Origin: Limnothrix sp. FACHB-406 | GTDB taxonomy: Bacteria; Cyanobacteriota; Cyanobacteriia; CACIAM-69d | NCBI RefSeq assembly: GCF_014698235.1 | Contig: NZ_JACJSP010000016.1 | Location: 1 to 64,000, forward strand | DNA: 64,000 nt | Direction: 5' to 3' | Program-made: the position numbers and the translations under genes | Shown: in pieces, positions 1 to 64,000 of the stretch | Position numbering within the stretch: the first letter of the stretch is position 1 | How the letters are laid out: the number at the start of each line of letters is the position of its first letter | Notes under the pieces: generated by a model | Database searches by the model: none | Told to the model about the DNA's origin: nothing | What the model saw: only the letters and a program-made list of their open reading frames with translations

Positions 1-230
1 TGATAGGGGACTGGCTTGGCCCATTCAGGAAGCGCACCCAGGATGATGGGCGCAACTGCCATCCAATTGGCTTTGGTTCCCGGCTCCTGAAGATGTTTGA
101 TTGTGGTGTTGTAGACGTATCTTGAAACGCCAAACCATTGCTTCAGGAGTGCTTTTTGATCAGGGTTTAGAAAGATTCGGATCTTCCTGGATCGCCTTCC
201 GGTAGCTTCTGAGTCCGGGCATTCGACGAG
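1..230 (-). pseudogene. tnpB: TnpB-like RNA-guided nuclease of an IS607 element, N-terminal fragment
   Basis: Translating the minus strand gives KIRIFLNPDQKALLKQWFG, then SRYVYNTTI and GTKANWMAV, the start of IS607/IS605-type TnpB proteins. Only about 75 codons are visible because the frame runs off the left edge, so the RuvC-like catalytic residues and any omega-RNA region cannot be judged. The frame overlaps the 3' end of tnpA in the +1 register, the usual IS607 arrangement. No ATG or GTG is apparent in this frame near the expected start, so the start is uncertain and the upstream end is approximate. It is listed as pseudogene/partial for that reason; with sequence to the left it could prove intact. 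Confidence 0.7.
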
Positions 231-735
231 AGAAGAGGTGAAGGATGGCGAGCAGATCCGCTGTGAGTTCGGATTCTGAGCAGTGAACAGATTGGTCGAG
301 AACCATGAGTTCGCCACCGTTTTGTTGAACCATGAACTCGAACAGCTCGAATCCGAATCGGCAGAGTCGGTCTCGACAGGCAACCACAACTTGGAGCTGA
401 TCGCCACGCATGAGTCTGACCAGTAGGGATTGCAATCCTTTTCGCTGGAAGTTGAGACCTGATCCGATGTCTTGGATGATTTCGGCTTCGGGGTAGCGAT
501 CGCGCATGAACTGGACTTGTCTAGCGAGATCGTCTCGTTGCTTGGCTGAACTGACGCAGCAGTAGCAAACGACAGTAGATCGAGTTGCGTTGCGTCCATA
601 TGACTCGACGTTATAAAGCCGCTGGCCCGCTTCGTTTCGGATGGTTTCGATCTTCCCTTCATCTGCGTACTTCCTTAGCGTATTTGGATGCAATCCCAGA
701 AATTCGACCGCTTTTCTGAGAGGAATGTATGCCAT
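160..735 (-). CDS. tnpA: IS607-family transposase TnpA (serine recombinase), probably inactive
   Basis: The 191-residue protein has a MerR-like helix-turn-helix (about residues 5-45, LGLHPNTLRKYADEGKI) followed by a serine-resolvase domain. The family motif Y-x-R-V-S-S appears as YCCVSSAKQ (residues 58-66). The nucleophilic Ser is kept, but the arginine two residues before it is Cys, encoded TGC where CGC would give Arg. The later motif CRDRLCRFGFELFE, which carries further catalytic arginines, is present. The stop overlaps the tnpB frame. IS607 TnpA proteins cut and rejoin DNA through a serine-DNA intermediate with little target specificity. Loss of this conserved Arg should cripple catalysis, so I read it as a decaying copy. 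No terminal inverted repeats are expected for the family. Confidence 0.85.
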   Translation of the reverse strand: MAYIPLRKAVEFLGLHPNTLRKYADEGKIETIRNEAGQRLYNVESYGRNATRSTVVCYCCVSSAKQRDDLARQVQFMRDRYPEAEIIQDIGSGLNFQRKGLQSLLVRLMRGDQLQVVVACRDRLCRFGFELFEFMVQQNGGELMVLDQSVHCSESELTADLLAILHLFSRRMPGLRSYRKAIQEDPNLSKP

Positions 736-882
736 AGCTAAATATTGGCATACGTTAGCGAATGTTAGTAAATTAATTACTGTTGATCAACCTTGATGGG
801 CCATGCATGAGCCACCGGTCACGAACTGAGTGATGAATGACTGAATCGAGTCGCGCGTGAATGATCGTGAATCGCCCTTGGC

Positions 883-1359
883 CTACTGCACGGGCCCGGC
901 GATCGACTGCAACACAGACACCAATTCCGGTGGCCAGCGGCGCATCACTCGCCCCGTTGCTCGATCGACCGGTACCAGGGTGACACAGGCCGTGGCATAA
1001 CATTCCCCCGTCGCCGCCGATTCCACTTGGTAGTCAAACATCAAGCGTACTCCCTCGATCGGCTCCAGGGCCACCTTCACCACCACCTCTTCGCCCATCC
1101 GTGCTGGGCGGTGATATTGGATCCCCAGGTCAACCACGGGCAACTCACAGCCCATCTCCACCAGTTGCTCATAGGCCAACCCGCGCGATCGTAAATATTC
1201 CACCCGCGCCGACTCCATCCAAGAAAGATAAGTGCCATGCCACACCACCCCGGCATAGTCCGTGTGGTGGGGCTGAACCCGCGCCGGGTAAGCAAAACCC
1301 TGAAAATCCGTTGAATCTTGAGCCATCGGAGCTGAGGAGGCAGTTACAGAGGCATTCAT
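883..1359 (-). CDS. Hotdog-fold acyl-CoA thioesterase (4HBT family)
   Basis: The core reads HHTDYAGVVWHGTYLSWMES and then ARVEYLR, the signature of 4-hydroxybenzoyl-CoA/YbgC-type thioesterases; the Asp in HTDYAG is the usual catalytic acid. Such enzymes hydrolyse acyl-CoA or acyl-ACP thioesters. In cyanobacteria one subgroup is the DHNA-CoA thioesterase of phylloquinone synthesis, which cannot be assigned from sequence alone. The reading frame stays open upstream to 1482, but those codons are low-complexity and derive partly from HIP1-rich DNA, so an ATG at 1359 or 1326 is more likely. No strong Shine-Dalgarno decides between them. The gene stands alone. Confidence 0.8.
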   Translation of the reverse strand: MNASVTASSAPMAQDSTDFQGFAYPARVQPHHTDYAGVVWHGTYLSWMESARVEYLRSRGLAYEQLVEMGCELPVVDLGIQYHRPARMGEEVVVKVALEPIEGVRLMFDYQVESAATGECYATACVTLVPVDRATGRVMRRWPPELVSVLQSIAGPVQ

Positions 1360-2004
1360 AGCGCACATTGCAAAGCACATTGCAAAAATTGCAGAAGGAT
1401 TTAATCGGCCAAGGTTCAGGCCGGGCCAATCCCCTTTGGTCGAGCCAGCGATCGCATGGGGCGATCGAACCGGCGATCGCATTGATTAAACCAGGATGAA
1501 ACCGGCGATCATTAGGCGATCATCATGGGGCCCGAGGTCATTCAGAACACAATCCTCTTGTTAGCAAATGAAGCAGACAGCCTTCGGGCCCACCATCCCC
1601 ATTTAACACCTCCAGACCCGATCCCGTTGTAATTCTTTAAGGTTTTAATTTTTCCAGCAATTCTTGAAAAATGTAACTATTACAAGGGGTTCTGGCGGCA
1701 ACTCAGGAATTCGGTGGTAGGCTTTAAATGAACTGTTGAAGCCTGTTGAATCAACTCGTCGATGGTCAGCAAGTGGTGTGCCTACTGGGTTTGTGTCACC
1801 CCTGACCCGGTTGATTCACACAGCAAAGAGACATCCTTAAATAACACCAACTCTCAGCAATACCCATTTCAGGATATTTACTTGATATCCAGTTGGTTAG
1901 TCTTAGGTTGGCGTTAGCGTTTTATTGATTTTCTCTGGATCAAATTTCAACATTGTTCTTGAGTAGTTCTTGATCGGTCTAGCAACGCGACTCCTTCAGA
2001 AGCC
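1360..2004. other. Intergenic region, upstream sequences of two divergent genes
   Basis: Between the thioesterase and universal stress protein genes there is AT-richer DNA from about 1615. I see no RNA gene or transposon. It should hold the divergent promoters, but I could not assign a convincing -35/-10 pair. Confidence 0.4.
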
Positions 2005-2847
2005 ATGATTAAAAAAATCTTGTTCGCTGACTCGGGCACGGGACAGTCAGAAGAAATGCTGAAATTTCTGATGGAGATCCCCGCGATCAAAGATGCCCAT
2101 GTCACCATTTTGCACGTGGTTCCTGGTCGGATTGGGTCTGACCAAATGGCCGAAAAGCTGGAAGCAGGCGGCAAAATGCTGGCCAAGGCGATCGAGTTTT
2201 TGGGTCTGCCGCCGGAACAGGTGTCGCCCATGTTGCAGCAGGGTGAACCCAAAGATTTGGTGCTGCGGGTGGCGGACAGTGTAGACGCGGACTTGATCGT
2301 GATGGGATCGCGGGGTCTGAAGCGGCTGCAATCGATTCTGGAAAACTCGGTGAGTCAGTATGTTTTCCAACTGTCGGGGCGGCCGATGTTGTTGGTGAAG
2401 GATGATATCTACGTCAAGCGGATTAACCGCGTGATGGTGGCGATCGATAAGTCCGATGCATCTCAGCAAGCGCTGCAATTGGGACTGTTTTTGACGCGGG
2501 ATATCAAGGGCAGCCAATTGATTTTGACCCACGTGGATGCCAAACGGAAGCCGGATGAGGTGATCAGCGGCGAGAGTGATGAGGTGTTGGCTGGGGCGAT
2601 CGCGGAGGCGAAAAAGTTTGGGGTTGGCTACAAGGCCATTTCGGCCGGGGGCCGGGCTGGGGAAACCATCTGTCGCCTGGCGGATGATAACAATGCGGAT
2701 CTGTTGCTGTTGGGGTCGCCCGATCGCCGGCCGTCGGTGGCGAAGGGACTGCCGGATCTCGATCGCCTGTTGGGATCGTCTCTGTCGGACTATGTGCGGG
2801 TTTATGCCAACTGTCCGGTGTTGCTGACGCGGATTCCGAGTGCGTAA
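2005..2847 (+). CDS. Tandem universal stress protein (two UspA domains)
   Basis: The 280-residue protein contains two UspA-fold halves. The first (about 1-135) starts IKKILFADSG and has the nucleotide-loop sequence MGSRGLKRLQ followed by SVSQYV. The second (about 138-278) starts RINRVMVAIDKSDAS and has LLLGSPDRR. Both end with the typical P-x-L-L-x-x strand (GRPMLLV, NCPVLLT). The ATP-loop spacing departs from the classic G-2x-G-9x-G form in both halves, so nucleotide binding is uncertain. Usp proteins are cytoplasmic stress-tolerance factors whose molecular role varies. The gene is monocistronic and followed at once by a terminator. The ATG start at 2005 is the first in the domain and fits the fold. 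Confidence 0.9.
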   Translation: MIKKILFADSGTGQSEEMLKFLMEIPAIKDAHVTILHVVPGRIGSDQMAEKLEAGGKMLAKAIEFLGLPPEQVSPMLQQGEPKDLVLRVADSVDADLIVMGSRGLKRLQSILENSVSQYVFQLSGRPMLLVKDDIYVKRINRVMVAIDKSDASQQALQLGLFLTRDIKGSQLILTHVDAKRKPDEVISGESDEVLAGAIAEAKKFGVGYKAISAGGRAGETICRLADDNNADLLLLGSPDRRPSVAKGLPDLDRLLGSSLSDYVRVYANCPVLLTRIPSA

Positions 2848-2903
2848 GGTTTTCAGTTTGGGCGTTCGAGCTTAGGGCTTTGAGCGCGAGCCAAGCTTTC
2901 GGG

Positions 2904-2937
2904 GGCAAGGGGTTTAAACCCCTTGCCTGTTTGTTTA
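2904..2937 (+). terminator. Intrinsic terminator of the universal stress protein gene
   Basis: A perfect 24-base palindrome (GGCAAGGGGTTT and its complement) at 2904-2927 is followed by a T-rich run (TGTTTGTTT). The same GGGGCTT-type palindrome recurs after carB. Confidence 0.8.
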
Positions 2938-2951
2938 TTCTGTTTGTTTAT

Positions 2952-3422
2952 CTAGAGAAAACTGCGGCTCAAGGCCAGGTTCTCCCGCAGTTGATCGCGC
3001 GTTTCCATCAGCACCTTGCCGAGTTCGTTTTTTCCGGTGCGATCGGCTCCACATCCCCAGTAATAATCTGTGGGTGAATCTTCAATGAGTTCTTCGCTGC
3101 CCGTGCTGAGCAGCACTTGCGCCAATTCAGGATGGCTGGAAAACTTGACCCACACCCCTTGGGCCATGATCGATCGCTTCACCCGATCCCAGTCCGATCG
3201 CAACTGATGGGCCGGGTTGCGCCCCAAGGCGGCCGCTTCCGATGCAGTCAGCGCCGATCGAATTCGATCGATCACGGCCGCCGATTCCGTGCCCACAAAC
3301 TTCTGTGCCTGATAGAAATGTTCCACCGTTGGCCAGTCAACGCCATCAACAACAATCCAATGGGGCGAGAAGTTGGAAAAACACCCATAGGGTTCACCAA
3401 CTTTGTAGAAGTAAATGGTCAT
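2952..3422 (-). CDS. NADAR/YbiA-family protein
   Basis: The sequence YGCFSNFSPHWIVVDGV, then TVEHFYQAQKF, and later WGCGADRTGKNELGKVLM is the NADAR (YbiA/DUF1768) signature. Characterised YbiA proteins are N-glycosidases that hydrolyse damaged or toxic riboflavin-pathway intermediates; other NADAR members act on ADP-ribose derivatives. The glutamate of TVEH is a typical catalytic residue. The protein is about 156 residues, normal for a single-domain member. The frame extends upstream to 3455, but the ATG at 3422 (MTIYFYKV) matches where family members begin. It converges with the universal stress protein gene. Confidence 0.88.
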   Translation of the reverse strand: MTIYFYKVGEPYGCFSNFSPHWIVVDGVDWPTVEHFYQAQKFVGTESAAVIDRIRSALTASEAAALGRNPAHQLRSDWDRVKRSIMAQGVWVKFSSHPELAQVLLSTGSEELIEDSPTDYYWGCGADRTGKNELGKVLMETRDQLRENLALSRSFL

Positions 3423-3610
3423 GGGAGATCGATCGGGCAACGGCGGACAGCCCATCGAACCCGGCGACTATTCCAGCCTGGGATCAATGGGCAGAGATGG
3501 ATGAGGCGATCACTGTGTTCTCAAGTGTGTTCTCAAGATTTTTGGGAGCGTGCCTATTGCTGATCATCGCATGGCAGTGATCCCTGAGGGCAATTTCCCG
3601 ATCGCCCGGC

Positions 3611-4501
3611 CTAAGCTGACAACGGCGACTCGATCGGCAAGTAATCGCCTAGGGTTTCCGCCTCCAGCAGTTGCACCTGCTCCACCAACGGCGCACAGCC
3701 CAACCAGCGAGTTGCCAAACTGGCAAAGCGATCGGCCTCGCCCGTGACACAAAAGCGAGTGGGTTGCGGTTGATCCAAATGCTTCAGGTTGAGCAACTCC
3801 AGCTCTTGGGTTGCGGCGGCCACCACATGGACGGCCGGGTCGATCGTGACCACTCCCGGCGGCAGCAGCGGTTCAATCACCCCTGCCAGGTGTGGATAGT
3901 GGGTGCAACCATAAACCAACGTGTCGATCGACTGTTCCAACAACGGTTCCAGGTACTGTTGCGCGATCGCTCGGGTGTCGGGTTCGTGCAACCGTCCTTG
4001 CTCCACAATCGGCACAAATTCCGGACAGCCCACTTGCCAAACCTGCACCGTGGGATCAATCTCCACCATGGCCCGGCGATAGGCATCGCTGGCGGCCGTG
4101 ATTGGCGTGGCGATCACCCCCACCCGGGATCCGCGATCGACCGCCACCCGAGCCGCCGGCAAAATCAAGCCCACAATCGGCAAATCAAACTCTGCTCGCA
4201 CCACATCCAGCGCCAACGCTGAAGAGGTATTGCAGGCCATCACAACCATCTTCACGCCCTGGCGTTCCATCCAGGAGAGGATTTCGCGTGAAAATTGGAC
4301 AATTTCGGCGGGCGATCGCATCCCGTAGGGCAAGCGGGCCGTATCCGCCAAATACAGCAGCGACTCGTTGGGCAGTTGGCGATATAACTCCCGCAAAACC
4401 GTTAGGCCGCCCACGCCACTGTCAAACACGCCGATCGGCCGTCTTCGGGCATCCCTCGCGATCGCTCCTGAAATTAGCCCCTTCAAACTCCAGACCTCCA
4501 A
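3611..4501 (-). CDS. murI: Glutamate racemase
   Basis: The protein interconverts L- and D-glutamate for peptidoglycan. It has the family start PIGVFDSGVGGLTVLREL, the first catalytic cysteine in MVVMACNTSSALA and the second in VYGCTHYPHL, with the aspartate of FDSG also conserved. At 296 residues it is slightly longer than most family members because about 21 residues precede PIGVFDSG; the ATG at 4501 is the only clear start. The gene lies alone, with the adenylate cyclase gene ending upstream on the same strand after a gap of about 350 bp. Confidence 0.95.
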   Translation of the reverse strand: MEVWSLKGLISGAIARDARRRPIGVFDSGVGGLTVLRELYRQLPNESLLYLADTARLPYGMRSPAEIVQFSREILSWMERQGVKMVVMACNTSSALALDVVRAEFDLPIVGLILPAARVAVDRGSRVGVIATPITAASDAYRRAMVEIDPTVQVWQVGCPEFVPIVEQGRLHEPDTRAIAQQYLEPLLEQSIDTLVYGCTHYPHLAGVIEPLLPPGVVTIDPAVHVVAAATQELELLNLKHLDQPQPTRFCVTGEADRFASLATRWLGCAPLVEQVQLLEAETLGDYLPIESPLSA

Positions 4502-4848
4502 TCCTCAAGGACAAGCAACTGCCTCACCAATCACAACCGCACCATTGAACCGCGCCATTTTGCAACTCCACATCTGGAACGGCATCCGAGATCCTGTTCA
4601 GGAAACCCTAGTTTCGGGAAATCCTAGTCTTCAGGAAACTCCGGCGATCTCTCATTCATCGCAGCACCAGCGGCAATGGATGGCGGGGAATGGATGAAGG
4701 CTGCAACAGCGATCGGGGCAAGTTCCCATCAATTACGCTACAGCTTGGCGGGGATGTCAACTCTGAAGCCGATCGGGAGTCAATGGTGGGTCAAGTGCCG
4801 GTTCCGGTGAGGGCCCGCAGGCTTTGGCTCAAGACATCAGCGTGATCA
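4502..4848. other. Intergenic region with short imperfect repeats
   Basis: The stretch between murI and the upstream cyclase gene holds an imperfect direct repeat, CAGGAAACCCTAGT and CAGGAAACTCC, near 4599-4642. A second repeat, ATCAGCGTGATC, near 4837-4860 runs into the cyclase stop. No gene is visible. Confidence 0.4.
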
Positions 4849-6435
4849 TCAGCGTGATCGGGCCCGTCGCCGCCCTCGGTAGCGTTTGCGCTTATGAATC
4901 ACCTTGCCCTTAATTAATTGCCAGGTATGTTCAGAAGGTGGAAAACCCGCCAAAACCGATCGCTGCAAATAGATATGAGTTGCGCGATCGGTCGGATTCA
5001 TGCTGAGGCATTCCTCAAACAAAGAAGCGGCTTCCCGATATTGCCGACGATGGAATCGCAGGACTCCTTCCTCAAATAAACTACTGGATGCACGCTTGAG
5101 GGTTTGCAATTCAATCGGATCGGCATTCAGGACTTCATAAACCGCCACAGGTTGAGTTCTGCCGCGCACATACAGCCGATCAATAAACCGAATGCTGTAC
5201 TTGGAGGGGTTATGCAGCGCTGCCAACAGACGATGGGAAACCAAAATCGAAACACTATATTGCTTCGTTAATTCCTCTAGGCGAGAAGCCAAATTCACCG
5301 CATCCCCGATCGCGGTGGTTTCCATGCGGTGAACGCCCCCGATCGTGCCCAAAATCAGCGGCCCCGTATCCAAGCCAATGCCAATGCGAATGGCCGATCG
5401 CCCTGCCTGCAAGCGCTCCTGGTTATATTCACTCAACGCCTTGAGCATCGAAATGGCCGCATCAACCGCCAGGTCAGCATCCCCTTCAAACAGGGCCATA
5501 ATGGCATCGCCAATGTACTTGTCAATGAACCCATTATGTTGGGCGATCGCTCGCTCCATTCGACCCAAATAGGCATTCAAAAAACGCAAATTTTCTTGAG
5601 GGGACATGGTTTCCGAAAGGGTCGTAAAACCCCGAATATCGGCAAACATGACCGCCATGGTTCGTTCCGTATAGTCTCCCAGGCTCACTTCCGCCAAGGT
5701 TGACCGCTGCAACAATTGCAGAAATTGGGTGGGCACAAATCGCCCATCTAAACCATCCCAATCGGCCGAATCTTCCGGAATTTCTGCCAAATCTGTAATG
5801 TCAATCTCTGCCAAATCCGTTGCTTCAGGATTGGCCTCGTCATTCATTTCCTCAACTTCTTGATCATCAGTTTCTTGATCATCAGCTTCTTGATCATTTT
5901 GATCATTCACTTGCCCATGAACAAGTTCGTTAACCGGTTCATTCAACCCTTGATGACGGTTACTGGGGCTATCTTCTCCCTGATGATCATTAACAAATGC
6001 AGAACCGTCAGCTTCAAATTCAGAACTAATCTTGAAATTGGAATGGGGATGTTGATTGATATCGAAAGAATAATGAGAATGGCGATGGGAAGAATGGCGA
6101 TCGAAACGATTGACCAAGCGCAAACGGGAATGGGAATCAGAATCCTGAGGAGAACAAGAATGGGCGATCGCCTGGGCGCAGGTTTGGCGGGCCATCCAAA
6201 ACCCAATCACACTGGCTGCTGAGGTACTCAACAAAGCCACCATTGCCACAGTGCTGACGGGGGGAACCATCTGGCTCAGCTCTGGGGCGGTCTCCGAAAA
6301 AATCAGAAGTTGCCACCGCCAGGTGATGGCTCCACTGATGAGGGCCGCCAGGGCAGGCAAGGCAATGAGTAACCATTCCCACGACCAATTGCGAAGTCGC
6401 CCACTCAGGGCTTGATAGAACTGAAGTGTTGACAT
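4849..6435 (-). CDS. Membrane-anchored class III adenylate cyclase
   Basis: This 528-residue protein has two N-terminal membrane segments (about 20-40 and 60-82), a long acidic His/Asp/Asn/Gln-rich linker (about 90-235) and a class III cyclase homology domain (about 255-440). Metal-binding aspartates lie in MFADIRGFT and KYIGDAIMAL. The adenine-selecting Lys (IDKYIGD) and Asp (TAIGDAVNLA) and the transition-state Asn/Arg (VNLASRLE) are all present, so ATP rather than GTP is the expected substrate and the enzyme looks active. The C-terminus has one or two TPR-like helices (YREAASLFEECLSMNP). No periplasmic sensor domain is evident, as the two helices are joined by only about 20 residues. Cyclic AMP controls motility and other processes in cyanobacteria. 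Confidence 0.9.
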   Translation of the reverse strand: MSTLQFYQALSGRLRNWSWEWLLIALPALAALISGAITWRWQLLIFSETAPELSQMVPPVSTVAMVALLSTSAASVIGFWMARQTCAQAIAHSCSPQDSDSHSRLRLVNRFDRHSSHRHSHYSFDINQHPHSNFKISSEFEADGSAFVNDHQGEDSPSNRHQGLNEPVNELVHGQVNDQNDQEADDQETDDQEVEEMNDEANPEATDLAEIDITDLAEIPEDSADWDGLDGRFVPTQFLQLLQRSTLAEVSLGDYTERTMAVMFADIRGFTTLSETMSPQENLRFLNAYLGRMERAIAQHNGFIDKYIGDAIMALFEGDADLAVDAAISMLKALSEYNQERLQAGRSAIRIGIGLDTGPLILGTIGGVHRMETTAIGDAVNLASRLEELTKQYSVSILVSHRLLAALHNPSKYSIRFIDRLYVRGRTQPVAVYEVLNADPIELQTLKRASSSLFEEGVLRFHRRQYREAASLFEECLSMNPTDRATHIYLQRSVLAGFPPSEHTWQLIKGKVIHKRKRYRGRRRARSR

Positions 6436-7054
6436 GACTCCCTGAGTGACGGCTTTGGCTCAGATGCTATTTGCATGATGCACACCTTAAAGGAAAAAAA
6501 TCGGGAAGATGCAGGTAAAAAATGTAGACGCTGGGCGCAAATAGCGCCGTGTTTACCGTAGCCTGATTCGATGCCCTCTGTCAGGAATAGTTGTGGATTG
6601 TTAGGCGATAGCAACTTATCCAGGAGCTCGCCTCACAAGGTTGGTGAATGGCAGACGGGGAATCATGTGATTCGAGAGGGCTGAATTGCAAATCGGGTTG
6701 TAATTCCTGATTGCAAATCTTTACTTAACTGCTGCTTTGAATTCTGATCAATTTCTATCCCGTCTGTTGATGATTAGTGGCGGAAATAGCAATGGGGTGG
6801 TGGACTGGGGGAGGCAAAACCGAGCAGGTTCAACTCTCAGCTCCGCCGATCGCTTAGCCCTACTGGCCCCTGACCTCTACTGATTTATACCGATAGTTGT
6901 CCTGATTTGCTGTTTTTAAGCTACCGAATTGCCAAATTACTGAAGGGATGAGCGGTTCAGCAAGGGAGCAACTAAATGCCTGAACGTCTGCTGGACTTCT
7001 GCTGAATTGCTGTTGAACTTCGCGAATGCTGAATTGCTGGGAGACAAAATCGTG
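6436..7054. other. Long divergent intergenic region
   Basis: About 620 bp separate the cyclase from the lipoprotein gene transcribed the other way. I see no RNA gene, terminator or repeat of note. The strand between 6680 and 6780 is AT-rich and probably contains promoters. Confidence 0.35.
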
Positions 7055-7714
7055 ATGCGTGCAGTCTTGACCTTGCTTTTGTTGGGTGCTTGTTCAATGG
7101 GAGGGCCCGTGACCGGAGCCGATCGCCCGCCGGTTGCGCCGATCGCTCCCCAATCGATCGCGCCGGTTGCCCAAGCTACGCCCACACCGCCCGCCCGCAT
7201 CACCGAGACGATCATGGTTGAAGGGGAGCCGGAGTCGATCGAGCTGGAGCGGTTTGCGCCCGATCAATTTCCAGTGGTGACCTATTTGGCTCGGGAAGAT
7301 TTTGCCCCGATCCTGAATCGCCAAGGGGGCCGCGCGATCGCCCGGTTTGTGGCCCAGGGGGGAGCAGTCCGCAACGAAGCGGCCTATGTCAGTGTGATTG
7401 TTCCGGAAACGCCCACCACGCCGGAACAGTTGTGGCAAAGCTATACGGGCCCCAATGGCTGGTTGGCCACGAATCGGGCCAGCATTGTTCGATCGAGCGA
7501 CGACCCCAAATTCAAGCGGTTTGGTTGGGTGAAGCGGGCGATCGCCTTCATGCGCACCGACAAGGGCGAGCCGATCGCCGGAGAGCTTTATCTAGGGGAA
7601 ATGGCGGGTCGCCCCTTTGTGGTGCTCGTGCATTTGCCCATGGAATACCTGGAAGGCTATGGCCCTCGGGTGAGCTTGCTGCTGAAACATTTGGCAGTGC
7701 AGCCAGCGCCCTAA
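7055..7714 (+). CDS. Putative lipoprotein of unknown function
   Basis: From the ATG at 7055 the protein begins MRAVLTLLLLGACSMGG, a short hydrophobic signal with a lipobox (LLGAC) whose cysteine should be lipidated, followed by a Pro/Ala-rich spacer. The globular part (about residues 45-220) has no family I recognise. A GTG at 7052 lies eight bases after a GGGAG and is an equally good start; an ATG at 7007 would bury the signal peptide and is less likely. It faces trpE convergently. It is probably a small membrane-attached periplasmic protein. Confidence 0.6.
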   Translation: MRAVLTLLLLGACSMGGPVTGADRPPVAPIAPQSIAPVAQATPTPPARITETIMVEGEPESIELERFAPDQFPVVTYLAREDFAPILNRQGGRAIARFVAQGGAVRNEAAYVSVIVPETPTTPEQLWQSYTGPNGWLATNRASIVRSSDDPKFKRFGWVKRAIAFMRTDKGEPIAGELYLGEMAGRPFVVLVHLPMEYLEGYGPRVSLLLKHLAVQPAP

Positions 7715-7789
7715 TTCCAGCTTGCATCAAGGCGCTCAGGCGCTTTGAATGGCGGTTCTTCTAAGCTGCTAGGGTCAACCCTTGCTGAA

Positions 7790-9316
7790 TTAACCTTGCA
7801 AGCAACGCAAGGCCTCCAGCACGCCGCGCGCCTTATTTAAGGTTTCCTGGTATTCCTTTTCGGGATCCGAGTCCGCCACCAGGCCCGCGCCCGCTTGCAC
7901 CGACACTTCGTGAGTGCCATCAGCGCGGTTGCGCACCAAGGCCGTGCGCAGGGTGATGGCGGTGTTGAGTTGCCCCTCAAAGTCGTAGTAGCCATAGGCT
8001 CCGGAATAGGGGCCGCGCCGACAGCCTTCTAGGGCGTGAATGATCTCCATGGCCCGAATTTTGGGCGCACCGCTGACGGTTCCGGCGGGGAAGGTGGCAG
8101 CCAACACATCCCAAGCCGTGCGATCGCCCGCCACTTGCCCGATCGCGTTGCTCACGATGTGCATCACGTGGCTGTAGCGCTCGATCGTCATGAGTTGATT
8201 GACCGTGACCGTGCCGCTGTTGCAAACGCGCCCCAAATCATTGCGGCCCAAGTCCACCAACATCACGTGTTCGGCCACTTCTTTGGGATCCGCCAACAGA
8301 TCCGCCGCCAGGGCTTCATCTTCGGCGTGGTTGGCTCCTCGGGGGCGTGTACCGGCGATCGGGCGAACGGTGGCTTGAATGGTTCCATCAACTTGGCGAT
8401 CGGTCTTGACCATGATTTCCGGGCTGGAACCAATTAATTGCCAATCACCGAATTGGAAATAGGCCATGTAGGGCGAAGGGTTCACCAACCGGAGCGATCG
8501 ATAGATATCGAAAGGATCCCCTTCAAAATCCGTGCTCAACCGTTGGGAAATCACCACCTGAAAAATATCGCCGGCCTTGATGTGCTCCTTGGCCTTGAGC
8601 ACGTTGGCATGAAAGGCTTCGCGAGTGGTGTTGCTGCGAGGGTTCAAGGGCGGGCGATCGCTCTGGGTGGCCGGAGTCCAGCGCAGCAGTGATTCTTGGC
8701 GATCAATACTGCCTTGGAGGCGATCGATCAATTCATCCACCCGCCCACAGGCCGCCTCATAGGCCTGGCGCAGCTCCACCGTCGGATCCCGCAAATCCGC
8801 ATAGGCAATCACAAACACCTTGCGCTTCACCTGATCAAAAATCATCAGGCGATCGACCTGCATCCACAGCCCATCGGGCAAATCCGCCTCGGTGGGCCCA
8901 TAGGCCGGCACACGCGGCTCAATCCACTGGATCAGCTCATAGCCCCAAAAGCCAAACAGCCCGCCAATTCCCGGGGGCAACTGTGGCAGCTTCACCGGCC
9001 GCACCGACTCCAAACAACTGCTCAAAATTTCAAACGGATTGCCCCGGTGCTCCACCACCGTCCCATCCCGGAACGTTTGCACCGCCAAATCTCCACGCGC
9101 TTCCAGCACCCACAGGGGGTCATAACCCAAAAGGCTATAGCGGCCAATGTTTTCGCCCCCTTCCACCGACTCCAGCAAGAAGCTGTAGCGTTGGCCCTGG
9201 CAAGTGCGCAACCAGGCCGAAACCGGCGTGTCCAAATCCGCAACCCACTCGCGATAAACCGGGACGAAGTTTCCTTGGCGGGCGAGTTCCGAAAATTGGC
9301 TAAAGTCGGGCAACAT
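7790..9316 (-). CDS. trpE: Anthranilate synthase component I
   Basis: The 508-residue protein catalyses the first step of tryptophan synthesis, making anthranilate from chorismate with ammonia supplied by the TrpG subunit. Features include LLESVEGGENIGRYSLLG near the N-terminus (the tryptophan-feedback region contains LLES) and the chorismate-binding half with FQVVISQR, GSSPEIMVK, HVMLVDLGRNDLGRV, TFPAGTVSGAPKIRAMEII and SVQAGAGLVADSDPEKEY. Length is typical. TrpG is not in this window. The frame ends at GCLQG-like sequence close to the lipoprotein gene, with no strong terminator between them. Confidence 0.96.
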   Translation of the reverse strand: MLPDFSQFSELARQGNFVPVYREWVADLDTPVSAWLRTCQGQRYSFLLESVEGGENIGRYSLLGYDPLWVLEARGDLAVQTFRDGTVVEHRGNPFEILSSCLESVRPVKLPQLPPGIGGLFGFWGYELIQWIEPRVPAYGPTEADLPDGLWMQVDRLMIFDQVKRKVFVIAYADLRDPTVELRQAYEAACGRVDELIDRLQGSIDRQESLLRWTPATQSDRPPLNPRSNTTREAFHANVLKAKEHIKAGDIFQVVISQRLSTDFEGDPFDIYRSLRLVNPSPYMAYFQFGDWQLIGSSPEIMVKTDRQVDGTIQATVRPIAGTRPRGANHAEDEALAADLLADPKEVAEHVMLVDLGRNDLGRVCNSGTVTVNQLMTIERYSHVMHIVSNAIGQVAGDRTAWDVLAATFPAGTVSGAPKIRAMEIIHALEGCRRGPYSGAYGYYDFEGQLNTAITLRTALVRNRADGTHEVSVQAGAGLVADSDPEKEYQETLNKARGVLEALRCLQG

Positions 9317-9726
9317 GGGTCAGCAGCAGATGAGCAAGTCTCAAAATACTAGCAACCGTCTGGATTCCTTGCACCAAAACTTCTCCGATCGGGCGATCGC
9401 CCCATGGTGTCGATGTCCCAGCGTAGGAATGCAATGGCACAGCACCGGTAATCAGCCAGCCCAAAACAGACAAGCACAACACAGACAAGCCCAAAACAAA
9501 AACGAGCCGCCCCAAAGCAAGGAAGCGGCCCGTTTATTGAGTCGATTTGGCAGTCTTGGAATCGGGGAAAATTCCCCAGCCCATGGACAAACACAGGGAT
9601 CAAGCGGAGCGGTCAAGCAGAATTCTGAGCAAATTAGCGGTTTAAGTGCAGGAGTCAAAAACCGCCTTGCAATTCAAGCTCAACCCCTCGCCCATCCAAG
9701 CACCCACCATGGGCAACCCCAAAAAC
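9317..9726. other. Intergenic region between trpE and psaD
   Basis: About 400 bp between the 5' end of trpE and the 3' end of psaD. It holds a repeated CAAGC/ACAGACAAGC motif (about 9465-9500) and a small perfect palindrome GGGGAAAATTCCCC near 9565. No coding potential is convincing. Confidence 0.4.
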
Positions 9727-9743
9727 CTACACTTCGTAGGTTT
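9723..9743 (-). terminator. Hairpin over the psaD stop codon
   Basis: On the coding strand AAACCTAC, a GAAGT loop and GTAGGTTT form a perfect 8-bp stem ending in TTTTTGG. The stop codon TAG lies inside the hairpin, so the last psaD codons and the terminator share sequence. Confidence 0.6.
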
Positions 9744-10176
9744 GCTTGCCGCTGAACTTGACCGTTGCGGGCTGAGGGTTTTCGCCAATGCGGCGATCCT
9801 TCTTGCCGTTGAAGTCGCGACCAGCATTCACCTTTTCGGGGAAGGTGCCATCGGCGGGGTGGATGAACTCCTGTTCGCCGTTGGGATAAATACGATAGAC
9901 CTTATAGTCTTCGATTTTGGGCTTGAACTTGGTGCGCAGTTGCTTACCAAGGGCGATGCACTGCTCCTTGCGGGCCAAGAACAGCAGGTTTTCGCCTGCA
10001 TTCATGACGGCAGCGCCACCGGTGGGCATTTCAAAAACTTGTTCTTTGGTACTGGTCCAGGTAATGGCGTATTTCTCTTCGACGTTAGCCTTCGAGAGCA
10101 AGCCACCCGTGCTACCGCCAAATTTCGGCGTTTGGCCCGTGAGGCCGCTGGTTTCAGGTGTAGGATTTTCGGACAT
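9727..10176 (-). CDS. psaD: Photosystem I reaction centre subunit II
   Basis: The 149-residue stromal/cytoplasmic PSI subunit docks ferredoxin and stabilises PsaC. Recognisable segments are [53 protein letters not shown] and [14 protein letters not shown]. Length matches cyanobacterial PsaD with a short N-terminal extension. The start ATG at 10176 fits. About 90 bp upstream lies a 17-bp palindrome (10266-10282). Expression in cyanobacteria is usually light-regulated. Confidence 0.98.
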
Positions 10177-10587
10177 CGCTTTTTGTCTCGCTAGTCTCTA
10201 AAAAGTCTTGCGAATTTACGGGAAATCCTAGCACTGGCTTTGTGTTGAGCCATACCCCCCCGGCCAGAACTGTTACAGTTCTTTATTTGAGCCGATCGAG
10301 CTGAGAATGGCTGCTGCAAAGGATCTGCGGCACGATCGCCCCGGTTTCCGAGCGCTATGCTGAGGACGAAAGACCCGCTTCACCCTGGAGCTAACCCGAT
10401 CACCCATCAGCACCCAGAAAGGGAAAGTGCGATCGGCCCATGGCCGGGATGGGGGTGTGATCCTGGGACAGGATGGGCTGAAGATCGGCTCAAAATGCTC
10501 AAAGCTTCGGTGTGATTTCGACCTGTTTTTCGACCTGTTGTTCGATGTGTTTGGTGTGATCGCGACACGGATGAGGCCCTGCAAATC
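10177..10587. promoter_or_regulatory. Divergent control region of psaD and the response regulator gene
   Basis: This 411-bp region must carry both promoters. The clearest element is the perfect 17-bp palindrome AGAACTGTTACAGTTCT at 10266-10282, which looks like an operator. Its half GTAACAGTTCT recurs upstream of psbY at 43814-43824. No gene is seen here. Confidence 0.45.
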
Positions 10588-11313
10588 ATGCAAATTCTGA
10601 TTGTGGAAGATGACACGGAGATTGCGGAGTTGTTGCGCGGCACGCTCGATCGCGAAGGGTTCACCTGTGGGGTTTGTCACGATGGGCAAGCGGCGATCGA
10701 GCAGTTTTATCGATCGCAGCCCGATTTAGTCATTTTGGATTGGATGATTCCGGGCATTGATGGCCTCGAAGTCTGTGCCCGCATCCGCCAAAAACCCGGC
10801 GACAAGGATCCTTATATTTTGATGTTGACGGCGCGGGGCGAAGAGTTCGATCGCGTTGTGGGCCTGTCAACCGGTGCGGATGACTATTTAGTTAAGCCTT
10901 TTAGCCCCCGCGAGATGGTGGCTCGGGTGCGGGCGCTGTTGCGTCGCAGTTTGCGCCAGGCCGGAACCGGGGGCGATCGGGACTTGACCCCCACCTACGC
11001 CACCCACCACTTCAGCCTCGACAGCGATCGGCGCGTGGCCCGTCGCCACCTGCCCGATCACGATTCCGAAGATCTTGACCTCACCACCTTGGAGTTCAAT
11101 CTGTTGGCCACCTTCCTCAGCTATCCGGGCCGGGTCTGGAGCCGCAGCCAACTGATCGACAAACTTTGGGGCGATGACTTTTTTGGCGATGAGCGAGTAG
11201 TGGACACTCACGTGGCTCGCCTGCGCAAGAAAATTGAACCGGATCCCGGAAATCCCCAATTTCTGAAAACGGTGATTGGGGCCGGCTATAAGTTTGAAGA
11301 CCCCGGGAATTAA
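10588..11313 (+). CDS. OmpR/PhoB-family response regulator
   Basis: This 241-residue DNA-binding response regulator has a receiver domain (1-120) with acidic EDD at 7-9, phospho-acceptor Asp51 in VILDWMIPG, Thr81 in LMLTARG and Lys103 in YLVKPF. A winged-helix domain follows (about 145-238) with LTTLEFNLLATFLSYPGRVW, DTHVARLRKKIEPDP and TVIGAGYKF. All phosphorylation residues are present. No histidine kinase lies next to it, so it is an orphan and its partner is unknown. It diverges from psaD across a shared 410-bp control region, but a regulatory link is only a guess. Confidence 0.93.
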   Translation: MQILIVEDDTEIAELLRGTLDREGFTCGVCHDGQAAIEQFYRSQPDLVILDWMIPGIDGLEVCARIRQKPGDKDPYILMLTARGEEFDRVVGLSTGADDYLVKPFSPREMVARVRALLRRSLRQAGTGGDRDLTPTYATHHFSLDSDRRVARRHLPDHDSEDLDLTTLEFNLLATFLSYPGRVWSRSQLIDKLWGDDFFGDERVVDTHVARLRKKIEPDPGNPQFLKTVIGAGYKFEDPGN

Positions 11314-11360
11314 TCTCGAACTCGCCTGATTTTCCATGTCCCAATCGTCGTAACAAGGGG

Positions 11361-11556
11361 CTTAGGGCTGTCGTCAAATTTCCTGAAACCCTGATGACCT
11401 CGTTCTTTAAACCAATCAGTCGTAGGGGCGGGGTTTCCCCGCCCAGTTCTCGTGATCCTTGGGTGCTCCCAGGGGTGGACAGGGTTGTGGCGATCGCCCA
11501 GGTTAGGGTTGGGAGACCCAACCCCTACGGCGATGGAAATGACGACAGGCCCTAAG
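11361..11556. mobile_element. MITE-like element with TA-flanked inverted repeats
   Basis: The ends are imperfect inverted repeats of about 22 bp: CTTAGGGCTGTCGTC at 11361 and its near-complement GACGACAGGCCCTAAG ending at 11556. Just inside lies a second inverted pair, GTAGGGGCGGGGTTTCC (from 11420) and GGTTGGGAGACCCAACCCCTAC (ending about 11528). The repeat units proper (GGGC-TGTCGTC) are bordered by TA on both sides, as expected for insertion by an IS630/Tc1-mariner transposase. It encodes nothing. A similar solitary end lies at 33093-33108. Confidence 0.6.
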
Positions 11557-11687
11557 GATCGATCACACAGGATCGACCTGCCTGGTTGAGACTGAAGCAA
11601 TAGAATCAACATCAGTAACAACGTAGGTTCAGTTCGGGTTCAGAGTTGACGCTCTTCACTCCTCACTCTTGAACTTTATCTTTTGAA

Positions 11688-11761
11688 CGGGTCTGACGGG
11701 GCTCGAACCCGCAACTTCCGCCGTGACAGGGCGGTGCTCTAACCAATTGAACTACAGACCC
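11688..11761 (-). tRNA. tRNA-Asp (anticodon GTC)
   Basis: The minus strand folds as a cloverleaf: acceptor GGGTCTG pairs with CAGACCC, the D arm contains TTGGTTAGAG, the anticodon stem-loop CCGCC-CTGTCAC-GGCGG gives anticodon GTC, and the T arm is GCGGG-TTCGAGC-CCCGT. The discriminator base is G, as expected for tRNA-Asp. CCA is not encoded. Confidence 0.95.
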
Positions 11762-12091
11762 AAATTGCTTTCTGGCTTTCGGAGCGCTTTTGTTTCGCGT
11801 CCCGCGCCTTCAGCGATATACATATTTGCGGATAAACCCGAATTTGTCAAACGTTTTTCTGAAATTTTCTAAAAAAATTTTCTGGGCGGTCTTCCAGAAG
11901 ATTTTCTAAAAAACTTTTTCGCCCCTTTGGCCGCCGATCGCGGGCCTGGGGTAGGAACCCAAAGCGAAACCGGGCCGGAGAACAGTGCGCCCTAAACATT
12001 GACGGGACGATCGCACCTCGTACAATAGGCAGGATCTCGGGCCGGGCGGCCCGTGGTCGATCGAAATCGCTAGTCCCCTGGGATTGCCCTT
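11762..12091. promoter_or_regulatory. Upstream region of tRNA-Asp and carB
   Basis: The region is AT-rich around 11860-11920, with the direct repeat ATTTTCTAAAAAA on either side of a small CTGGGCGG...CCAG hairpin. It contains the carB promoter described separately. Confidence 0.4.
11999..12026 (+). promoter_or_regulatory. Sigma-70 type promoter of carB
   Basis: TTGACG at 11999-12004 and TACAAT at 12021-12026 are separated by 16 bp, about 65 bp ahead of the carB ATG. Confidence 0.65.
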
Positions 12092-15391
<3,300 letters not shown>

Positions 15392-15407
15392 GTCAAGTAA
15401 AGGCGGG

Positions 15408-15443
15408 GAGGATATCCAGCATTAAGAGGATATCGAGCATCAA
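15408..15443. repeat. Short tandem repeat after carB
   Basis: Two 18-bp units, AGGATATCCAGCATTAAG and AGGATATCGAGCATCAAA, lie side by side just before the carB terminator. Confidence 0.6.
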
Positions 15444-15448
15444 ACAGA

Positions 15449-15474
15449 CAAGGGGCTTAAGCCCCTTGTTTTTT
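15449..15474 (+). terminator. Intrinsic terminator of carB
   Basis: CAAGGGGC, TTAA loop and GCCCCTTG form an 8-bp perfect stem followed by TTTTTT. Confidence 0.9.
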
Positions 15475-15549
15475 AGCGGAATTCCTTGATTTCCTCAGCT
15501 TTTTCAAGGGATTCTTAGCCCATTTCAGCGCTATGCAAGTCGAAGCGGC

Positions 15550-16671
15550 CTACGATGCTTGATAGGCGGGAAAATCCGCGTAGCCCTTTTCGTCAAAAGC
15601 GTACCAAACCTCCAACGGAGCTTCCGGAGCCAGGGGCCAATCATGGGCAAACCGCTCAACTAAGTCCGGGTTGCTGATGAAAGGTCGCCCAAAAGCAATC
15701 AAGTCTGCATTCCCCGACGCGATCGCCGCTTCTGCCGTTTCTTGGGTATAGCCACAATTGCCCATCAAGGGGCCTGAAAACACCGATCGAAACTCGCTCA
15801 GGGTCATCGGTTCACCCAAGTTATGGAACCCAATTGCTAGGCCATCCATAACGTGCAAATAGCCCAAATTCAGTGCATTGAGCTGTTGCGCCGCGTAGGT
15901 AAAGGTTTCCCGATAATCCGGCGAACCCATATCGTTATAAATCCCATTGGGCGCAAGCCGAACCCCCACCCGATCGGACGGGAAAACTGTGATTACGGCT
16001 GCCACAATTTCGCTCAGAAACCGATAGCGATTTTCCAGGCTGCCACCGTAGCGATCGGTGCGTTGATTGGTTTTGGATTGCAGGAATTGATCAATCAAAT
16101 AGCCATTGGCCGCGTGAATTTCCACCCCATCAAAACCCGCCGCCTTGGCTCGTTCGGCGGCCCGGCGATAGTCTTCCACCACTGCCGCCACCTCGTCGGT
16201 TTCCAGAGCGCGCGGGGTTTCGTAGGGGTGTTTGCCCGTGGGGGTGTGGATGTGGTCGTTGCTGATGGCGATCGCGGAGGCCGAAACCGGCAGCGACTCA
16301 TCGGCGCGGAAACTGCTGTGGGAAGCGCGGCCACAGTGCCACAGTTGCAAGAAAATTTTGCTGTCCCGATCGTGTACTGCTTGGGTGACCTGTTTCCAGG
16401 CTTCCGTTTGAGCGTCGTTGTAAATGCCGGGAGAGTTTTGCCAACCAATGCCCTGCTCAGAAACGACGGCGGCTTCGCTAATCAAAAGGCCAGCACTTGA
16501 TCGCTGGGCATAATATTCCGCCATCAAGGCATTGGGCAGGCGCTCCACCCCTGCACGGGCGCGGGTTAGGGGAGCCAAAACCACGCGATTTTTGAGGGTT
16601 AAATCACCAAACGTGAAAGGACTTAGAAGCTGAGGAGATGAACTCACAGAACGATTCCCAATGAATGGCAA
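15550..16671 (-). CDS. Old Yellow Enzyme family ene-reductase
   Basis: The 373-residue FMN-dependent oxidoreductase of the NemA/OPR group reduces activated C=C bonds with NAD(P)H. Family signatures are LLSPFTFGDLTLKNRVVLAP, LWHCGRASH, FDGVEIHAANGYLIDQFL (the substrate-binding His-Ala-Ala-Asn), RTDRYGGSLENRYRFLSEI and NADLIAFGRPFISNPDL. Physiological substrates of such enzymes are rarely known; electrophile or oxidative stress is the usual setting. The gene is monocistronic and converges on carB. Confidence 0.93.
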   Translation of the reverse strand: MPFIGNRSVSSSPQLLSPFTFGDLTLKNRVVLAPLTRARAGVERLPNALMAEYYAQRSSAGLLISEAAVVSEQGIGWQNSPGIYNDAQTEAWKQVTQAVHDRDSKIFLQLWHCGRASHSSFRADESLPVSASAIAISNDHIHTPTGKHPYETPRALETDEVAAVVEDYRRAAERAKAAGFDGVEIHAANGYLIDQFLQSKTNQRTDRYGGSLENRYRFLSEIVAAVITVFPSDRVGVRLAPNGIYNDMGSPDYRETFTYAAQQLNALNLGYLHVMDGLAIGFHNLGEPMTLSEFRSVFSGPLMGNCGYTQETAEAAIASGNADLIAFGRPFISNPDLVERFAHDWPLAPEAPLEVWYAFDEKGYADFPAYQAS

Positions 16672-16933
16672 GGTTGATAGTCGTGACTTTCAATCTAGCA
16701 AATTCATTAGGACTTGGGACTCTACTGGCAGATTAAATTGCGTTTAAGTATTTGGATTTGAGCAATGGCCCCTACGAACTCTTTGACCATAATTTAGCCC
16801 AAGAGACATTACTCACTGATCACATGAGCGTGAAAAACAATTTAAGATGCTTCCGTTGAAATCAAGACAGAAATTTAGTGAAAGATTTCGGCCAAAAATT
16901 TAAAAATATTCTGGATCAAATTTCAGGAAGTAA

Positions 16934-18349
16934 TTAAGCAGACCAATGACTAACCCATTGGCGAAGTTGGTTCTGAAATCTAGCCATTAGGCTTTTCGGT
17001 TCCGAATCTTCCAAGAGACCCGCTGTTTCTAAATGGTGGCGATAGCTTTCCAACACATCTTGACGATCGCCCATGGCCTGCGAAATCACCTCCAACAAAT
17101 GGGGATGGTTATTCAGAAGTAGTTGAAACCCATCACGGTGAATCAAAAAAAGTTCGGTCGGTTCCGCCGCTCGCATGGTGGTGGGGTAAGGCACATTCAA
17201 CATCAGCGGCAGTTCACCAAAAAATTCACCCTCTGTGAAGGAAAACAACCGGCGGCTAATGCGTTGATTTTCAAAAATGGCTTCGATCGCCCCTTTTAAA
17301 ACAATGCAAAATTCATGAGCCCCATCCCCTTGCTGATAAAGAATTTCGGCCGTTGTTAATTGCCGCCGGTAGCCTAATTGGATCAAAAATTCAATTTCCA
17401 GGGGGGTGAAACTTTGGAAGTAGTCGATCGACCGCAGCAGGTCTTTGAGGGGTTCGTTGGGAATAGTTGCCGGAGCGATCGCCCCGGCCTCGGCCGCTGA
17501 GGGTTCCGACTCGGCCGCAACCCAATGAGGAAGGGTTGGTGCAAGCTGAATCTGATGTTGCCGCAAACCATGGGCGATCGCAAAGTGGAGAGCACTGCGA
17601 ATGCCAGCACGTTGATCAACGCGATCGACCCAGGCCCACAGCTCTAAACTGATGCTGCTTTCTTGAAAGCCTTGAAACATCACCTTGGGTGGGGGCGATC
17701 GCAAAATATGTGAGTGAGTAAAAGCCGCCGCCAGCAAAATTTCTGTCACGACTGAAAGATCGCTAGTCGGAACTACTTTTAAGGGAATTTCAATCCGACT
17801 TTGGCAATCTTGATAACTCCAATTTTCAACCATTCGATTTGTTAATTCGCTGTTGGGTACAATTAATTCCGACCCACGAAACGTGCGAATCACAGTTGAA
17901 CGAATCGAAATATCTTGGATGTAGCCCAGCTTATTATTAAATTCAATCAAGTCCCCGACTTTGAGTTTTCGCTCACCCAACAGGGTCAAACCACTGGCCC
18001 AGTTTTTGGTTAATTCCTTCAATCCCAAACCAATGCCAACGCCTAGGCCACTGACCACCAAAGCAAAGGATTCTAATTGTAATCCCATGGCTTGGAGCAC
18101 CAGCACATAACCCAGAGCGCCCATGCTCCAGCTAAACAAAATAGCGACCGCTCCACGGGTTCCTTCGCTCATGCCCAAGCGTTTTAGGATGATGTTTTTC
18201 AGCAGTTGGCGCAGGCCTTTGGTGAATAGACTCACCAGCATCAGCAGCAACGCCACTTGAATCATCCACCCGATCGTGATCGGGGTGGTTCCCAACCTGA
18301 AAAGGGGAGCTTGTGTAATTTGCGACCAAGCAACTTGTAAAGCAGCCAT
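16934..18349 (-). CDS. MscS-like channel with C-terminal cNMP-binding-type domain
   Basis: The 471-residue protein has three membrane helices (about 24-44, 66-88, 94-112). The last merges into the glycine/alanine-rich MscS pore (VSGLGVGIGLGLKELTKNWASG). The cytoplasmic MscS beta domain follows (VGDLIEFNNKLGYIQDI, VPNSELTNRMVENWS). Residues about 305-430 form a cyclic-nucleotide-binding fold (LYQQGDGAHEFCIVLKGAIE, GEFFGELPLML). In the phosphate-binding cassette the arginine that normally contacts the cyclic phosphate is replaced: the position reads PYPTTM where PRxAxV is typical. Such fusions are either gated by cAMP/cGMP or use the fold structurally. It ends about 125 bp before the ABC transporter gene. 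Confidence 0.88.
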   Translation of the reverse strand: MAALQVAWSQITQAPLFRLGTTPITIGWMIQVALLLMLVSLFTKGLRQLLKNIILKRLGMSEGTRGAVAILFSWSMGALGYVLVLQAMGLQLESFALVVSGLGVGIGLGLKELTKNWASGLTLLGERKLKVGDLIEFNNKLGYIQDISIRSTVIRTFRGSELIVPNSELTNRMVENWSYQDCQSRIEIPLKVVPTSDLSVVTEILLAAAFTHSHILRSPPPKVMFQGFQESSISLELWAWVDRVDQRAGIRSALHFAIAHGLRQHQIQLAPTLPHWVAAESEPSAAEAGAIAPATIPNEPLKDLLRSIDYFQSFTPLEIEFLIQLGYRRQLTTAEILYQQGDGAHEFCIVLKGAIEAIFENQRISRRLFSFTEGEFFGELPLMLNVPYPTTMRAAEPTELFLIHRDGFQLLLNNHPHLLEVISQAMGDRQDVLESYRHHLETAGLLEDSEPKSLMARFQNQLRQWVSHWSA

Positions 18350-18474
18350 GAAGACGTTCCCGATCGGGATTGGGTTGGGAAAGTGGCCAAATTCAGTATT
18401 CAGGAAGCATCGTTCAGGAAAGATTTTTCAAACCAAACTCTTCACAAGAACCCTTTCCAAAAAACTGCAACTCT

Positions 18475-20217
18475 TTATTCACGAAACTGGCGAGCATAGT
18501 AGGCGGCATAACGACCGTTTTGGGCCAGTAGCTGATCATGGCTGCCCGATTCGACAATTTGCCCTTTTTCAACCACCAAAATCCGATCGGCTCCCCGCAC
18601 GGTGGCCAGGCGGTGCGCAATGGTCAGGGTGGTGCGATCGCGCCGCAGTCGATCGAGCGCTTCTTGCACCAGGCTTTCGGATTCCGAATCGAGGGCACTG
18701 GTGGCCTCGTCCAAAATCAGAACTTTGGGATCTCGCAACACGGCCCGGGCGATCGCAATGCGCTGGCGCTGGCCGCCGGACAGGTTGGCTCCCCGTTCGC
18801 CCACCCAGGTGTTGTAGCCCTCGGAGAGTTGGCTAATGAAGTCGTGGGCGTTGGCAATTTGGGCGGCTTGTTCGATGGCACTGCGGCTGGCTTTGGGGTT
18901 TCCCAGGGCGATGTTTTGGGCGATCGAACCGGAAAAGAGGATCGTTTCTTGGGGCACGATCGCAATCTGTTGGCGCAGGCTGTTGAGGGTCACCTCTCGT
19001 AAATCGATGCCATCAATGCAAACCTGGCCCCCTTGGGGATCATAAAACCGCAGCAACAGATTGACGATCGTGCTTTTGCCCGCGCCGGAAGCCCCCACCA
19101 GGGCGATCGCCTCACCGGGCCGCACGGTCAGATCCAACCCTTGCAGCACCGGTTCCGCCGCGCTCGGGTAGGCAAACTCGATCGCGTGGAATTCCACCCG
19201 GCCGGTGATGGCGGGCAGGGGTTGCGCCCCGGGGCGATCGCGCACCGTCGGTGGCACGGCCAGCAGCTCAAACAGCCGATCAACCGAGGCCTCACTTTCC
19301 TTGAATTCGTTGTAATTGCTGGTGGTGATTGAAATGGGGTCAATCAACAGGGCCACAGCGGTCACGTAGCTAATGAACCCCGCGCCGGTTAAGTTGCCTT
19401 GGCCAATTTGCCAGCTTCCCAACCAAAACAACACCAACACGCTCATGGCTTCCAAAAAGCCCACAATCACAAACTGAGCCGCCTTCGCTTGGGCCGCTTG
19501 CAGTTTGGCGTGTCGGGCCGCTTCGGCCTCTTGCCGGAAGCGATCGAGTTCCGTGCGTTCGGCCCCAAAGGCTTGCACCAACCGAATCCCCGCCAAAATT
19601 TCCGCGATCGTGGCCGCCAATCCCGCAATTCGATCCTGGCTGCGGCGAGCAAAGCTCAACAGGCGATCCCCAAACCAAGCGATCAAAACCGCAATCAAGG
19701 GCGCGATCGCAAAGGTAGCCAAGGTTAACTGCCAGTTGAGATAGATCATGTATCCCAACACCACCACCAGTTGCAGCACACAGGGCACAAACTGGTGAAA
19801 CACCTTGCCCACCGCATCTCCCACCCGATCGACATCGCCCGTGAGTCGATAGGCCAGGTCACCCGTTTGCGATCGCTCAAAATAGTCCAGGCTCAGGGTT
19901 TGTAAATGTCCATACAGCCGCACCCGTAGGGTCATGGCCACCCGCAAAGCCGCCTTGGCCATCAAGGTATCTTGGCCATACTGAAACGCGCCGCGCACCA
20001 GAAAAATCAGGGCTGCTAAGCCCGCCAATTGCAAGATCTTGTCTGGTTGACCCGTGCCGATCGGCTCGGCCAACTGCCCCGGCAACCAGGCCAACACCGG
20101 CCAAAAAGCCGTGAACCCCACCGTGCAGGCCAACGCCAGGGCGATCGTCTTGGCCTCCGCGCGCACGAAGGGCCACAGTTGCCAATAGTGCGATCGCCCT
20201 TTGCCGGTTCGGGACAT
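18475..20217 (-). CDS. ABC exporter with fused membrane and ATPase domains
   Basis: This 580-residue half-transporter of the MsbA/LmrA type has about six membrane helices in residues 20-310, followed by an ATPase domain. The ATPase has Walker A (VGASGAGKSTIV), Q-loop (VPQETILFSG), signature (GANLSGGQRQRIAIARAV), Walker B (KVLILDEATSALDSE) and the switch histidine (LTIAHRLATV). It is expected to work as a homodimer exporting a lipid or hydrophobic compound. The substrate cannot be deduced. Downstream on the same strand is the MscS-like gene, but the 125-bp spacing makes co-transcription uncertain. Confidence 0.93.
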   Translation of the reverse strand: MSRTGKGRSHYWQLWPFVRAEAKTIALALACTVGFTAFWPVLAWLPGQLAEPIGTGQPDKILQLAGLAALIFLVRGAFQYGQDTLMAKAALRVAMTLRVRLYGHLQTLSLDYFERSQTGDLAYRLTGDVDRVGDAVGKVFHQFVPCVLQLVVVLGYMIYLNWQLTLATFAIAPLIAVLIAWFGDRLLSFARRSQDRIAGLAATIAEILAGIRLVQAFGAERTELDRFRQEAEAARHAKLQAAQAKAAQFVIVGFLEAMSVLVLFWLGSWQIGQGNLTGAGFISYVTAVALLIDPISITTSNYNEFKESEASVDRLFELLAVPPTVRDRPGAQPLPAITGRVEFHAIEFAYPSAAEPVLQGLDLTVRPGEAIALVGASGAGKSTIVNLLLRFYDPQGGQVCIDGIDLREVTLNSLRQQIAIVPQETILFSGSIAQNIALGNPKASRSAIEQAAQIANAHDFISQLSEGYNTWVGERGANLSGGQRQRIAIARAVLRDPKVLILDEATSALDSESESLVQEALDRLRRDRTTLTIAHRLATVRGADRILVVEKGQIVESGSHDQLLAQNGRYAAYYARQFRE

Positions 20218-20654
20218 GGTTTACACCTGCTTTGTGGATAGAGCCAAAATGCTACCTGTTAATCAACCCCGAATCCCGATCGGGATCCAATCTCCTCCTG
20301 GGCTGATCCCCGCAATTGCCAGAATCGAAAGCCGGTTGAAAGGGGATTGGAAACGATCGATCTAGCAAACTTAAATGAATGCCCTAAGCATGGTCTAAAA
20401 AAGAATGGTCTAAAAATGGCTGATTCAAACGCCCCTTTGCAGCGAATCCCCCCATGGATCGTTAAAAAACATACCCATTCCTCCGAAGGATCCCCAAAGA
20501 GTTATGGTGTTAGCCGTCGTAGCCCTCGGGTGGGTGGTTTAAACTTGAAGCGTGCGACCATCCCGCGCGATCGCCCAATTTTGCCCCCGGATGCCGCTCG
20601 CTCCCTACAAACCCACTGCTTTGAACGCTGACACAGTAAACGCAGCCTGGCCCT
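20218..20654. other. Divergent intergenic region
   Basis: About 440 bp between the ABC exporter and the pseudokinase gene. I see no gene, repeat or clear hairpin; promoters for both directions must lie here. Confidence 0.35.
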
Positions 20655-22688
20655 ATGGTGACGCTCTCAGTCGGTCAACTTCTCGACCGACGCTATCGGA
20701 TCGTAGAAATCCTGTCGTCCGGAGCGTTCGGGCAAACTTACCTGGCTGCGGACTTGCGCCGACCGGGCTTGCCCCACTGCATCGTGCGGCAATTCCAATT
20801 CCCCAGTAAAAATTCCAAAGCGCTGCAAGTGGTGCAGTTGCTGTTTAAGAAAAAAGCAGAAACCCTCGAAAAGCTGGGCACTCACGATCGAATCCCGCAG
20901 CTTTTGGCCTGCTTTGAGCAGGAGGGACAACTTTTTTTCATTGAGGAACTGATCCAGGGGCAAACCATCGCCGAGGAGCTGAAGGCCAATCAGCCCCAAC
21001 CGGAAGAGTATGTGGTGCGTTTCCTGCAAGATACGCTGGAAGTGCTGGATTTTGTCCACAAAAACGGGGTCATTCACCGTAATTTGCGGCCCGAAACCCT
21101 GATTCGCCGCACGATCGATGGGCGAATTGTCCCGATCGAATTTGGCTTGATTCAAGAAATTGCCAATCCCTCAGCCCGGGCTGATGCGATCACGCCGCCC
21201 CCTTCGCCGGATTCGGTGGTTTACATGTCGCCGGAACAGTTGCAGGGCAACCCGCTCTACAACAGCGATCTCTACGCGGTGGGGATGATTTGCGTCCAAG
21301 CCCTGACCGGGTTATCGCCCAATGCCCTGCCCAAACCCAAAGACAACAATGGCGATCGCCCGCCCCATTTGGATTGGCCCAACCACGGGCAAATTAACCC
21401 CGGACTGATTTCCCTAATTGAGCGGCTGATTTCTCCCTACTTCGATCGCCGCTATCAGTCAGCCGCCGATGCCCTGCGGGATTTGCAGGAACTCTATGGC
21501 CTGTCCATGGGCAGCGGGGTGAATCTCAGCGGCGCGGGCATGAGCGGCCTGCGGGCCCGGCTGGCCAGCAGCAGCCAAAACTCCCCCGCCCACAGCGAGG
21601 CCCAGGAAGCGGCCAAACGCCGTTGGCCCGATCGCCGGTTGTGGTTGGGGGTGGCGATCGCGGTGGTGGGTTTGGGGTTTGGGGCCTTGTTGTTGGCGGG
21701 GCCCCTGCGATCGCGCTATTGGGTCGATCGCGGCAGTGACCAACTGAAGGCCGAAAACTTGGAAGAGGCGATCGCCAACTACAGCCAAGCCCTCCAGGTG
21801 GATGCCAACAATGCGGAAGCGCTCTACCGACGGGGAGCCGCCTATGAGGAAATTGGGGAATATCAAAAGGCGATCGCGGATTTAGATCGGGCCATTCGCC
21901 TGCGGCCCAAACATGCCCCCAGCTATTTCCAACGGGCCAACGCCCGCTACCGTCTCAGCGATGCCCGCGCCGCGATCGAGGACTACGATCGGGCCCTGAC
22001 CTACGACCCCAACTTGGTGCAGGCTTATTTGAACCGGGGCAACGTTCGGGGCGACATTGGCGACGACAAAGGGGCGATCGAGGACTACAACCGTGTGATT
22101 GCGGCCAAGGGAGTGCCGGCCCGCCTCCTGGCCCCCGCCTATCTGAATCGGGGCCTATCGCGATCGAACCTGGATGACCAACAGGGGGCGATCGACGATG
22201 CCACCAAAGCAATTCAACTGAACCCCAGCTATGCCCTGGCCTACCAAAACCGCGGCCTAGCCCATCGGCGGGCCGGCAACCTCCAGGCCGCCCTTCAGGA
22301 CTTCAACATTGCGATCCAACTACAACCAGATGACCCAGACCCCTACTACAATCGGGGGCTAACCCGTTGGGATTTGGGCGAAGTGGAAGGCACGATCGAA
22401 GACTTCAACAAGGCGATCGAGCTGCGGCCAGAACATGCCCTGGTTTATTACGATCGGGGCGTGGCTCGGCTCAAGCAGGGCGACCAAACCGGCGCACTCA
22501 CCGACTTCCAACAATCGGCCAAGCTGTGCATCGACGAAGGCCGTTTGGGTTGTTACCGTGATGCCCAGTACCAAATCCAACAGATCCAAGCGGGCAAACT
22601 GCCCACCGATCTCAAATTGTCCGATGAGGAAGAACCCGAAGCCCCACCACCCGAACCCAGCCCCGCCGCCAGCCCGCCGCCCCCCTAG
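20655..22688 (+). CDS. Membrane pseudokinase with C-terminal TPR repeats
   Basis: This 677-residue protein has a Ser/Thr protein kinase fold (about 12-280), one membrane helix (about 329-350) and seven or eight TPR units (355-655) ending in a Pro/Glu tail. Every catalytic motif is eroded. The glycine loop starts ILSSGAFG, the VAIK-type lysine is Arg45 (HCIVRQF), and the helix-C glutamate region reads KKKAETL. HRDxKxxN has become HRNLRPET (141-148), and DFG has become EFG (162-164). Structural residues such as APE-like SPEQ and the DLYAVG motif remain, so the fold should be intact. Pseudokinases act as scaffolds or allosteric activators. The next gene is an intact paralogue with the same architecture, 295 bp downstream, and is its most likely partner. 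Topology predicts an internal kinase fold and external TPR. Confidence 0.9.
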   Translation: MVTLSVGQLLDRRYRIVEILSSGAFGQTYLAADLRRPGLPHCIVRQFQFPSKNSKALQVVQLLFKKKAETLEKLGTHDRIPQLLACFEQEGQLFFIEELIQGQTIAEELKANQPQPEEYVVRFLQDTLEVLDFVHKNGVIHRNLRPETLIRRTIDGRIVPIEFGLIQEIANPSARADAITPPPSPDSVVYMSPEQLQGNPLYNSDLYAVGMICVQALTGLSPNALPKPKDNNGDRPPHLDWPNHGQINPGLISLIERLISPYFDRRYQSAADALRDLQELYGLSMGSGVNLSGAGMSGLRARLASSSQNSPAHSEAQEAAKRRWPDRRLWLGVAIAVVGLGFGALLLAGPLRSRYWVDRGSDQLKAENLEEAIANYSQALQVDANNAEALYRRGAAYEEIGEYQKAIADLDRAIRLRPKHAPSYFQRANARYRLSDARAAIEDYDRALTYDPNLVQAYLNRGNVRGDIGDDKGAIEDYNRVIAAKGVPARLLAPAYLNRGLSRSNLDDQQGAIDDATKAIQLNPSYALAYQNRGLAHRRAGNLQAALQDFNIAIQLQPDDPDPYYNRGLTRWDLGEVEGTIEDFNKAIELRPEHALVYYDRGVARLKQGDQTGALTDFQQSAKLCIDEGRLGCYRDAQYQIQQIQAGKLPTDLKLSDEEEPEAPPPEPSPAASPPPP

Positions 22689-22982
22689 TCACGCGGCCGG
22701 CTTGTTTTCATCGGCCAAGTCATAGGTCAAGCCATCGGTCAAGCCATAGATTGAGTTAATTAAGTTAAATGACTGTTCCCGTTACCCGATCGTTAGGCAG
22801 CAAAGGGCTTCAGCCCCCTGGGATTGCGACTAACTCCGTAATCTGCGCCCAACGAATTAGACCTATCGCGCGACTAGGCGCGGCCATCCATTCACCTGCT
22901 GGGGTCTGTCTCACCCTTTAACGCCCCAGACCTCGTTTCTGGATCATTTAACCCGTTGTTTTTGCCCCATCCCTAACTGAAC
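22689..22982. other. Spacer between the pseudokinase and kinase genes
   Basis: It contains the short tandem repeat GGTCAAGCCAT (about 22715-22750) and a hairpin-like GGGCTTCAGCCC near 22804. It may hold a promoter for the kinase gene. No coding sequence is seen. Confidence 0.4.
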
Positions 22983-25019
22983 TTGGCCCCCAACACCCCA
23001 CCTTCTCCTCCACCTCCGGGCGATCGACCTCCCAAATCATCCTTAGGCAAGGATCCTATTACCATCGGCCAACTGCTGGATAAGCGCTATCGCATCTTGC
23101 AAGTACTTGGTTCCGGAGCCTTTGGCAAAACCTACCTGGCTGCGGATCTTCGCCGGCCGGGCTATCCCCAATGTGTGGTGAAGCAACTGCGCCTGTTGCG
23201 TCCCAACCCCACCGCCGCCAAAAACGCCCACCGTCTCTTTCAGCGGGAGGCGGAAATGTTGCAACGGTTAGGAACCCATCCCCAAATTCCCCGCCTGTTG
23301 GCTTTTTTTGAAGAAAACGAGCAATTTTATCTCGTCAAGGAATTTGCACCGGGCCACCCCCTCTCGCGGGAATTGGTGGTGGGGGAACCGCTCCCGGAGC
23401 AACGGGTGATTTCCATGGTGGCGGAAATTCTGGAAATTTTGTCCTTTGTCCATGGCAACCGGGTGATTCACCGGGATATCAAACCCGCCAACTTAATCCG
23501 CCGCAGCGCTGACGGCCGGTTGGTGTTGATTGACTTTGGTTCCGTGAAGGAAATTTTGCAAACCGATGGGGAATCGGCCGCCGCCCGCACGATCGCGGCG
23601 GGTACTCCGGCCTACATGCCGATCGAGCAGTTTTATGGCAATCCCCAATTCAACAGCGATATCTATGCCGTCGGGGCGATCGCAATTCAGGCCTTAGGGG
23701 GCTTTTCTTCGGAGGAATTGCAGGCCCTGCGCGGATCCCAGGAGCCGGTGAGCGGCCGTTTGAATTGGCGGGCCAGCATTTCCGTCAGCACGGCGTTTGG
23801 AACCGTCCTCGATAAGATGGTGCATCCTTCCTATCAACAGCGCTACGCCAGCGCCGAGGAAGTGTTGATGGATCTGCTGCCGTTGATGGGCGGGAATGTT
23901 GGCGAGTCCATCACCACCGCCGCCGAGGAAGAACTAGGCAACTCCATTCCTTGGGCTGAATGGTGGCGACGTTGGTGGCCTTGGGGGTTGGGGTTGTTGG
24001 GCACGGTGGTGGGGCTGGCAACCCTGTGGCAGTCGGGGTTGCCCCAGTTGGCCATTGCCCAGATGATTTTGTCGCGCTGGTCTCAAGTGCCCACGGGATT
24101 GGTGATGAACCAAAATGCGTCCCCCTCGGATTTGGTGGGGATTGCGCGGGTGTTGGAGGGAAAAACCCCAGCTCCCGATCGCACCTGGGACTACAGCAAG
24201 GCCATCCACGACGCAACCCAAGCGCTGGTTTGGTCCGCCAGCAGTTCCGCCTATTTTTTGCGCGGCGTGGCCTACTACAACAGCGGCAACTGGAATGCGG
24301 CGTTGGCCGACTTAAACCAAGCCTTGCAGCTCGAAGCCAGTGACGCGATCGCCCGTACCTATCTGGCGGCCACGCAAGATCGCCTGGGCGATTTGCAAAG
24401 TGCTCTGGCCAGCTACGATCGAGCCATTCAAGACAATGGCAAGTTGAGTGCGGCCCACTTGGGTCGGGGGTTTGTGCGGTTGCAACTGAGCGATGCGAAA
24501 GGGGCGATCGCGGACTTTGACAAAGTGCTGTCTCAGCAGTCCAGTTGGTCGGCGGCTTATCGTGGTCGGGCCTTGGCCAAAATGCTGGCGGGCGACTCCG
24601 AAGGGGCGATCACCGACAGTTCCCAAGCCATCCGGCTCGATCCCAACAACGCCAGGGCCTATCAGGTGCGGGGACGTACTCACTTTGCCAGCGGCAATCT
24701 GCCCTCAGCCCTGGCCGATTTGACGGTGGCCATTCGTTTAGACAGCAAAGATCCGGAAAGCTACTACTACCGCGCCCTCACTCGCCAGGCCCTGGGGGAA
24801 CCCCAAGGCACACTCAGCGATCTGAACCAGGCAATCGCCCTGGACGATCGCTATGCCATGGCCTATCAACAGCGGGGATTGGTGCAGGTGGGCTTGGGGA
24901 ACCGGGCCCCGGCGGCGGCGGATTTTCGGCAGGCGGCCAAGCTCTGTCTCGATCGGGGGCAACTGGATTGTTATGACGCAGCCCGCCGTGAGCTAGAGAA
25001 ATTGCAGGCCATGCCTTAA
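22983..25019 (+). CDS. Membrane Ser/Thr protein kinase with C-terminal TPR repeats
   Basis: This 678-residue paralogue of the preceding pseudokinase has all kinase motifs. They are glycine loop VLGSGAFGKTYLAADL, Lys67 (QCVVKQL), helix-C Glu (FQREAEML), HRDIKPAN (163-170), DFG (184-186), and activation-segment TPAYMPIEQF. A membrane helix lies near 330-350 and about seven TPR units follow to the C-terminus. Upstream of the kinase domain is a short Pro-rich leader. The only usable starts there are non-ATG, and TTG at 22983 is the best, so the N-terminus is uncertain. A DUF3124 lipoprotein gene starts 40 bp downstream and is probably co-transcribed. Substrates cannot be inferred. Confidence 0.9.
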   Translation: MAPNTPPSPPPPGDRPPKSSLGKDPITIGQLLDKRYRILQVLGSGAFGKTYLAADLRRPGYPQCVVKQLRLLRPNPTAAKNAHRLFQREAEMLQRLGTHPQIPRLLAFFEENEQFYLVKEFAPGHPLSRELVVGEPLPEQRVISMVAEILEILSFVHGNRVIHRDIKPANLIRRSADGRLVLIDFGSVKEILQTDGESAAARTIAAGTPAYMPIEQFYGNPQFNSDIYAVGAIAIQALGGFSSEELQALRGSQEPVSGRLNWRASISVSTAFGTVLDKMVHPSYQQRYASAEEVLMDLLPLMGGNVGESITTAAEEELGNSIPWAEWWRRWWPWGLGLLGTVVGLATLWQSGLPQLAIAQMILSRWSQVPTGLVMNQNASPSDLVGIARVLEGKTPAPDRTWDYSKAIHDATQALVWSASSSAYFLRGVAYYNSGNWNAALADLNQALQLEASDAIARTYLAATQDRLGDLQSALASYDRAIQDNGKLSAAHLGRGFVRLQLSDAKGAIADFDKVLSQQSSWSAAYRGRALAKMLAGDSEGAITDSSQAIRLDPNNARAYQVRGRTHFASGNLPSALADLTVAIRLDSKDPESYYYRALTRQALGEPQGTLSDLNQAIALDDRYAMAYQQRGLVQVGLGNRAPAAADFRQAAKLCLDRGQLDCYDAARRELEKLQAMP

Positions 25020-25058
25020 GGGCTGTTCTCTAGGTTATTCTCCAACCCCCATACCCTC

Positions 25059-25718
25059 ATGCTGTCGATCGGGAAAATCATCGGGAACCCATGGCTCGGG
25101 CAAGCCGCCAGCCGCATCCGGCAAACCGGACTGATGGGCGCGGTGGCGGGTCTGTTGGTGGGTTGCCAAGCGCCCCCATCGCCTTCTCTGTCTTCGTCGT
25201 CCGTGCCGGCCGGTTCGCCCCCGGTGCAACCCTTGACGCGCATCACCCAATCCGGCGGCGGCATTGCGATCGCGCCCGATCGCCTGGCCGTCAGCACCGG
25301 TCAGGTCATCTTGGTGCCAGCCTACTCCCATGTGTATTACGGCGATCGGCAGGATGAATTCCTGCTGAGTATCACCCTCAGTATTCGCAACACCAGCCTC
25401 ACGGAGTCGATTGTGGTGCGATCAGTGCGGTATTACGACTCCCAAGGCAAGCTGATCAAGCAATATGCCAGCAGTGCCTTGAAGCTGCCGCCCTTAGCAA
25501 GCACAGAATTTTTCATTCCCCAAACCGATCGCAGCGGCGGTTCCAGCGCCAGTTTTGTGGTGGAGTGGGTCGCGGAACAAAAACAGGTTACGGCCCCGAT
25601 CGTGGAAGCGATTATGCTCAGCACCAGTTTTCAGCAGGGCGTTTCATTCACCAGTTCTGGCCGCGTAGTTCAAGAGCTTTCGGCCCCACCAGCCGCCCGA
25701 TCGCCCAATTCGCAGTGA
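25059..25718 (+). CDS. DUF3124 lipoprotein
   Basis: The 219-residue precursor has an N-terminal hydrophobic segment with a lipobox (GLLVGCQA, Cys near residue 36). A Ser/Pro-rich linker follows, then a beta-rich domain containing VILVPAYSHVYYGDR, LLSITLSIRNTS and SVRYYDSQGKLI, which match the DUF3124 family. The function of that family is unknown to me. The gene starts 40 bp after the kinase-TPR gene, so the lipoprotein and the extracytoplasmic TPR domains may share a compartment. The ATG at 25059 gives a rather long pre-lipobox segment; a start at M26 (GLMGAVAGLL region) would give a more usual signal length. Confidence 0.75.
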   Translation: MLSIGKIIGNPWLGQAASRIRQTGLMGAVAGLLVGCQAPPSPSLSSSSVPAGSPPVQPLTRITQSGGGIAIAPDRLAVSTGQVILVPAYSHVYYGDRQDEFLLSITLSIRNTSLTESIVVRSVRYYDSQGKLIKQYASSALKLPPLASTEFFIPQTDRSGGSSASFVVEWVAEQKQVTAPIVEAIMLSTSFQQGVSFTSSGRVVQELSAPPAARSPNSQ

Positions 25719-25816
25719 TGACAAGGGGGCACATCTGGTTGCACCATGGGACGGGTTCAGCGAGCAAAATCCTACTTTAGGAACCATGCTGCGGCCGTCG
25801 GAGCCAGGGCTGAGAA

Positions 25817-26863
25817 CTACGGGGATCCTAAAGATTGCAGGGAAATGAACGCGATCGCCATGCCTAAATCCTCGTCATCGGTGGCCAACAACAGGCGCGT
25901 AGCGTTCGGCTCCGGAGCCAGGGCGATCGCTTCAATTTTATGGTTGCCCGCTTGGATCAGATTTTGCGGGCGATCGACCGGCTGCCAAACCCATTGACCC
26001 TCAACCCAAGTCAGCGACCCCACCCAATATAGGGCCGACTGAAAAGGGCCCTGATCGCCGCCATCAATGGTGGCCAGACCCAACAGGCGACCATCGGTCA
26101 AATACACCAAATCCGAGAGCGATCGCTGGGTGGCCAAATCCAAGGGGCCGGTCACGGGGGTGCTGCCTTGTAGCGCGATCGCGTTGCTGGCCGGGTCAAA
26201 CCAACCCCAATGGAGGGTGGCGGGGCGGCCCTGGCCACCGCGATCGGCAAACAGGATCGCCAGGCGATCGCCCCAGCGCACAATCCGCAGAGTTTCGATG
26301 TCGCGATCGGGTTCCGGGGTGGGGGGCAAGTTAAAAACCGCCCGAACGGTCAGTTCACCGGCCAGCGATCGGGGGTCTGGATTCAGGAAAACATCGGTGA
26401 TCGAGGAACCATTCTCCAACGCCGACAACCGATAGGCTCGTCCGCGACTGGTCACGGCCAGATAGTCCCCGGTTCCGGGAATGGCGCTGATGGCTTCGAG
26501 GTCGATCGGCAGTTCGGCATCGGGGGGCCAAGCGAGGGCCGATCGGCCCCGGGGCGGTCGATCGGCCCATTGCACCTGACTGAGCCGATAAAGCGCCGTG
26601 CGGGCCCGATCGCCCTTGGTGTCGTGAACCGCCAAAAAGAACTCTTGATCGCCATCGGATCCCTGCCAGGCCAGGCCACTGATGCCCGAGAACCGATCGG
26701 CCCCGAGTTCTGTCCAGCGCAGGAGCAGAGGACTGCGGGCCCACAGGGGGGCGTTGACCAGGCCGATCGCCCCGATGGTCACCAGCAACAGCAGCGCCCA
26801 TCGGCGAATTCGGCGCACAAGGGTTGAGAGTCGAGAACGAAGCGGCGTGAGATCCGGCAGCAT
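25817..26863 (-). CDS. Secreted protein of unknown function, probable beta-propeller
   Basis: The 348-residue protein has an N-terminal basic stretch and a hydrophobic signal/anchor (WALLLLVTIGAIGLV, residues about 22-37). The rest is rich in beta-strand and short Asp/Gly turns. Repeated segments of the form L-x-A-x-x-x-D-x-x-G (AVHDTKGDR, ILFADRGGQGR, LATDDEDLG) suggest an esterase-like or phytase-like propeller. I cannot place it in a named family. It converges on the DUF3124 gene and stands alone. Confidence 0.6.
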   Translation of the reverse strand: MLPDLTPLRSRLSTLVRRIRRWALLLLVTIGAIGLVNAPLWARSPLLLRWTELGADRFSGISGLAWQGSDGDQEFFLAVHDTKGDRARTALYRLSQVQWADRPPRGRSALAWPPDAELPIDLEAISAIPGTGDYLAVTSRGRAYRLSALENGSSITDVFLNPDPRSLAGELTVRAVFNLPPTPEPDRDIETLRIVRWGDRLAILFADRGGQGRPATLHWGWFDPASNAIALQGSTPVTGPLDLATQRSLSDLVYLTDGRLLGLATIDGGDQGPFQSALYWVGSLTWVEGQWVWQPVDRPQNLIQAGNHKIEAIALAPEPNATRLLLATDDEDLGMAIAFISLQSLGSP

Positions 26864-27005
26864 TGGCGCAAAATCGACAGCGATCGATCGACTGGGGAGC
26901 GGCTTCCCTAGTTTGACCGATGAGCTGAAGCGGTTGCCAGCTTATACTAATTTCCCAAAATTTTGAGACAGAATAGAGGCCACACTCTTATTCCCTATCC
27001 CTGCA

Positions 27006-27172
27006 AGTATATCAGGCATCCTCAAACTCGAAATCCAGGAATCAGCGGCGGAACTCAAAGCCTTGATGGAGCGCCAACAGAAAGCCAGCCAGCGGCGTAA
27101 AGTGCAGGTGCTGTGGTGGCTGAAAACCGGTCAAAGCGCAACGGTGAATCAGCTGAGAGCTTCAAGTTGGTA
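27006..27172 (+). pseudogene. IS630-family transposase N-terminal remnant
   Basis: The frame from about 27006 reads LKLEIQESAAELKALM, then VQVLWWLKTGQSATVNQL before a TAA at 27170. This is the start of the helix-turn-helix region of IS630-type transposases, cut off after about 50 codons. No DDE domain follows, so only a fragment remains. Confidence 0.65.
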
Positions 27173-27293
27173 ATGCTAAGCGCCAATTACGTAGCAAATC
27201 AATCGTTCCATTTACCCTAAACTTGGCAAACAAAGGGTAGTGCCTGTGAAGTAATGATGCAAGCTTAGAAGTCATCATTCATAGCTCCAGTTC

Positions 27294-27389
27294 ATGTCTG
27301 CTTATCCTCAATGCCAATCCGGCTACACGGTCAAAAATGGTCGTATCCACAACGGCAAGCAACGCTTCAAAGGTAAAGCCTGTGGCTAA
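27294..27389 (+). pseudogene. IS1-family InsA-like zinc-finger remnant
   Basis: A 31-codon frame contains YPQCQSGYTVKNGRIHNGKQ and then RFKGKACG before two stops (TAA TAG). IS1 InsA proteins begin with C-P-x-C, x-x-VKNG, HNGKQRF and C-x-x-CG. Here the first cysteine is Tyr, the third is Gly, and the frame is broken at the fourth motif. It is a decayed fragment; sequence from about 27230 (GGTAGTGCCTG) may be part of the old left end. Confidence 0.6.
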
Positions 27390-27448
27390 TAGTTCAACGG
27401 GGGCAATTTCCCAAGTCAGAATGGGTTAGTCAGCCGTTTAAGCACCCC

Positions 27449-27898
27449 TTAAACACCCCAAATTTGCAGAGACACGGAGCGCGATCGGGGGCCGTCTAAC
27501 TCAAACAGCAGCACCGATTGCCATTGCCCCAAACCCAGTGCCCCGTTCACTAGAGGAATCACCTGCGAGTTACTCAGGGCGATCGCCATCAGATGGGAAT
27601 GGGCATTGATCGGTTCATCTTCCGGCACATCTCGCAAATGCAGATCGTTGTGGCGATAGGAACCCATGGGTGGAGCCAAAGTTTTTAGCCAAACCTTTAG
27701 ATCCTGCAACAAGCGCACTTCATATTCATTCACCGCCAAGGCCGTGGTGGTGTGCAAAGAAGAGACCAAAATTTGACCATTTTGAGCACCGGTTTGGTGA
27801 CAAAATTCGGCAACTTTCTCGCGAATTTCGGGGGTTAAATCATAGATTTCAATCCCTGAATCGGTGTTTCGTTTCAGGGTGTGGTGAACAATTTGCAT
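27449..27898 (-). CDS. YjbQ family protein (UPF0047)
   Basis: The 149-residue protein matches the YjbQ/UPF0047 fold with GQILVSSLHTTTALAVNEYE, DDLHLR-like HNDLHLRDVPEDE, AHSHLMAIALSNSQVIPLVN and GQWQSVLLFELDGPRSR. E. coli YjbQ has weak thiamine-phosphate synthase activity; the native role is uncertain. The three conserved histidines (LHTTT, HNDLH, HSHL) resemble a metal or phosphate site. Single gene with its own upstream region rich in short repeats. Confidence 0.88.
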   Translation of the reverse strand: MQIVHHTLKRNTDSGIEIYDLTPEIREKVAEFCHQTGAQNGQILVSSLHTTTALAVNEYEVRLLQDLKVWLKTLAPPMGSYRHNDLHLRDVPEDEPINAHSHLMAIALSNSQVIPLVNGALGLGQWQSVLLFELDGPRSRSVSLQIWGV

Positions 27899-27924
27899 GG
27901 AGCTAAGGGAACGATGGGCAGAGA

Positions 27925-28035
27925 ATGAAAAGACAAATCATCAGGAGCCAATAGGAGCCAATAGGATCGAGCAGGATCGAATAGGGCTGAAGTAATTTGA
28001 ATTGGCTTGATTTGAATTAACTTGAATTAATTTGG
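27925..28035. repeat. Imperfect short tandem repeats
   Basis: Units such as GGAGCCAATA (twice), AGGATCGAGC/AGGATCGAAT and TTGAATTAACTTGAATTAATTTGGATT follow one another between ylqF and yjbQ. They have the look of slippage-generated cyanobacterial short tandem repeats. Confidence 0.55.
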
Positions 28036-28039
28036 ATTG

Positions 28040-29053
28040 CTAACTGGGCGGTAGTTCCAGGGGCAAATTACCCAACGCGCCCTTCCGAAAGTCTTGCAAC
28101 AGGGTACGGGCGGCTCGTTCCCGATCGCCCTGATAACGAAATTCCGCCAACGCGGGCACATAGTCCTCGCCGTTCAGGAGTCCCGGAGCCAAGCCATAGC
28201 GTTTTTCCAGTGCCCGATCGCCCGTCGATCGGGCCGTTGCCGTTGGAGTTGCTGTGGAGGTTTCTGTTAGGGATTCTGGCAAAGTTTCTAGTGAAGTTTC
28301 TAGTGAAGTTTCTGGCGAAGTTTTTGGTGAAGTTTTTGGTGAAATATTCGCCGAGGTTTCGAGCGTCGGTTGCGGATCCAAATTCAACCCGCACAGCAAA
28401 TCCACCAAAGCCGCCGCTACCTTTTGGTTGTCGTAGGCCGCTTGGCCAATGTCGTCACAAATGGCTAACTTCACGGCCGCCGACTGATCCACCAAATTGG
28501 CGGGCAAAATGCCCGGCGCATCCAGTAATTCCAATTCTGAAGAAATTCGCACCCACCGCAATTGGCGCGTTACCCCCGGTTTGGCCGCACTTTCGACCAC
28601 GCGCCGCTTCACCAACCGATTAATCAGCGCCGACTTGCCCACATTCGGAAACCCAATCACCGCAGCCCGCACCGGCCGCGGCCGCATTCCCCGTTGCAGC
28701 CGCCGCTCATTCACCCAAGCCGCCACATCCTGGGCCGCATGGGCGATCGACTTGACCCCCTGACCCTGGCGCGCATCGGTGAAATAGGGTGTTTCCCCTT
28801 GCGATCGCATCCACTGTTCCCAATTTTGGCGAACGGGCCCCGGGATGGAGTCCACCCGATTCAGCACCAACACGCGGCCGGTTTTGGTGCCGGGGCGCTC
28901 CAGCCAACTTTGCAACTTTGGGTGATGGGTGGCCAGGGGAATCCGCGCATCCCGCACCTCAAAAACCACATCCACCAATTTGAGTTGCTCCAAAAGGGCT
29001 TTTTCGGCTTTGGCAATGTGACCGGGATACCACTGAATGGTTGGAGTAATCAT
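28040..29053 (-). CDS. ylqF: Ribosome biogenesis GTPase YlqF/RbgA
   Basis: This 337-residue circularly permuted GTPase has G4 (VLNRVDSI) preceding G1 (GFPNVGKSALIN) and G3 (LDAPGI), as in RbgA, which promotes late assembly of the 50S subunit. The opening IQWYPGHIAKAEKAL is diagnostic. Between about residues 225 and 285 there is a Thr/Ser/Glu-rich insertion made of repeated T-S-P-E/K or T-S-L-E units. It is encoded by tandem 12-bp repeats at about 28255-28355. The insertion precedes the C-terminal RNA-binding helices and is not typical of the family. The start ATG at 29053 is clear. Confidence 0.92.
   Translation of the reverse strand: MITPTIQWYPGHIAKAEKALLEQLKLVDVVFEVRDARIPLATHHPKLQSWLERPGTKTGRVLVLNRVDSIPGPVRQNWEQWMRSQGETPYFTDARQGQGVKSIAHAAQDVAAWVNERRLQRGMRPRPVRAAVIGFPNVGKSALINRLVKRRVVESAAKPGVTRQLRWVRISSELELLDAPGILPANLVDQSAAVKLAICDDIGQAAYDNQKVAAALVDLLCGLNLDPQPTLETSANISPKTSPKTSPETSLETSLETLPESLTETSTATPTATARSTGDRALEKRYGLAPGLLNGEDYVPALAEFRYQGDRERAARTLLQDFRKGALGNLPLELPPS
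28255..28355. repeat. 12-bp tandem repeat inside ylqF
   Basis: Consecutive variants of GAAGTTTCTAGT and GAAGTTTTTGGT encode the Thr-Ser-Pro/Leu-Glu repeats of the GTPase. The length is a multiple of three, so the frame is kept. Confidence 0.8.
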
Positions 29054-29087
29054 GGGCGGGCAAGGGTGGAGAAGAACTGGAAACGGG

Positions 29088-30575
29088 CTACTCGTTCATG
29101 TCTTTGTAAGTGGCAACGGCGGAAGGTGAAATGCGATTGAGATATCGGAAAATCCAATACTTAATCACGGCATCCAAAATCACCGGAAAGGTCGCAATAA
29201 ACAAAAACATGAAGTCTTTATTTTCCGGTAGCCCCAGGTGTCGAGAAATGCCGCTGACCACCACTTCCCAGCCGTGGGCCGAGTGATATCCCACAAAGAT
29301 ATCGGTTGAAAGAATGATCACGAAGGCCTTAGCGCTGTCGCTCAGACCATACATAATCTCATCAATGAAGGACTTGAGGACGGCAATTTCTTCGCGACTA
29401 TAGGCAATCACTAGCCCAAACCCGGCCAGGGACAGGAAATCGGAAAAGACATTTTTGAGGGCATCGGCGCTGCGAACCCAGGATTCATTGGCAATTTCTG
29501 CGGCTTTTTCTTGAACTTTTTCCTCAATTTCTTCGGGGGTGAGTTTGGGCGTTTTGCCCAAGAGGGACTGGAAGTGCAGGAAGTTTTCATAGCGCTCTAG
29601 CTCAACCATGGCTTCTTCTTGCATGTCCATGTTGAGGAAGACGTTGTTGATGCTGGGGTGATAGACCCGATCGACGATCGGCCCCACCAGGAAGTTTTTG
29701 GACATCTGCTGCACCAACAAAGGAACCAAAATCAGCAGCAAGATGAATTTGAGCGAAACGATCGTCCGAACTTTGGAGGTGCGATAGTTTTGCAGCACTT
29801 CTTCTTCGGAACGATCGTCCAGGTCGCGCCGCACACGATCGAAGGTGGTGAGGAGTGATCGGGGAATGAGGCCGGTGCTGCCGGTGGCGGAGGGTTTGCG
29901 CATTCCGCCGGAAATGTTGCGCGTGGCCACGTTCAGGGCCCCGGTTCGCCAACTGGAGGGCCGCTTGGGGCGAATTTTGGCGGCGTTGGCGGCGGCCTGC
30001 CACGATCGGGACTGGTCTAGGGCGGCGGTGGTGGTGTTGGCGGTGACGGGCGGCGATTCCTCCGGGGTGGCGGGCAGGTTGTCGCTGTTAAGTTCCAGCC
30101 GATCGACCGATCGACCGTGGACATAGCGATCCAAGGTATTGTCAATTAGCTCCAGTTTTTTGAGCACGATGAAGGAGCGATCGCCCGGCTCCGAGAATCG
30201 CCGGCCGCTTGCGTCGGTGCTGGTGGCGATCAGGGCGTTGGGATTGCTCAGGCCCGCTTCGGTTTTGCGGCCGGGAATCCCGATCATTTTGGTGCCAAAA
30301 TCCAAAAAAGCGTTGCTGCTGTTGAATTCCCACAACCGCACATCGATCATTTTCAGTTGTTTTTGCAGCTCGGTGCGAAAGTAATCGCAGGTGCTGTCAC
30401 CGTAGCGGGTGCTGTCAAGGTCGATTGGATTGCCCTCGAAGTAACGATCTTCCAGGGCCCGAATGGCGAGGGCCGCTTCATAGGCCTGGTTGAGCGCCCG
30501 TTCTGGGGTGGACTCATACCAACTCCCCGCATTCGCCCAGAGCGATCGCAAACCCGGAAGCCACCGATTCTTCAT
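29088..30575 (-). CDS. pcxA: Proton extrusion protein PcxA (CemA family)
   Basis: This protein of about 495 residues is needed for light-induced proton extrusion and is homologous to chloroplast CemA. The N-terminal soluble part starts SLWANAGSWYESTPERALNQ and contains a KMIDVRLWEFNSSNAFLDFG-like segment. The C-terminal half has four membrane helices (near LKFILLLILVPLLVQ, LAGFGLVIAYS, AFVIILSTDIFVG, FLFIATFPVILDAVI), with the CemA-type YHSAHGWE after the third. The frame stays open to 30764, but the extra 63 residues are low-complexity and homologues start near the ATG at 30575. A Ser/Thr/Pro-rich linker sits between the halves. It diverges from the SF1-like ATPase gene. Confidence 0.92.
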   Translation of the reverse strand: MKNRWLPGLRSLWANAGSWYESTPERALNQAYEAALAIRALEDRYFEGNPIDLDSTRYGDSTCDYFRTELQKQLKMIDVRLWEFNSSNAFLDFGTKMIGIPGRKTEAGLSNPNALIATSTDASGRRFSEPGDRSFIVLKKLELIDNTLDRYVHGRSVDRLELNSDNLPATPEESPPVTANTTTAALDQSRSWQAAANAAKIRPKRPSSWRTGALNVATRNISGGMRKPSATGSTGLIPRSLLTTFDRVRRDLDDRSEEEVLQNYRTSKVRTIVSLKFILLLILVPLLVQQMSKNFLVGPIVDRVYHPSINNVFLNMDMQEEAMVELERYENFLHFQSLLGKTPKLTPEEIEEKVQEKAAEIANESWVRSADALKNVFSDFLSLAGFGLVIAYSREEIAVLKSFIDEIMYGLSDSAKAFVIILSTDIFVGYHSAHGWEVVVSGISRHLGLPENKDFMFLFIATFPVILDAVIKYWIFRYLNRISPSAVATYKDMNE

Positions 30576-30801
30576 ATTGTTCAAAGGCGGTTGAAATGCT
30601 GTGGCCAGCGATCGGGCTGACAGGTTGACATCTTTCCCTGAGGAAAATTCAGGGAATTCCGAGCCGTTATTTAACCCCACAACCGCAGTTGCCCAACGAG
30701 ACCCAAAGGGCAACCCTGGGGCGGGACTTGAGGCTTGGGTATTGGGGTGATCGTTTGGAATCACTGGGCGATCGGTATCATAGCAAAACCATCATTTTTC
30801 C

Positions 30802-33030
30802 GTGCTTGTGGCTAACCATTTCCCGGCCTCCGCCACGTTTGCGCCCGATCGCCCGGCTGCGATCGCCCGATCAATTTGGATTACAGGCGGGGCCCTCAGC
30901 GGCAAAACCCAAACCCTGGTGGATTGGTTCCAGGGTTTGCGGGATCAGTTGCCCCCGGGAAGTCGGGTGTTGGCCCTGGCGGCCAGCAGCGAAACCCGTT
31001 GGGCCCTGATGGAGCGATTGGCGGCGGTGGGTTGGCCAGCCATCGACTGCACCACCCCCTTGGGGTTTTTTGAGCAGGAGGTGATGCTGTTCTATCCGTT
31101 GCTGGCGGAGCGGGCGGGGTTTGTGCCGCAATTTCCGCTGCTGTTGCGCCCGGAAAATGAACAGGAACTGGCGGGGCAGTTGTGGGGCCCGGCGCTGGCT
31201 GAAAACCCTGATGCACCGATCGCCCAGCCATTGCGAGAGCGGGCTGTGCGGCGGCTGTTGGATCTGTTGCAGTTAGCAGCCAACAGCGGCACGGATTTGG
31301 CGGAAATTCCCGATCGGCTGGTGCAAGGGCTGGGGACAGCGGCGGGGGTGGAACTGCCGGGAGATTGGGTCGATCGGGCGGGCGCTCTGATTGTGGAGTG
31401 GCGAGACTGGTGCTTGCGGCGCGGTCTGCTCACCTACGGGCTGGTGAGTTGGCTCTATGGCCACTTTTTGCTGTCGGATCCGCGCTATCTCGATCGACTG
31501 CAACGACGCTATCAAGTGGTGTTGGCCGATGACACCGATGATTTTCCGGCCCTGGCAGGGCGGCTGCTGACCCTGTTGCAAGAAGGCGGGGCCTGGGCCG
31601 GCTACACCCACAATCGGGATGGGGCCAGCCGCTTGGGGTTGGGTGCGGATCCCGCGGCCTTGCAGCCCTTAGCCGATCGCTGCACCGATCATTTGGATTT
31701 GGGACGCGCGAATCACGATTTGGTGCAACGGGTGGCTCCGTTACTAACCACGGTGGCGCGGGAACCCTTTGCGATCGCCCCCTGGGCCGAGGCCTGGCCC
31801 CCCACGGTGCAAGTGCTGACCACCATTGCTCGGGCCCAACTGCTGCGGGAAACGGCCGAAACCATTGTGCAAGCCGTCCAAACGGAAGCCCTCCAACCCC
31901 AGGACATTGCGGTAATTAGTCCCGGTTTGGACTCGATCGCGGGCTACACCCTGGCCTCCATCCTGCGCGATCGGGGGTTACCCGTAACCCTGTTGGGCAA
32001 CCAGCGCCCTTTGATTAGTTCGCCCACGGTGCGATCGCTCCTGACCCTGTGGACGTTGGTTTATTCGGGTTTGGGCGACTGGCTAAATCGGGAAGATGTG
32101 GCGGAAATGTTGGTGGGGCTGAGTACGGAACCGGATCCTTGGTTGGCCACCCCGGAACCGGCGGCCACCGGGGCCGGGTCGATCGGGACAGAAGCGGAGT
32201 TGGATTTGGCGCTGCCGGACTTGGCGGAAACCAGCCCCACGGGCCTGCGCCGGGCGATCGATCCCGTGCGTGCCGGCCTGATTGCCGATCACTGCTTCCG
32301 TCCCGATCGACAGCGGCCGGAACTGTTGCCCGTAGAAGTCTTTGCCCGTTGGGATCGGTTGGGCTACCGAGCCACCATGGCCTATCAAAAGCTGCGATCG
32401 TGGATTAGCGAGCAACAGCAACAACTCCGCCAGCGACTGGTTCGCAGCCCCCTGATTGTGCTCGATCGCGCCGTTCAGCAGTTTTTGTGGCATGGGGGAC
32501 GCTTGGATCCCGCCGAATTGGCCGCCCTGCGCGAACTCCTAGAAGCCGCCCATCGCTATTGGGACATCAGCCACCGCATTGATCCCCAAGCACCGGAAAC
32601 GGAAACCATCCACAAATTCATTGCTCTGTTACGACGCGGCACGATCGCCGCCAACCCCTTCCCCAGCCAAGTGCTGAACCCGGCCCCCAGCGGCATCACC
32701 CTCGCCAATATTTTCCAGTACCGCACCGCTCGCCTTTCCCACCGCTGGCACTTTTGGCTAGATGCCTCTTCGCCCCTTTGGCCCCGGGGGGGCGCAGCGG
32801 TGTTGTTCGGCTCACCCCTGTTTCTGCAAGATTGGAACGGTCGCCGCCGCACCCCAGACGACGAGGAACAAGCAGACCTCGATCGGTTCGATCGGGTGGT
32901 GCATGACCTGTTGGGGCGTTGCCGCGATCGGCTTTATCTGTGCCACAGCGATCTATCGGTCACCGGCCAAGACCAGTTGGGGCCCATGCGCCCGGTGATC
33001 GATGCCAGCGAGCTTGGGGTTGGCAATTAG
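30802..33030 (+). CDS. Cyanobacterial UvrD/Rep-like (SF1) ATPase
   Basis: The 742-residue protein has Walker A (WITGGALSGKTQTLV), a Walker B-like VVLADDTDDFPAL and, in the second half, QDIAVISPGLDSIAGYTLAS with RGLPVTLLGNQRPLISSPTV. This resembles the second RecA lobe of UvrD/RecB-type helicases. Canonical helicase motifs I and II are recognisable, but others are hard to see. The Walker B Glu position is Asp-Asp rather than DExx, so helicase activity is doubtful. No nuclease motif is evident. Start is GTG at 30802. The gene diverges from pcxA and converges on leuD. A role in DNA repair or recombination is an inference from the fold only. Confidence 0.65.
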   Translation: MLVANHFPASATFAPDRPAAIARSIWITGGALSGKTQTLVDWFQGLRDQLPPGSRVLALAASSETRWALMERLAAVGWPAIDCTTPLGFFEQEVMLFYPLLAERAGFVPQFPLLLRPENEQELAGQLWGPALAENPDAPIAQPLRERAVRRLLDLLQLAANSGTDLAEIPDRLVQGLGTAAGVELPGDWVDRAGALIVEWRDWCLRRGLLTYGLVSWLYGHFLLSDPRYLDRLQRRYQVVLADDTDDFPALAGRLLTLLQEGGAWAGYTHNRDGASRLGLGADPAALQPLADRCTDHLDLGRANHDLVQRVAPLLTTVAREPFAIAPWAEAWPPTVQVLTTIARAQLLRETAETIVQAVQTEALQPQDIAVISPGLDSIAGYTLASILRDRGLPVTLLGNQRPLISSPTVRSLLTLWTLVYSGLGDWLNREDVAEMLVGLSTEPDPWLATPEPAATGAGSIGTEAELDLALPDLAETSPTGLRRAIDPVRAGLIADHCFRPDRQRPELLPVEVFARWDRLGYRATMAYQKLRSWISEQQQQLRQRLVRSPLIVLDRAVQQFLWHGGRLDPAELAALRELLEAAHRYWDISHRIDPQAPETETIHKFIALLRRGTIAANPFPSQVLNPAPSGITLANIFQYRTARLSHRWHFWLDASSPLWPRGGAAVLFGSPLFLQDWNGRRRTPDDEEQADLDRFDRVVHDLLGRCRDRLYLCHSDLSVTGQDQLGPMRPVIDASELGVGN

Positions 33031-33092
33031 GAAATCGGGGCTTTCCCGTTCGTCTGCAACCCGGATTCCACCGTGGCGAGATCGTGGGGGGC

Positions 33093-33108
33093 AAGACGAC
33101 AGGCCCTA
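33093..33108. mobile_element. Solitary MITE end at the leuD stop
   Basis: AAGACGACAGGCCCTA matches the right end of the 11361-11556 element (GACGACAGGCCCTAAG) and supplies the TAG stop of leuD. No matching left end is found nearby. Confidence 0.5.
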
Positions 33109-33708
33109 GGCCCAAGCCAGGTAAGGCAAACGGCCAGCAGTGGCCTGCACGGCCTCTCCTTGACTGACCAATTGACCGCAGCTATCCCACATGCCGCTGA
33201 GGAAGGCCTGGCGCGGCCCTTCCTTCATGGTGACGGTGATGGTTAAGTCCCCGATCGCAGCGGTCAGATTCACCAAATCCAAAGACACCGAGGCGCTGGG
33301 GTTGGCTTCAATGGCCCCTTGCAGCGCCAACACATCCTCATGGCTAGCCGTGACGCAGGGAATTCCGATCGCCACGCAATTGCTAAAGAAGATTTCCGCA
33401 AAACTTTCGCCCACAATCGCCCCAATGCCCCAACGGGCGATCGCCTGGGGCGCATGTTCGCGGCTGGAACCACAACCAAAGTTACGATTCACCACCAACA
33501 GCTTGGCCCCTTGGTATTGAGCCTGATCAAAAGGATGTTCGCCGTTCAGTTGGGTGCGATCGTCCGCAAAGGCATGTTCACCCAACCCATCAAAGGTGAC
33601 ACAGCGCAGAAAGCGAGCCGGAATGATGCGATCGGTGTCAATGTCATCACCGCGTAACGGCAAACCAGTACCCGAAACCCGCTGAACTTGACTGTTGATT
33701 TCGCTCAT
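33106..33708 (-). CDS. leuD: 3-isopropylmalate dehydratase small subunit
   Basis: The 200-residue LeuD forms the isopropylmalate isomerase of leucine synthesis together with the iron-sulphur subunit LeuC. Signatures are [35 protein letters not shown] and [15 protein letters not shown]. Length is normal. The stop codon falls within a sequence resembling the end of a MITE, but the C-terminal residues (RLPYLAWA) look like those of other cyanobacterial LeuD, so the protein is probably complete. leuC is not in the window. Confidence 0.96.
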
Positions 33709-33791
33709 AGGACTGCTAAAAGGCTGCTGATGGTCATGAAACAGAGTGGAATTATCCTACCGCAATCGGAAATACTCTTAACTGAATGCCC

Positions 33792-35219
33792 TTAACTCGC
33801 CGTTGGTGGAGCCGGAGGTTGAGCCGCCAAATTAATTCGATCGCTCAGTTGGCGCAAATTTTGGGCAAACTCCGGATCCGCATCCTTTAATTGCGCCACT
33901 TTGTCGCAGCTATACATCACCGTGGTGTGATCTTTGCCGCCAAATTCTTCCCCAATTCGGGGCAAACTCAAATCCGTATGTTGCCGCATCAAATACATCC
34001 CAATTTGACGGGCTTGGCTAATTTCTCGGCGGCGAGAATTGCCCTTCAAATCCTCGATCAAGATATTGAACGCATCCGCCACAATTTGAATCACTGACTC
34101 GGGCGAAGCTTCCACCGTTTCCACGGGCGGGTTCAAAACCGGTGCAATATTCTGCACCGTCATCGGCAATCCCGAGATCGAAATATAGGCCACCGCGCGA
34201 ATTAGGGCCCCTTCCAATTCCCGAATATTGGAAGTATAGCTAGCGGCAATATATTCAATAACATCGCGGGTCATTCGAATATTTTCATACTCGGCTTTTT
34301 TCTGCAAAATGGCCATCCGGGTTTCAAAGTCCGGCGGTTGAATATCGGCAATTAAGCCCATGGAAAACCGGGACGACAGCCGCTCTTGCAACCGAGGAAT
34401 TTGACTGGGCGGGCGATCGCTCGCCAACACCACTTGCTTACCCGCTTCATGCAACGTATTGAAGGTATAGAAAAACTCTTCTTGGGTATATTCTTTACCT
34501 TCAATAAATTGAATGTCATCCACAATCAGCACATCAACGGCGCGGTAAAACTCCCGAAACCGCTGCATTCCGTCCTTGCGAATGGCGGCGATCAAATCAT
34601 TGGTGAATTGCTCGGTGGAAACGTAATAAATTCTGGCATTCGGATCCGTTTCCAGACGGTAATGACCGATCGCCTGCATTAGATGGGTTTTGCCCAGTCC
34701 CACTCCCCCACACAAAAACAGGGGGTTAAATTCCCGACCTGGCGACTCGGCCACCGCCAGGGAAGCCGCGTGGGCCATGCGGTTGTTAGCCCCCACCACA
34801 AAGCGCGAAAAGGTATATTTCGGGTTCAGTTCCGTGGCGGTGCGGCCCCGATCGCTGGGGGCAGGGCTGGCGATCGGTGGGGCGCTGGGGGGATCGGCGA
34901 TCGGCTCCGGTGGCGGCAAAAAGGCTTCCGGGTCGATCGCCCCGCCAACGCTTTCATCACCCCGGGCCGCCACGATCTGAATTTCCACCTCATGGCCCAA
35001 CACTTCGCGGGCCGCCTGGGAAATAGCTTTTAGGTAATACTTTTGCAGCCAATTGCGAGCAAAGGGCGTGGGAGTCCGCACCACCAAAGCCTGATCGTCT
35101 AAGCGCTCTGCGATGGCCGTTTTGATCCAAGTTTCAAACGTTGGCCGACTCAGTTGGTTTTGGAGCTGATCCAAAACCTGACCCCAGAACGCATCGAGCG
35201 ATTTTTCCACGGTGGACAT
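33792..35219 (-). CDS. dnaA: Chromosomal replication initiator DnaA
   Basis: The protein has about 475 residues. Domain I is seen in [20 protein letters not shown], followed by a proline-rich linker (about 100-135). The AAA+ domain has Walker A ([19 protein letters not shown]), Walker B ([19 protein letters not shown]) and the arginine region [14 protein letters not shown]. The C-terminal DNA-binding domain contains [18 protein letters not shown] and [16 protein letters not shown]. An ATG at 35249 is also possible, but the one at 35219 ([12 protein letters not shown]) starts directly at domain I. No cluster of consensus DnaA boxes is visible nearby, so the origin is probably elsewhere, as is common in cyanobacteria. 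Confidence 0.97.
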
Positions 35220-35967
35220 CCTCTGGACGAATCTCGATCGAACCCCCATCGCAGGTCACCGGTAGCGATTCCACCCGTGCCCAACACCCCCAACGGTGTA
35301 TTGCCCCGCGACTTCAGTTCGATGGCAACCATTCGATTGCACTGGTTGACTGCATAGGTTGACTGCATAGGTTGACTGCATAGCATTGACTGCTGGGATG
35401 GCAGCGATCGCCACAACCGGCAACCAGTGCAGCGAAGTTATTCTAGCCGTCTTTGTTCGATTGAACGGATCGAACCCGACCCAGCGCACAAAAACCCGGT
35501 CAAAATCAACGCAACAGCCCCGAAACCCAGGGCAGCGATCGGGCAGTTGGGTCACCCTCACGCCATTGCGTTGGCCCCGTCAGTAGGTTGGACTGGGCCG
35601 ATCGGCCCGTCATCAGATTCCTCAAGACCCTGATTCCATGCTGGTCTGGTCGATCGCGCTCCAATCATCAACACAACTCCAGCAGCGAAATGCAGCATGA
35701 AGGGTCTGCTCGCTGACATCTAGTGTCCAGCAAAGAGCCATAAACCTATCATGAATCGGGCCAAGGGGCGATCGGCCGGAATTTCTTAAACAATTCATGC
35801 GCCTTCCGTGCGCCTTCCATCCGTCTTCCCTGCGGCTCAATCTGCCATTCAGACTTGGCATGGTTAATGACTTGGGTGTAACTGAACGCAACGAATGGGA
35901 AGAATTTACGGATAATCTAATGCGGGCCATCTGCCCCTAATTCCTGTTGTTAAACCGATCTGAACCT
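35220..35967. other. Divergent region between dnaA and the amidase gene
   Basis: About 750 bp without a convincing gene. It contains the 13-bp tandem repeat at 35344-35382 and otherwise unremarkable sequence. It should contain the dnaA promoter. Confidence 0.45.
35344..35395. repeat. Tandem 13-bp repeat upstream of dnaA
   Basis: GGTTGACTGCATA occurs three times without a gap (35344-35356, 35357-35369, 35370-35382), and a degenerate fourth unit GCATTGACTGCTG follows. Confidence 0.9.
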
Positions 35968-36777
35968 ATGAAGTCCTACCTGGCGGCGGCAGTCCAAATG
36001 AACAGCCAGCCCGATCTGGCCCACAACCTGGCCCAAGCCGAAGACTTAATTGATCTGGCCGTGAACCGGGGGGCAGAACTGATTGGCCTGCCGGAAAACT
36101 TCTCCTTTTTGGGCGAAGAAAACGCAAAACTCGCCCAGGCCAGCGAGATCGCCGCCGCCAGCGAAAAATTCCTGAAAACCATGGCCCAGAAATATCAGGT
36201 CACCATTTTGGGGGGTGGATTTCCCGTGCCAGTGCCGGACAACCAGGTGGCCAACACGGCGCTGCTGGTGGATCCCGATGGCTCCGTGGTGCGATACGAA
36301 AAGGTGCATTTGTTCGATGTGGATTTGCCCGATGGCAACACCTACCGCGAATCGCAAACGGTGTTGGCCGGTTCCCACTTGCCGCCCCTCTATCGATCGG
36401 ACAATTTGGGCAATTTGGGTCTCTCGGTCTGTTATGACGTGCGGTTTCCAGAGCTATATCGCCATCTGTCCAAACAGGGCGCAGATGTGTTGTTTGTGCC
36501 CGCAGCCTTCACGGCCTACACGGGCAAGGATCATTGGCAAGTGTTGCTGCAAGCCCGGGCGATCGAGAACACCTGTTACGCGATCGCCCCGGCCCAAACG
36601 GGTCTCCACTACGGCCGCCGCCAGTCCCATGGCCACGCGGTGATTATTGATCCTTGGGGCACAATCTTGGCCGACGCGGGGGATCCGGTGGGCCTCGCGA
36701 TCGCGGAAATCAACCCCGATCGACTGGCCCAAGTCCGTCGCCAAATGCCCTGCCTGGAGCACCGCGTTTTCGGCTAA
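35968..36777 (+). CDS. Carbon-nitrogen hydrolase (Nit1/Nit2-like amidase)
   Basis: This 269-residue nitrilase-superfamily protein has the Glu-Lys-Cys triad: Glu in LIGLPENFSFLG, Lys in YEKVHLFDVDLP and Cys in LGLSVCYDVRFPELYR. The C-terminal pattern QARAIENTCYAIAPAQTG and SHGHAVIIDPWG fits the Nit1 subgroup, whose known members hydrolyse deaminated glutathione as metabolite repair. The true substrate here is inferred only. The ATG at 35968 (MKSYLAAAVQ) is preferred over a TTG 21 bp upstream. A GC-rich hairpin (36823-36843) lies just after the gene. Confidence 0.93.
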   Translation: MKSYLAAAVQMNSQPDLAHNLAQAEDLIDLAVNRGAELIGLPENFSFLGEENAKLAQASEIAAASEKFLKTMAQKYQVTILGGGFPVPVPDNQVANTALLVDPDGSVVRYEKVHLFDVDLPDGNTYRESQTVLAGSHLPPLYRSDNLGNLGLSVCYDVRFPELYRHLSKQGADVLFVPAAFTAYTGKDHWQVLLQARAIENTCYAIAPAQTGLHYGRRQSHGHAVIIDPWGTILADAGDPVGLAIAEINPDRLAQVRRQMPCLEHRVFG

Positions 36778-36822
36778 ATGTCCATCTGATTAACGCCCAT
36801 CCAAACAATCCATCCAAACAAC

Positions 36823-36843
36823 GGGGGCGCAACACCCGCCCCC
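36823..36843 (+). terminator. GC-rich hairpin after the amidase gene
   Basis: GGGGGCG, a CAACACC loop and CGCCCCC form a 7-bp stem. It lacks a clear T run, so its role as a terminator is uncertain. Confidence 0.4.
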
Positions 36844-36943
36844 AAACCTTGATTTTCTAATTATTGGCGAATTCCCTTTCCTGCGAAAACCCAGATATTA
36901 TTAAACAAATCACTTTATGTAATCTTTTGAGTTCCAAGCTGCC

Positions 36944-37588
36944 ATGGTTCCCCGAGTTCAGCTTTCAACCCTGATGGTAACGGCATTGTTGCTTACGGTG
37001 AGCTTCGGAAAATCAGCCCAGGGCCAGGACACAGACCCCCTGTGCTACTTCACCGATGCGGCTGGCAACCGCCGGGATCTCAGTGCTTGGTGTGGTCGGC
37101 CGGGCAACAATCCAACGGCCCCAAACAGCGCTCCGGCATCTGCGCCGATGGGGCCACCTCCGGCGGCCACTAGTGCCAATGGCGGCGGCAATGTGGAGCT
37201 GTTGCAATGCTGGTTTGAACAGGAAAGTAGCTCAGAACAACCGTCAGGTCTCACGAAAACGGTGATTCATTTGATGGGATCAGTTCAAAATCGAACAGGA
37301 AAGCCAGTAACAGATGTTAATGTACGCTATGTTGTGCGAACACAGAATAGTATTTTGAACCGAGCGGGACGATCACTGAATGATCGTTCACTGGGAATGG
37401 GTGCTCAAGGGCTTTTCAACCGCAACGATCAACCGATCGCCCTGGAAATCAAACCTATTGATTTGAGAGGCTGGTATGTACGGATTGAAGGAATTGACTG
37501 GATAGAAGCAGGTGTGGCTCGTTCCTATCAATTTGCGCAACCTGAAGACTGTTTCTTGGCCGGTAGATCCAGACCAGAGGGAAGCTGA
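36944..37588 (+). CDS. Secreted protein of unknown function
   Basis: The 214-residue precursor has a signal peptide (LSTLMVTALLLTVSFGKSAQG, cleavage after about residue 27). Mature sequence starts with CYFTDAAGNRRDLSAWCG, a cysteine-containing motif (C-Y-x-x-D-x-x-G ... L-x-x-x-C) common at the N-terminus of small secreted cyanobacterial proteins. A Pro/Ala spacer precedes a beta-rich domain (about 80-205). The role is unknown. It converges on the P-loop kinase gene, leaving only a few bases between the two stops. Confidence 0.65.
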   Translation: MVPRVQLSTLMVTALLLTVSFGKSAQGQDTDPLCYFTDAAGNRRDLSAWCGRPGNNPTAPNSAPASAPMGPPPAATSANGGGNVELLQCWFEQESSSEQPSGLTKTVIHLMGSVQNRTGKPVTDVNVRYVVRTQNSILNRAGRSLNDRSLGMGAQGLFNRNDQPIALEIKPIDLRGWYVRIEGIDWIEAGVARSYQFAQPEDCFLAGRSRPEGS

Positions 37589-37590
37589 AA

Positions 37591-38106
37591 CTAAAAGGTT
37601 CCAATAATTTCCAGTTGATCAAAGCCTTCTGCCAGTTCTGGGGGCGATCGATCCAATTGTTGGGCCATCCGTTCAATGACATGGGCGGGAACCTGCCGAT
37701 CGCGCTGGGCATTCCAGGCCAGGCATTGCTCCAACGGGGTTTGCACCCACCAGCCGATGATCTGGTGAAAACCCAATTCCCTTGCGGTTTCTAAGATTCG
37801 CTGTCGTTGGCGCGGGTCGGCGTTGGTGGCATCGTAAACGGCATCGGCTGCGTTGACGATCGCGGTTTGCAGTCGATCGCACACCACCTGCCAAATGGCT
37901 GACCAGTCGCCCTGAACAGCCGCATCACCAAAGAGTTCAGCCCGGATGGCATCGGTGGAAATCCAATGTCGATCGGGAGCGGCGGCTTGCCACTGGCGGG
38001 CCAGGGTGGACTTGCCACAGCCCGGCGGCCCAATTAGCACGATCAGGTGAGTCGTGGGCAGACCAGAGGCGGGGGGATCAGCAACGGGGCGATCGGGAAG
38101 TGGCAT
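37591..38106 (-). CDS. P-loop ATPase/kinase, zeta-toxin or polynucleotide-kinase-like
   Basis: The 171-residue protein opens with a spacer and then Walker A LIVLIGPPGCGKSTLARQW. The acidic STDAIRAELFGD follows and is typical of small kinases such as PNK and zeta-type proteins. VYDATNADPRQRQRILETA contains a Walker B-like Asp and a conserved T-N-x-x-x-x-x-R motif, and the lid-like segment TPLEQCLAWNAQRDR lies near the end. These are family-level hints only; the substrate could be nucleotide, tRNA or sugar. No partner antitoxin-like gene is adjacent, which argues against a toxin role. Confidence 0.75.
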   Translation of the reverse strand: MPLPDRPVADPPASGLPTTHLIVLIGPPGCGKSTLARQWQAAAPDRHWISTDAIRAELFGDAAVQGDWSAIWQVVCDRLQTAIVNAADAVYDATNADPRQRQRILETARELGFHQIIGWWVQTPLEQCLAWNAQRDRQVPAHVIERMAQQLDRSPPELAEGFDQLEIIGTF

Positions 38107-38114
38107 GGTGCTGG

Positions 38115-38180
38115 AATGGGCTAATCAACCGGTTAACGCCACAGGTTAACGCTGTAGGTTAACGAGATCGGCTAACGAGA
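38115..38180. repeat. Short repeats with GGTTAACG core
   Basis: Four variants of GGTTAACG or GGCTAACG spaced 13-16 bp apart lie between the P-loop ATPase gene and hflX. Confidence 0.55.
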
Positions 38181-38303
38181 TGGTTTGAGCATGGTTGAGC
38201 CGTTGAACCGCCTACGGATCAGGGATCACCCTCGCCTTAGCCGGCCCGGCCCGCCTAAAATTGAACCATTCTCCACCGCCTGATCGCCCCTCCCAGGTGG
38301 GAG

Positions 38304-40178
38304 ATGTGCGGCGATCGCCGTTTGGGGATCTGGTTCATTTTGCCGTTCTATTCTTTTCCATTTTTTTGTCGCATTCTGAGGTGGCTTATCGAAACCATTC
38401 ATGGAGATCTGAAAGGTCTCAAAACCAACCAACTCAAACAACTGAAGCGGCTTTATCATCAGCGCGTGCCCGGCGATCGCTTCACCACGCCGGAATTTGC
38501 CCAGCGCTTGGCCGCCATCAGCACCGAACTGGAAAAACCCCTTTGCGTTTACTTTAACCGGCGGGGCCAGGTGATTCGAGTCGGCGTGGGCACACCGCGC
38601 CAAACCCAAATCCCGCCCTTGGAATTGCCGCGCTATGGGGCCGAGCGTCTGTGCGGAATTCGTTGCATGGCCACTGCGCCCGAGTCAGAACAGCCGGGAA
38701 CCGGAGCCTTGACGGCTTTGGCCCTGCAACGGTTGGATGCGTTGGTTTGGTTGCCACTCACGGGCAGTGGTTTTGCGCGGCGTGGTGGCGGTGTGGGGGG
38801 CTATGTGAAATCGGCGCGGGTGGCCCATCTGTTGCCGCCGTCCAATCTGCCGGGTCTGGTGGTGCGAGGGACGGAATCGACGGCCGAAAGCGTCACCCAA
38901 AGCACCACGGTGTTACCCCCTGTCCCGATCGAGGATTTGGCGGAACAGGACTTTCTGGACTTTGTGACGGGGCTGGAGGCCGAGTTTGCCCGAGAAGTGT
39001 CCGGCTTAGAGATTGATCAAGCGGGCGATCGGGTGTTGTTGGTGGGGGTGCAAACGAGCGATCGGGATCCCAGGGCCTTTGAAGACGGGTTGGCAGAACT
39101 CGATCGGCTGGTGGACACGGCCGGCGGTTCCGTGGTCGGTGTGGTGCGCCAAAAGCGATCGCGCCCCCATCCCCAAACCGTGGTGGGTGAAGGGAAGGTG
39201 GAAGAAATTGCCCTCCAGGCCCAGAGCTTGGGGGCCAACCTGGTGGCGTTCGATCGGGACTTGTCCCCGGCCCAAATCCGTAACTTGGAAAAATTCATCG
39301 GCACGCGCGTGGTCGATCGCACCGAGGTGATTCTCGATATCTTTGCGCAACGGGCCCGATCGGGCGCGGGCAAGCTGCAAGTGGAACTGGCCCAGTTGGA
39401 ATATCTCATGCCGCGACTGACGGGCCGTGGCCAAGCCATGTCTCGGTTGGGCGGCGGCATTGGAACCCGGGGGCCCGGTGAAACCAAATTGGAAACCGAA
39501 CGCCGGGTGATTCAGCGGCGCATTGCCCGCTTGCAACGGGAGGTGAACGAACTCCAGGCCCACCGCAACCGCCTGCGCCAACGTCGCCAACACCACGATG
39601 TGCCGACCGTGGCGATCGTGGGCTATACCAACGCTGGAAAATCAACCCTGTTGAACGTGCTGACCGATGCGGAAGTCTACGCGGCCGATCAACTGTTTGC
39701 CACGTTGGATCCAACCACTCGCCGCCTGACCCTGACTGCGCCCGCCCCGATCGCCCCGATCGCTGAATCGGAATTTCCAGACAGCCCCGAATTTGCGGAA
39801 CCCACCGAGGGGCGATCGATCCTGCTGACGGATACGGTGGGGTTTATTCAAGAGCTGCCGCCGCCCTTGATGGATGCCTTTCGCGCCACCCTGGAGGAGG
39901 TGACGGAAGCAGAGGCCCTGTTGCACTTGGTGGATTTATCCCATCCTTCCTGGCCCCGACATATTGCGGCGGTGCATGAAATTTTGGGTGAAATGCCGAT
40001 CGTTCCGGGGCCGGAGCTGCTGGTTTTCAACAAAATCGACGCGGCCAGCTCCGAGGCGATCGAACAGGCCAAGGCGGAATGTCCCCACGGGGTGTTTATT
40101 TCCGCAGGCGATCGCTTGGGACTCGAAACCCTCCGGCAACAGTTGCTGAACCTGGTTCGCTACGCCACGGGCGAATAG
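38304..40178 (+). CDS. hflX: Ribosome-associated GTPase HflX
   Basis: HflX GTPases bind and split stalled ribosomes. The HflX N-terminal domain includes VGVQTSDRDPRAFEDGL, GEGKVEEIA and RTEVILDIFAQRARSG; the linker has GGIGTRGPGETKLETERR. The G domain has G1 VAIVGYTNAGKSTLLN, G2/G3 ATLDPTTR and LTDTVGFIQELP, and G4 VFNKID. The displayed start is the first ATG (38304), which adds a hydrophobic stretch (FILPFYSFPFFCRILRWL) not expected in HflX. Cyanobacterial homologues, as I recall them, begin with M-E-T-I-x-G. Here that point is an ATC codon at 38388, six bases after GAGG. The true start may therefore be 38388 with a non-standard initiation codon. Confidence 0.93.
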   Translation: MCGDRRLGIWFILPFYSFPFFCRILRWLIETIHGDLKGLKTNQLKQLKRLYHQRVPGDRFTTPEFAQRLAAISTELEKPLCVYFNRRGQVIRVGVGTPRQTQIPPLELPRYGAERLCGIRCMATAPESEQPGTGALTALALQRLDALVWLPLTGSGFARRGGGVGGYVKSARVAHLLPPSNLPGLVVRGTESTAESVTQSTTVLPPVPIEDLAEQDFLDFVTGLEAEFAREVSGLEIDQAGDRVLLVGVQTSDRDPRAFEDGLAELDRLVDTAGGSVVGVVRQKRSRPHPQTVVGEGKVEEIALQAQSLGANLVAFDRDLSPAQIRNLEKFIGTRVVDRTEVILDIFAQRARSGAGKLQVELAQLEYLMPRLTGRGQAMSRLGGGIGTRGPGETKLETERRVIQRRIARLQREVNELQAHRNRLRQRRQHHDVPTVAIVGYTNAGKSTLLNVLTDAEVYAADQLFATLDPTTRRLTLTAPAPIAPIAESEFPDSPEFAEPTEGRSILLTDTVGFIQELPPPLMDAFRATLEEVTEAEALLHLVDLSHPSWPRHIAAVHEILGEMPIVPGPELLVFNKIDAASSEAIEQAKAECPHGVFISAGDRLGLETLRQQLLNLVRYATGE

Positions 40179-40184
40179 GCCCCT

Positions 40185-40258
40185 GCCCGATCGATCCTGC
40201 CCGATTCATCCTGATCGATCCTGCCCGATCGATACCTGCCCGATCGATCAGGTGGGAC
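40185..40258. repeat. Tandem repeat of CGATCGATCCTGCC type
   Basis: Five diverged copies of CCTGCCCGATCGAT follow the hflX stop. HIP1-derived GATCG cores are part of each unit. Confidence 0.6.
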
Positions 40259-40325
40259 ACACCGCCGCAATGGGTTAATCGACAGTCAAACAGCAGCTTT
40301 CGGGCCTAGGGCCTTGCGCCCCGAC

Positions 40326-41750
40326 CTAGACCGCAGAGCTGTAAAGAGAGCCACCTCGCAACATAATCGCCATTTCGTTCTCGCGGGGCGAATTGGCGAG
40401 AGCAATCTCCTCGTTGATGCGTCCTTCCAAATAGAGCTTGTAGAGAATTTGGTTCATCGTACACATGCCCTCGTATTCCGATCGGGGAATGATGTCCTCC
40501 ACCTCGTCAATCTGCCCTTTCTTGATGTAATCCCGAATGGCATCCGTGTTGATCAGCACCTCAAAGACTGGGGCCCGTTTGCCGTCGGTGGTGGGCACTA
40601 GGGCTTGGGAAATGCAAGCCACCATCGCTTCCGCAATTTGGGTTCGCACGGCCTCGCGATCTTCCGGTGAATAGAGCGCCAAAATCCGCTCGATCGTCTT
40701 GACGGCCCCGTTGGTGTGCAGCGTTCCGAATACCAAGTGACCGGTTTGGGCGGCCTTCAGGGCGGTTTCCACCGTTTCCCGATCGCGCATTTCCCCAATC
40801 AGAATCACGTCTGGATCTTCCCGCAAGGAAGCCCGCAACGCATTGTCAAACCGTAGGGAGTGAATCCCCACCTCCCGCTGATTGATCACCGACCGGCGGC
40901 TTTGGTGGACAAACTCGATCGGGTCTTCGATCGTGATGATGTGCCGGGTCATGTTGCGGTTGATGTAGTCAATCATGGCCGCCAAGGTGGTGGACTTCCC
41001 GGAGCCGGTGGGCCCCGTCACCAAAATCAACCCCTTGTGGGCATGACAAACATTGGCAAAGGCCGCCGGTAAACAAAGCTGCTCAAAGGTCTTGATTTCC
41101 ATCGGAATCAAGCGCAACACCATCGCCGGCCCATTCAGGGTTTCAAACAAATTGATCCGTACCCGTGCAAAGGGATATTGGGCCGCCCCGTCAAAGTCTA
41201 AGTTTTCTTGAAAATGCTGAATTTCCAAATCGCTCAACACCTCTTGCATCCAAGCCATGAAGGTGTTGTCGTCCGTGGTGGGGTAGGTGGTGGGCTGCAT
41301 TTGCCCCCGGCTGCGGAAGCGCGGTTCTCGGCCCACGGCCAAATGCACATCGGAGTGGTTGTTGCGAAAGGCTTCTTCCACCAACTGCCGCAGGGTGGGC
41401 GCACCTTCCGAGGCCTTCGCCCGAGGGAGGGGACGGCGGCCGCTGACGGGGCTGGCTTCCGGGACGATCGGGCCCGGTGGGGCCGTTTCGCCATTTTCCC
41501 CAATCACCTGAAATGACCAGTCCGCCCGCCGATCGCCCAAATTCACACTCAGGTGATGGTTGCCGGGCTTGGGAAACACCAGGTCTAAGCGCCAAGTGCC
41601 GTCCTTGGCCACGATCGGCCCTGTTATCTTGAAGTCATTATTCAGACTGACGACCAACGGTTTGCCCGCATCATCGGGCGTTGCCACACCAGCCACCACA
41701 AACCGCTGGAGCGGGCGCACGGGTTGGCTGGGAGCCTGAACAATTTTCAT
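40326..41750 (-). CDS. PilT-family type IV pilus retraction ATPase with N-terminal beta domain
   Basis: The protein of about 474 residues has a PilT core with HSDVHLAVGREPRFRSRGQM, Walker A (LVTGPTGSGKSTTLAAMIDY), the Asp box (IITIEDPIEFVH), Walker B (DPDVILIGEMRD), the His box (QTGHLVFGTLHTNGA) and a C-terminal PilT-type tail. PilT hexamers power pilus retraction for twitching and phototaxis. About 120 extra residues precede the core. They form a short beta-rich, Ig-like domain (GVATPDDAGKPLVVSLNN, WRLDLVFPKPGNHHLSVNLG) and a Pro-rich linker. PilT itself lacks this domain; one of several cyanobacterial PilT paralogues may carry it. Start ATG 41750 (MKIVQAPSQ) is preferred to 41798. Confidence 0.92.
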   Translation of the reverse strand: MKIVQAPSQPVRPLQRFVVAGVATPDDAGKPLVVSLNNDFKITGPIVAKDGTWRLDLVFPKPGNHHLSVNLGDRRADWSFQVIGENGETAPPGPIVPEASPVSGRRPLPRAKASEGAPTLRQLVEEAFRNNHSDVHLAVGREPRFRSRGQMQPTTYPTTDDNTFMAWMQEVLSDLEIQHFQENLDFDGAAQYPFARVRINLFETLNGPAMVLRLIPMEIKTFEQLCLPAAFANVCHAHKGLILVTGPTGSGKSTTLAAMIDYINRNMTRHIITIEDPIEFVHQSRRSVINQREVGIHSLRFDNALRASLREDPDVILIGEMRDRETVETALKAAQTGHLVFGTLHTNGAVKTIERILALYSPEDREAVRTQIAEAMVACISQALVPTTDGKRAPVFEVLINTDAIRDYIKKGQIDEVEDIIPRSEYEGMCTMNQILYKLYLEGRINEEIALANSPRENEMAIMLRGGSLYSSAV

Positions 41751-42097
41751 TGAGAAACCTCCAAAATCCGTCACTACTTCACTAGCAATTGCCACCATTC
41801 GCTCGCGAAGGCTGCAATCGGGAGGCTTCCTGCTTCATCACGGCGAAGTCCGCTTCATCCGCAACCTAGGCTGACAAGACCGGACTGGCCGCCGTTTCGA
41901 GATGAATCGCCCCGCTTCCGCCCCGATCGATTTTCAATCCACAGTTTGGCCCATGGTCGAAAGCCCTTGCATTCAGCCTGACCCACCCATACCTGCCTGC
42001 TACTGGAGAGCTAGGAAACCGAAAAGAGGGTTCCCCTGAACTCCGTGATTTTGCGGATCAGGCTCCCTTTGTTTCTAATCCAAAACCAATGGATTTG
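41751..42097. other. Intergenic region between pilT and folC
   Basis: About 350 bp, both flanking genes on the minus strand. I see no gene, strong hairpin or repeat. Confidence 0.35.
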
Positions 42098-43540
42098 TCA
42101 GCTTTTGGCTGCTAGGGCTGGGGAAATGGTGGGGGTGCTGATCCGGAAGAATTGCCCCAAAAGATACAGGGAACCACAGAGCACCACGGGCCGATCGCCC
42201 GTCAGGGCCACCTCCAAAGCTGGCAACAGATCCGTGAAGGGGCGACCCTCTGCCAGGACGATCGCCTCGGGAACCAGATGCACCAATGCTTCGGGGGCGA
42301 TCGACTGGGGATCTGGAACAGGCACGGTGTAGAGCCGATCGCCCGATCGCAGCAGGATTCGCAACACGGCGGCCGCATCCTTGGTGCTCAACATACCCAT
42401 CACCCAGGTCACGGGCCCCAAATTTTGCTGATCCACATAGTCCCGCAGCACTTGGGCCGAGTCATGGTTGTGGGCCCCATCCACCAGCAGCGATCGCCCT
42501 TGATGGGTTGTCCACTGCAACCGACCCGGCCAGCGGGCGTTGGCCATGCCGGTTTGAATGGCTGGGTTGGAAATGGCCCAACCGGCCGCTCGCAACTGTT
42601 GCACCAGCCCGATCGCGACGGCCGCATTGGTGCGCTGGACAGTTCCGGCCAGGGGCAGCGGATAGGTTAAATTGCCCGATCGCATCCAAGGTAAGTGGGG
42701 CCAAGATTCGGCCGGCGGGGCGATCGGCTCAGCCGGCTCCACCCAATCGATCGAGCAGGCCAGTTGGGCCGCGCGATCGGCCACCACGGCCCGGGCCTCG
42801 GGCGGCAGGGGAGCCACCACCAGCGGCCGCCCCGGCTTTAGGATGCCGGCTTTTTCTCCGGCAATTTGTCCCAAGCTGTCGCCCAAAACCTGCCAATGAT
42901 CCCGTCCGATCGAGGTGATGGCACAGGCGATCGGCCCATCCACCACATTGGTCGCGTCCAACCGCCCCCCTAGCCCCACTTCCATCACCGCCAAATCCAC
43001 CCGCTGGCGCGCAAAATACAGCCAAGCGGCCACGGTCACCAGCTCAAATTGGGTCAGGGAAATGCCGGTTTGGGCGATCGCCTGTTCCCCCTCATGCAGC
43101 AACTCAGCCAGAACTTGCGGTTCGATCGGGACTTGATCCACCGTGATTCGCTCCGTCCAATCCACCAGGTGCGGTGAAGTGTAGCGCCCGGTGCGATAGC
43201 CCGCTGCCGTCAGAATGCTGGACAGGTAAGCACAAACGGAACCTTTGCCATTGGTTCCCGCCACATGGACGATCGGCAACTGTTGCTGAGGATTCCCCAA
43301 AGCCGCCAGCACCCCTAGCATCCGCTCTAAACCCAACTGCACGCCGAAGGGTTGAAAACTGGCTAATTGCTGGTCTAGTTGGTCTACCTGATCTACTTGA
43401 TGGGTCTGATGATCCTGATTGGCCTGGTGAGCGTGATTGGCGTGATTGCCCTGATGATCCTGGGTTGCCGGGTGAGCTGCACTGACCCAATTTGCTGAAT
43501 CTAGCGGCTCTGGGTTGGATGGTTCAATCGCCGGGGTCAT
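42098..43540 (-). CDS. folC: Dihydrofolate/folylpolyglutamate synthase
   Basis: The protein of about 480 residues adds glutamate to dihydropteroate or folates. Signatures are VHVAGTNGKGSVCAYLSSIL (P-loop), GRYTSPHLVDWTERI, FELVTVAAWLYFAR, VGLGGRLDATNVVDGP, SIGRDH, and LLVDGAHNHDSA. The frame is open further upstream, but the ATG at 43540 has a clear AAGGAG six bases before it and is chosen. After about 20 residues there is a 30-residue His/Gln/Asn/Asp repeat (HANHAHQANQDHQTHQVDQ), coded by tandem DNA repeats, before the conserved SFQPFGVQLGLERM start. This insertion is not part of the FolC fold. Confidence 0.93.
   Translation of the reverse strand: MTPAIEPSNPEPLDSANWVSAAHPATQDHQGNHANHAHQANQDHQTHQVDQVDQLDQQLASFQPFGVQLGLERMLGVLAALGNPQQQLPIVHVAGTNGKGSVCAYLSSILTAAGYRTGRYTSPHLVDWTERITVDQVPIEPQVLAELLHEGEQAIAQTGISLTQFELVTVAAWLYFARQRVDLAVMEVGLGGRLDATNVVDGPIACAITSIGRDHWQVLGDSLGQIAGEKAGILKPGRPLVVAPLPPEARAVVADRAAQLACSIDWVEPAEPIAPPAESWPHLPWMRSGNLTYPLPLAGTVQRTNAAVAIGLVQQLRAAGWAISNPAIQTGMANARWPGRLQWTTHQGRSLLVDGAHNHDSAQVLRDYVDQQNLGPVTWVMGMLSTKDAAAVLRILLRSGDRLYTVPVPDPQSIAPEALVHLVPEAIVLAEGRPFTDLLPALEVALTGDRPVVLCGSLYLLGQFFRISTPTISPALAAKS
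43372..43472. repeat. Tandem repeat coding the His/Gln/Asn segment of FolC
   Basis: Variants of GATCCTGATTGG and GTGATTGGC repeat with 9- and 12-bp phases. They encode the polar low-complexity segment near the FolC N-terminus while keeping the frame. Confidence 0.75.
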
Positions 43541-43584
43541 GGTGTTGCTCCTTAGCCTATTGCGCCTTGCGGGGGGCCAAAAAT

Positions 43585-43623
43585 GCCCAAAAACAAGTAG
43601 GAGCGCCATCAAAGCGCCCCTAC
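43585..43623 (-). terminator. Intrinsic terminator of psbY
   Basis: On the minus strand GTAGGGGCGC, a TTTGATG loop and GCGCTCCTAC form a 10-bp stem with one mismatch, followed by TTGTTTTTGG. Confidence 0.8.
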
Positions 43624-43686
43624 TATTCTGCGATTGGGTATCGATTGTGGGCGATCGCGACAAAACCGCCAGAGTTTACTACGAAC

Positions 43687-43800
43687 CTAGCTGTCTAGCT
43701 GACGACGCAATTGCTCGAGAGCTGCCTTACCAATGTTGAAAACAGCCCAGCCAGCAGCCAGCAGCAGCGGAGACACCACAACCAAAACGCGCCAATCCAT
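43687..43800 (-). CDS. psbY: Photosystem II protein Y
   Basis: A 37-codon gene on the minus strand starts [20 protein letters not shown] and continues [14 protein letters not shown]. The MDWR opening, single membrane helix and AAGWAV-x-NI motif are those of PsbY, a small peripheral PSII subunit. GGGAG lies eight bases before the ATG, and a hairpin terminator follows. PsbY is dispensable in known cyanobacteria but influences PSII electron transfer and cytochrome b559. Confidence 0.9.
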
Positions 43801-43947
43801 ATCTTGATCTCCCGTAACAGTTCTAAAAACAGGCGAGCCAATTTAATTAAATGCCATTGTCGGGCATTTGGGGCCTCCCGAACGCGACCAGTCGATCGGA
43901 ATCCTGGGAACTGGGTCACTGGCGGGCATTGGGGTAGGCCGAGTTAC

Positions 43948-44502
43948 CTAGTGCGCCCCGTGAAAACCCAGATCCGTGCCCTGGCCGCCATGCACCAGGG
44001 CCAACTTCACGTAGCGGGCCGCATGTTCAATTTGTTCCGCCACTTCCTGACCGCTGAGCGATCGGACGACCTTGCCCGGAATTCCCACCACGAGCGATCG
44101 GGGTGGTACCTCTTTGGTCACCACGGCCCCAGCCCCTACGATGCTACCCGCACCCACGCGCACACCGTTGAGAATGATGGCTCCCATCCCGATCGTGCAG
44201 CCCCGTTCAATGTGGGCGGAGTGGATGATGGCCCGGTGGCCCACGGTCACATCGGCCTCAAGAATTGTGGGCTGGCCCGGGTCGCCATGGATCACTGCGC
44301 CATCTTGGACATTGGTGTTTTCGCCAATGTCAATTCGCTCCACATCCCCCCGCAGCACCGCGCCATACCAAATGTTGGCCCCGGCGGCCAGGGTGACCCG
44401 GCCGATAATGGTGGCGTTGGGAGCGACAAAGGCCGCAGCCGCGATGTCCGGTGTGCCCAAAATGGGATGGGCGATCGCCCCTGTTGCCTCTAGACGTGAC
44501 AT
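43948..44502 (-). CDS. Gamma carbonic anhydrase-like hexapeptide protein
   Basis: The 184-residue left-handed beta-helix protein has hexapeptide repeats throughout (VAPNATIIGRVTLAAGANIW, IGENTNVQDGAVIH). The three zinc ligands of gamma-class carbonic anhydrase are in GAVIHGD and VGHRAIIHSAHI. It belongs to the YrdA/PaaY/CcmM-N type. Many members are inactive or act as acyltransferase relatives, so catalysis is not assured; it is not CcmM because no RbcS-like repeats follow. Start ATG is at 44502 (MSRLEATGAI). The frame stays open upstream to 44868, but that part overlaps a divergent gene and is not real. Confidence 0.9.
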   Translation of the reverse strand: MSRLEATGAIAHPILGTPDIAAAAFVAPNATIIGRVTLAAGANIWYGAVLRGDVERIDIGENTNVQDGAVIHGDPGQPTILEADVTVGHRAIIHSAHIERGCTIGMGAIILNGVRVGAGSIVGAGAVVTKEVPPRSLVVGIPGKVVRSLSGQEVAEQIEHAARYVKLALVHGGQGTDLGFHGAH

Positions 44503-44641
44503 AAACGTGACAAATATTTCAAGAAGCGTTGGTTTTGCCCAGACCGCCAAAATGCCATCGCTATAATAGGGTAGCGAGGCGACGGCCCGCGATCGAACCC
44601 CCGCTCCCACCGCCGTCCTGCACGAGGTTTCGATCGAACCC

Positions 44642-45148
44642 ATGCTGAATCCGACGTTGCAATATCCCATCTTTGGCCCAGAAATTTTGTGTCCCCATTG
44701 TCGGCAGCCGATCCCGGCCCTGACCCTTACGGACACGTACCTTTGTCCCCGGCATGGGGCCTTTGAAGCCGACCCCAACACCAAAGAACTGGTGCATTTG
44801 CAATCCAGTCGCCATTGGCGGCAGTGGGAAGGTGAATGGTATCGCCAGCATACGCACCCCGACGGCATTCGCTTTGAAATTCATGAAGCGCTCGATCGGC
44901 TCTATACCCAAGGCTTCCGGGCCACAAAGGTAACCGTTGCCCATCGTTACCAAACCCTCATTGCGTCCTATCTCGATCGGGCAAACCCGCGCAATCCCAG
45001 TTCCGACGGTCGGCCGCGGCTTTATGGCTTGCCGGTGGAGTTCAGCGCCACGGAAGCGGCGGATCCCTGTTGGGATGTGATTAATTTTGTGTTGGACAAG
45101 GAACCCGGTGTGCCGGTGCGCTATCCCTATTTCCGGCTGTTTGAGTAG
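44642..45148 (+). CDS. TIGR02652-family protein
   Basis: This 168-residue conserved cyanobacterial protein opens NPTLQYPIFGPEILCPHCRQ and then TDTYLCPRHGAFEADP. The two paired cysteines plus His suggest a zinc-ribbon-like site (CPHC ... CPRHG). The remainder includes HWRQWEGEWYRQHTHPDGI and DRLYTQGFRATKVTVAHRY. The function is unknown. It diverges from the gamma carbonic anhydrase gene and is followed, 26 bp later, by a VOC-family gene that is probably co-transcribed. Confidence 0.8.
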   Translation: MLNPTLQYPIFGPEILCPHCRQPIPALTLTDTYLCPRHGAFEADPNTKELVHLQSSRHWRQWEGEWYRQHTHPDGIRFEIHEALDRLYTQGFRATKVTVAHRYQTLIASYLDRANPRNPSSDGRPRLYGLPVEFSATEAADPCWDVINFVLDKEPGVPVRYPYFRLFE

Positions 45149-45174
45149 CCCAAGGGGGGGGCGGTAGCGGCGCA

Positions 45175-45630
45175 ATGCACCATGTTTCCTTAAAAACGGC
45201 GGATATTCACCGGGCGATCGCGTTTTATGAGGCGATCGGGTTTGGGATGGCCGAACGGTTCACGGCGGGCATGACCCTGGCCTGTTGGATGGAAGGTTGG
45301 GGGGGACGGATTGAGCTGCTGCAAGTGCCGGAACCCCAATCGCCGCCCGATCCCTTTGGCAATGAGCATTATGTGGGCTACTACCATTTGTCGCTAGATT
45401 TGGCCCAATCGCCCGATCGCCCAGAAACGCTGCCGGATTGGTTGCGTCTGATGGGCGATCGCTTGGCTCCGCAGCCCCTGCCCCTGTTGTTGGCCCCTTG
45501 CCAGCAAATGATTGGCGATCGGGTCTATGAGGTGGCATTCATCGCAGATCCGGATGGAATGCCGATCGAACTGTTGCGCCTTCAATCTCAACTCCCGCCA
45601 CCCAAGGGCGCGATCGACGCTGAACATTAG
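45175..45630 (+). CDS. VOC-superfamily (glyoxalase-like) protein
   Basis: The 151-residue protein starts MHHVSLKTADIHRAIAFYEA, with the first metal-ligand-type His. It continues with GRIELLQVPEP, YHLSLDL (second His) and VAFIADPDGMPIELL, where Glu closes the site. This fits a single-chain vicinal oxygen chelate fold with a metal centre. The reaction (isomerase, dioxygenase or lyase) cannot be told from sequence. It lies 26 bp after the TIGR02652 gene. A MITE-like element begins at its stop codon. Confidence 0.85.
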   Translation: MHHVSLKTADIHRAIAFYEAIGFGMAERFTAGMTLACWMEGWGGRIELLQVPEPQSPPDPFGNEHYVGYYHLSLDLAQSPDRPETLPDWLRLMGDRLAPQPLPLLLAPCQQMIGDRVYEVAFIADPDGMPIELLRLQSQLPPPKGAIDAEH

Positions 45631-45801
45631 ACCTCTTGCATTAATCAAGACCCTCACCCTAAATCCCTCTCCCAAGTCGGGAGAGGGACTTGATCACCCG
45701 CCACGAGATCGCCGTAACCCAGCAGTTCTGGCTCCCCTTCGCCCACCTTGGGAGAAGGGGTTGGGGGATGAGGGCAACGAGCTGATTCGTGCAAGAGGTC
45801 T
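45629..45801. mobile_element. MITE-like element with 19-bp inverted repeats and TA flanks
   Basis: AGACCTCTTGCATTAATCA at 45629-45647 and the complement of AGACCTCTTGCACGAATCA at 45783-45801 form the ends, and TA borders the GACCTCTTGCA core on both sides. The interior has CCCTCTCCCAAGTCGGGAGA and CCACCTTGGGAGAAGGGG hairpins, a repeat type common in cyanobacterial genomes. It overlaps the TAG stop of the VOC gene. No coding sequence is inside. Confidence 0.7.
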
Positions 45802-45898
45802 ATTGAGTCATCGTTCAGCGTCGTGGCGTTCTGGTGAGGCACGATGTTTGGGAATCGCGTTGAGAGATGGCGTTGAGAGATAGCCTTGAGAAAGGGCG

Positions 45899-46270
45899 CT
45901 AAAACAGCCCGATCGTGCGGGCCGCCTGCACCAACCCATCCACCGCTTCCGGCGGCCATCCCCCTTCAGCACCCCGCCCCGACAGCAACACAAACCGTAC
46001 CCCAAAGGCATCTGCATAGCCCTCGGCCCCCAGCCAGAGCCGATCGCTCTCCACCTCGCAAGCAATTTTTTCCTCGGGCATCAACTCATCGGCGATCGCC
46101 CGCACTGAATCCACCAGGCGATCGAGCAGTCGGCAAAAGTCGGTTAACTCCGGCTCCGTCAGCTCCACAGCCCAATCATCACTGCCCACCAATCCCGAAA
46201 ATTTCGTGGCCGAAGGCTGCCAGCCCAATCGCCATCCTGGGCCAGACTTCAAGATTCGATCGTTAGCCAT
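45899..46270 (-). CDS. DUF1818 family protein
   Basis: The 123-residue protein has ILKSGPGWRLGWQPSATKFS, then LVGSDDWAVELTEPELTDFC and IACEVESDRLWLGAEG, which match the cyanobacterial/plastid DUF1818 family. It has no signal peptide or membrane helix and no characterised function that I know. It stands alone between a MITE-like repeat and the divergent histidine phosphatase gene. Confidence 0.85.
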   Translation of the reverse strand: MANDRILKSGPGWRLGWQPSATKFSGLVGSDDWAVELTEPELTDFCRLLDRLVDSVRAIADELMPEEKIACEVESDRLWLGAEGYADAFGVRFVLLSGRGAEGGWPPEAVDGLVQAARTIGLF

Positions 46271-46448
46271 AGCGCTGTTGATTGGCCCTAAATTGCCGGA
46301 TTTAGCTTATCTCCGGATTGAACTGCTCCGAGCAGATGTCTGAAAAGTACCTTCATGGAGACCGTCTAATTTTTCCACTACTCCTTTTCAGTCCTAGGAT
46401 TGAATCTAGGATTGAACCATTGAAGCTCCATGTCGATCGAACTCCACC

Positions 46449-47093
46449 ATGGCTCTTAAGCTCTTCTTCTTGCGTCATGCTCAGACGGCCTACAGTGCAT
46501 CCGGTGGTTATTGCGGCACGCCTGAAAATGATCCCGGCCTCACGCCCGAGGGGCATGAAATGGCTGAGAAGTTCGCGATCGCCTATGCCTCCCTTGAGTG
46601 GACAGCCATCTACACCAGTCCGCTGCGCCGCGCGATCCAGACTGCAACGCCTCTGTGCGAAATGACGGGGCTGAATATGCAGTTGCGAGATGGGCTAAGG
46701 GAAATTGCCTACGGGAAGTGGGAAGGGTTGCACCCCCGCGAGGTCGATCGAATCTATCACGATGACTATGTGCGGTGGCTGACGGATCCGGCTTGGAATG
46801 CGCCCACGGGAGGCGAGCGGGGTGTGGACATTGCCCGCCGAGCTTCATTGGTTTTGGACGAAATTGAGCGTCGTCACCCCACGGGTTCAGTGCTGTTGGT
46901 GTCCCATAAGGCAACGATTCGGATTTTGCTTTGTGTGCTGATGGGCATTGATGTGGGTCGCTATCGTGATCGCTTCTCGTTGCCGGTGGCGGGGTTGAAT
47001 GTGGTGGAAATGAGCGATCGGGGGCCCCTGTTCCACAGTGTGGCCGATCGTAGTTATTTAGATGAACGATTGCGGGCCCTTCCTTCCACTTAG
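46449..47093 (+). CDS. Histidine phosphatase family protein
   Basis: This 214-residue member of the phosphoglycerate-mutase-like branch has the catalytic RHA motif LFFLRHAQTAYS, IYTSPLRRAIQTA (second Arg), REIAYGKWEGLHPREV (acid/base Glu) and VLLVSHKATIRI with the second catalytic His. It is complete. Substrates in this family range from phosphoglycerate to cobalamin intermediates and sugar phosphates, so the substrate is unknown. Tandem 12-bp repeats begin just after the stop. Confidence 0.9.
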   Translation: MALKLFFLRHAQTAYSASGGYCGTPENDPGLTPEGHEMAEKFAIAYASLEWTAIYTSPLRRAIQTATPLCEMTGLNMQLRDGLREIAYGKWEGLHPREVDRIYHDDYVRWLTDPAWNAPTGGERGVDIARRASLVLDEIERRHPTGSVLLVSHKATIRILLCVLMGIDVGRYRDRFSLPVAGLNVVEMSDRGPLFHSVADRSYLDERLRALPST

Positions 47094-47097
47094 GAGC

Positions 47098-47166
47098 ATG
47101 GCCAGAAATCTGGCCAGAAATCTGGCTAGAAATCTGGCTAGAAATCTGGTTAGAAATCTGGGCAAG
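47098..47166. repeat. Tandem 12-bp repeat AGAAATCTGGCT
   Basis: Five consecutive variants of AGAAATCTGGCC/CT/TT lie just downstream of the phosphatase gene. The units are direct, without spacers, so they are not a CRISPR array. Confidence 0.9.
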
Positions 47167-47325
47167 ACCGATCGCCATGGCTTTTCCTCCAGGGAATCAA
47201 GATGGCCGCCGCAATCAGTTCTCAGATTCCCGATCGATCTGATAAGACGGAAGGAATCCACAGGAATCAACGCCGATGGTTGATTCCTGGATAAACCTCT
47301 GGCAACCTAACGCCCCCCATAAACG

Positions 47326-48297
47326 GTGACTCAATCAGACGAAATGCAGGGCCTGCTCGATCGAGCAGTGAGCACCCTCAATGAAGCGCTGGACTCTCCT
47401 GAACTGTCATTGCGCGATCGAACCTTGGTGGCCCTGCGTGTTTTGGAATTGGCCCATGGAACCGACCCGATCGAAGGTCTCAACACCGATGGTTGGGAAT
47501 TGCCGCAACTGACCCAACGCCTGACGAACCCGGGCCCGGAATCGTGGTCAGCATCGCCACTGGACGCAAGATTGCGATCCGCTGCCAAGGGCCAGCCCGC
47601 CATCGGCCCCGATCGCCCCCATTCAAACAGCACCGCCACCACCCAACATCAGTCCCTGGCCTACCCCGTTGCGACTGCTCCTTCAGCGGCTCGCAATGAC
47701 CAAGTTTTGGAGCCAACGGTTTTAGAAATTGACAACTTTCTAAGTCATGAAGAGCATCAATTTGCCCTCAGCACGGCCTTGAATAAGGCCGATCAATTCG
47801 TTGGTTCCAAAACCACAACCAACGCCAGCGATTACCGTCGCTCCAGTATTTTGTATGCCACGCTCTATCCAGATCTCTACGAACTCTTGCGCCAACGGTT
47901 AATTGGCCTATTGCCAACGGTTGTGCAGCAATTGGGAATGCCTGGCTTTGAGCCGGGACAAGTGGAGATGCAGCTAACGGCTCACAATGATGGCTGTTTT
48001 TATAAAATTCACAACGATTCAGGCAGTCCGGAAACGGCCACGCGCGTCCTGACCTATGTTTACTATTTCTATCAGGAACCGAAGCGGTTTTCGGGTGGCG
48101 AATTGCGAATGTATGAAACGGATATCAGCGGGCCCATGGTAACCGCGTCCGATCGCTTCGAGACCATTGAACCGCTGAATAATCGGATTGTCTTTTTTGA
48201 TAGTCGCTGTAAACATGAAGTGCTGCCCGTTGTTTGTCCGTCGCGCCAATTTGACCATGGCCGGTTCACGCTCAATGGCTGGATTCGGCGGGCTTAG
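47326..48297 (+). CDS. 2-oxoglutarate/Fe(II)-dependent oxygenase
   Basis: This 323-residue protein has a poorly conserved N-terminal half and a C-terminal prolyl-4-hydroxylase-type domain (about 130-323). Iron ligands are the HxD of YKIHNDSGS and the distal His in CKHEVLPV, and the oxoglutarate-binding Arg is in GRFTLNGWIRR. VLTYVYYFYQEPKRFSGGEL is the typical strand between them. The N-terminal part could bind a partner or a substrate peptide. Start GTG at 47326, with ATG at 47344 as alternative. The end overlaps the next gene by about 23 bp in another frame. Confidence 0.82.
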   Translation: MTQSDEMQGLLDRAVSTLNEALDSPELSLRDRTLVALRVLELAHGTDPIEGLNTDGWELPQLTQRLTNPGPESWSASPLDARLRSAAKGQPAIGPDRPHSNSTATTQHQSLAYPVATAPSAARNDQVLEPTVLEIDNFLSHEEHQFALSTALNKADQFVGSKTTTNASDYRRSSILYATLYPDLYELLRQRLIGLLPTVVQQLGMPGFEPGQVEMQLTAHNDGCFYKIHNDSGSPETATRVLTYVYYFYQEPKRFSGGELRMYETDISGPMVTASDRFETIEPLNNRIVFFDSRCKHEVLPVVCPSRQFDHGRFTLNGWIRRA

Positions 48298-49321
48298 TCC
48301 TCGGCGGGGATCAGTCCGGCGGGTTTGGTTGGGTTGTCTGGGGGCGGGGTTGCTGTGGTTGGCGGCCGGGGCAGCCGGGGCGATCGAGCCATCCCAACCG
48401 GCCCGGCCGGCTCCCATTCCCTACGTAGCGTTCGATCGAACCGAGTTGCAGTTATATCCCTATCGTGGCCGCAATTTGGTGTGGCTGTTGCCGGAGGGAA
48501 CTTGGGAGCCGGAACGATTGCAACCCCTGATTGAACTGGTCGATCGCGCCTATGATTTCTATGCCGAAGCCGTGGCCGGCAAGCCCACCCCCTACGGCCC
48601 CACCATTCGCGATCAATTGGGAACGGTGGCCATTGTTCCCAAAACCTGTGGTGGTGGCTGTGGCTACATCTCCAGCACCGGCATTGAGGTAAAAGCTCCT
48701 TATTTCCAAGATCTTTACAGCAACTATCAGAAAACCGGCGAGTTTGAGACCCTGCCCATTTATGAATTGGGGCGCAATTTTTGGCTGAAATCCTATGCCA
48801 AAAAACTGGAATATCAGGGAGCCGATGCTAGCGTTACGGTACGCACCGGGTTTGCGGCTTTTATGCGTTTGGAAGTGTTGGACGTGCTGCAAATTGAGCC
48901 GGGATCGGTGTATGGCACGCCGTTTGAAATCTATCGTCAGGATTTGCGATCGCTCCTATGGCGCTATCAAGCCGATCGCACTTTGAATTGGCACAACACC
49001 CTGCGATCGGGTCAAGCTCCCAAAAACCCCCTCTGTTCTGAGCGGGGAATTTGCATTGGTGCGCCGGAATTGTGGGCGGCCATGTTGCTGGAAGTGCGCG
49101 ATCGCTACAGTCCCAACGATCCCACCTTTGCTAAGCGGTTGTGGGCCGCCGTGCGCGATCGCCCCGATGCCACCAGCACCCAAGCAGCCGTGGACAACTG
49201 GATCATTGCCCTCAGCGAAACCACCCAGCACAATTTGGTTTGGCTCTTTGAAGATGTGTGGCGTTGGCCCGTGTCCGATCGCGCCAAGCGTGCCGTCCAA
49301 CATCTGCCGCGCGGGATTTAG
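48275..49321 (+). CDS. Secreted protein of unknown function with degenerate HExxH-like segment
   Basis: From the ATG at 48275 the 348-residue precursor has basic residues and a signal peptide (VWLGCLGAGLLWLAAGAAGA). The mature part has VAIVPKTCGGGCGYIS and PIYELGRNFWLKSYA. This spacing resembles the HExxHNF motif of secreted M60-like metallopeptidases, but both His are replaced (Tyr and Arg), so zinc peptidase activity is unlikely. The family is not one I can name. It overlaps the end of the oxygenase gene and may be translated with it. Codons upstream of 48275 belong to the shared overlap. Confidence 0.6.
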   Translation: MAGFGGLSPRRGSVRRVWLGCLGAGLLWLAAGAAGAIEPSQPARPAPIPYVAFDRTELQLYPYRGRNLVWLLPEGTWEPERLQPLIELVDRAYDFYAEAVAGKPTPYGPTIRDQLGTVAIVPKTCGGGCGYISSTGIEVKAPYFQDLYSNYQKTGEFETLPIYELGRNFWLKSYAKKLEYQGADASVTVRTGFAAFMRLEVLDVLQIEPGSVYGTPFEIYRQDLRSLLWRYQADRTLNWHNTLRSGQAPKNPLCSERGICIGAPELWAAMLLEVRDRYSPNDPTFAKRLWAAVRDRPDATSTQAAVDNWIIALSETTQHNLVWLFEDVWRWPVSDRAKRAVQHLPRGI

Positions 49322-49399
49322 CCCAGAGCTTTGAGCAGGCTGAATGCACCCGGCGGAATTTCTCTGCGAAATTTTCTCTGTGAAATTTCTCTGCGAAAC

Positions 49400-49873
49400 T
49401 CAGTTCTTGGGAGAGCTATTCGCTAAAAACCGCTCCACCAAAACGATCGCCGCAATATCATCCACCGGGCGGGGCGGCTGGCGCAGGCCCCGAGGCAGCA
49501 ACTTTCGCCAACCCCGAGGCGGATAGAGTTCCCAATAGCGATCGCGCGCGGCTAGGGTGCTGTAGCGTTCATCAACCCGTTGGATCGGGGGGGCATCGGG
49601 CCAACCCTGTTCCAGACGGCTGACCCAGGCCTTGGAAGTGGTTTGGTCACCCATAATGATGGCCGTGGCTTGGTACTGCTGCTGCCATTGGCGCAATTGC
49701 TCGATCGCCCCGTCCGATCGCACCACCTCATGGGCCAAAATCTCGCCACTCGATCGCAGCACCGCCAATCCACATTTGGCGCTGCCTGGATCAAACCCCA
49801 AATAAACCGCTCCCGATTCAACCGCCCTCAAATCAGCCGCCCTCAAATCAGCCGCCCCTAAATCAACCGCCAT
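49400..49873 (-). CDS. RuvX/YqgF-family pre-16S rRNA nuclease
   Basis: The 157-residue RNase H-fold protein has VYLGFDPGSAKCGLAVL (first Asp), TAIIMGDQTTSKAW, VDERYSTLAARDRYWE (Glu) and RPVDDIAAIVLVERFL (Asp pair). Members finish the 5' end of 16S rRNA. Cyanobacterial members with this DPG-SAKCG form are more divergent than YqgF of E. coli. The first 17 residues are a tandem A-A-D-L-R-A repeat coded by 15-bp DNA repeats, ahead of the normal fold start; translation may really begin nearer the VYLGFD segment. Confidence 0.82.
   Translation of the reverse strand: MAVDLGAADLRAADLRAVESGAVYLGFDPGSAKCGLAVLRSSGEILAHEVVRSDGAIEQLRQWQQQYQATAIIMGDQTTSKAWVSRLEQGWPDAPPIQRVDERYSTLAARDRYWELYPPRGWRKLLPRGLRQPPRPVDDIAAIVLVERFLANSSPKN
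49808..49872. repeat. 15-bp tandem repeat at the yqgF 5' end
   Basis: CCGCCCTCAAATCAG occurs twice in full, with two diverged copies, covering the first codons of the gene. Confidence 0.8.
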
Positions 49874-49915
49874 AGACTCTCATCGGTTGTGCAGAACCAA
49901 AACACAGCAACCCGC

Positions 49916-50734
49916 CTACTTAGCCGCACCGGCCGCACGCCGCGTCTTGAGGGTGACATTCATGCCCTCACCGGACTGCTCCAACACCAACAGCGGCGTG
50001 GGTTTGGCTTTTTGATCCCAACTGATGGTGACGATGCGCCCCTGGATCGTCGGTTGCCACCGATCGTCATCATCATCCGCCAAACTGAGGTAGCGCTCCA
50101 GGCAGTTGATGATTTCCTCGATCGTCCGGGAAGTGGGCTGGGTGGGCAATTTGGTGATGCGCACCTGCACTCGAAACAACACCCGCTTCACCCGCTTCAC
50201 GCCATCGGTGCAAGTTTCATACTCCACATCAAAGAGCTGATCCACTTGGCGGCCTTGGTTGGTCTGCGCGTTGTTTTGAGTGCCGGCCTGTTGTTGGGTC
50301 GGCCGCAGGGCCACGGACACCATGGTTTTGATCTTCATCTTGATCTGATTCACGATCGCGAAGTGGAAGATCTCCTCCTGCATCCGCATTCGCAAGTAAT
50401 CCAAGTTGAACTCACGAGAATTCACAAGATCGGGATTTGCTTCCATCTTGTGAATGCTTTTGAGGGCTAAGTCAAGGCGTTTTTTGAGTTCACGAACTCG
50501 GAATTCTTCTGCACGAATTCTCTTTTGGAGCTTGTCTGTTTCTAGCTTGAAATAAACACCACCAGCGACCAGTAACACTGCCAAAGCGCCACTGCTCATG
50601 AGCCACAAATTATTAGCAGGAGCCGGGGTGGTTGGGGCCTGGGCCAGGGGCCCGGCGGGCAAGCTAATGACCGGAATAATGGAGGTCGTCATGACAGGCA
50701 ATGTTGTCATTGAATGACTCATTGGGCAACTCAC
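49916..50734 (-). CDS. Conserved membrane-anchored protein of unknown function
   Basis: The 272-residue protein has a Pro/Ala-rich leader and one membrane helix (LWLMSSGALAVLLVAGGVYF, about 43-62). A basic coiled-coil follows (LETDKLQKRIRAEEFRVREL), then a cytoplasmic or periplasmic domain with VSVALRPTQ and TCTDGVKRVKRVLFRV. I do not recognise its family. GTG at 50734 has GAGGA about nine bases upstream; ATGs at 50722 and 50710 are alternatives. It stands apart from its neighbours. Confidence 0.6.
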   Translation of the reverse strand: MSCPMSHSMTTLPVMTTSIIPVISLPAGPLAQAPTTPAPANNLWLMSSGALAVLLVAGGVYFKLETDKLQKRIRAEEFRVRELKKRLDLALKSIHKMEANPDLVNSREFNLDYLRMRMQEEIFHFAIVNQIKMKIKTMVSVALRPTQQQAGTQNNAQTNQGRQVDQLFDVEYETCTDGVKRVKRVLFRVQVRITKLPTQPTSRTIEEIINCLERYLSLADDDDDRWQPTIQGRIVTISWDQKAKPTPLLVLEQSGEGMNVTLKTRRAAGAAK

Positions 50735-51130
50735 AGATACGAATCCTCACGGGCGATCGGTGAATTTGTTGAATTCGATGAATTTTTCGATGAATTTAGA
50801 AAATTTCCCGTTTCCCCCCTGTTAGTCAACGGTAACTTTCTTTTGATTAACCCCCTGGAGCCAATCACCGTAGCTGCGGTGCGATCGGGTGGGGGCCAAA
50901 ACTTCCTAGACGCAGACAAGCACAAAGTTACCCCCCACCGCGACCACTGGCAACGTTGAGAATTGCGAGAATTGTGGTCTGTGGGGCCATGCTGGTTGGG
51001 TTGGGTTCCGTGAGCCTGAACCCGTTCGGTTGGAGATAACACCCATCGTTCACATCTAGTCTACATTGGCAATAGAGACGATAGAATAAACGCCTTGGAA
51101 TATAAGCTTTGAACGTCATTAATAGAAACA
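50735..51130. other. Divergent intergenic region
   Basis: About 400 bp. The part near 50757-50806 has repeated GAATTTNTCGAT/GAATTCGAT units. No gene is seen. Confidence 0.4.
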
Positions 51131-51502
51131 ATGGATTACACCAGCGGCGGATCGCCCTACGTGTTGTTGGCGGCCGGGGTTGCGGCGGGAGCGCTGTCGG
51201 GGTTGGCCTTTGCGAAAAGTTTGCGCGAACAGGGGCGAGTTTGGCTCAAGTCACCCGATCGGGATCCAGCGGCCATGAAAGGGCCTGAGTTGTGGCTCCC
51301 CTTTGTGGGGATGGCCGGCGGGGCTGGCTTTTTTTTGGCGGCCACGTTGCAGTGCTTCGCGTTCCCGATCGACCTGTCCTATAAACTTTCCGTGCCGGTG
51401 GCGGTGGGTGGAGCGCTGACGGTTTGGTGGCAGTTTGGAATTATTTTGCGCCAAATTCAACGGGGCGGCGTGGGGGCGATCGACCTCAATTCGTTGCGCT
51501 AG
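51131..51502 (+). CDS. Small membrane protein of unknown function
   Basis: The 123-residue protein has two or three membrane helices (YVLLAAGVAAGALSGLAFA, WLPFVGMAGGAGFFLAATL, VPVAVGGALTVWWQFGIIL). The conserved feel of the loops suggests a real gene, but I cannot name a family. ATG at 51131 is the first start. It converges on crr6. Confidence 0.6.
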   Translation: MDYTSGGSPYVLLAAGVAAGALSGLAFAKSLREQGRVWLKSPDRDPAAMKGPELWLPFVGMAGGAGFFLAATLQCFAFPIDLSYKLSVPVAVGGALTVWWQFGIILRQIQRGGVGAIDLNSLR

Positions 51503-51571
51503 GGCCAGCGGAACCTGCCACCCCATTCAGCCCACGAACAAGGTACTAGCGGAGGGTGCTAGTGGAGAGCG

Positions 51572-52087
51572 CTAGTTGATGATGTTTGCTAGGCGATCGA
51601 ACACTTGCGCCACCACCCGCTGGGCTTTTTCATCCAGCCGATGCCAGTCCACATCCCCATCCTCCCCAATCAAATCCAAATCAATGGTGACCATCACCTC
51701 ATCGCCCGCACTGAGGGTGCTGAGGGCTTGGTAGTCGCGGAAGCAAATGCTGTAGCACAGTTCCCACACGTCAACGCGCGTGGACTGGCCATCGTGCTCC
51801 AGGGTGAACCAATAGCCCGGATAGGGTTGTGGCAAGTCATCCAACGCCGCCGTAATTTCCGCCGCCCGTTCGCCGCTGGCGGTGGTTAGTTCCTGCTGCA
51901 AGAGGGTGACGCGGGTTTGGATTTCTTCAGACGTGCCGTAGGGAAAGACGGGAAATTCTTCGTAGGTTCCTTTCCAGCCGGAAGATTCCAGTTGCTTGCG
52001 AATGTTGTCGATCGTTCGCAGGAAGGCTGGCTGCATCAGTAACTCAGCCCGATACCAATCGTTTAAATCTGTTAATTTGGGACGCAT
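51572..52087 (-). CDS. CRR6-family NdhI maturation factor
   Basis: The protein of about 171 residues has LNDWYRAELLMQPAFLRTID and then IRKQLESSGWKGTYEEFPVF, PGYWFTLEHDGQSTRVDVWE and VMVTIDLDLIGEDGDVDW. It matches the DUF1817/CRR6 group, which in chloroplasts and cyanobacteria helps assemble the NdhI subunit of the photosynthetic NDH complex. ATG at 52087 is chosen; the longer frame from 52108 uses TTG. Single gene, converging on the small membrane protein gene. Confidence 0.8.
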   Translation of the reverse strand: MRPKLTDLNDWYRAELLMQPAFLRTIDNIRKQLESSGWKGTYEEFPVFPYGTSEEIQTRVTLLQQELTTASGERAAEITAALDDLPQPYPGYWFTLEHDGQSTRVDVWELCYSICFRDYQALSTLSAGDEVMVTIDLDLIGEDGDVDWHRLDEKAQRVVAQVFDRLANIIN

Positions 52088-52238
52088 CTGCTGTCGATGA
52101 ACCGTCAAAACTGCAATACAAAAAACTGACTAGAACACCTAGCTTATCCGCTCTGGTCATTGGCGCGCATCTCTCGATTCTGACGGCACTGATTGCTCGG
52201 TCTGATGAACTGCTTGGCGATTCTTTTTTAGGTGGTCT

Positions 52239-53480
52239 ATGCCCTCGATCGCCCGTAAAAATCTATTTGAAGATATTCCGCGCCTGTTGGTGGCCCAAGC
52301 GGGAATTCTGTTTGCCGTGAGCCTGGTGACGATCCAAACGGGCGTGTTTCGCGGTTTCACAGAATCCACATCGCTGCTGGTCGATCGCTCCAAGGCCGAT
52401 ATTTGGGTCACATCCAAGGACTTGGTGCATTTGGAACTGACCCTGCCCCTATCCTTCGACCACCTGAGCCGTGTCCAGCGGTTGGCGGGGGTAGAACGGG
52501 CGGAGCCGCTGATTTTTGGCAAAGTGCTGTGGCGTGCTCCCAACAATCGGATTGAGTCAGTGATTACCTTGGGCTATCAGCCGGATGGGGTGTTATTTCA
52601 ACCTTGGAACCTGACCCAAGGCCGAGCAACCGAAGTTCAACAACCCTACCGGGCGATCACCGACGTGACGAATCTTCGGAAGTTGGGGCTATCGCGGGTG
52701 GGCGATCGGGGCACGGTGGGTTCCACCCCATTGCAAGTGGGCGCGGTGGGCCAGGGGCTGCAATCGATCGTGTTCAGCCCGTTTTTGTTTATGTCTGCCG
52801 TTTCGGCCAACAGCCTGCTGAGTGCTGGGCGAGAATCGCGGTTGACCTGTAGTGTGCAGCCCGATGGGGGACTGGATTGTGTGAATCGGGTCAGCCCCAA
52901 GCCCACCGGAGCCGATCGCCCTGTGCCACCTCGATCGCTCAATGCATCCGACCCGGTGAACTTTATTTTGGTGCGGGCCAAGCCGGGCAGCTCGATTCCA
53001 GACCTCCAGCGCCGCATTGAGGCGGCCTTGCCAGACTCCCGAGCCTTCACCCGCGCGGAGTTGTCCCGCCTCTCGCAAACCTACTGGCGCGATCGAACGG
53101 GCGTGGGGTTTATCTTGACCCTTGGGGCGATCGTCGGGGCGATCGTGGGCATCGCGATCGTGGGCCAAATTCTTTACGCCTCCGCCAGCGAGCGCGTCCG
53201 CGAATTCGCCACCCTCAAGGCCATGGGCGCTTCCAGTTGGGTTTTGCGCGGCATTATTGTTGAGCAGTCCCTTTGGATGGCCGTCTTGGGATATTTACCC
53301 GGCATAGGTCTTTGTGTGGGCGTGGCGCAATTTGCCACCACAGCCGGTGTCGTCATTGCCATTACGCCCCTCAGCGCCTTTTTGACCTTTGGTGTGACGG
53401 TGGTGATGTGCGTCAGCTCGGCCCTGTTTGCCATTCAAAAGGTTAATCGCATTGACCCCGCCGTGGTTTTCAAGGCCTAG
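52239..53480 (+). CDS. DevC-like ABC transporter permease
   Basis: The 413-residue permease has an MacB/FtsX architecture: an N-terminal membrane helix (VAQAGILFAVSLVTIQTG), a large extracytoplasmic domain (about 45-270) and three helices at the C-terminus (GVGFILTLGAIVGAIVGIA, SLWMAVLGYLPGIGLCVGV, SAFLTFGVTVVMCVSSALF). VREFATLKAMGASS is the family coupling motif. In Anabaena, DevBCA exports heterocyst glycolipids, but DevC-like proteins also occur in non-heterocystous species for other exports. A DevA-like ATPase lies downstream after an 825-bp gap. No DevB membrane-fusion gene is present here. Confidence 0.87.
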   Translation: MPSIARKNLFEDIPRLLVAQAGILFAVSLVTIQTGVFRGFTESTSLLVDRSKADIWVTSKDLVHLELTLPLSFDHLSRVQRLAGVERAEPLIFGKVLWRAPNNRIESVITLGYQPDGVLFQPWNLTQGRATEVQQPYRAITDVTNLRKLGLSRVGDRGTVGSTPLQVGAVGQGLQSIVFSPFLFMSAVSANSLLSAGRESRLTCSVQPDGGLDCVNRVSPKPTGADRPVPPRSLNASDPVNFILVRAKPGSSIPDLQRRIEAALPDSRAFTRAELSRLSQTYWRDRTGVGFILTLGAIVGAIVGIAIVGQILYASASERVREFATLKAMGASSWVLRGIIVEQSLWMAVLGYLPGIGLCVGVAQFATTAGVVIAITPLSAFLTFGVTVVMCVSSALFAIQKVNRIDPAVVFKA

Positions 53481-53760
53481 AAAGAGCCATCATGACCCGG
53501 CGATTGCGCTAAGATGCGATCAATCAGTGTGCGCCCCAGTGTGCCCCATCCTTAGCCGTTCATGAGTGATTCATTAATCATGAATCGGTTTTGCATGGGT
53601 TGCTACTCGGTCATTCGTGGTTGTTTTCGGTTTTAATGATTCGCAATTCATATCAATCAGCATTCTTGAGTCAATCAAGACAAATCAATTAAAAAATTAA
53701 TTGGAAACTAATCGATCGCCCCATTACCCAATCTTTGCTTCATTATCGCTTTCTCATTTC

Positions 53761-53790
53761 TTGAAAATCAGCTTAAGATTGCTTTAATAT
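53761..53790 (+). promoter_or_regulatory. Promoter-like sequence ahead of a small frame
   Basis: TTGAAA (53761-53766) and TAATAT (53785-53790) are spaced by 18 bp, 37 bp before a possible 21-residue membrane peptide. Confidence 0.4.
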
Positions 53791-53826
53791 TACTTCTATA
53801 TTTTCTCGTTTCTTTCTTGCAATAAA

Positions 53827-53892
53827 ATGCTTTCTCTGATTGCTTTGTTGATCATCATCTTAGTCATTTATTTCATATCTTCCGGCAATTGA
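53827..53892 (+). CDS. Possible 21-residue membrane peptide
   Basis: An ATG frame reads MLSLIALLIIILVIYFIS plus three polar residues, almost wholly one membrane helix. It has a promoter-like pair upstream, but no Shine-Dalgarno sequence and no recognised homologue. It is not one of the small photosystem or cytochrome b6f subunits known to me. AT-rich DNA favours such codons by chance, so it is only a candidate. Confidence 0.3.
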   Translation: MLSLIALLIIILVIYFISSGN

Positions 53893-54305
53893 GGATCACT
53901 CTATGTTTTGATTAACGTTGCTTTTGAGTCGCCTGTGAGTGATTTTTGACCTGTTTTCGGCTTGCTTTTCTCGCTGGGCTATTTTTGTGGCCGCTTCTGA
54001 AATTGTCTGTCATGGACGGAAATAAATGACTCCCCGTGGCTGAAACTGGAGATATCGATCGCCTGGAGTCGCGAATTCCCAAAATTTCCCCCAATCCTGG
54101 GCAACCTTGAAAATAGACAATTCTAAAATGGAGAGCTATAGACAATTAATGAAGTGGTTAACGGGCCTCCTGTTCCCGATCGCCAAGAACTGATCGATTA
54201 GTCACCTCGGCCAGGTCGGTTAACCGCTTACACTAAGCTCTACCCCCACCACCCACCTCGATCGAATCGGTATCATCTCCCATCCTTAAACCAGCCGTTT
54301 CCCCC

Positions 54306-55079
54306 ATGACCGCGTCTACCAATTTCACGACTGCGCCCGCTTTAACCGCTCCGGTGTCGCCACCCCTGATCCGTCGCGATCGCTGCCATGAGAGCAAAGG
54401 CGATTGTACTTGGGCGATCGACGCGCGGCATGTTGACATGCGCTACAGCGGTGGCGATGAAGCCATCCATGTGCTGAAGGATGTGAGCCTGCGGGTGAAG
54501 CGGGGAGACATTCAATTGCTGATGGGGCCGTCGGGGTCGGGCAAAACCACGCTGCTGTCAATTTTGGCGGGCATTTTGACCCCCACTAGCGGCCATGTGG
54601 ATCTGCTGGGCCAGGCAATTACCCAGTTGGCTCCAAAGCAGTTGGCTAATTTCCGGCTCCAAAATATTGGATTTGTGTTTCAGGGGTTCAATCTGTTTCC
54701 GGCTCTGTCGGCGGCGGAAAACGTGGAAGTGGCCCTGAATTTAAAGGGCATTCGCGGCCCCCAGGCTAAGAAGATGGCGCGAAAGTTGCTCGATCGCGTG
54801 GCCTTGAGCCATCGAGCGGATCATCTGCCCAAGGTGATGTCGGGTGGGGAAAAACAACGGGTGGCGATCGCCCGGGCCTTGGCGGGCCATCCACCGCTGA
54901 TTTTGGCCGATGAACCAACGGCCGCGTTGGACTCCCGCAATGGTCATGGGGTGATGGAACTGTTGCGGAGTTTGGCCAAGGAAGATGGCAGCACGATCGT
55001 GATTGTGACCCACGATCCCCGAATTATGGATATTGCCGATCGGGTGGCCCACTTGGAAGATGGCGAATTGAGCAATTGA
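54306..55079 (+). CDS. DevA/LolD-like ABC transporter ATPase
   Basis: The 257-residue ATPase is of the MacB/LolD/DevA type. It has a 40-residue N-terminal extension rich in Ser/Thr/Pro, then MRYSGGDEAIHVLKDVSLRV, Walker A (LLMGPSGSGKTTLLSILAG), signature (KVMSGGEKQRVAIARAL), Walker B (LILADEPTAALDSR) and the switch His (IVTHDPRIM). It is the natural partner of the DevC-like permease 825 bp upstream; the spacing suggests a separate promoter. Short repeats of TGAGCAATTGAAC follow the stop. Confidence 0.9.
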   Translation: MTASTNFTTAPALTAPVSPPLIRRDRCHESKGDCTWAIDARHVDMRYSGGDEAIHVLKDVSLRVKRGDIQLLMGPSGSGKTTLLSILAGILTPTSGHVDLLGQAITQLAPKQLANFRLQNIGFVFQGFNLFPALSAAENVEVALNLKGIRGPQAKKMARKLLDRVALSHRADHLPKVMSGGEKQRVAIARALAGHPPLILADEPTAALDSRNGHGVMELLRSLAKEDGSTIVIVTHDPRIMDIADRVAHLEDGELSN

Positions 55080-55120
55080 ACTGAGCAATTAAGCTGAGTA
55101 ATTGAGCTGAGCAATTAGGG
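55067..55120. repeat. 13-bp tandem repeat after devA
   Basis: Successive GAGCAATTGAACT/GAGCAATTAAGCT/GAGTAATTGAGCT variants, four units in all. Confidence 0.7.
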
Positions 55121-55141
55121 GCAACTCCGCACGGGTTTTGG

Positions 55142-55837
55142 CTATTTGCCCAACTTGCCCATGGCGCGATCGGCTTCTTGCTGTAACTGTTGGCGACCGT
55201 TGCGAATGACCCGCAGCATGTCGCCCAGTTGTCGCTCAATGCTGCCCAAGACCCGATCGGCATAATCATCGGCCCCATCTTGGATGGCTTCGCATTCCGA
55301 AATGGCGGCCCGCCGCATTTCTTCCAGCTCAGCGGCGGCGGCCTGGCGCGTCTGGTCTAATTCATTCAGCAGCCGATCGCGTGCGGCCTGGCATTCTTCT
55401 TCCACTTGCTGCCGAATGGAGTCCGCCTCCAGTTGGGCATGGCGCACCAGCTCCGTTTCGGAAATGGCGCGGGCGGCCTGCTGTTTGGCCCCTTCGATGA
55501 TGTCTTTGGCCTGCTGCTGGGCTTCAAAGAGAATTTGCTCCCGTTGCCGCACGATCGCCTCGGCCTCCCGAAAGGCGGCGGGCAAATTCAGCCGCACCGA
55601 ATCCAGTTGGTCCAGCAACACTTCCTCATCCACCAAGGTGCGTCGCCCGAAGGGAATACGGGGACTGTCCAGCACAATTTCTTCGAGCCGATCGAGGGCC
55701 CGTTGCACATCAAAACCGCTCGATCGCCCCTGGGGACTCGCCGCCGATTGCGTCTCATTCGCTGCTGGTTCCGCCGCCGAAGCTGCCGAATCCGCTACGG
55801 GCTGGGGGGCGAAACCAGAGGCATCTGAGGAAAACAT
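55142..55837 (-). CDS. DivIVA/Cdv3-like coiled-coil protein
   Basis: This 231-residue protein has a Ser/Ala-rich leader, a conserved start ([20 protein letters not shown] and [20 protein letters not shown]) and a long coiled coil (about 90-225, [20 protein letters not shown]). This is the pattern of the cyanobacterial DivIVA-like protein Cdv3, which helps place the division septum. F-type ATP synthase subunit b is a look-alike, but there is no membrane helix. It overlaps coaD by 43 bp and is probably translated with it. Confidence 0.7.
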
Positions 55838-56304
55838 CGCTGAATCTCCGCAACAACAGGATCGGGAACGAGGCGATCGACCGGGCCACCAAAGCGGGCG
55901 ATCTCTTTCACCAGGCTACTACTCAAAAAACTATACTCATTGCGCGTTGCCAAAAAGACGGTCTCGATCGCCTCGGAGAGCGTCTTGTTGGTATGGGCCA
56001 TTTGCAGCTCGTACTCAAAATCCGACAACACGCGCAATCCCCGTAATAATACGGTTGCCTTTTGTTGTCGAGCGTACTCCACCGTCAAACCATTGAAGGT
56101 ATCGACCTTAACATTGCTTAAATGGCTGGTCGATCGCTCAATCAGTTCAATCCGTTGGGCAACCTCGAACAGGGGTTGTTTATTGGGATTGCGCAACACC
56201 GCCACAATCACCTGATCGAACAGTTGGCAGCCTCGCTCAATGATATCCAAATGCCCCAAGGTGATGGGGTCAAAACTCCCCGGATAGATCGCCCTGACAC
56301 CCAT
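55795..56304 (-). CDS. coaD: Phosphopantetheine adenylyltransferase
   Basis: The 169-residue nucleotidyltransferase performs the penultimate step of coenzyme A synthesis. Signatures are [20 protein letters not shown] with the HIGH-like [36 protein letters not shown] and the ISSTLVR-like [15 protein letters not shown]. Length is typical. It precedes the coiled-coil gene with a 43-bp overlap, a gene pair likely to be conserved among cyanobacteria. Confidence 0.96.
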
Positions 56305-56383
56305 ATGGTCTCTGCTCTAGCTCAATTGGATCAGAAAATTCAGAGGACTTAGCAAATTTACTTCAGGAATTGGGGTTCAGCAT

Positions 56384-56629
56384 TCACGGAGTCTGCACCC
56401 GTTCTAGATATTGCGCCGTCAGCAGATAAGCCCCATTGGCAAACCGAATGGCCCAACAGTTCCCGGGCCGGCAACCCAATACCGTTCCCAAGTCCCCGAT
56501 CGTCAAAACCGACGGCGGACGCAACATGGGCATGGGTTCCGCCGTTTTGACGTAGGGCGGCAGGGCCACAAGCCGCACCCGATCGCCCGCGGCCAGGGTG
56601 AAACGGTCAGAGTCTTGCAATTCGCTCAT
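56384..56629 (-). CDS. sipA: Regulatory protein SipA
   Basis: The 81-residue protein has FTLAAGDRVRLVALPPYVKT, AEPMPMLRPPSV and a short SH3-like barrel ending GAYLLTAQYLERV. This matches the cyanobacterial SipA/DUF3148 family, which binds and activates the sensor kinase NblS (Hik33) that governs light and nutrient stress responses. ATG at 56629 is the start. Its target kinase is not in this window. Confidence 0.82.
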   Translation of the reverse strand: MSELQDSDRFTLAAGDRVRLVALPPYVKTAEPMPMLRPPSVLTIGDLGTVLGCRPGNCWAIRFANGAYLLTAQYLERVQTP

Positions 56630-56944
56630 AGGTCAGGAATCAGGTTAGGACACGGGTTTGCACGCGGGTCGGGACTGGAGTTGAGGTCTGAATCGGGATG
56701 TAAATCGGGATTGGAATCGAGAGCTGGCAAATTGGGATGGCTGAATGAAAACTCAACCGAACCCGATCGCCCCTTCCCCCCGTCCAGACTAGCACCCGGC
56801 TTTCAGTGGCTGACCCGTCGCAAACGAATCGCCCCTAGCGCCTATCGCAAGCCGTTATCGCAAGCCAGTATCGCAAGCTGGCATCGCAAATTTGTATTCT
56901 TGCTTTCAGTTGTTTGCGCCGGTTGATTGCCCACCGGTTTTGCC
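56630..56944. other. Divergent intergenic region with repeats
   Basis: Between sipA and the acyltransferase gene. Repeated GGGTCGGGACTGG/ATCGGGATGTAAATCGGGATTGG variants near 56650-56720 and CGCAAGCCAGTAT/CGCAAGCTGGCAT near 56845-56888. No gene is evident. Confidence 0.45.
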
Positions 56945-58123
56945 ATGATGGTCGATCGCCCTTTGCCCGCCGAACCTACCAAGCTCCCAAGGTTTCGGTG
57001 CTTAGACCTGCTGCGGGGTCTGGCGATCGCAGCCATGATCTTGGTGAACAATCCGGGCAGTTGGGCCCAGGTTTATCCCCCCCTGCTCCACGCCGAGTGG
57101 CACGGCTTCACGCCCACAGATTTGGTCTTTCCGCTGTTTTTGTTCGTGGTTGGGGGAGCCATGGCCTTCTCCTTGGGGCGCGTGGCGGAAAAGGCCCCAC
57201 TCGATCGCCCCCAACAGCGGCAAATCCATCGCAAATTGCTGCAACGGGTGCTGATTTTATTTGGCTTAGGCTTAGCCCTGAATGCCTCCACCCTGTTGAT
57301 GCGGACTTGGTTTGAAGGGGCCCCGCTCCTCTGGGAAAAATGGCGAATTTTGGGTGTTTTGCAGCGGATTGCCTTGGCCTATGGTGCTTCGGCGCTCCTG
57401 GTTTTGCACTGCTCTCGGCGGGCCCAAGCGATCGCCGTGGCGGGCCTGTGGTTGGGCTATTGGGCCCTGTTGAGCACCACGCCGCTTACGCCTGATGGTT
57501 CGATCGTCGGTTGGGTCGATCGAACCCTGCTCGGCGCAAGTCATCTCTACCAACTCACCCTGAATCAACAAACCGTGGCCTTTGACCCGGAAGGACTGTT
57601 GAGCACCCTTCCCGCGATCGGGTCTACCCTAGCGGGCTATTGGGCGGTGCAGTGGCTGAAAACCCAGCCCATCAAAGCCCTCACCGCCTGGCGCTTGACG
57701 GGGGCCGGCGTAGGGGCGATCGCCCTGGGTCGCCTCTGGGATTTGGCGCTACCGCTGAATAAGCAACTTTGGACCAGTTCCTATGCGCTCTATGCCGCCG
57801 GTTGGTCGATCGTCTTGCTCGCAGGGTGCTATGCCCTCACGGAAATCCGGCGCGCCCACGGCATTAGCCGCCCCTTTGAAATTTTTGGGATGAACGCAAT
57901 CACGGCTTTTGTGGGTTCCGGGTTGGTGGGTCGGCTGCTGAATCGCACCCACATTGGCAGCGGCCCCGATGCCCCCAGCACCTACCAATGGCTCTATCAA
58001 ACCCTGTTCGCTTCCTGGGCGGGCCCCATGAGCGGCTCGCTGCTGTTTGCGATCGCGATGGTGCTGCTGTGGTGGTTGGCCATGTATGGGTTCTATCGCC
58101 GGGGCTGGTTTCTGAAGGTTTGA
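56945..58123 (+). CDS. HGSNAT-like membrane acyltransferase (DUF5009 group)
   Basis: The protein of about 392 residues has some ten membrane helices. The N-terminal LDLLRGLAIAAMILVNNPGS contains the conserved R-G and N-P residues, and HGFTPTDLVFPLFLFVVGG follows, as in heparan-alpha-glucosaminide N-acetyltransferases and their bacterial relatives. RRAHGISRPFEIFGMNAITA is the other conserved block near the C-terminus. These enzymes transfer acetyl groups across a membrane to sugars; the acceptor is unknown. ATG 56945 is preferred to TTG at 56927. Confidence 0.85.
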   Translation: MMVDRPLPAEPTKLPRFRCLDLLRGLAIAAMILVNNPGSWAQVYPPLLHAEWHGFTPTDLVFPLFLFVVGGAMAFSLGRVAEKAPLDRPQQRQIHRKLLQRVLILFGLGLALNASTLLMRTWFEGAPLLWEKWRILGVLQRIALAYGASALLVLHCSRRAQAIAVAGLWLGYWALLSTTPLTPDGSIVGWVDRTLLGASHLYQLTLNQQTVAFDPEGLLSTLPAIGSTLAGYWAVQWLKTQPIKALTAWRLTGAGVGAIALGRLWDLALPLNKQLWTSSYALYAAGWSIVLLAGCYALTEIRRAHGISRPFEIFGMNAITAFVGSGLVGRLLNRTHIGSGPDAPSTYQWLYQTLFASWAGPMSGSLLFAIAMVLLWWLAMYGFYRRGWFLKV

Positions 58124-58410
58124 GGCTTGAGACCGCGACGAGTATGGGCTGGCAACGTTGAGAATTGGGGAATTTGCAGAGCAATTAGCAACCCGATCGA
58201 CCCGATCGTCGCGCCTCATTTCCCACTCATCTGGGACTCATCTTGCCCGCCTACCTTGGTAAATGTGGACAGGCAACCCAGCAACTCCAACCAGCGCGAT
58301 CGCCTCAAACCTTGTTGTGTAGAGACCCTGTGGATTCCTCAGGGGTGCTGCCTTGCCGTCGCCACGCCAGGTTTCTCAGTGTCACCCAATCTTTAGGTTC
58401 CAAGGACTGA

Positions 58411-58878
58411 ATGGTTATGAAACGGACTGTTGTAGCGTTGGTTTTGGCTATGAGCGCGATCGCCCCGGTTGCTGCCATGGCCGTTGCACAAACCCCCTCT
58501 GCCACCCTAGCCCAGCAAAGCCGCGTCACCCTGCCCAAACAGTCAACCAGGGTGCTCAAGTCCGGAAACTTCATGGCCCTGGAGCATCCCACCCAAGGCA
58601 CAGCCCGAATCGTGATGGAAGGCTCTCAGAAAATTCTGGAATTTGGCAATAACTTCCGCAGTGACAGCGGCCCAGCTCTGAGGGTGGTGTTGCATCGATC
58701 TGCCCGACCGGGAATGCAACTAACGGAAGGCCAATACGTGGTGTTGAGTGCGTTGCAAAAAACCTCCGGTTCCCAACGTTACGTGATCCCCAACAATCTC
58801 AATTTGGCGCAATACCAATCCGTGGCCATTTGGTGCCAACAGTTCAATGCCACCTTTGGGGCCGCAACGCTGAACTAG
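58411..58878 (+). CDS. DM13 domain protein, secreted
   Basis: The 155-residue precursor has a signal peptide (TVVALVLAMSAIAPVAAMAV) and a DM13 domain (about 45-150). The domain shows SGNFMALEHPTQGTARIV, ILEFGNNFRSDSGPALRVVL and VAIWCQQFNATFGAA, including its conserved CxxFxxxFG form. DM13 domains have been proposed to take part in redox reactions through that cysteine. It is periplasmic by prediction and monocistronic. Confidence 0.85.
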   Translation: MVMKRTVVALVLAMSAIAPVAAMAVAQTPSATLAQQSRVTLPKQSTRVLKSGNFMALEHPTQGTARIVMEGSQKILEFGNNFRSDSGPALRVVLHRSARPGMQLTEGQYVVLSALQKTSGSQRYVIPNNLNLAQYQSVAIWCQQFNATFGAATLN

Positions 58879-59023
58879 AATTCCGTTGATTTTGAAGTTG
58901 TGAATCAGAGCCATACCCAACCCAATTGGCATCCAGCGATTTAGCACAATGTCGCTCATGGCTAAGTAGCTAATGGCCAAGTGATTAGTGGCCAGGTGAT
59001 GAGCGGCCAGTGCCAATGGATCG

Positions 59024-60577
59024 TCAACGGATTAAGTAATCGGCCAGGGTTTGGGCATGGTTCCACCATCGGGGGCCGCCCACCCAGTTGCGGGAAGGCA
59101 AATGCCCGATCGGGGCATCGGCTCGAAACTGAAAGGTCTCGTCTCGGGTGTCGGAGCGGCTGCCGGGCCAACCCACTGTCTGGCAAAACTGGTTATAGTC
59201 CCGGCTTTGAAGGATCAGGCGGCTTTGGATCATCAGCCCAAAGCGGCCGTGGCTGTAGTGCATCCACAGCAGGTCGATCGCCAGCAAATCGGGCCGGCTG
59301 AGGCGGGGAATGTCGCCCACTTGCACAAAACGCCGTCGCCCGTCCAGTTGCTGACAGAGCAGTTGGCGGGTTAGTTCGTCGGCCTGTTGCCATTCCCCGG
59401 TGGCTAAGAGCCGCTCTAGGGGGTGGTAATCGAGGCCCACCACGGACACCACCACGCCCCGATCGCACAGGGGAGTTTTGACCAGTCGGGATGGCAACAA
59501 CCGATTTAGCCAAGGGGGTTGGGGCGCGGACAGGCTGGGCAAGGGGCGAAAGGGCGGCTGGTTGCTGCTGCCCAAGCCGGTTTGGGTGGGCACTTCGTGG
59601 CTGGGCAGTCGTAGGGGAAAGGTGGTGATGGTGGGTTGGTCGTTGGGGGATGCGGCGGGCCGATCGACTCGTGCTCGTTGCTTTTCGGGGGTTGGCGCTG
59701 GCTGGGGCGATCGATCCAAAGCGGCCAACATGTCGGCGGCGGTGGCGTAGCGCTGACCGGTGGCTCGGGTAACGGCGCGATCGAGCACCGTCCCCAATCG
59801 GGGCGGGATCGTGACCCTTGGGGGCAAAAAATCTCGCCAAACCCAAGCATCGCTGGTGCTGTCGCGCAGCATGAAGGGCGACACCCCCGTTAGCAACCGC
59901 AAGCAGGTAACACCCAAGCTATAGAGATCGCTGGCGGGCAGAGCTTTGCCGGCCAGTTGCTCCGGGGCGATATATTCCGGGGAGCCAATCACCGTGCCGG
60001 TTTTGTCCCACCAATAGGGATCAATCACCTTGGCGATGCCGAAGTCGATCAGCACCATTCGCCGATCGCTCAGGCGGCGAATGAAGTTGCTGGGCTTGAT
60101 GTCCCGATGCACCACGCCGCGATCGTGCACGAATTGCAAAATTGGCAACACATCCCGCAGCAAGGCTTCGACTTTGCGAGCAGACCAAGGGCCGCCCAGG
60201 GCTTCGCGATTCAGGGTGGGCCCTTCGATCCATTCCTGCATTAAATAAATGGTTTGGTCAGCTTCCACAAAGTCCAAAAACTGAGGAATTTGGGGATGGG
60301 ATCCGAGATCGGCCAACAGGCGAGCTTCGCTGGTGAACAGGCGACGGGCTTTGGGATCTTCCGCAAAGGAACCCACCAACTGTTTGATCACGCAGGGGGG
60401 GCGATCGGGCTGGGTTAGGTCTTTGGCCAAAAAAGTGTAGCCAAATCCACCGCGTCCGATCGGGGATTGGGGCAAGTAGCGATCGCCCAGCCGCAGCGGT
60501 CGGCCACAGGCAGCACAGTTCGCTGCATGATCGTCATTTTCGGGGGCCGTGCAACGGGAGTTTAAGCAGTAGCTCAT
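59024..60577 (-). CDS. Ser/Thr protein kinase with zinc-ribbon start and C-terminal GUN4 domain
   Basis: This 517-residue protein starts with a zinc-ribbon-like motif (Cys 4, 9, 21, 24: YCLNSRC and NCAACGR). A complete Ser/Thr kinase follows (about 32-295): glycine loop IGRGGFGYTFLAKDL, Lys65 (PCVIKQL), HRDIKPSNF (157-165) and DFG (178-180). A Pro-rich linker leads to a GUN4 domain (about 380-515) with YHPLERLLATGEWQQADELT and then DLLWMHYSHGRFGLMIQSRL. GUN4 binds Mg-protoporphyrin and activates magnesium chelatase; here it could sense a tetrapyrrole for the kinase. ATGA at 60574-60577 couples its start to the stop of the cyclase gene upstream. Confidence 0.9.
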   Translation of the reverse strand: MSYCLNSRCTAPENDDHAANCAACGRPLRLGDRYLPQSPIGRGGFGYTFLAKDLTQPDRPPCVIKQLVGSFAEDPKARRLFTSEARLLADLGSHPQIPQFLDFVEADQTIYLMQEWIEGPTLNREALGGPWSARKVEALLRDVLPILQFVHDRGVVHRDIKPSNFIRRLSDRRMVLIDFGIAKVIDPYWWDKTGTVIGSPEYIAPEQLAGKALPASDLYSLGVTCLRLLTGVSPFMLRDSTSDAWVWRDFLPPRVTIPPRLGTVLDRAVTRATGQRYATAADMLAALDRSPQPAPTPEKQRARVDRPAASPNDQPTITTFPLRLPSHEVPTQTGLGSSNQPPFRPLPSLSAPQPPWLNRLLPSRLVKTPLCDRGVVVSVVGLDYHPLERLLATGEWQQADELTRQLLCQQLDGRRRFVQVGDIPRLSRPDLLAIDLLWMHYSHGRFGLMIQSRLILQSRDYNQFCQTVGWPGSRSDTRDETFQFRADAPIGHLPSRNWVGGPRWWNHAQTLADYLIR

Positions 60578-62289
60578 GACGGGGGATGTGGATGCAAACC
60601 AGGATCTGAATCTTGGTGGCTGCTGAGTTCACCGATTAACCAATAGGTGATCATTTCGCCTTTGCCCTTCACAGCAATTGTGCCCCGTTGCTCCAAGTGG
60701 AAATAGCTGTGCAGGCGATCGAAGGCCGCTTGGCTGACTTGAATTCGCCCCGGCTGCCCCAGGGTTTCCATCCGGCTGGCCACATTCACCGTGTCGCCCC
60801 AGAGGTCATAGACCAGCTTTTTCATCCCAATCACCCCGGCTACGGCGCTGCCGCTGTGGATGCCAATTCGCAACCGAAAAGGGCTGCCATCGGGCTTGCG
60901 ATATTGCCCGATCGCCTGTTGCATGGCCAGGGCTAAATGGGCGATCGCAAAGGCGCTGTTCGATCGGGGCTTGGGCACACCGCCCACCACCATGTAGGCA
61001 TCCCCGATCGTCTTGATTTTTTCCAGGCCGTATTGCTCCACCAGATCATCAAAGGTGCAAAACACATCATTCAGGAATTGCACCACCACCGTTGGCGGGT
61101 GCTGGGCGGCAAAGCTGGTGAAATCCACGAGATCCGCAAACAAAACGGTCACATCGTTGAAGGTTTCCGCCACGGTTTGGGAGCCGCTGGCCAGTTGTTC
61201 CGCCACGCCAGCGGGCAAGATGTTGTGCAACAGGTCGTTGATGCGATCGGTCTGGGCCGCCAGTTCAGCCGTGCGGCGGGCCACGCGCTGCTCTAGTTCA
61301 CGGTTGAGGGCCGCGAGCGATCGCGCCGATCGGGAGCGCTCGGATTCCGCCGCCGACAGCACCATCGAAGTAATCGTGATTACGCCCAAAAAGGCCTGCA
61401 AAAACAGCACCGCCTGTTGGGTGCTGCTGGCTTTGGCCACAAAGGGGCCCATCCCAAAGGCCGTGCCCCCGATCGCGATCGCTGAAATCAGAAATGACCC
61501 CACCGCTGCGGCCCTTGGCCCAAACTGCATCCCCGCCCACACCACCAGGGGAAAGGGCAAATATTCCAAAGGATAGCGAGCAATATCCGCCTCCGTTTGG
61601 GCCCAAAAGACAATGCCGCTACTGCCGAGTAATAGCCCGAGCCAAAGGGTGCGCAGGAGCGATCGGCGCGTGCTTTTGTGTCGGCGCAGGCGGGTGATTC
61701 GTTGCCAATCTTGTTGCTGGAGTTGGGCCACCATCAAAATCAGCGGCACAAAGACCAATATCCCCATGGCATCGCCCAAAAACCAGCCCCAACGCACCGT
61801 CGCAAACTCCGACCAAGGCAAGTTGCCGGTTAAGCACAGGGCCAACACACCGCAGGTGCAATTAATTTGGGGGGCAATTAGCACACCGCTGACCAAAAAC
61901 TTCAGCACATTCGACACGCGATCGAACACATTGCTGCCCCCCAGCCGCCGAAACAGCCACACCCCAAGAACAGCCTGAACCGTTGCGCCCGTGCAGCCAA
62001 ACAGTCCCAACAGGGGAATGGTGATCCCTGAGTGGATCAGGTCATAGAAATTGATGCCGATGGCGATCGCCGGCCACAGCCGAAAACCACCCAACATCAG
62101 GGCCGCTTGGGCAATGCCGGCCGAGGGCCAAACCGCCGTGCCAATTTGGTGCAACCCCGGCAGGGACACGGCCACATAGGCCGCGAGTCCGTAGGCGATC
62201 GCCACCACAATAATAATTGACCCGACCAGTTCTCCTCGGGAGCCGGGTTGCGCAAGTTTCCCAAATTTAACCAGCCAGCGATGATTCAA
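60574..62289 (-). CDS. MASE1-type membrane adenylate cyclase
   Basis: The 571-residue protein has a MASE1 sensor of about eight membrane helices (to residue 310; VWPSAGIAQAALMLGG is characteristic). A short coiled coil (ESERSRSARSLAALNRELEQ) leads to a class III cyclase domain (about 360-560). Metal Asp residues lie in LFADLVDFTS and KTIGDAYMVVGG. The adenine-selecting Lys (EKIKTIGD) and Asp (YDLWGDTVN) and the Asn/Arg of VNVASRMET point to an active adenylate cyclase. MASE1 is an integral membrane sensory domain of unknown ligand. The stop overlaps the ATG of the kinase-GUN4 gene, making a two-gene operon. Confidence 0.92.
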   Translation of the reverse strand: MNHRWLVKFGKLAQPGSRGELVGSIIIVVAIAYGLAAYVAVSLPGLHQIGTAVWPSAGIAQAALMLGGFRLWPAIAIGINFYDLIHSGITIPLLGLFGCTGATVQAVLGVWLFRRLGGSNVFDRVSNVLKFLVSGVLIAPQINCTCGVLALCLTGNLPWSEFATVRWGWFLGDAMGILVFVPLILMVAQLQQQDWQRITRLRRHKSTRRSLLRTLWLGLLLGSSGIVFWAQTEADIARYPLEYLPFPLVVWAGMQFGPRAAAVGSFLISAIAIGGTAFGMGPFVAKASSTQQAVLFLQAFLGVITITSMVLSAAESERSRSARSLAALNRELEQRVARRTAELAAQTDRINDLLHNILPAGVAEQLASGSQTVAETFNDVTVLFADLVDFTSFAAQHPPTVVVQFLNDVFCTFDDLVEQYGLEKIKTIGDAYMVVGGVPKPRSNSAFAIAHLALAMQQAIGQYRKPDGSPFRLRIGIHSGSAVAGVIGMKKLVYDLWGDTVNVASRMETLGQPGRIQVSQAAFDRLHSYFHLEQRGTIAVKGKGEMITYWLIGELSSHQDSDPGLHPHPPS

Positions 62290-62808
62290 AATCCGTTGGG
62301 CGCTTGCTTGGGGAGCCTAGTGGGGAGGGAGCGATCGGGGGTGGATCGGACGCAATGCTAATGGAGATCCTAATGCGAGAAACGCTGAAGCATCGATCAA
62401 GGCCGGCGCTGGAAAATCGGGATAAGGACGATGAGTTCCTGGATTAGTTCATGAGCGGGGCATTTTCAATCATGAATTAGGTCTCATGAGTGGGGTCACG
62501 AGTTGAGTAATTGGATTGGGTGATTGGGTTGGGTAATTGAGATTGGCCGATCGCCCAAAATGGCCATCACCAAACGGCCACAATCAAGATGGCTATCAGA
62601 TTCAATAGCAGTTGACAGAACACCAAGCCTTGGGGATGATGGTAAATCGGCGCTTAGTCAGCCAACGACGACCTAGCGACCCCCGATCGCCCCGCTTGTT
62701 TGAAACGGCTGCGATCGCGTCGCGTTGCAATCTTGCTCGGATCGGGTCGAGCAAAAGCCAGCCTCCGCGCCAGCTACCCGTACGGCAACCCTCATTTTCG
62801 GAACTTCC
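62290..62808. other. Divergent intergenic region and rplU leader
   Basis: About 520 bp. Repeated ATTGGNTTGGGTGATTGGG/GAGTTGAGTAATTGG units lie near 62500-62545. The final part is the 5' leader of rplU; I cannot define a structured leader with confidence. Confidence 0.4.
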
Positions 62809-63147
62809 ATGGCCTACGCAATTGTTGAAACCAGCGGCACACAACTTTGTGTCGAACCGGGTCGTTTCTATGACGTGAACCGGGTGTTCGCAGAAGTAGA
62901 CGAAACCGTTACGCTCGATCGCGTTCTGTTGGTTCGCGACGGCGAAACGATCGACATCGGCGCACCCACCCTCGAAGGGGCCACCGTCACCGCCAAAGTG
63001 CTGCGCCACTTCCGCGGCCGGAAGATTATTGTTTATAAGATGCGCCCCAAAAAGAAAACCCGCAAAAAGCAAGGTCATCGCCAAGAATTGACCCGTTTGG
63101 TGATTGAGTCGATCACCTACGGTGGCAAGACCGTTGCGGCGGAATAA
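62809..63147 (+). CDS. rplU: 50S ribosomal protein L21
   Basis: The 112-residue protein starts MAYAIVETSGTQLCVEPGRF and has VGAPTLEG-like IGAPTLEGATVTAKVLRHFR and KMRPKKKTRKKQGHRQELT, the L21 signature. The frame opens earlier (62725), but the ATG at 62809 is the true start by homology. rpmA follows about 125 bp downstream, the usual rplU-rpmA order. Confidence 0.97.
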   Translation: MAYAIVETSGTQLCVEPGRFYDVNRVFAEVDETVTLDRVLLVRDGETIDIGAPTLEGATVTAKVLRHFRGRKIIVYKMRPKKKTRKKQGHRQELTRLVIESITYGGKTVAAE

Positions 63148-63271
63148 ATCGATCGGGAATTGCTTTGGTTCATCTCCATCAGCCCGCTGGTGGTTGCATG
63201 GGCCAAGGCGCGATCGAGTGGCAGCCCCCACAGTAGCGAAATTCAACCGAAGTTTTTAGAGGTAGCTCGTC

Positions 63272-63544
63272 ATGGCTCATAAAAAAGGGACAGGTAGTAC
63301 TCGTAACGGTCGCGACTCTAATTCCAAGCGCTTGGGTGTGAAGCGCTACGGCGGTCAAATCGTCCGCGCTGGAAACATCCTGGTGCGTCAACGGGGCACT
63401 CAGTTCCACCCCGGCAACAATGTGGGTCGCGGCAACGATGACACCCTGTTCGCCTTAGTGGATGGTGTGGTGACCTTCGAGCGTCGCGGCAAGAGCGGCA
63501 AAAAGGTCAGCGTTTATCCCGCTGCTGCTGCTGTCGAAGCCTAG
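63272..63544 (+). CDS. rpmA: 50S ribosomal protein L27
   Basis: The 90-residue protein starts [20 protein letters not shown] and continues [20 protein letters not shown], the conserved basic N-terminus that reaches the peptidyl-transferase centre. AGAGG lies ahead of the ATG. It is not preceded by the cleaved N-terminal extension seen in Firmicutes. Confidence 0.98.
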
Positions 63545-63866
63545 GGACTTTCTCCGTCTCTCAGCATCGCTCATTAGATTGACCTTTGAGGGGCGATCGA
63601 GCGATCCAGGATCAGAACATTCAGCCATCATTGGGCGAATTTTTTGAACTCTGGATCTAAGGCTTGATCGCCCCTTAAGTCATGGCTGGATCGATTGCGG
63701 CTCCCAACCCGATCGCCCTAGGCAAGGGGCTTAAGCCCCTTGTCCCTCACGACTTCGCAACGGCAATGTCAGGGTTTTGGGCGATTTGACAACAGACCCC
63801 AAGGCCCCTTGCCCCTCACGATTTTGCAGCGACAGAACAGGGAGTTGGGGGATTGGGCCACGGCTC
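63545..63866. other. Convergent intergenic region with a duplicated segment
   Basis: The palindrome CAAGGGGCTTAAGCCCCTTG at 63723-63742 equals the carB terminator stem but has no T run here. About 70 bp further on, the CCCCTTGCCCCTCACGA segment that follows it is repeated with changes (63735-63775 and 63806-63844). Confidence 0.55.
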
Positions 63867-64000
63867 CTAGTCCACCAGCCGCTTAATTTCCCCGCAAACG
63901 CGATAAAACTGTCCCCGGGCCGATTCCCGCAACTCGCTCACCACATACTTAGCGCCCTCTTCGCGCACATTGCGGGGAAACTGCACATTCCAATCGGCAT
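63867..64000 (-). CDS. C-terminus of an unidentified gene (cut by the window edge)
   Basis: A 44-codon frame runs from the right edge to a TAG at 63867. It reads [20 protein letters not shown] and ends GEIKRLVD. It looks like a real conserved cyanobacterial protein, but I do not recognise its family from this part. Confidence 0.5.

Follow-up and report, generated by a model that had tools for sequence, protein, structure and literature searches.

Overlapping genes for a MASE1 adenylate cyclase and a kinase-GUN4 protein in Limnothrix sp. FACHB-406: a probably recent, genus-restricted pairing of two common signalling modules

Here, we describe two overlapping minus-strand genes of the cyanobacterium Limnothrix sp. 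FACHB-406, found in a 64,000-nt stretch of DNA (contig NZ_JACJSP010000016.1, positions 1 to 64,000), referred to below as the window. A MASE1 class III adenylate cyclase gene (60574..62289, TTG start, 571 aa) is followed by a gene for a Ser/Thr kinase with a C-terminal GUN4-like domain (59024..60577, ATG start, 517 aa), and open reading frames and Pfam matches agree with the initial annotation on the genes, their domains and their coordinates. The reported overlap was likewise confirmed in the sequence, with the four bases ATGA at 60574..60577 (minus strand) holding both the cyclase stop codon TGA (60576-60574) and the kinase start codon ATG (60577-60575). All four Pfam domains of the two proteins score far above cut-off and far beyond chance. 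Upstream of the cyclase lies a divergent neighbour that, from its sequence, we take to be the ribosomal protein L21 gene, and a DM13-domain protein gene (58411-58878, plus strand; Pfam) converges on the kinase gene from the downstream side. A consensus scan for promoters and terminators, at chance level overall (1 promoter-like site against 1.5 expected by chance), revealed no promoter-like sites on the minus strand between or near the two genes. The shared strand and the ATGA overlap suggest co-expression, and possibly a shared function, in this species, in which co-translation of the two genes is plausible.

In the cyclase, the polytopic MASE1 membrane sensory domain occupies residues 26-318 (61336..62214, minus strand; Pfam E 3.4e-39) and the Guanylate_cyc catalytic domain residues 374-552 (60634..61170, minus strand; E 3.7e-63). 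Translation from the TTG start gives MNHRW, and the longest ORF of both genus relatives compared (G001 and G002) begins at the same start. Class III cyclases use a pair of Asp residues to hold metal, a Lys/Asp pair for adenine and an Asn/Arg pair for the transition state. When aligned with solved adenylate cyclase C1/C2 domains, the window protein places its metal Asp pair in FADLVDF and TIGDAYM, its adenine pair at the Lys of EKIKT and the Asp of YDLWG, and its Asn/Arg pair in NVASR. Since both metal Asp and the Lys/Asp and Asn/Arg pairs occur in one chain, a homodimeric adenylate cyclase is expected. At least eight further cyanobacterial genomes (G003, G004, G007, G011, G014, G020, G031 and G058) have MASE1 and cyclase matches within a single ORF, as judged by matching domain coordinates, whereas a full-length match to the window cyclase was found only inside the genus. 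The window also holds a second class III cyclase gene (4849-6435, minus strand) of a more divergent kind, with its domain at 5152-5661 and a long acidic low-complexity linker.

The kinase domain (residues 38-243; 59849..60466, minus strand; Pfam Pkinase E 2.6e-33) carries the catalytic Lys in VIK, the HRD in HRDIKPSN and the DFG. An N-terminal four-Cys prefix profile (NF045510) scores 23.7 bits, just under its cut-off of 24 bits, with the four Cys present. At the C-terminus, Pfam places a GUN4 domain at residues 380-506 (59060..59440, minus strand; E 6.8e-28), in which the loop reads GHLPSRNWVGG, against the canonical GHLPLLNQLRG. An AlphaFold model gives a confident GUN4 fold (pLDDT 84.5, falling to 61-68 for the groove-shaping loop), and Foldseek returned 14 significant matches, every one a GUN4 structure and including the ligand-bound 4XKB, 4XKC and 7E2T (probability 1.00 and TM by query 0.71-0.79 against stand-alone GUN4 structures). 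Elsewhere in the window, a tandem pair of similarly sized Ser/Thr kinase-TPR genes (20655-22688 and 22983-25019, both plus strand) is separated by 294 nt.

The initial annotation proposed that this domain senses porphyrins and that its groove be checked by modelling; the fold is indeed that of GUN4, but most of the residues known to bind porphyrin are gone. In stand-alone GUN4, F196 and R214 are named for porphyrin binding and W192 affects binding in vivo (PMC8967248), while LxNxLR with N211 is named for bilin binding, and the N219G change in Chlamydomonas GUN4 abolishes bilin binding and keeps porphyrin binding (PMC10156173). Aligned on Synechocystis GUN4 (structures 1Y6I, 4XKB/4XKC and 7E2S-U), from which it also differs in being fused to a kinase, the window domain retains F196 and N211, falls in an alignment gap at W192, and carries Gly for R214, Ser for L209 and Val for L213. 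The LxNxLR position thus reads SRNWVG with N alone kept. Of four groove features named in the literature and compared here, the domain lacks three (W192, R214 and LxNxLR), and on this alignment a canonical porphyrin groove is rejected. The stand-alone GUN4 of FACHB-406 (L001, on contig C17) retains W192, F196, N211, L213 and R214. This 4.5-Mb genome has nine GUN4 matches (contigs C17, C29, C4, C10, C11, C1, C6, C9 and C16), and among the eight that were aligned (L001-L008) L001 is the only one to keep the canonical ligand residues.

These replacements extend well beyond the window protein. LxNxLR is kept in 0 of 23 kinase-GUN4 proteins obtained by a kinase-driven search, and GHLPSRxWVG or a close variant is found in nearly all kinase-GUN4 proteins examined, that set included. 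The loop is common to the window protein and 30 relatives, with GHLPS, W131 and G134 invariant among the 31 aligned sequences. The named kinase-GUN4 set was retrieved with the GHLPS pattern, so that its loop conservation is partly selected; the bias-free sets are a Synechocystis-based homologue alignment and the kinase-driven search, and the latter agrees. Loss of the groove residues is, by these alignments, a property of the whole kinase-GUN4 subfamily. At position 211 the named homologues carry S (22), R (17), I (16), V (5), N (4) or other residues (6, including T, L and Q), and with so many residues tolerated the N211 of the window protein looks incidental. A conserved fold from which most of the published binding residues have gone makes tetrapyrrole binding less likely, if still possible in view of the kept F196 and N211 and of the Chlamydomonas N219G result, and the ligand of the domain is probably not a canonically bound Mg-porphyrin. 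One reading of the conserved loop is that GHLPSRxWVG builds a remodelled groove for a tetrapyrrole or another planar ligand, which would make the kinase a metabolite sensor unconnected to the cyclase. Strong conservation of the loop in the 31 sequences, a dN/dS of 0.061 for the domain and the tunable ligand choice seen in the bilin-binding literature (PMC10156173) are in keeping with this, but conservation would fit a protein interface equally well, no kinase-GUN4 protein has a known ligand, the named set was motif-retrieved (the agreement of the kinase-driven search notwithstanding), and the loop is modelled at low confidence. We hold this reading to be possible, though somewhat doubtful.

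How much the adjacency of the two genes can say was estimated from their abundance. The FACHB-406 genome contains 20 class III cyclase domains and nine GUN4 matches (eight above cut-off), and the kinase protein query gives at least 26 matches; with about 4,100 genes, a number assumed from the genome size, random gene order would yield about 0.05-0.09 adjacent GUN4-cyclase pairs. Adjacency by chance is thus only mildly unlikely, and a lone neighbouring pair is weak evidence, so that conservation is the real test.

Within the genus, three genomes were compared (the window genome, G001 and G002), and the gene pair is intact in one of them. In G001 the cyclase is 98% identical to that of the window and under strong purifying selection (dN/dS 0.078), and the body of the kinase gene is deleted: the same ATGA is followed by about 16 kinase codons (MSYCLNPRCTAPENND) and then by the end of the DM13 gene, which the deletion sets beside the cyclase. 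A DNA search of the G001 genome found no second copy of the kinase gene body. An assembly gap is an unlikely cause of this absence, as the join lies inside a 205-kb contig and leaves a clean scar, with no other copy. Both genes are present in G002, a metagenome-assembled genome (RDXB01000102.1, Oscillatoriales cyanobacterium PH2015_14S_56_116), where they do not overlap: the cyclase stops at a TAA some 50 nt ahead of the kinase ATG. In the linker of the kinase gene 8 nt are deleted, which shifts the frame and leaves kinase and GUN4 in separate ORFs. Relative to the window copy, dN/dS is 0.076 for the kinase and 0.061 for the GUN4 domain. Both halves being under purifying selection, the break is either recent or an assembly error, and the latter could be the case for a locus from such a genome.

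The deletion in one relative and the frameshift in the other could also mean that the kinase-GUN4 gene is decaying in the genus and that the overlap has no functional meaning. We consider this unlikely, as the window gene has an unbroken frame and dN/dS against G002 stays below 0.08 in both of its domains; the intact frame and low dN/dS rule out a pseudogene in the window. With dN/dS of 0.06-0.13 overall for the two genes and catalytic residues intact, the window cyclase and kinase-GUN4 protein both look functional.

Outside the genus, the kinase-GUN4 protein was queried against 390 genomes, and the best 20 homologues were taken with flanks of 7-15 kb. Kinase-GUN4 fusions make up 18 of these 20, and the 7-15 kb around those outside the genus contain no class III cyclase. 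A scan of named genomes added 70 loci from Nostoc, Microcoleus, Okeania, Trichodesmium, Oscillatoria, Spirulina and others, with an intact fused ORF in 56, of which 41 are flanked by at least 2.5 kb on each side. Across the 85 loci with matches (the 20 whole-genome loci and the named loci, two sets that overlap, with many loci on short contigs), a class III cyclase in flanks of up to 10 kb was found at L112 only, which is the genus-mate G002. As far as match coordinates tell, the MASE1-cyclases of other genomes have no kinase-GUN4 neighbour. The search for the pair in other cyanobacteria called for by the initial annotation thus found none outside the genus among the loci examined, and the two neighbourhood scans (20 whole-genome and 70 named loci) rule out a conserved cyclase/kinase-GUN4 operon. 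At three Oscillatoria/Microcoleus-type loci (L140, L155 and L156), kinase and GUN4 are separate adjacent ORFs, like the G002 split.

The initial annotation also knew of no described pathway with this combination. Kinase-GUN4 fusions were, however, described in 2005, when a prokaryotic kinase survey reported one from Nostoc, with GUN4 at its C-terminus, and suggested that it acts in chlorophyll regulation (PMC1262709), and in 2007, with GUN4 kinases from Synechococcus, Crocosphaera, Trichodesmium and Anabaena (PMC2176072). On this record and our searches, such fusions are already known and common in cyanobacteria, and the fusion is not new. A non-exhaustive literature search found no published cyclase/kinase-GUN4 pair. 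Like the published cbSTKII-GUN4 proteins (Nostoc alr4949 and Trichodesmium Tery_1722/1723; PMC1262709, PMC2176072), the window protein has an N-terminal Hanks kinase and a C-terminal GUN4, with the GHLPSRxWVG loop it shares with its 30 aligned relatives; it differs in that its gene follows an overlapping cyclase, as at no other checked locus outside the genus. With the caspase, trypsin and TIR fusions of GUN4 (PMC7159879, PMC2853523) it has in common a GUN4-like accessory module on a signalling protein, and the catalytic partner is different.

GUN4 fusions with kinases, caspases, trypsin and TIR as partners were put forward as putative tetrapyrrole sensors in a 2020 eLife paper (PMC7159879), and a functional operon could be imagined here in which tetrapyrrole-bound GUN4 controls the kinase, so that kinase and co-translated cyclase jointly connect the state of the pigments with cAMP. 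The overlap, the GUN4 fold and the kept F196 and N211 positions fit this picture. Against it, the domain lacks W192 and R214, the subfamily has lost LxNxLR, N is just one of many residues tolerated at 211, and the pair is confined to the genus and lost in one relative. Such an operon is, in our judgement, very unlikely. We regard as similarly unlikely a variant for the window species, in which a remodelled GUN4 with a non-canonical ligand would tune the co-translated kinase and the kinase would in turn regulate the MASE1 cyclase, tying a metabolite signal to cAMP. The two findings that the initial annotation had itself named as telling against its proposal, missing groove residues and a confined gene pair, are thus largely in place. 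Of the translational coupling it described, the overlap is real and co-translation plausible, but the arrangement is limited to the genus and not conserved. A conserved functional unit is not supported, with the kinase deleted in G001, the overlap missing and the frame shifted in G002, and the pair absent at the other loci examined.

We consider it highly probable that the locus represents two common, separately evolving signalling modules, recently and loosely joined, with a divergent GUN4 branch and no conserved pathway. The cyclase and kinase genes stand head-to-tail in the genus and overlap in the window species, where they may be co-transcribed and the overlap probably gives co-expression, in an association that appears recent and dispensable. 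The MASE1-linked polytopic cyclase probably makes cAMP as a homodimer upon some membrane signal, and the cytoplasmic Hanks-type kinase carries a GUN4-fold domain of a divergent, kinase-specific branch. This domain, we infer, modulates or directs the kinase, either by touching a protein or through a ligand that is not a Mg-porphyrin or bilin bound in the canonical manner.

Two widespread modules have come together recently and, among the loci examined, in this genus only, and their arrangement is already eroding. Function should not be read from one overlap, since a coupling of four bases can be confined to one lineage and last only a short time. Across many cyanobacterial families, the kinase-GUN4 subfamily keeps the fold and has its published porphyrin and bilin residues replaced by a conserved GHLPSRxWVGG loop. 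Tetrapyrrole sensing by kinase-GUN4 proteins, a view repeated since 2005, should accordingly be treated as an assumption.
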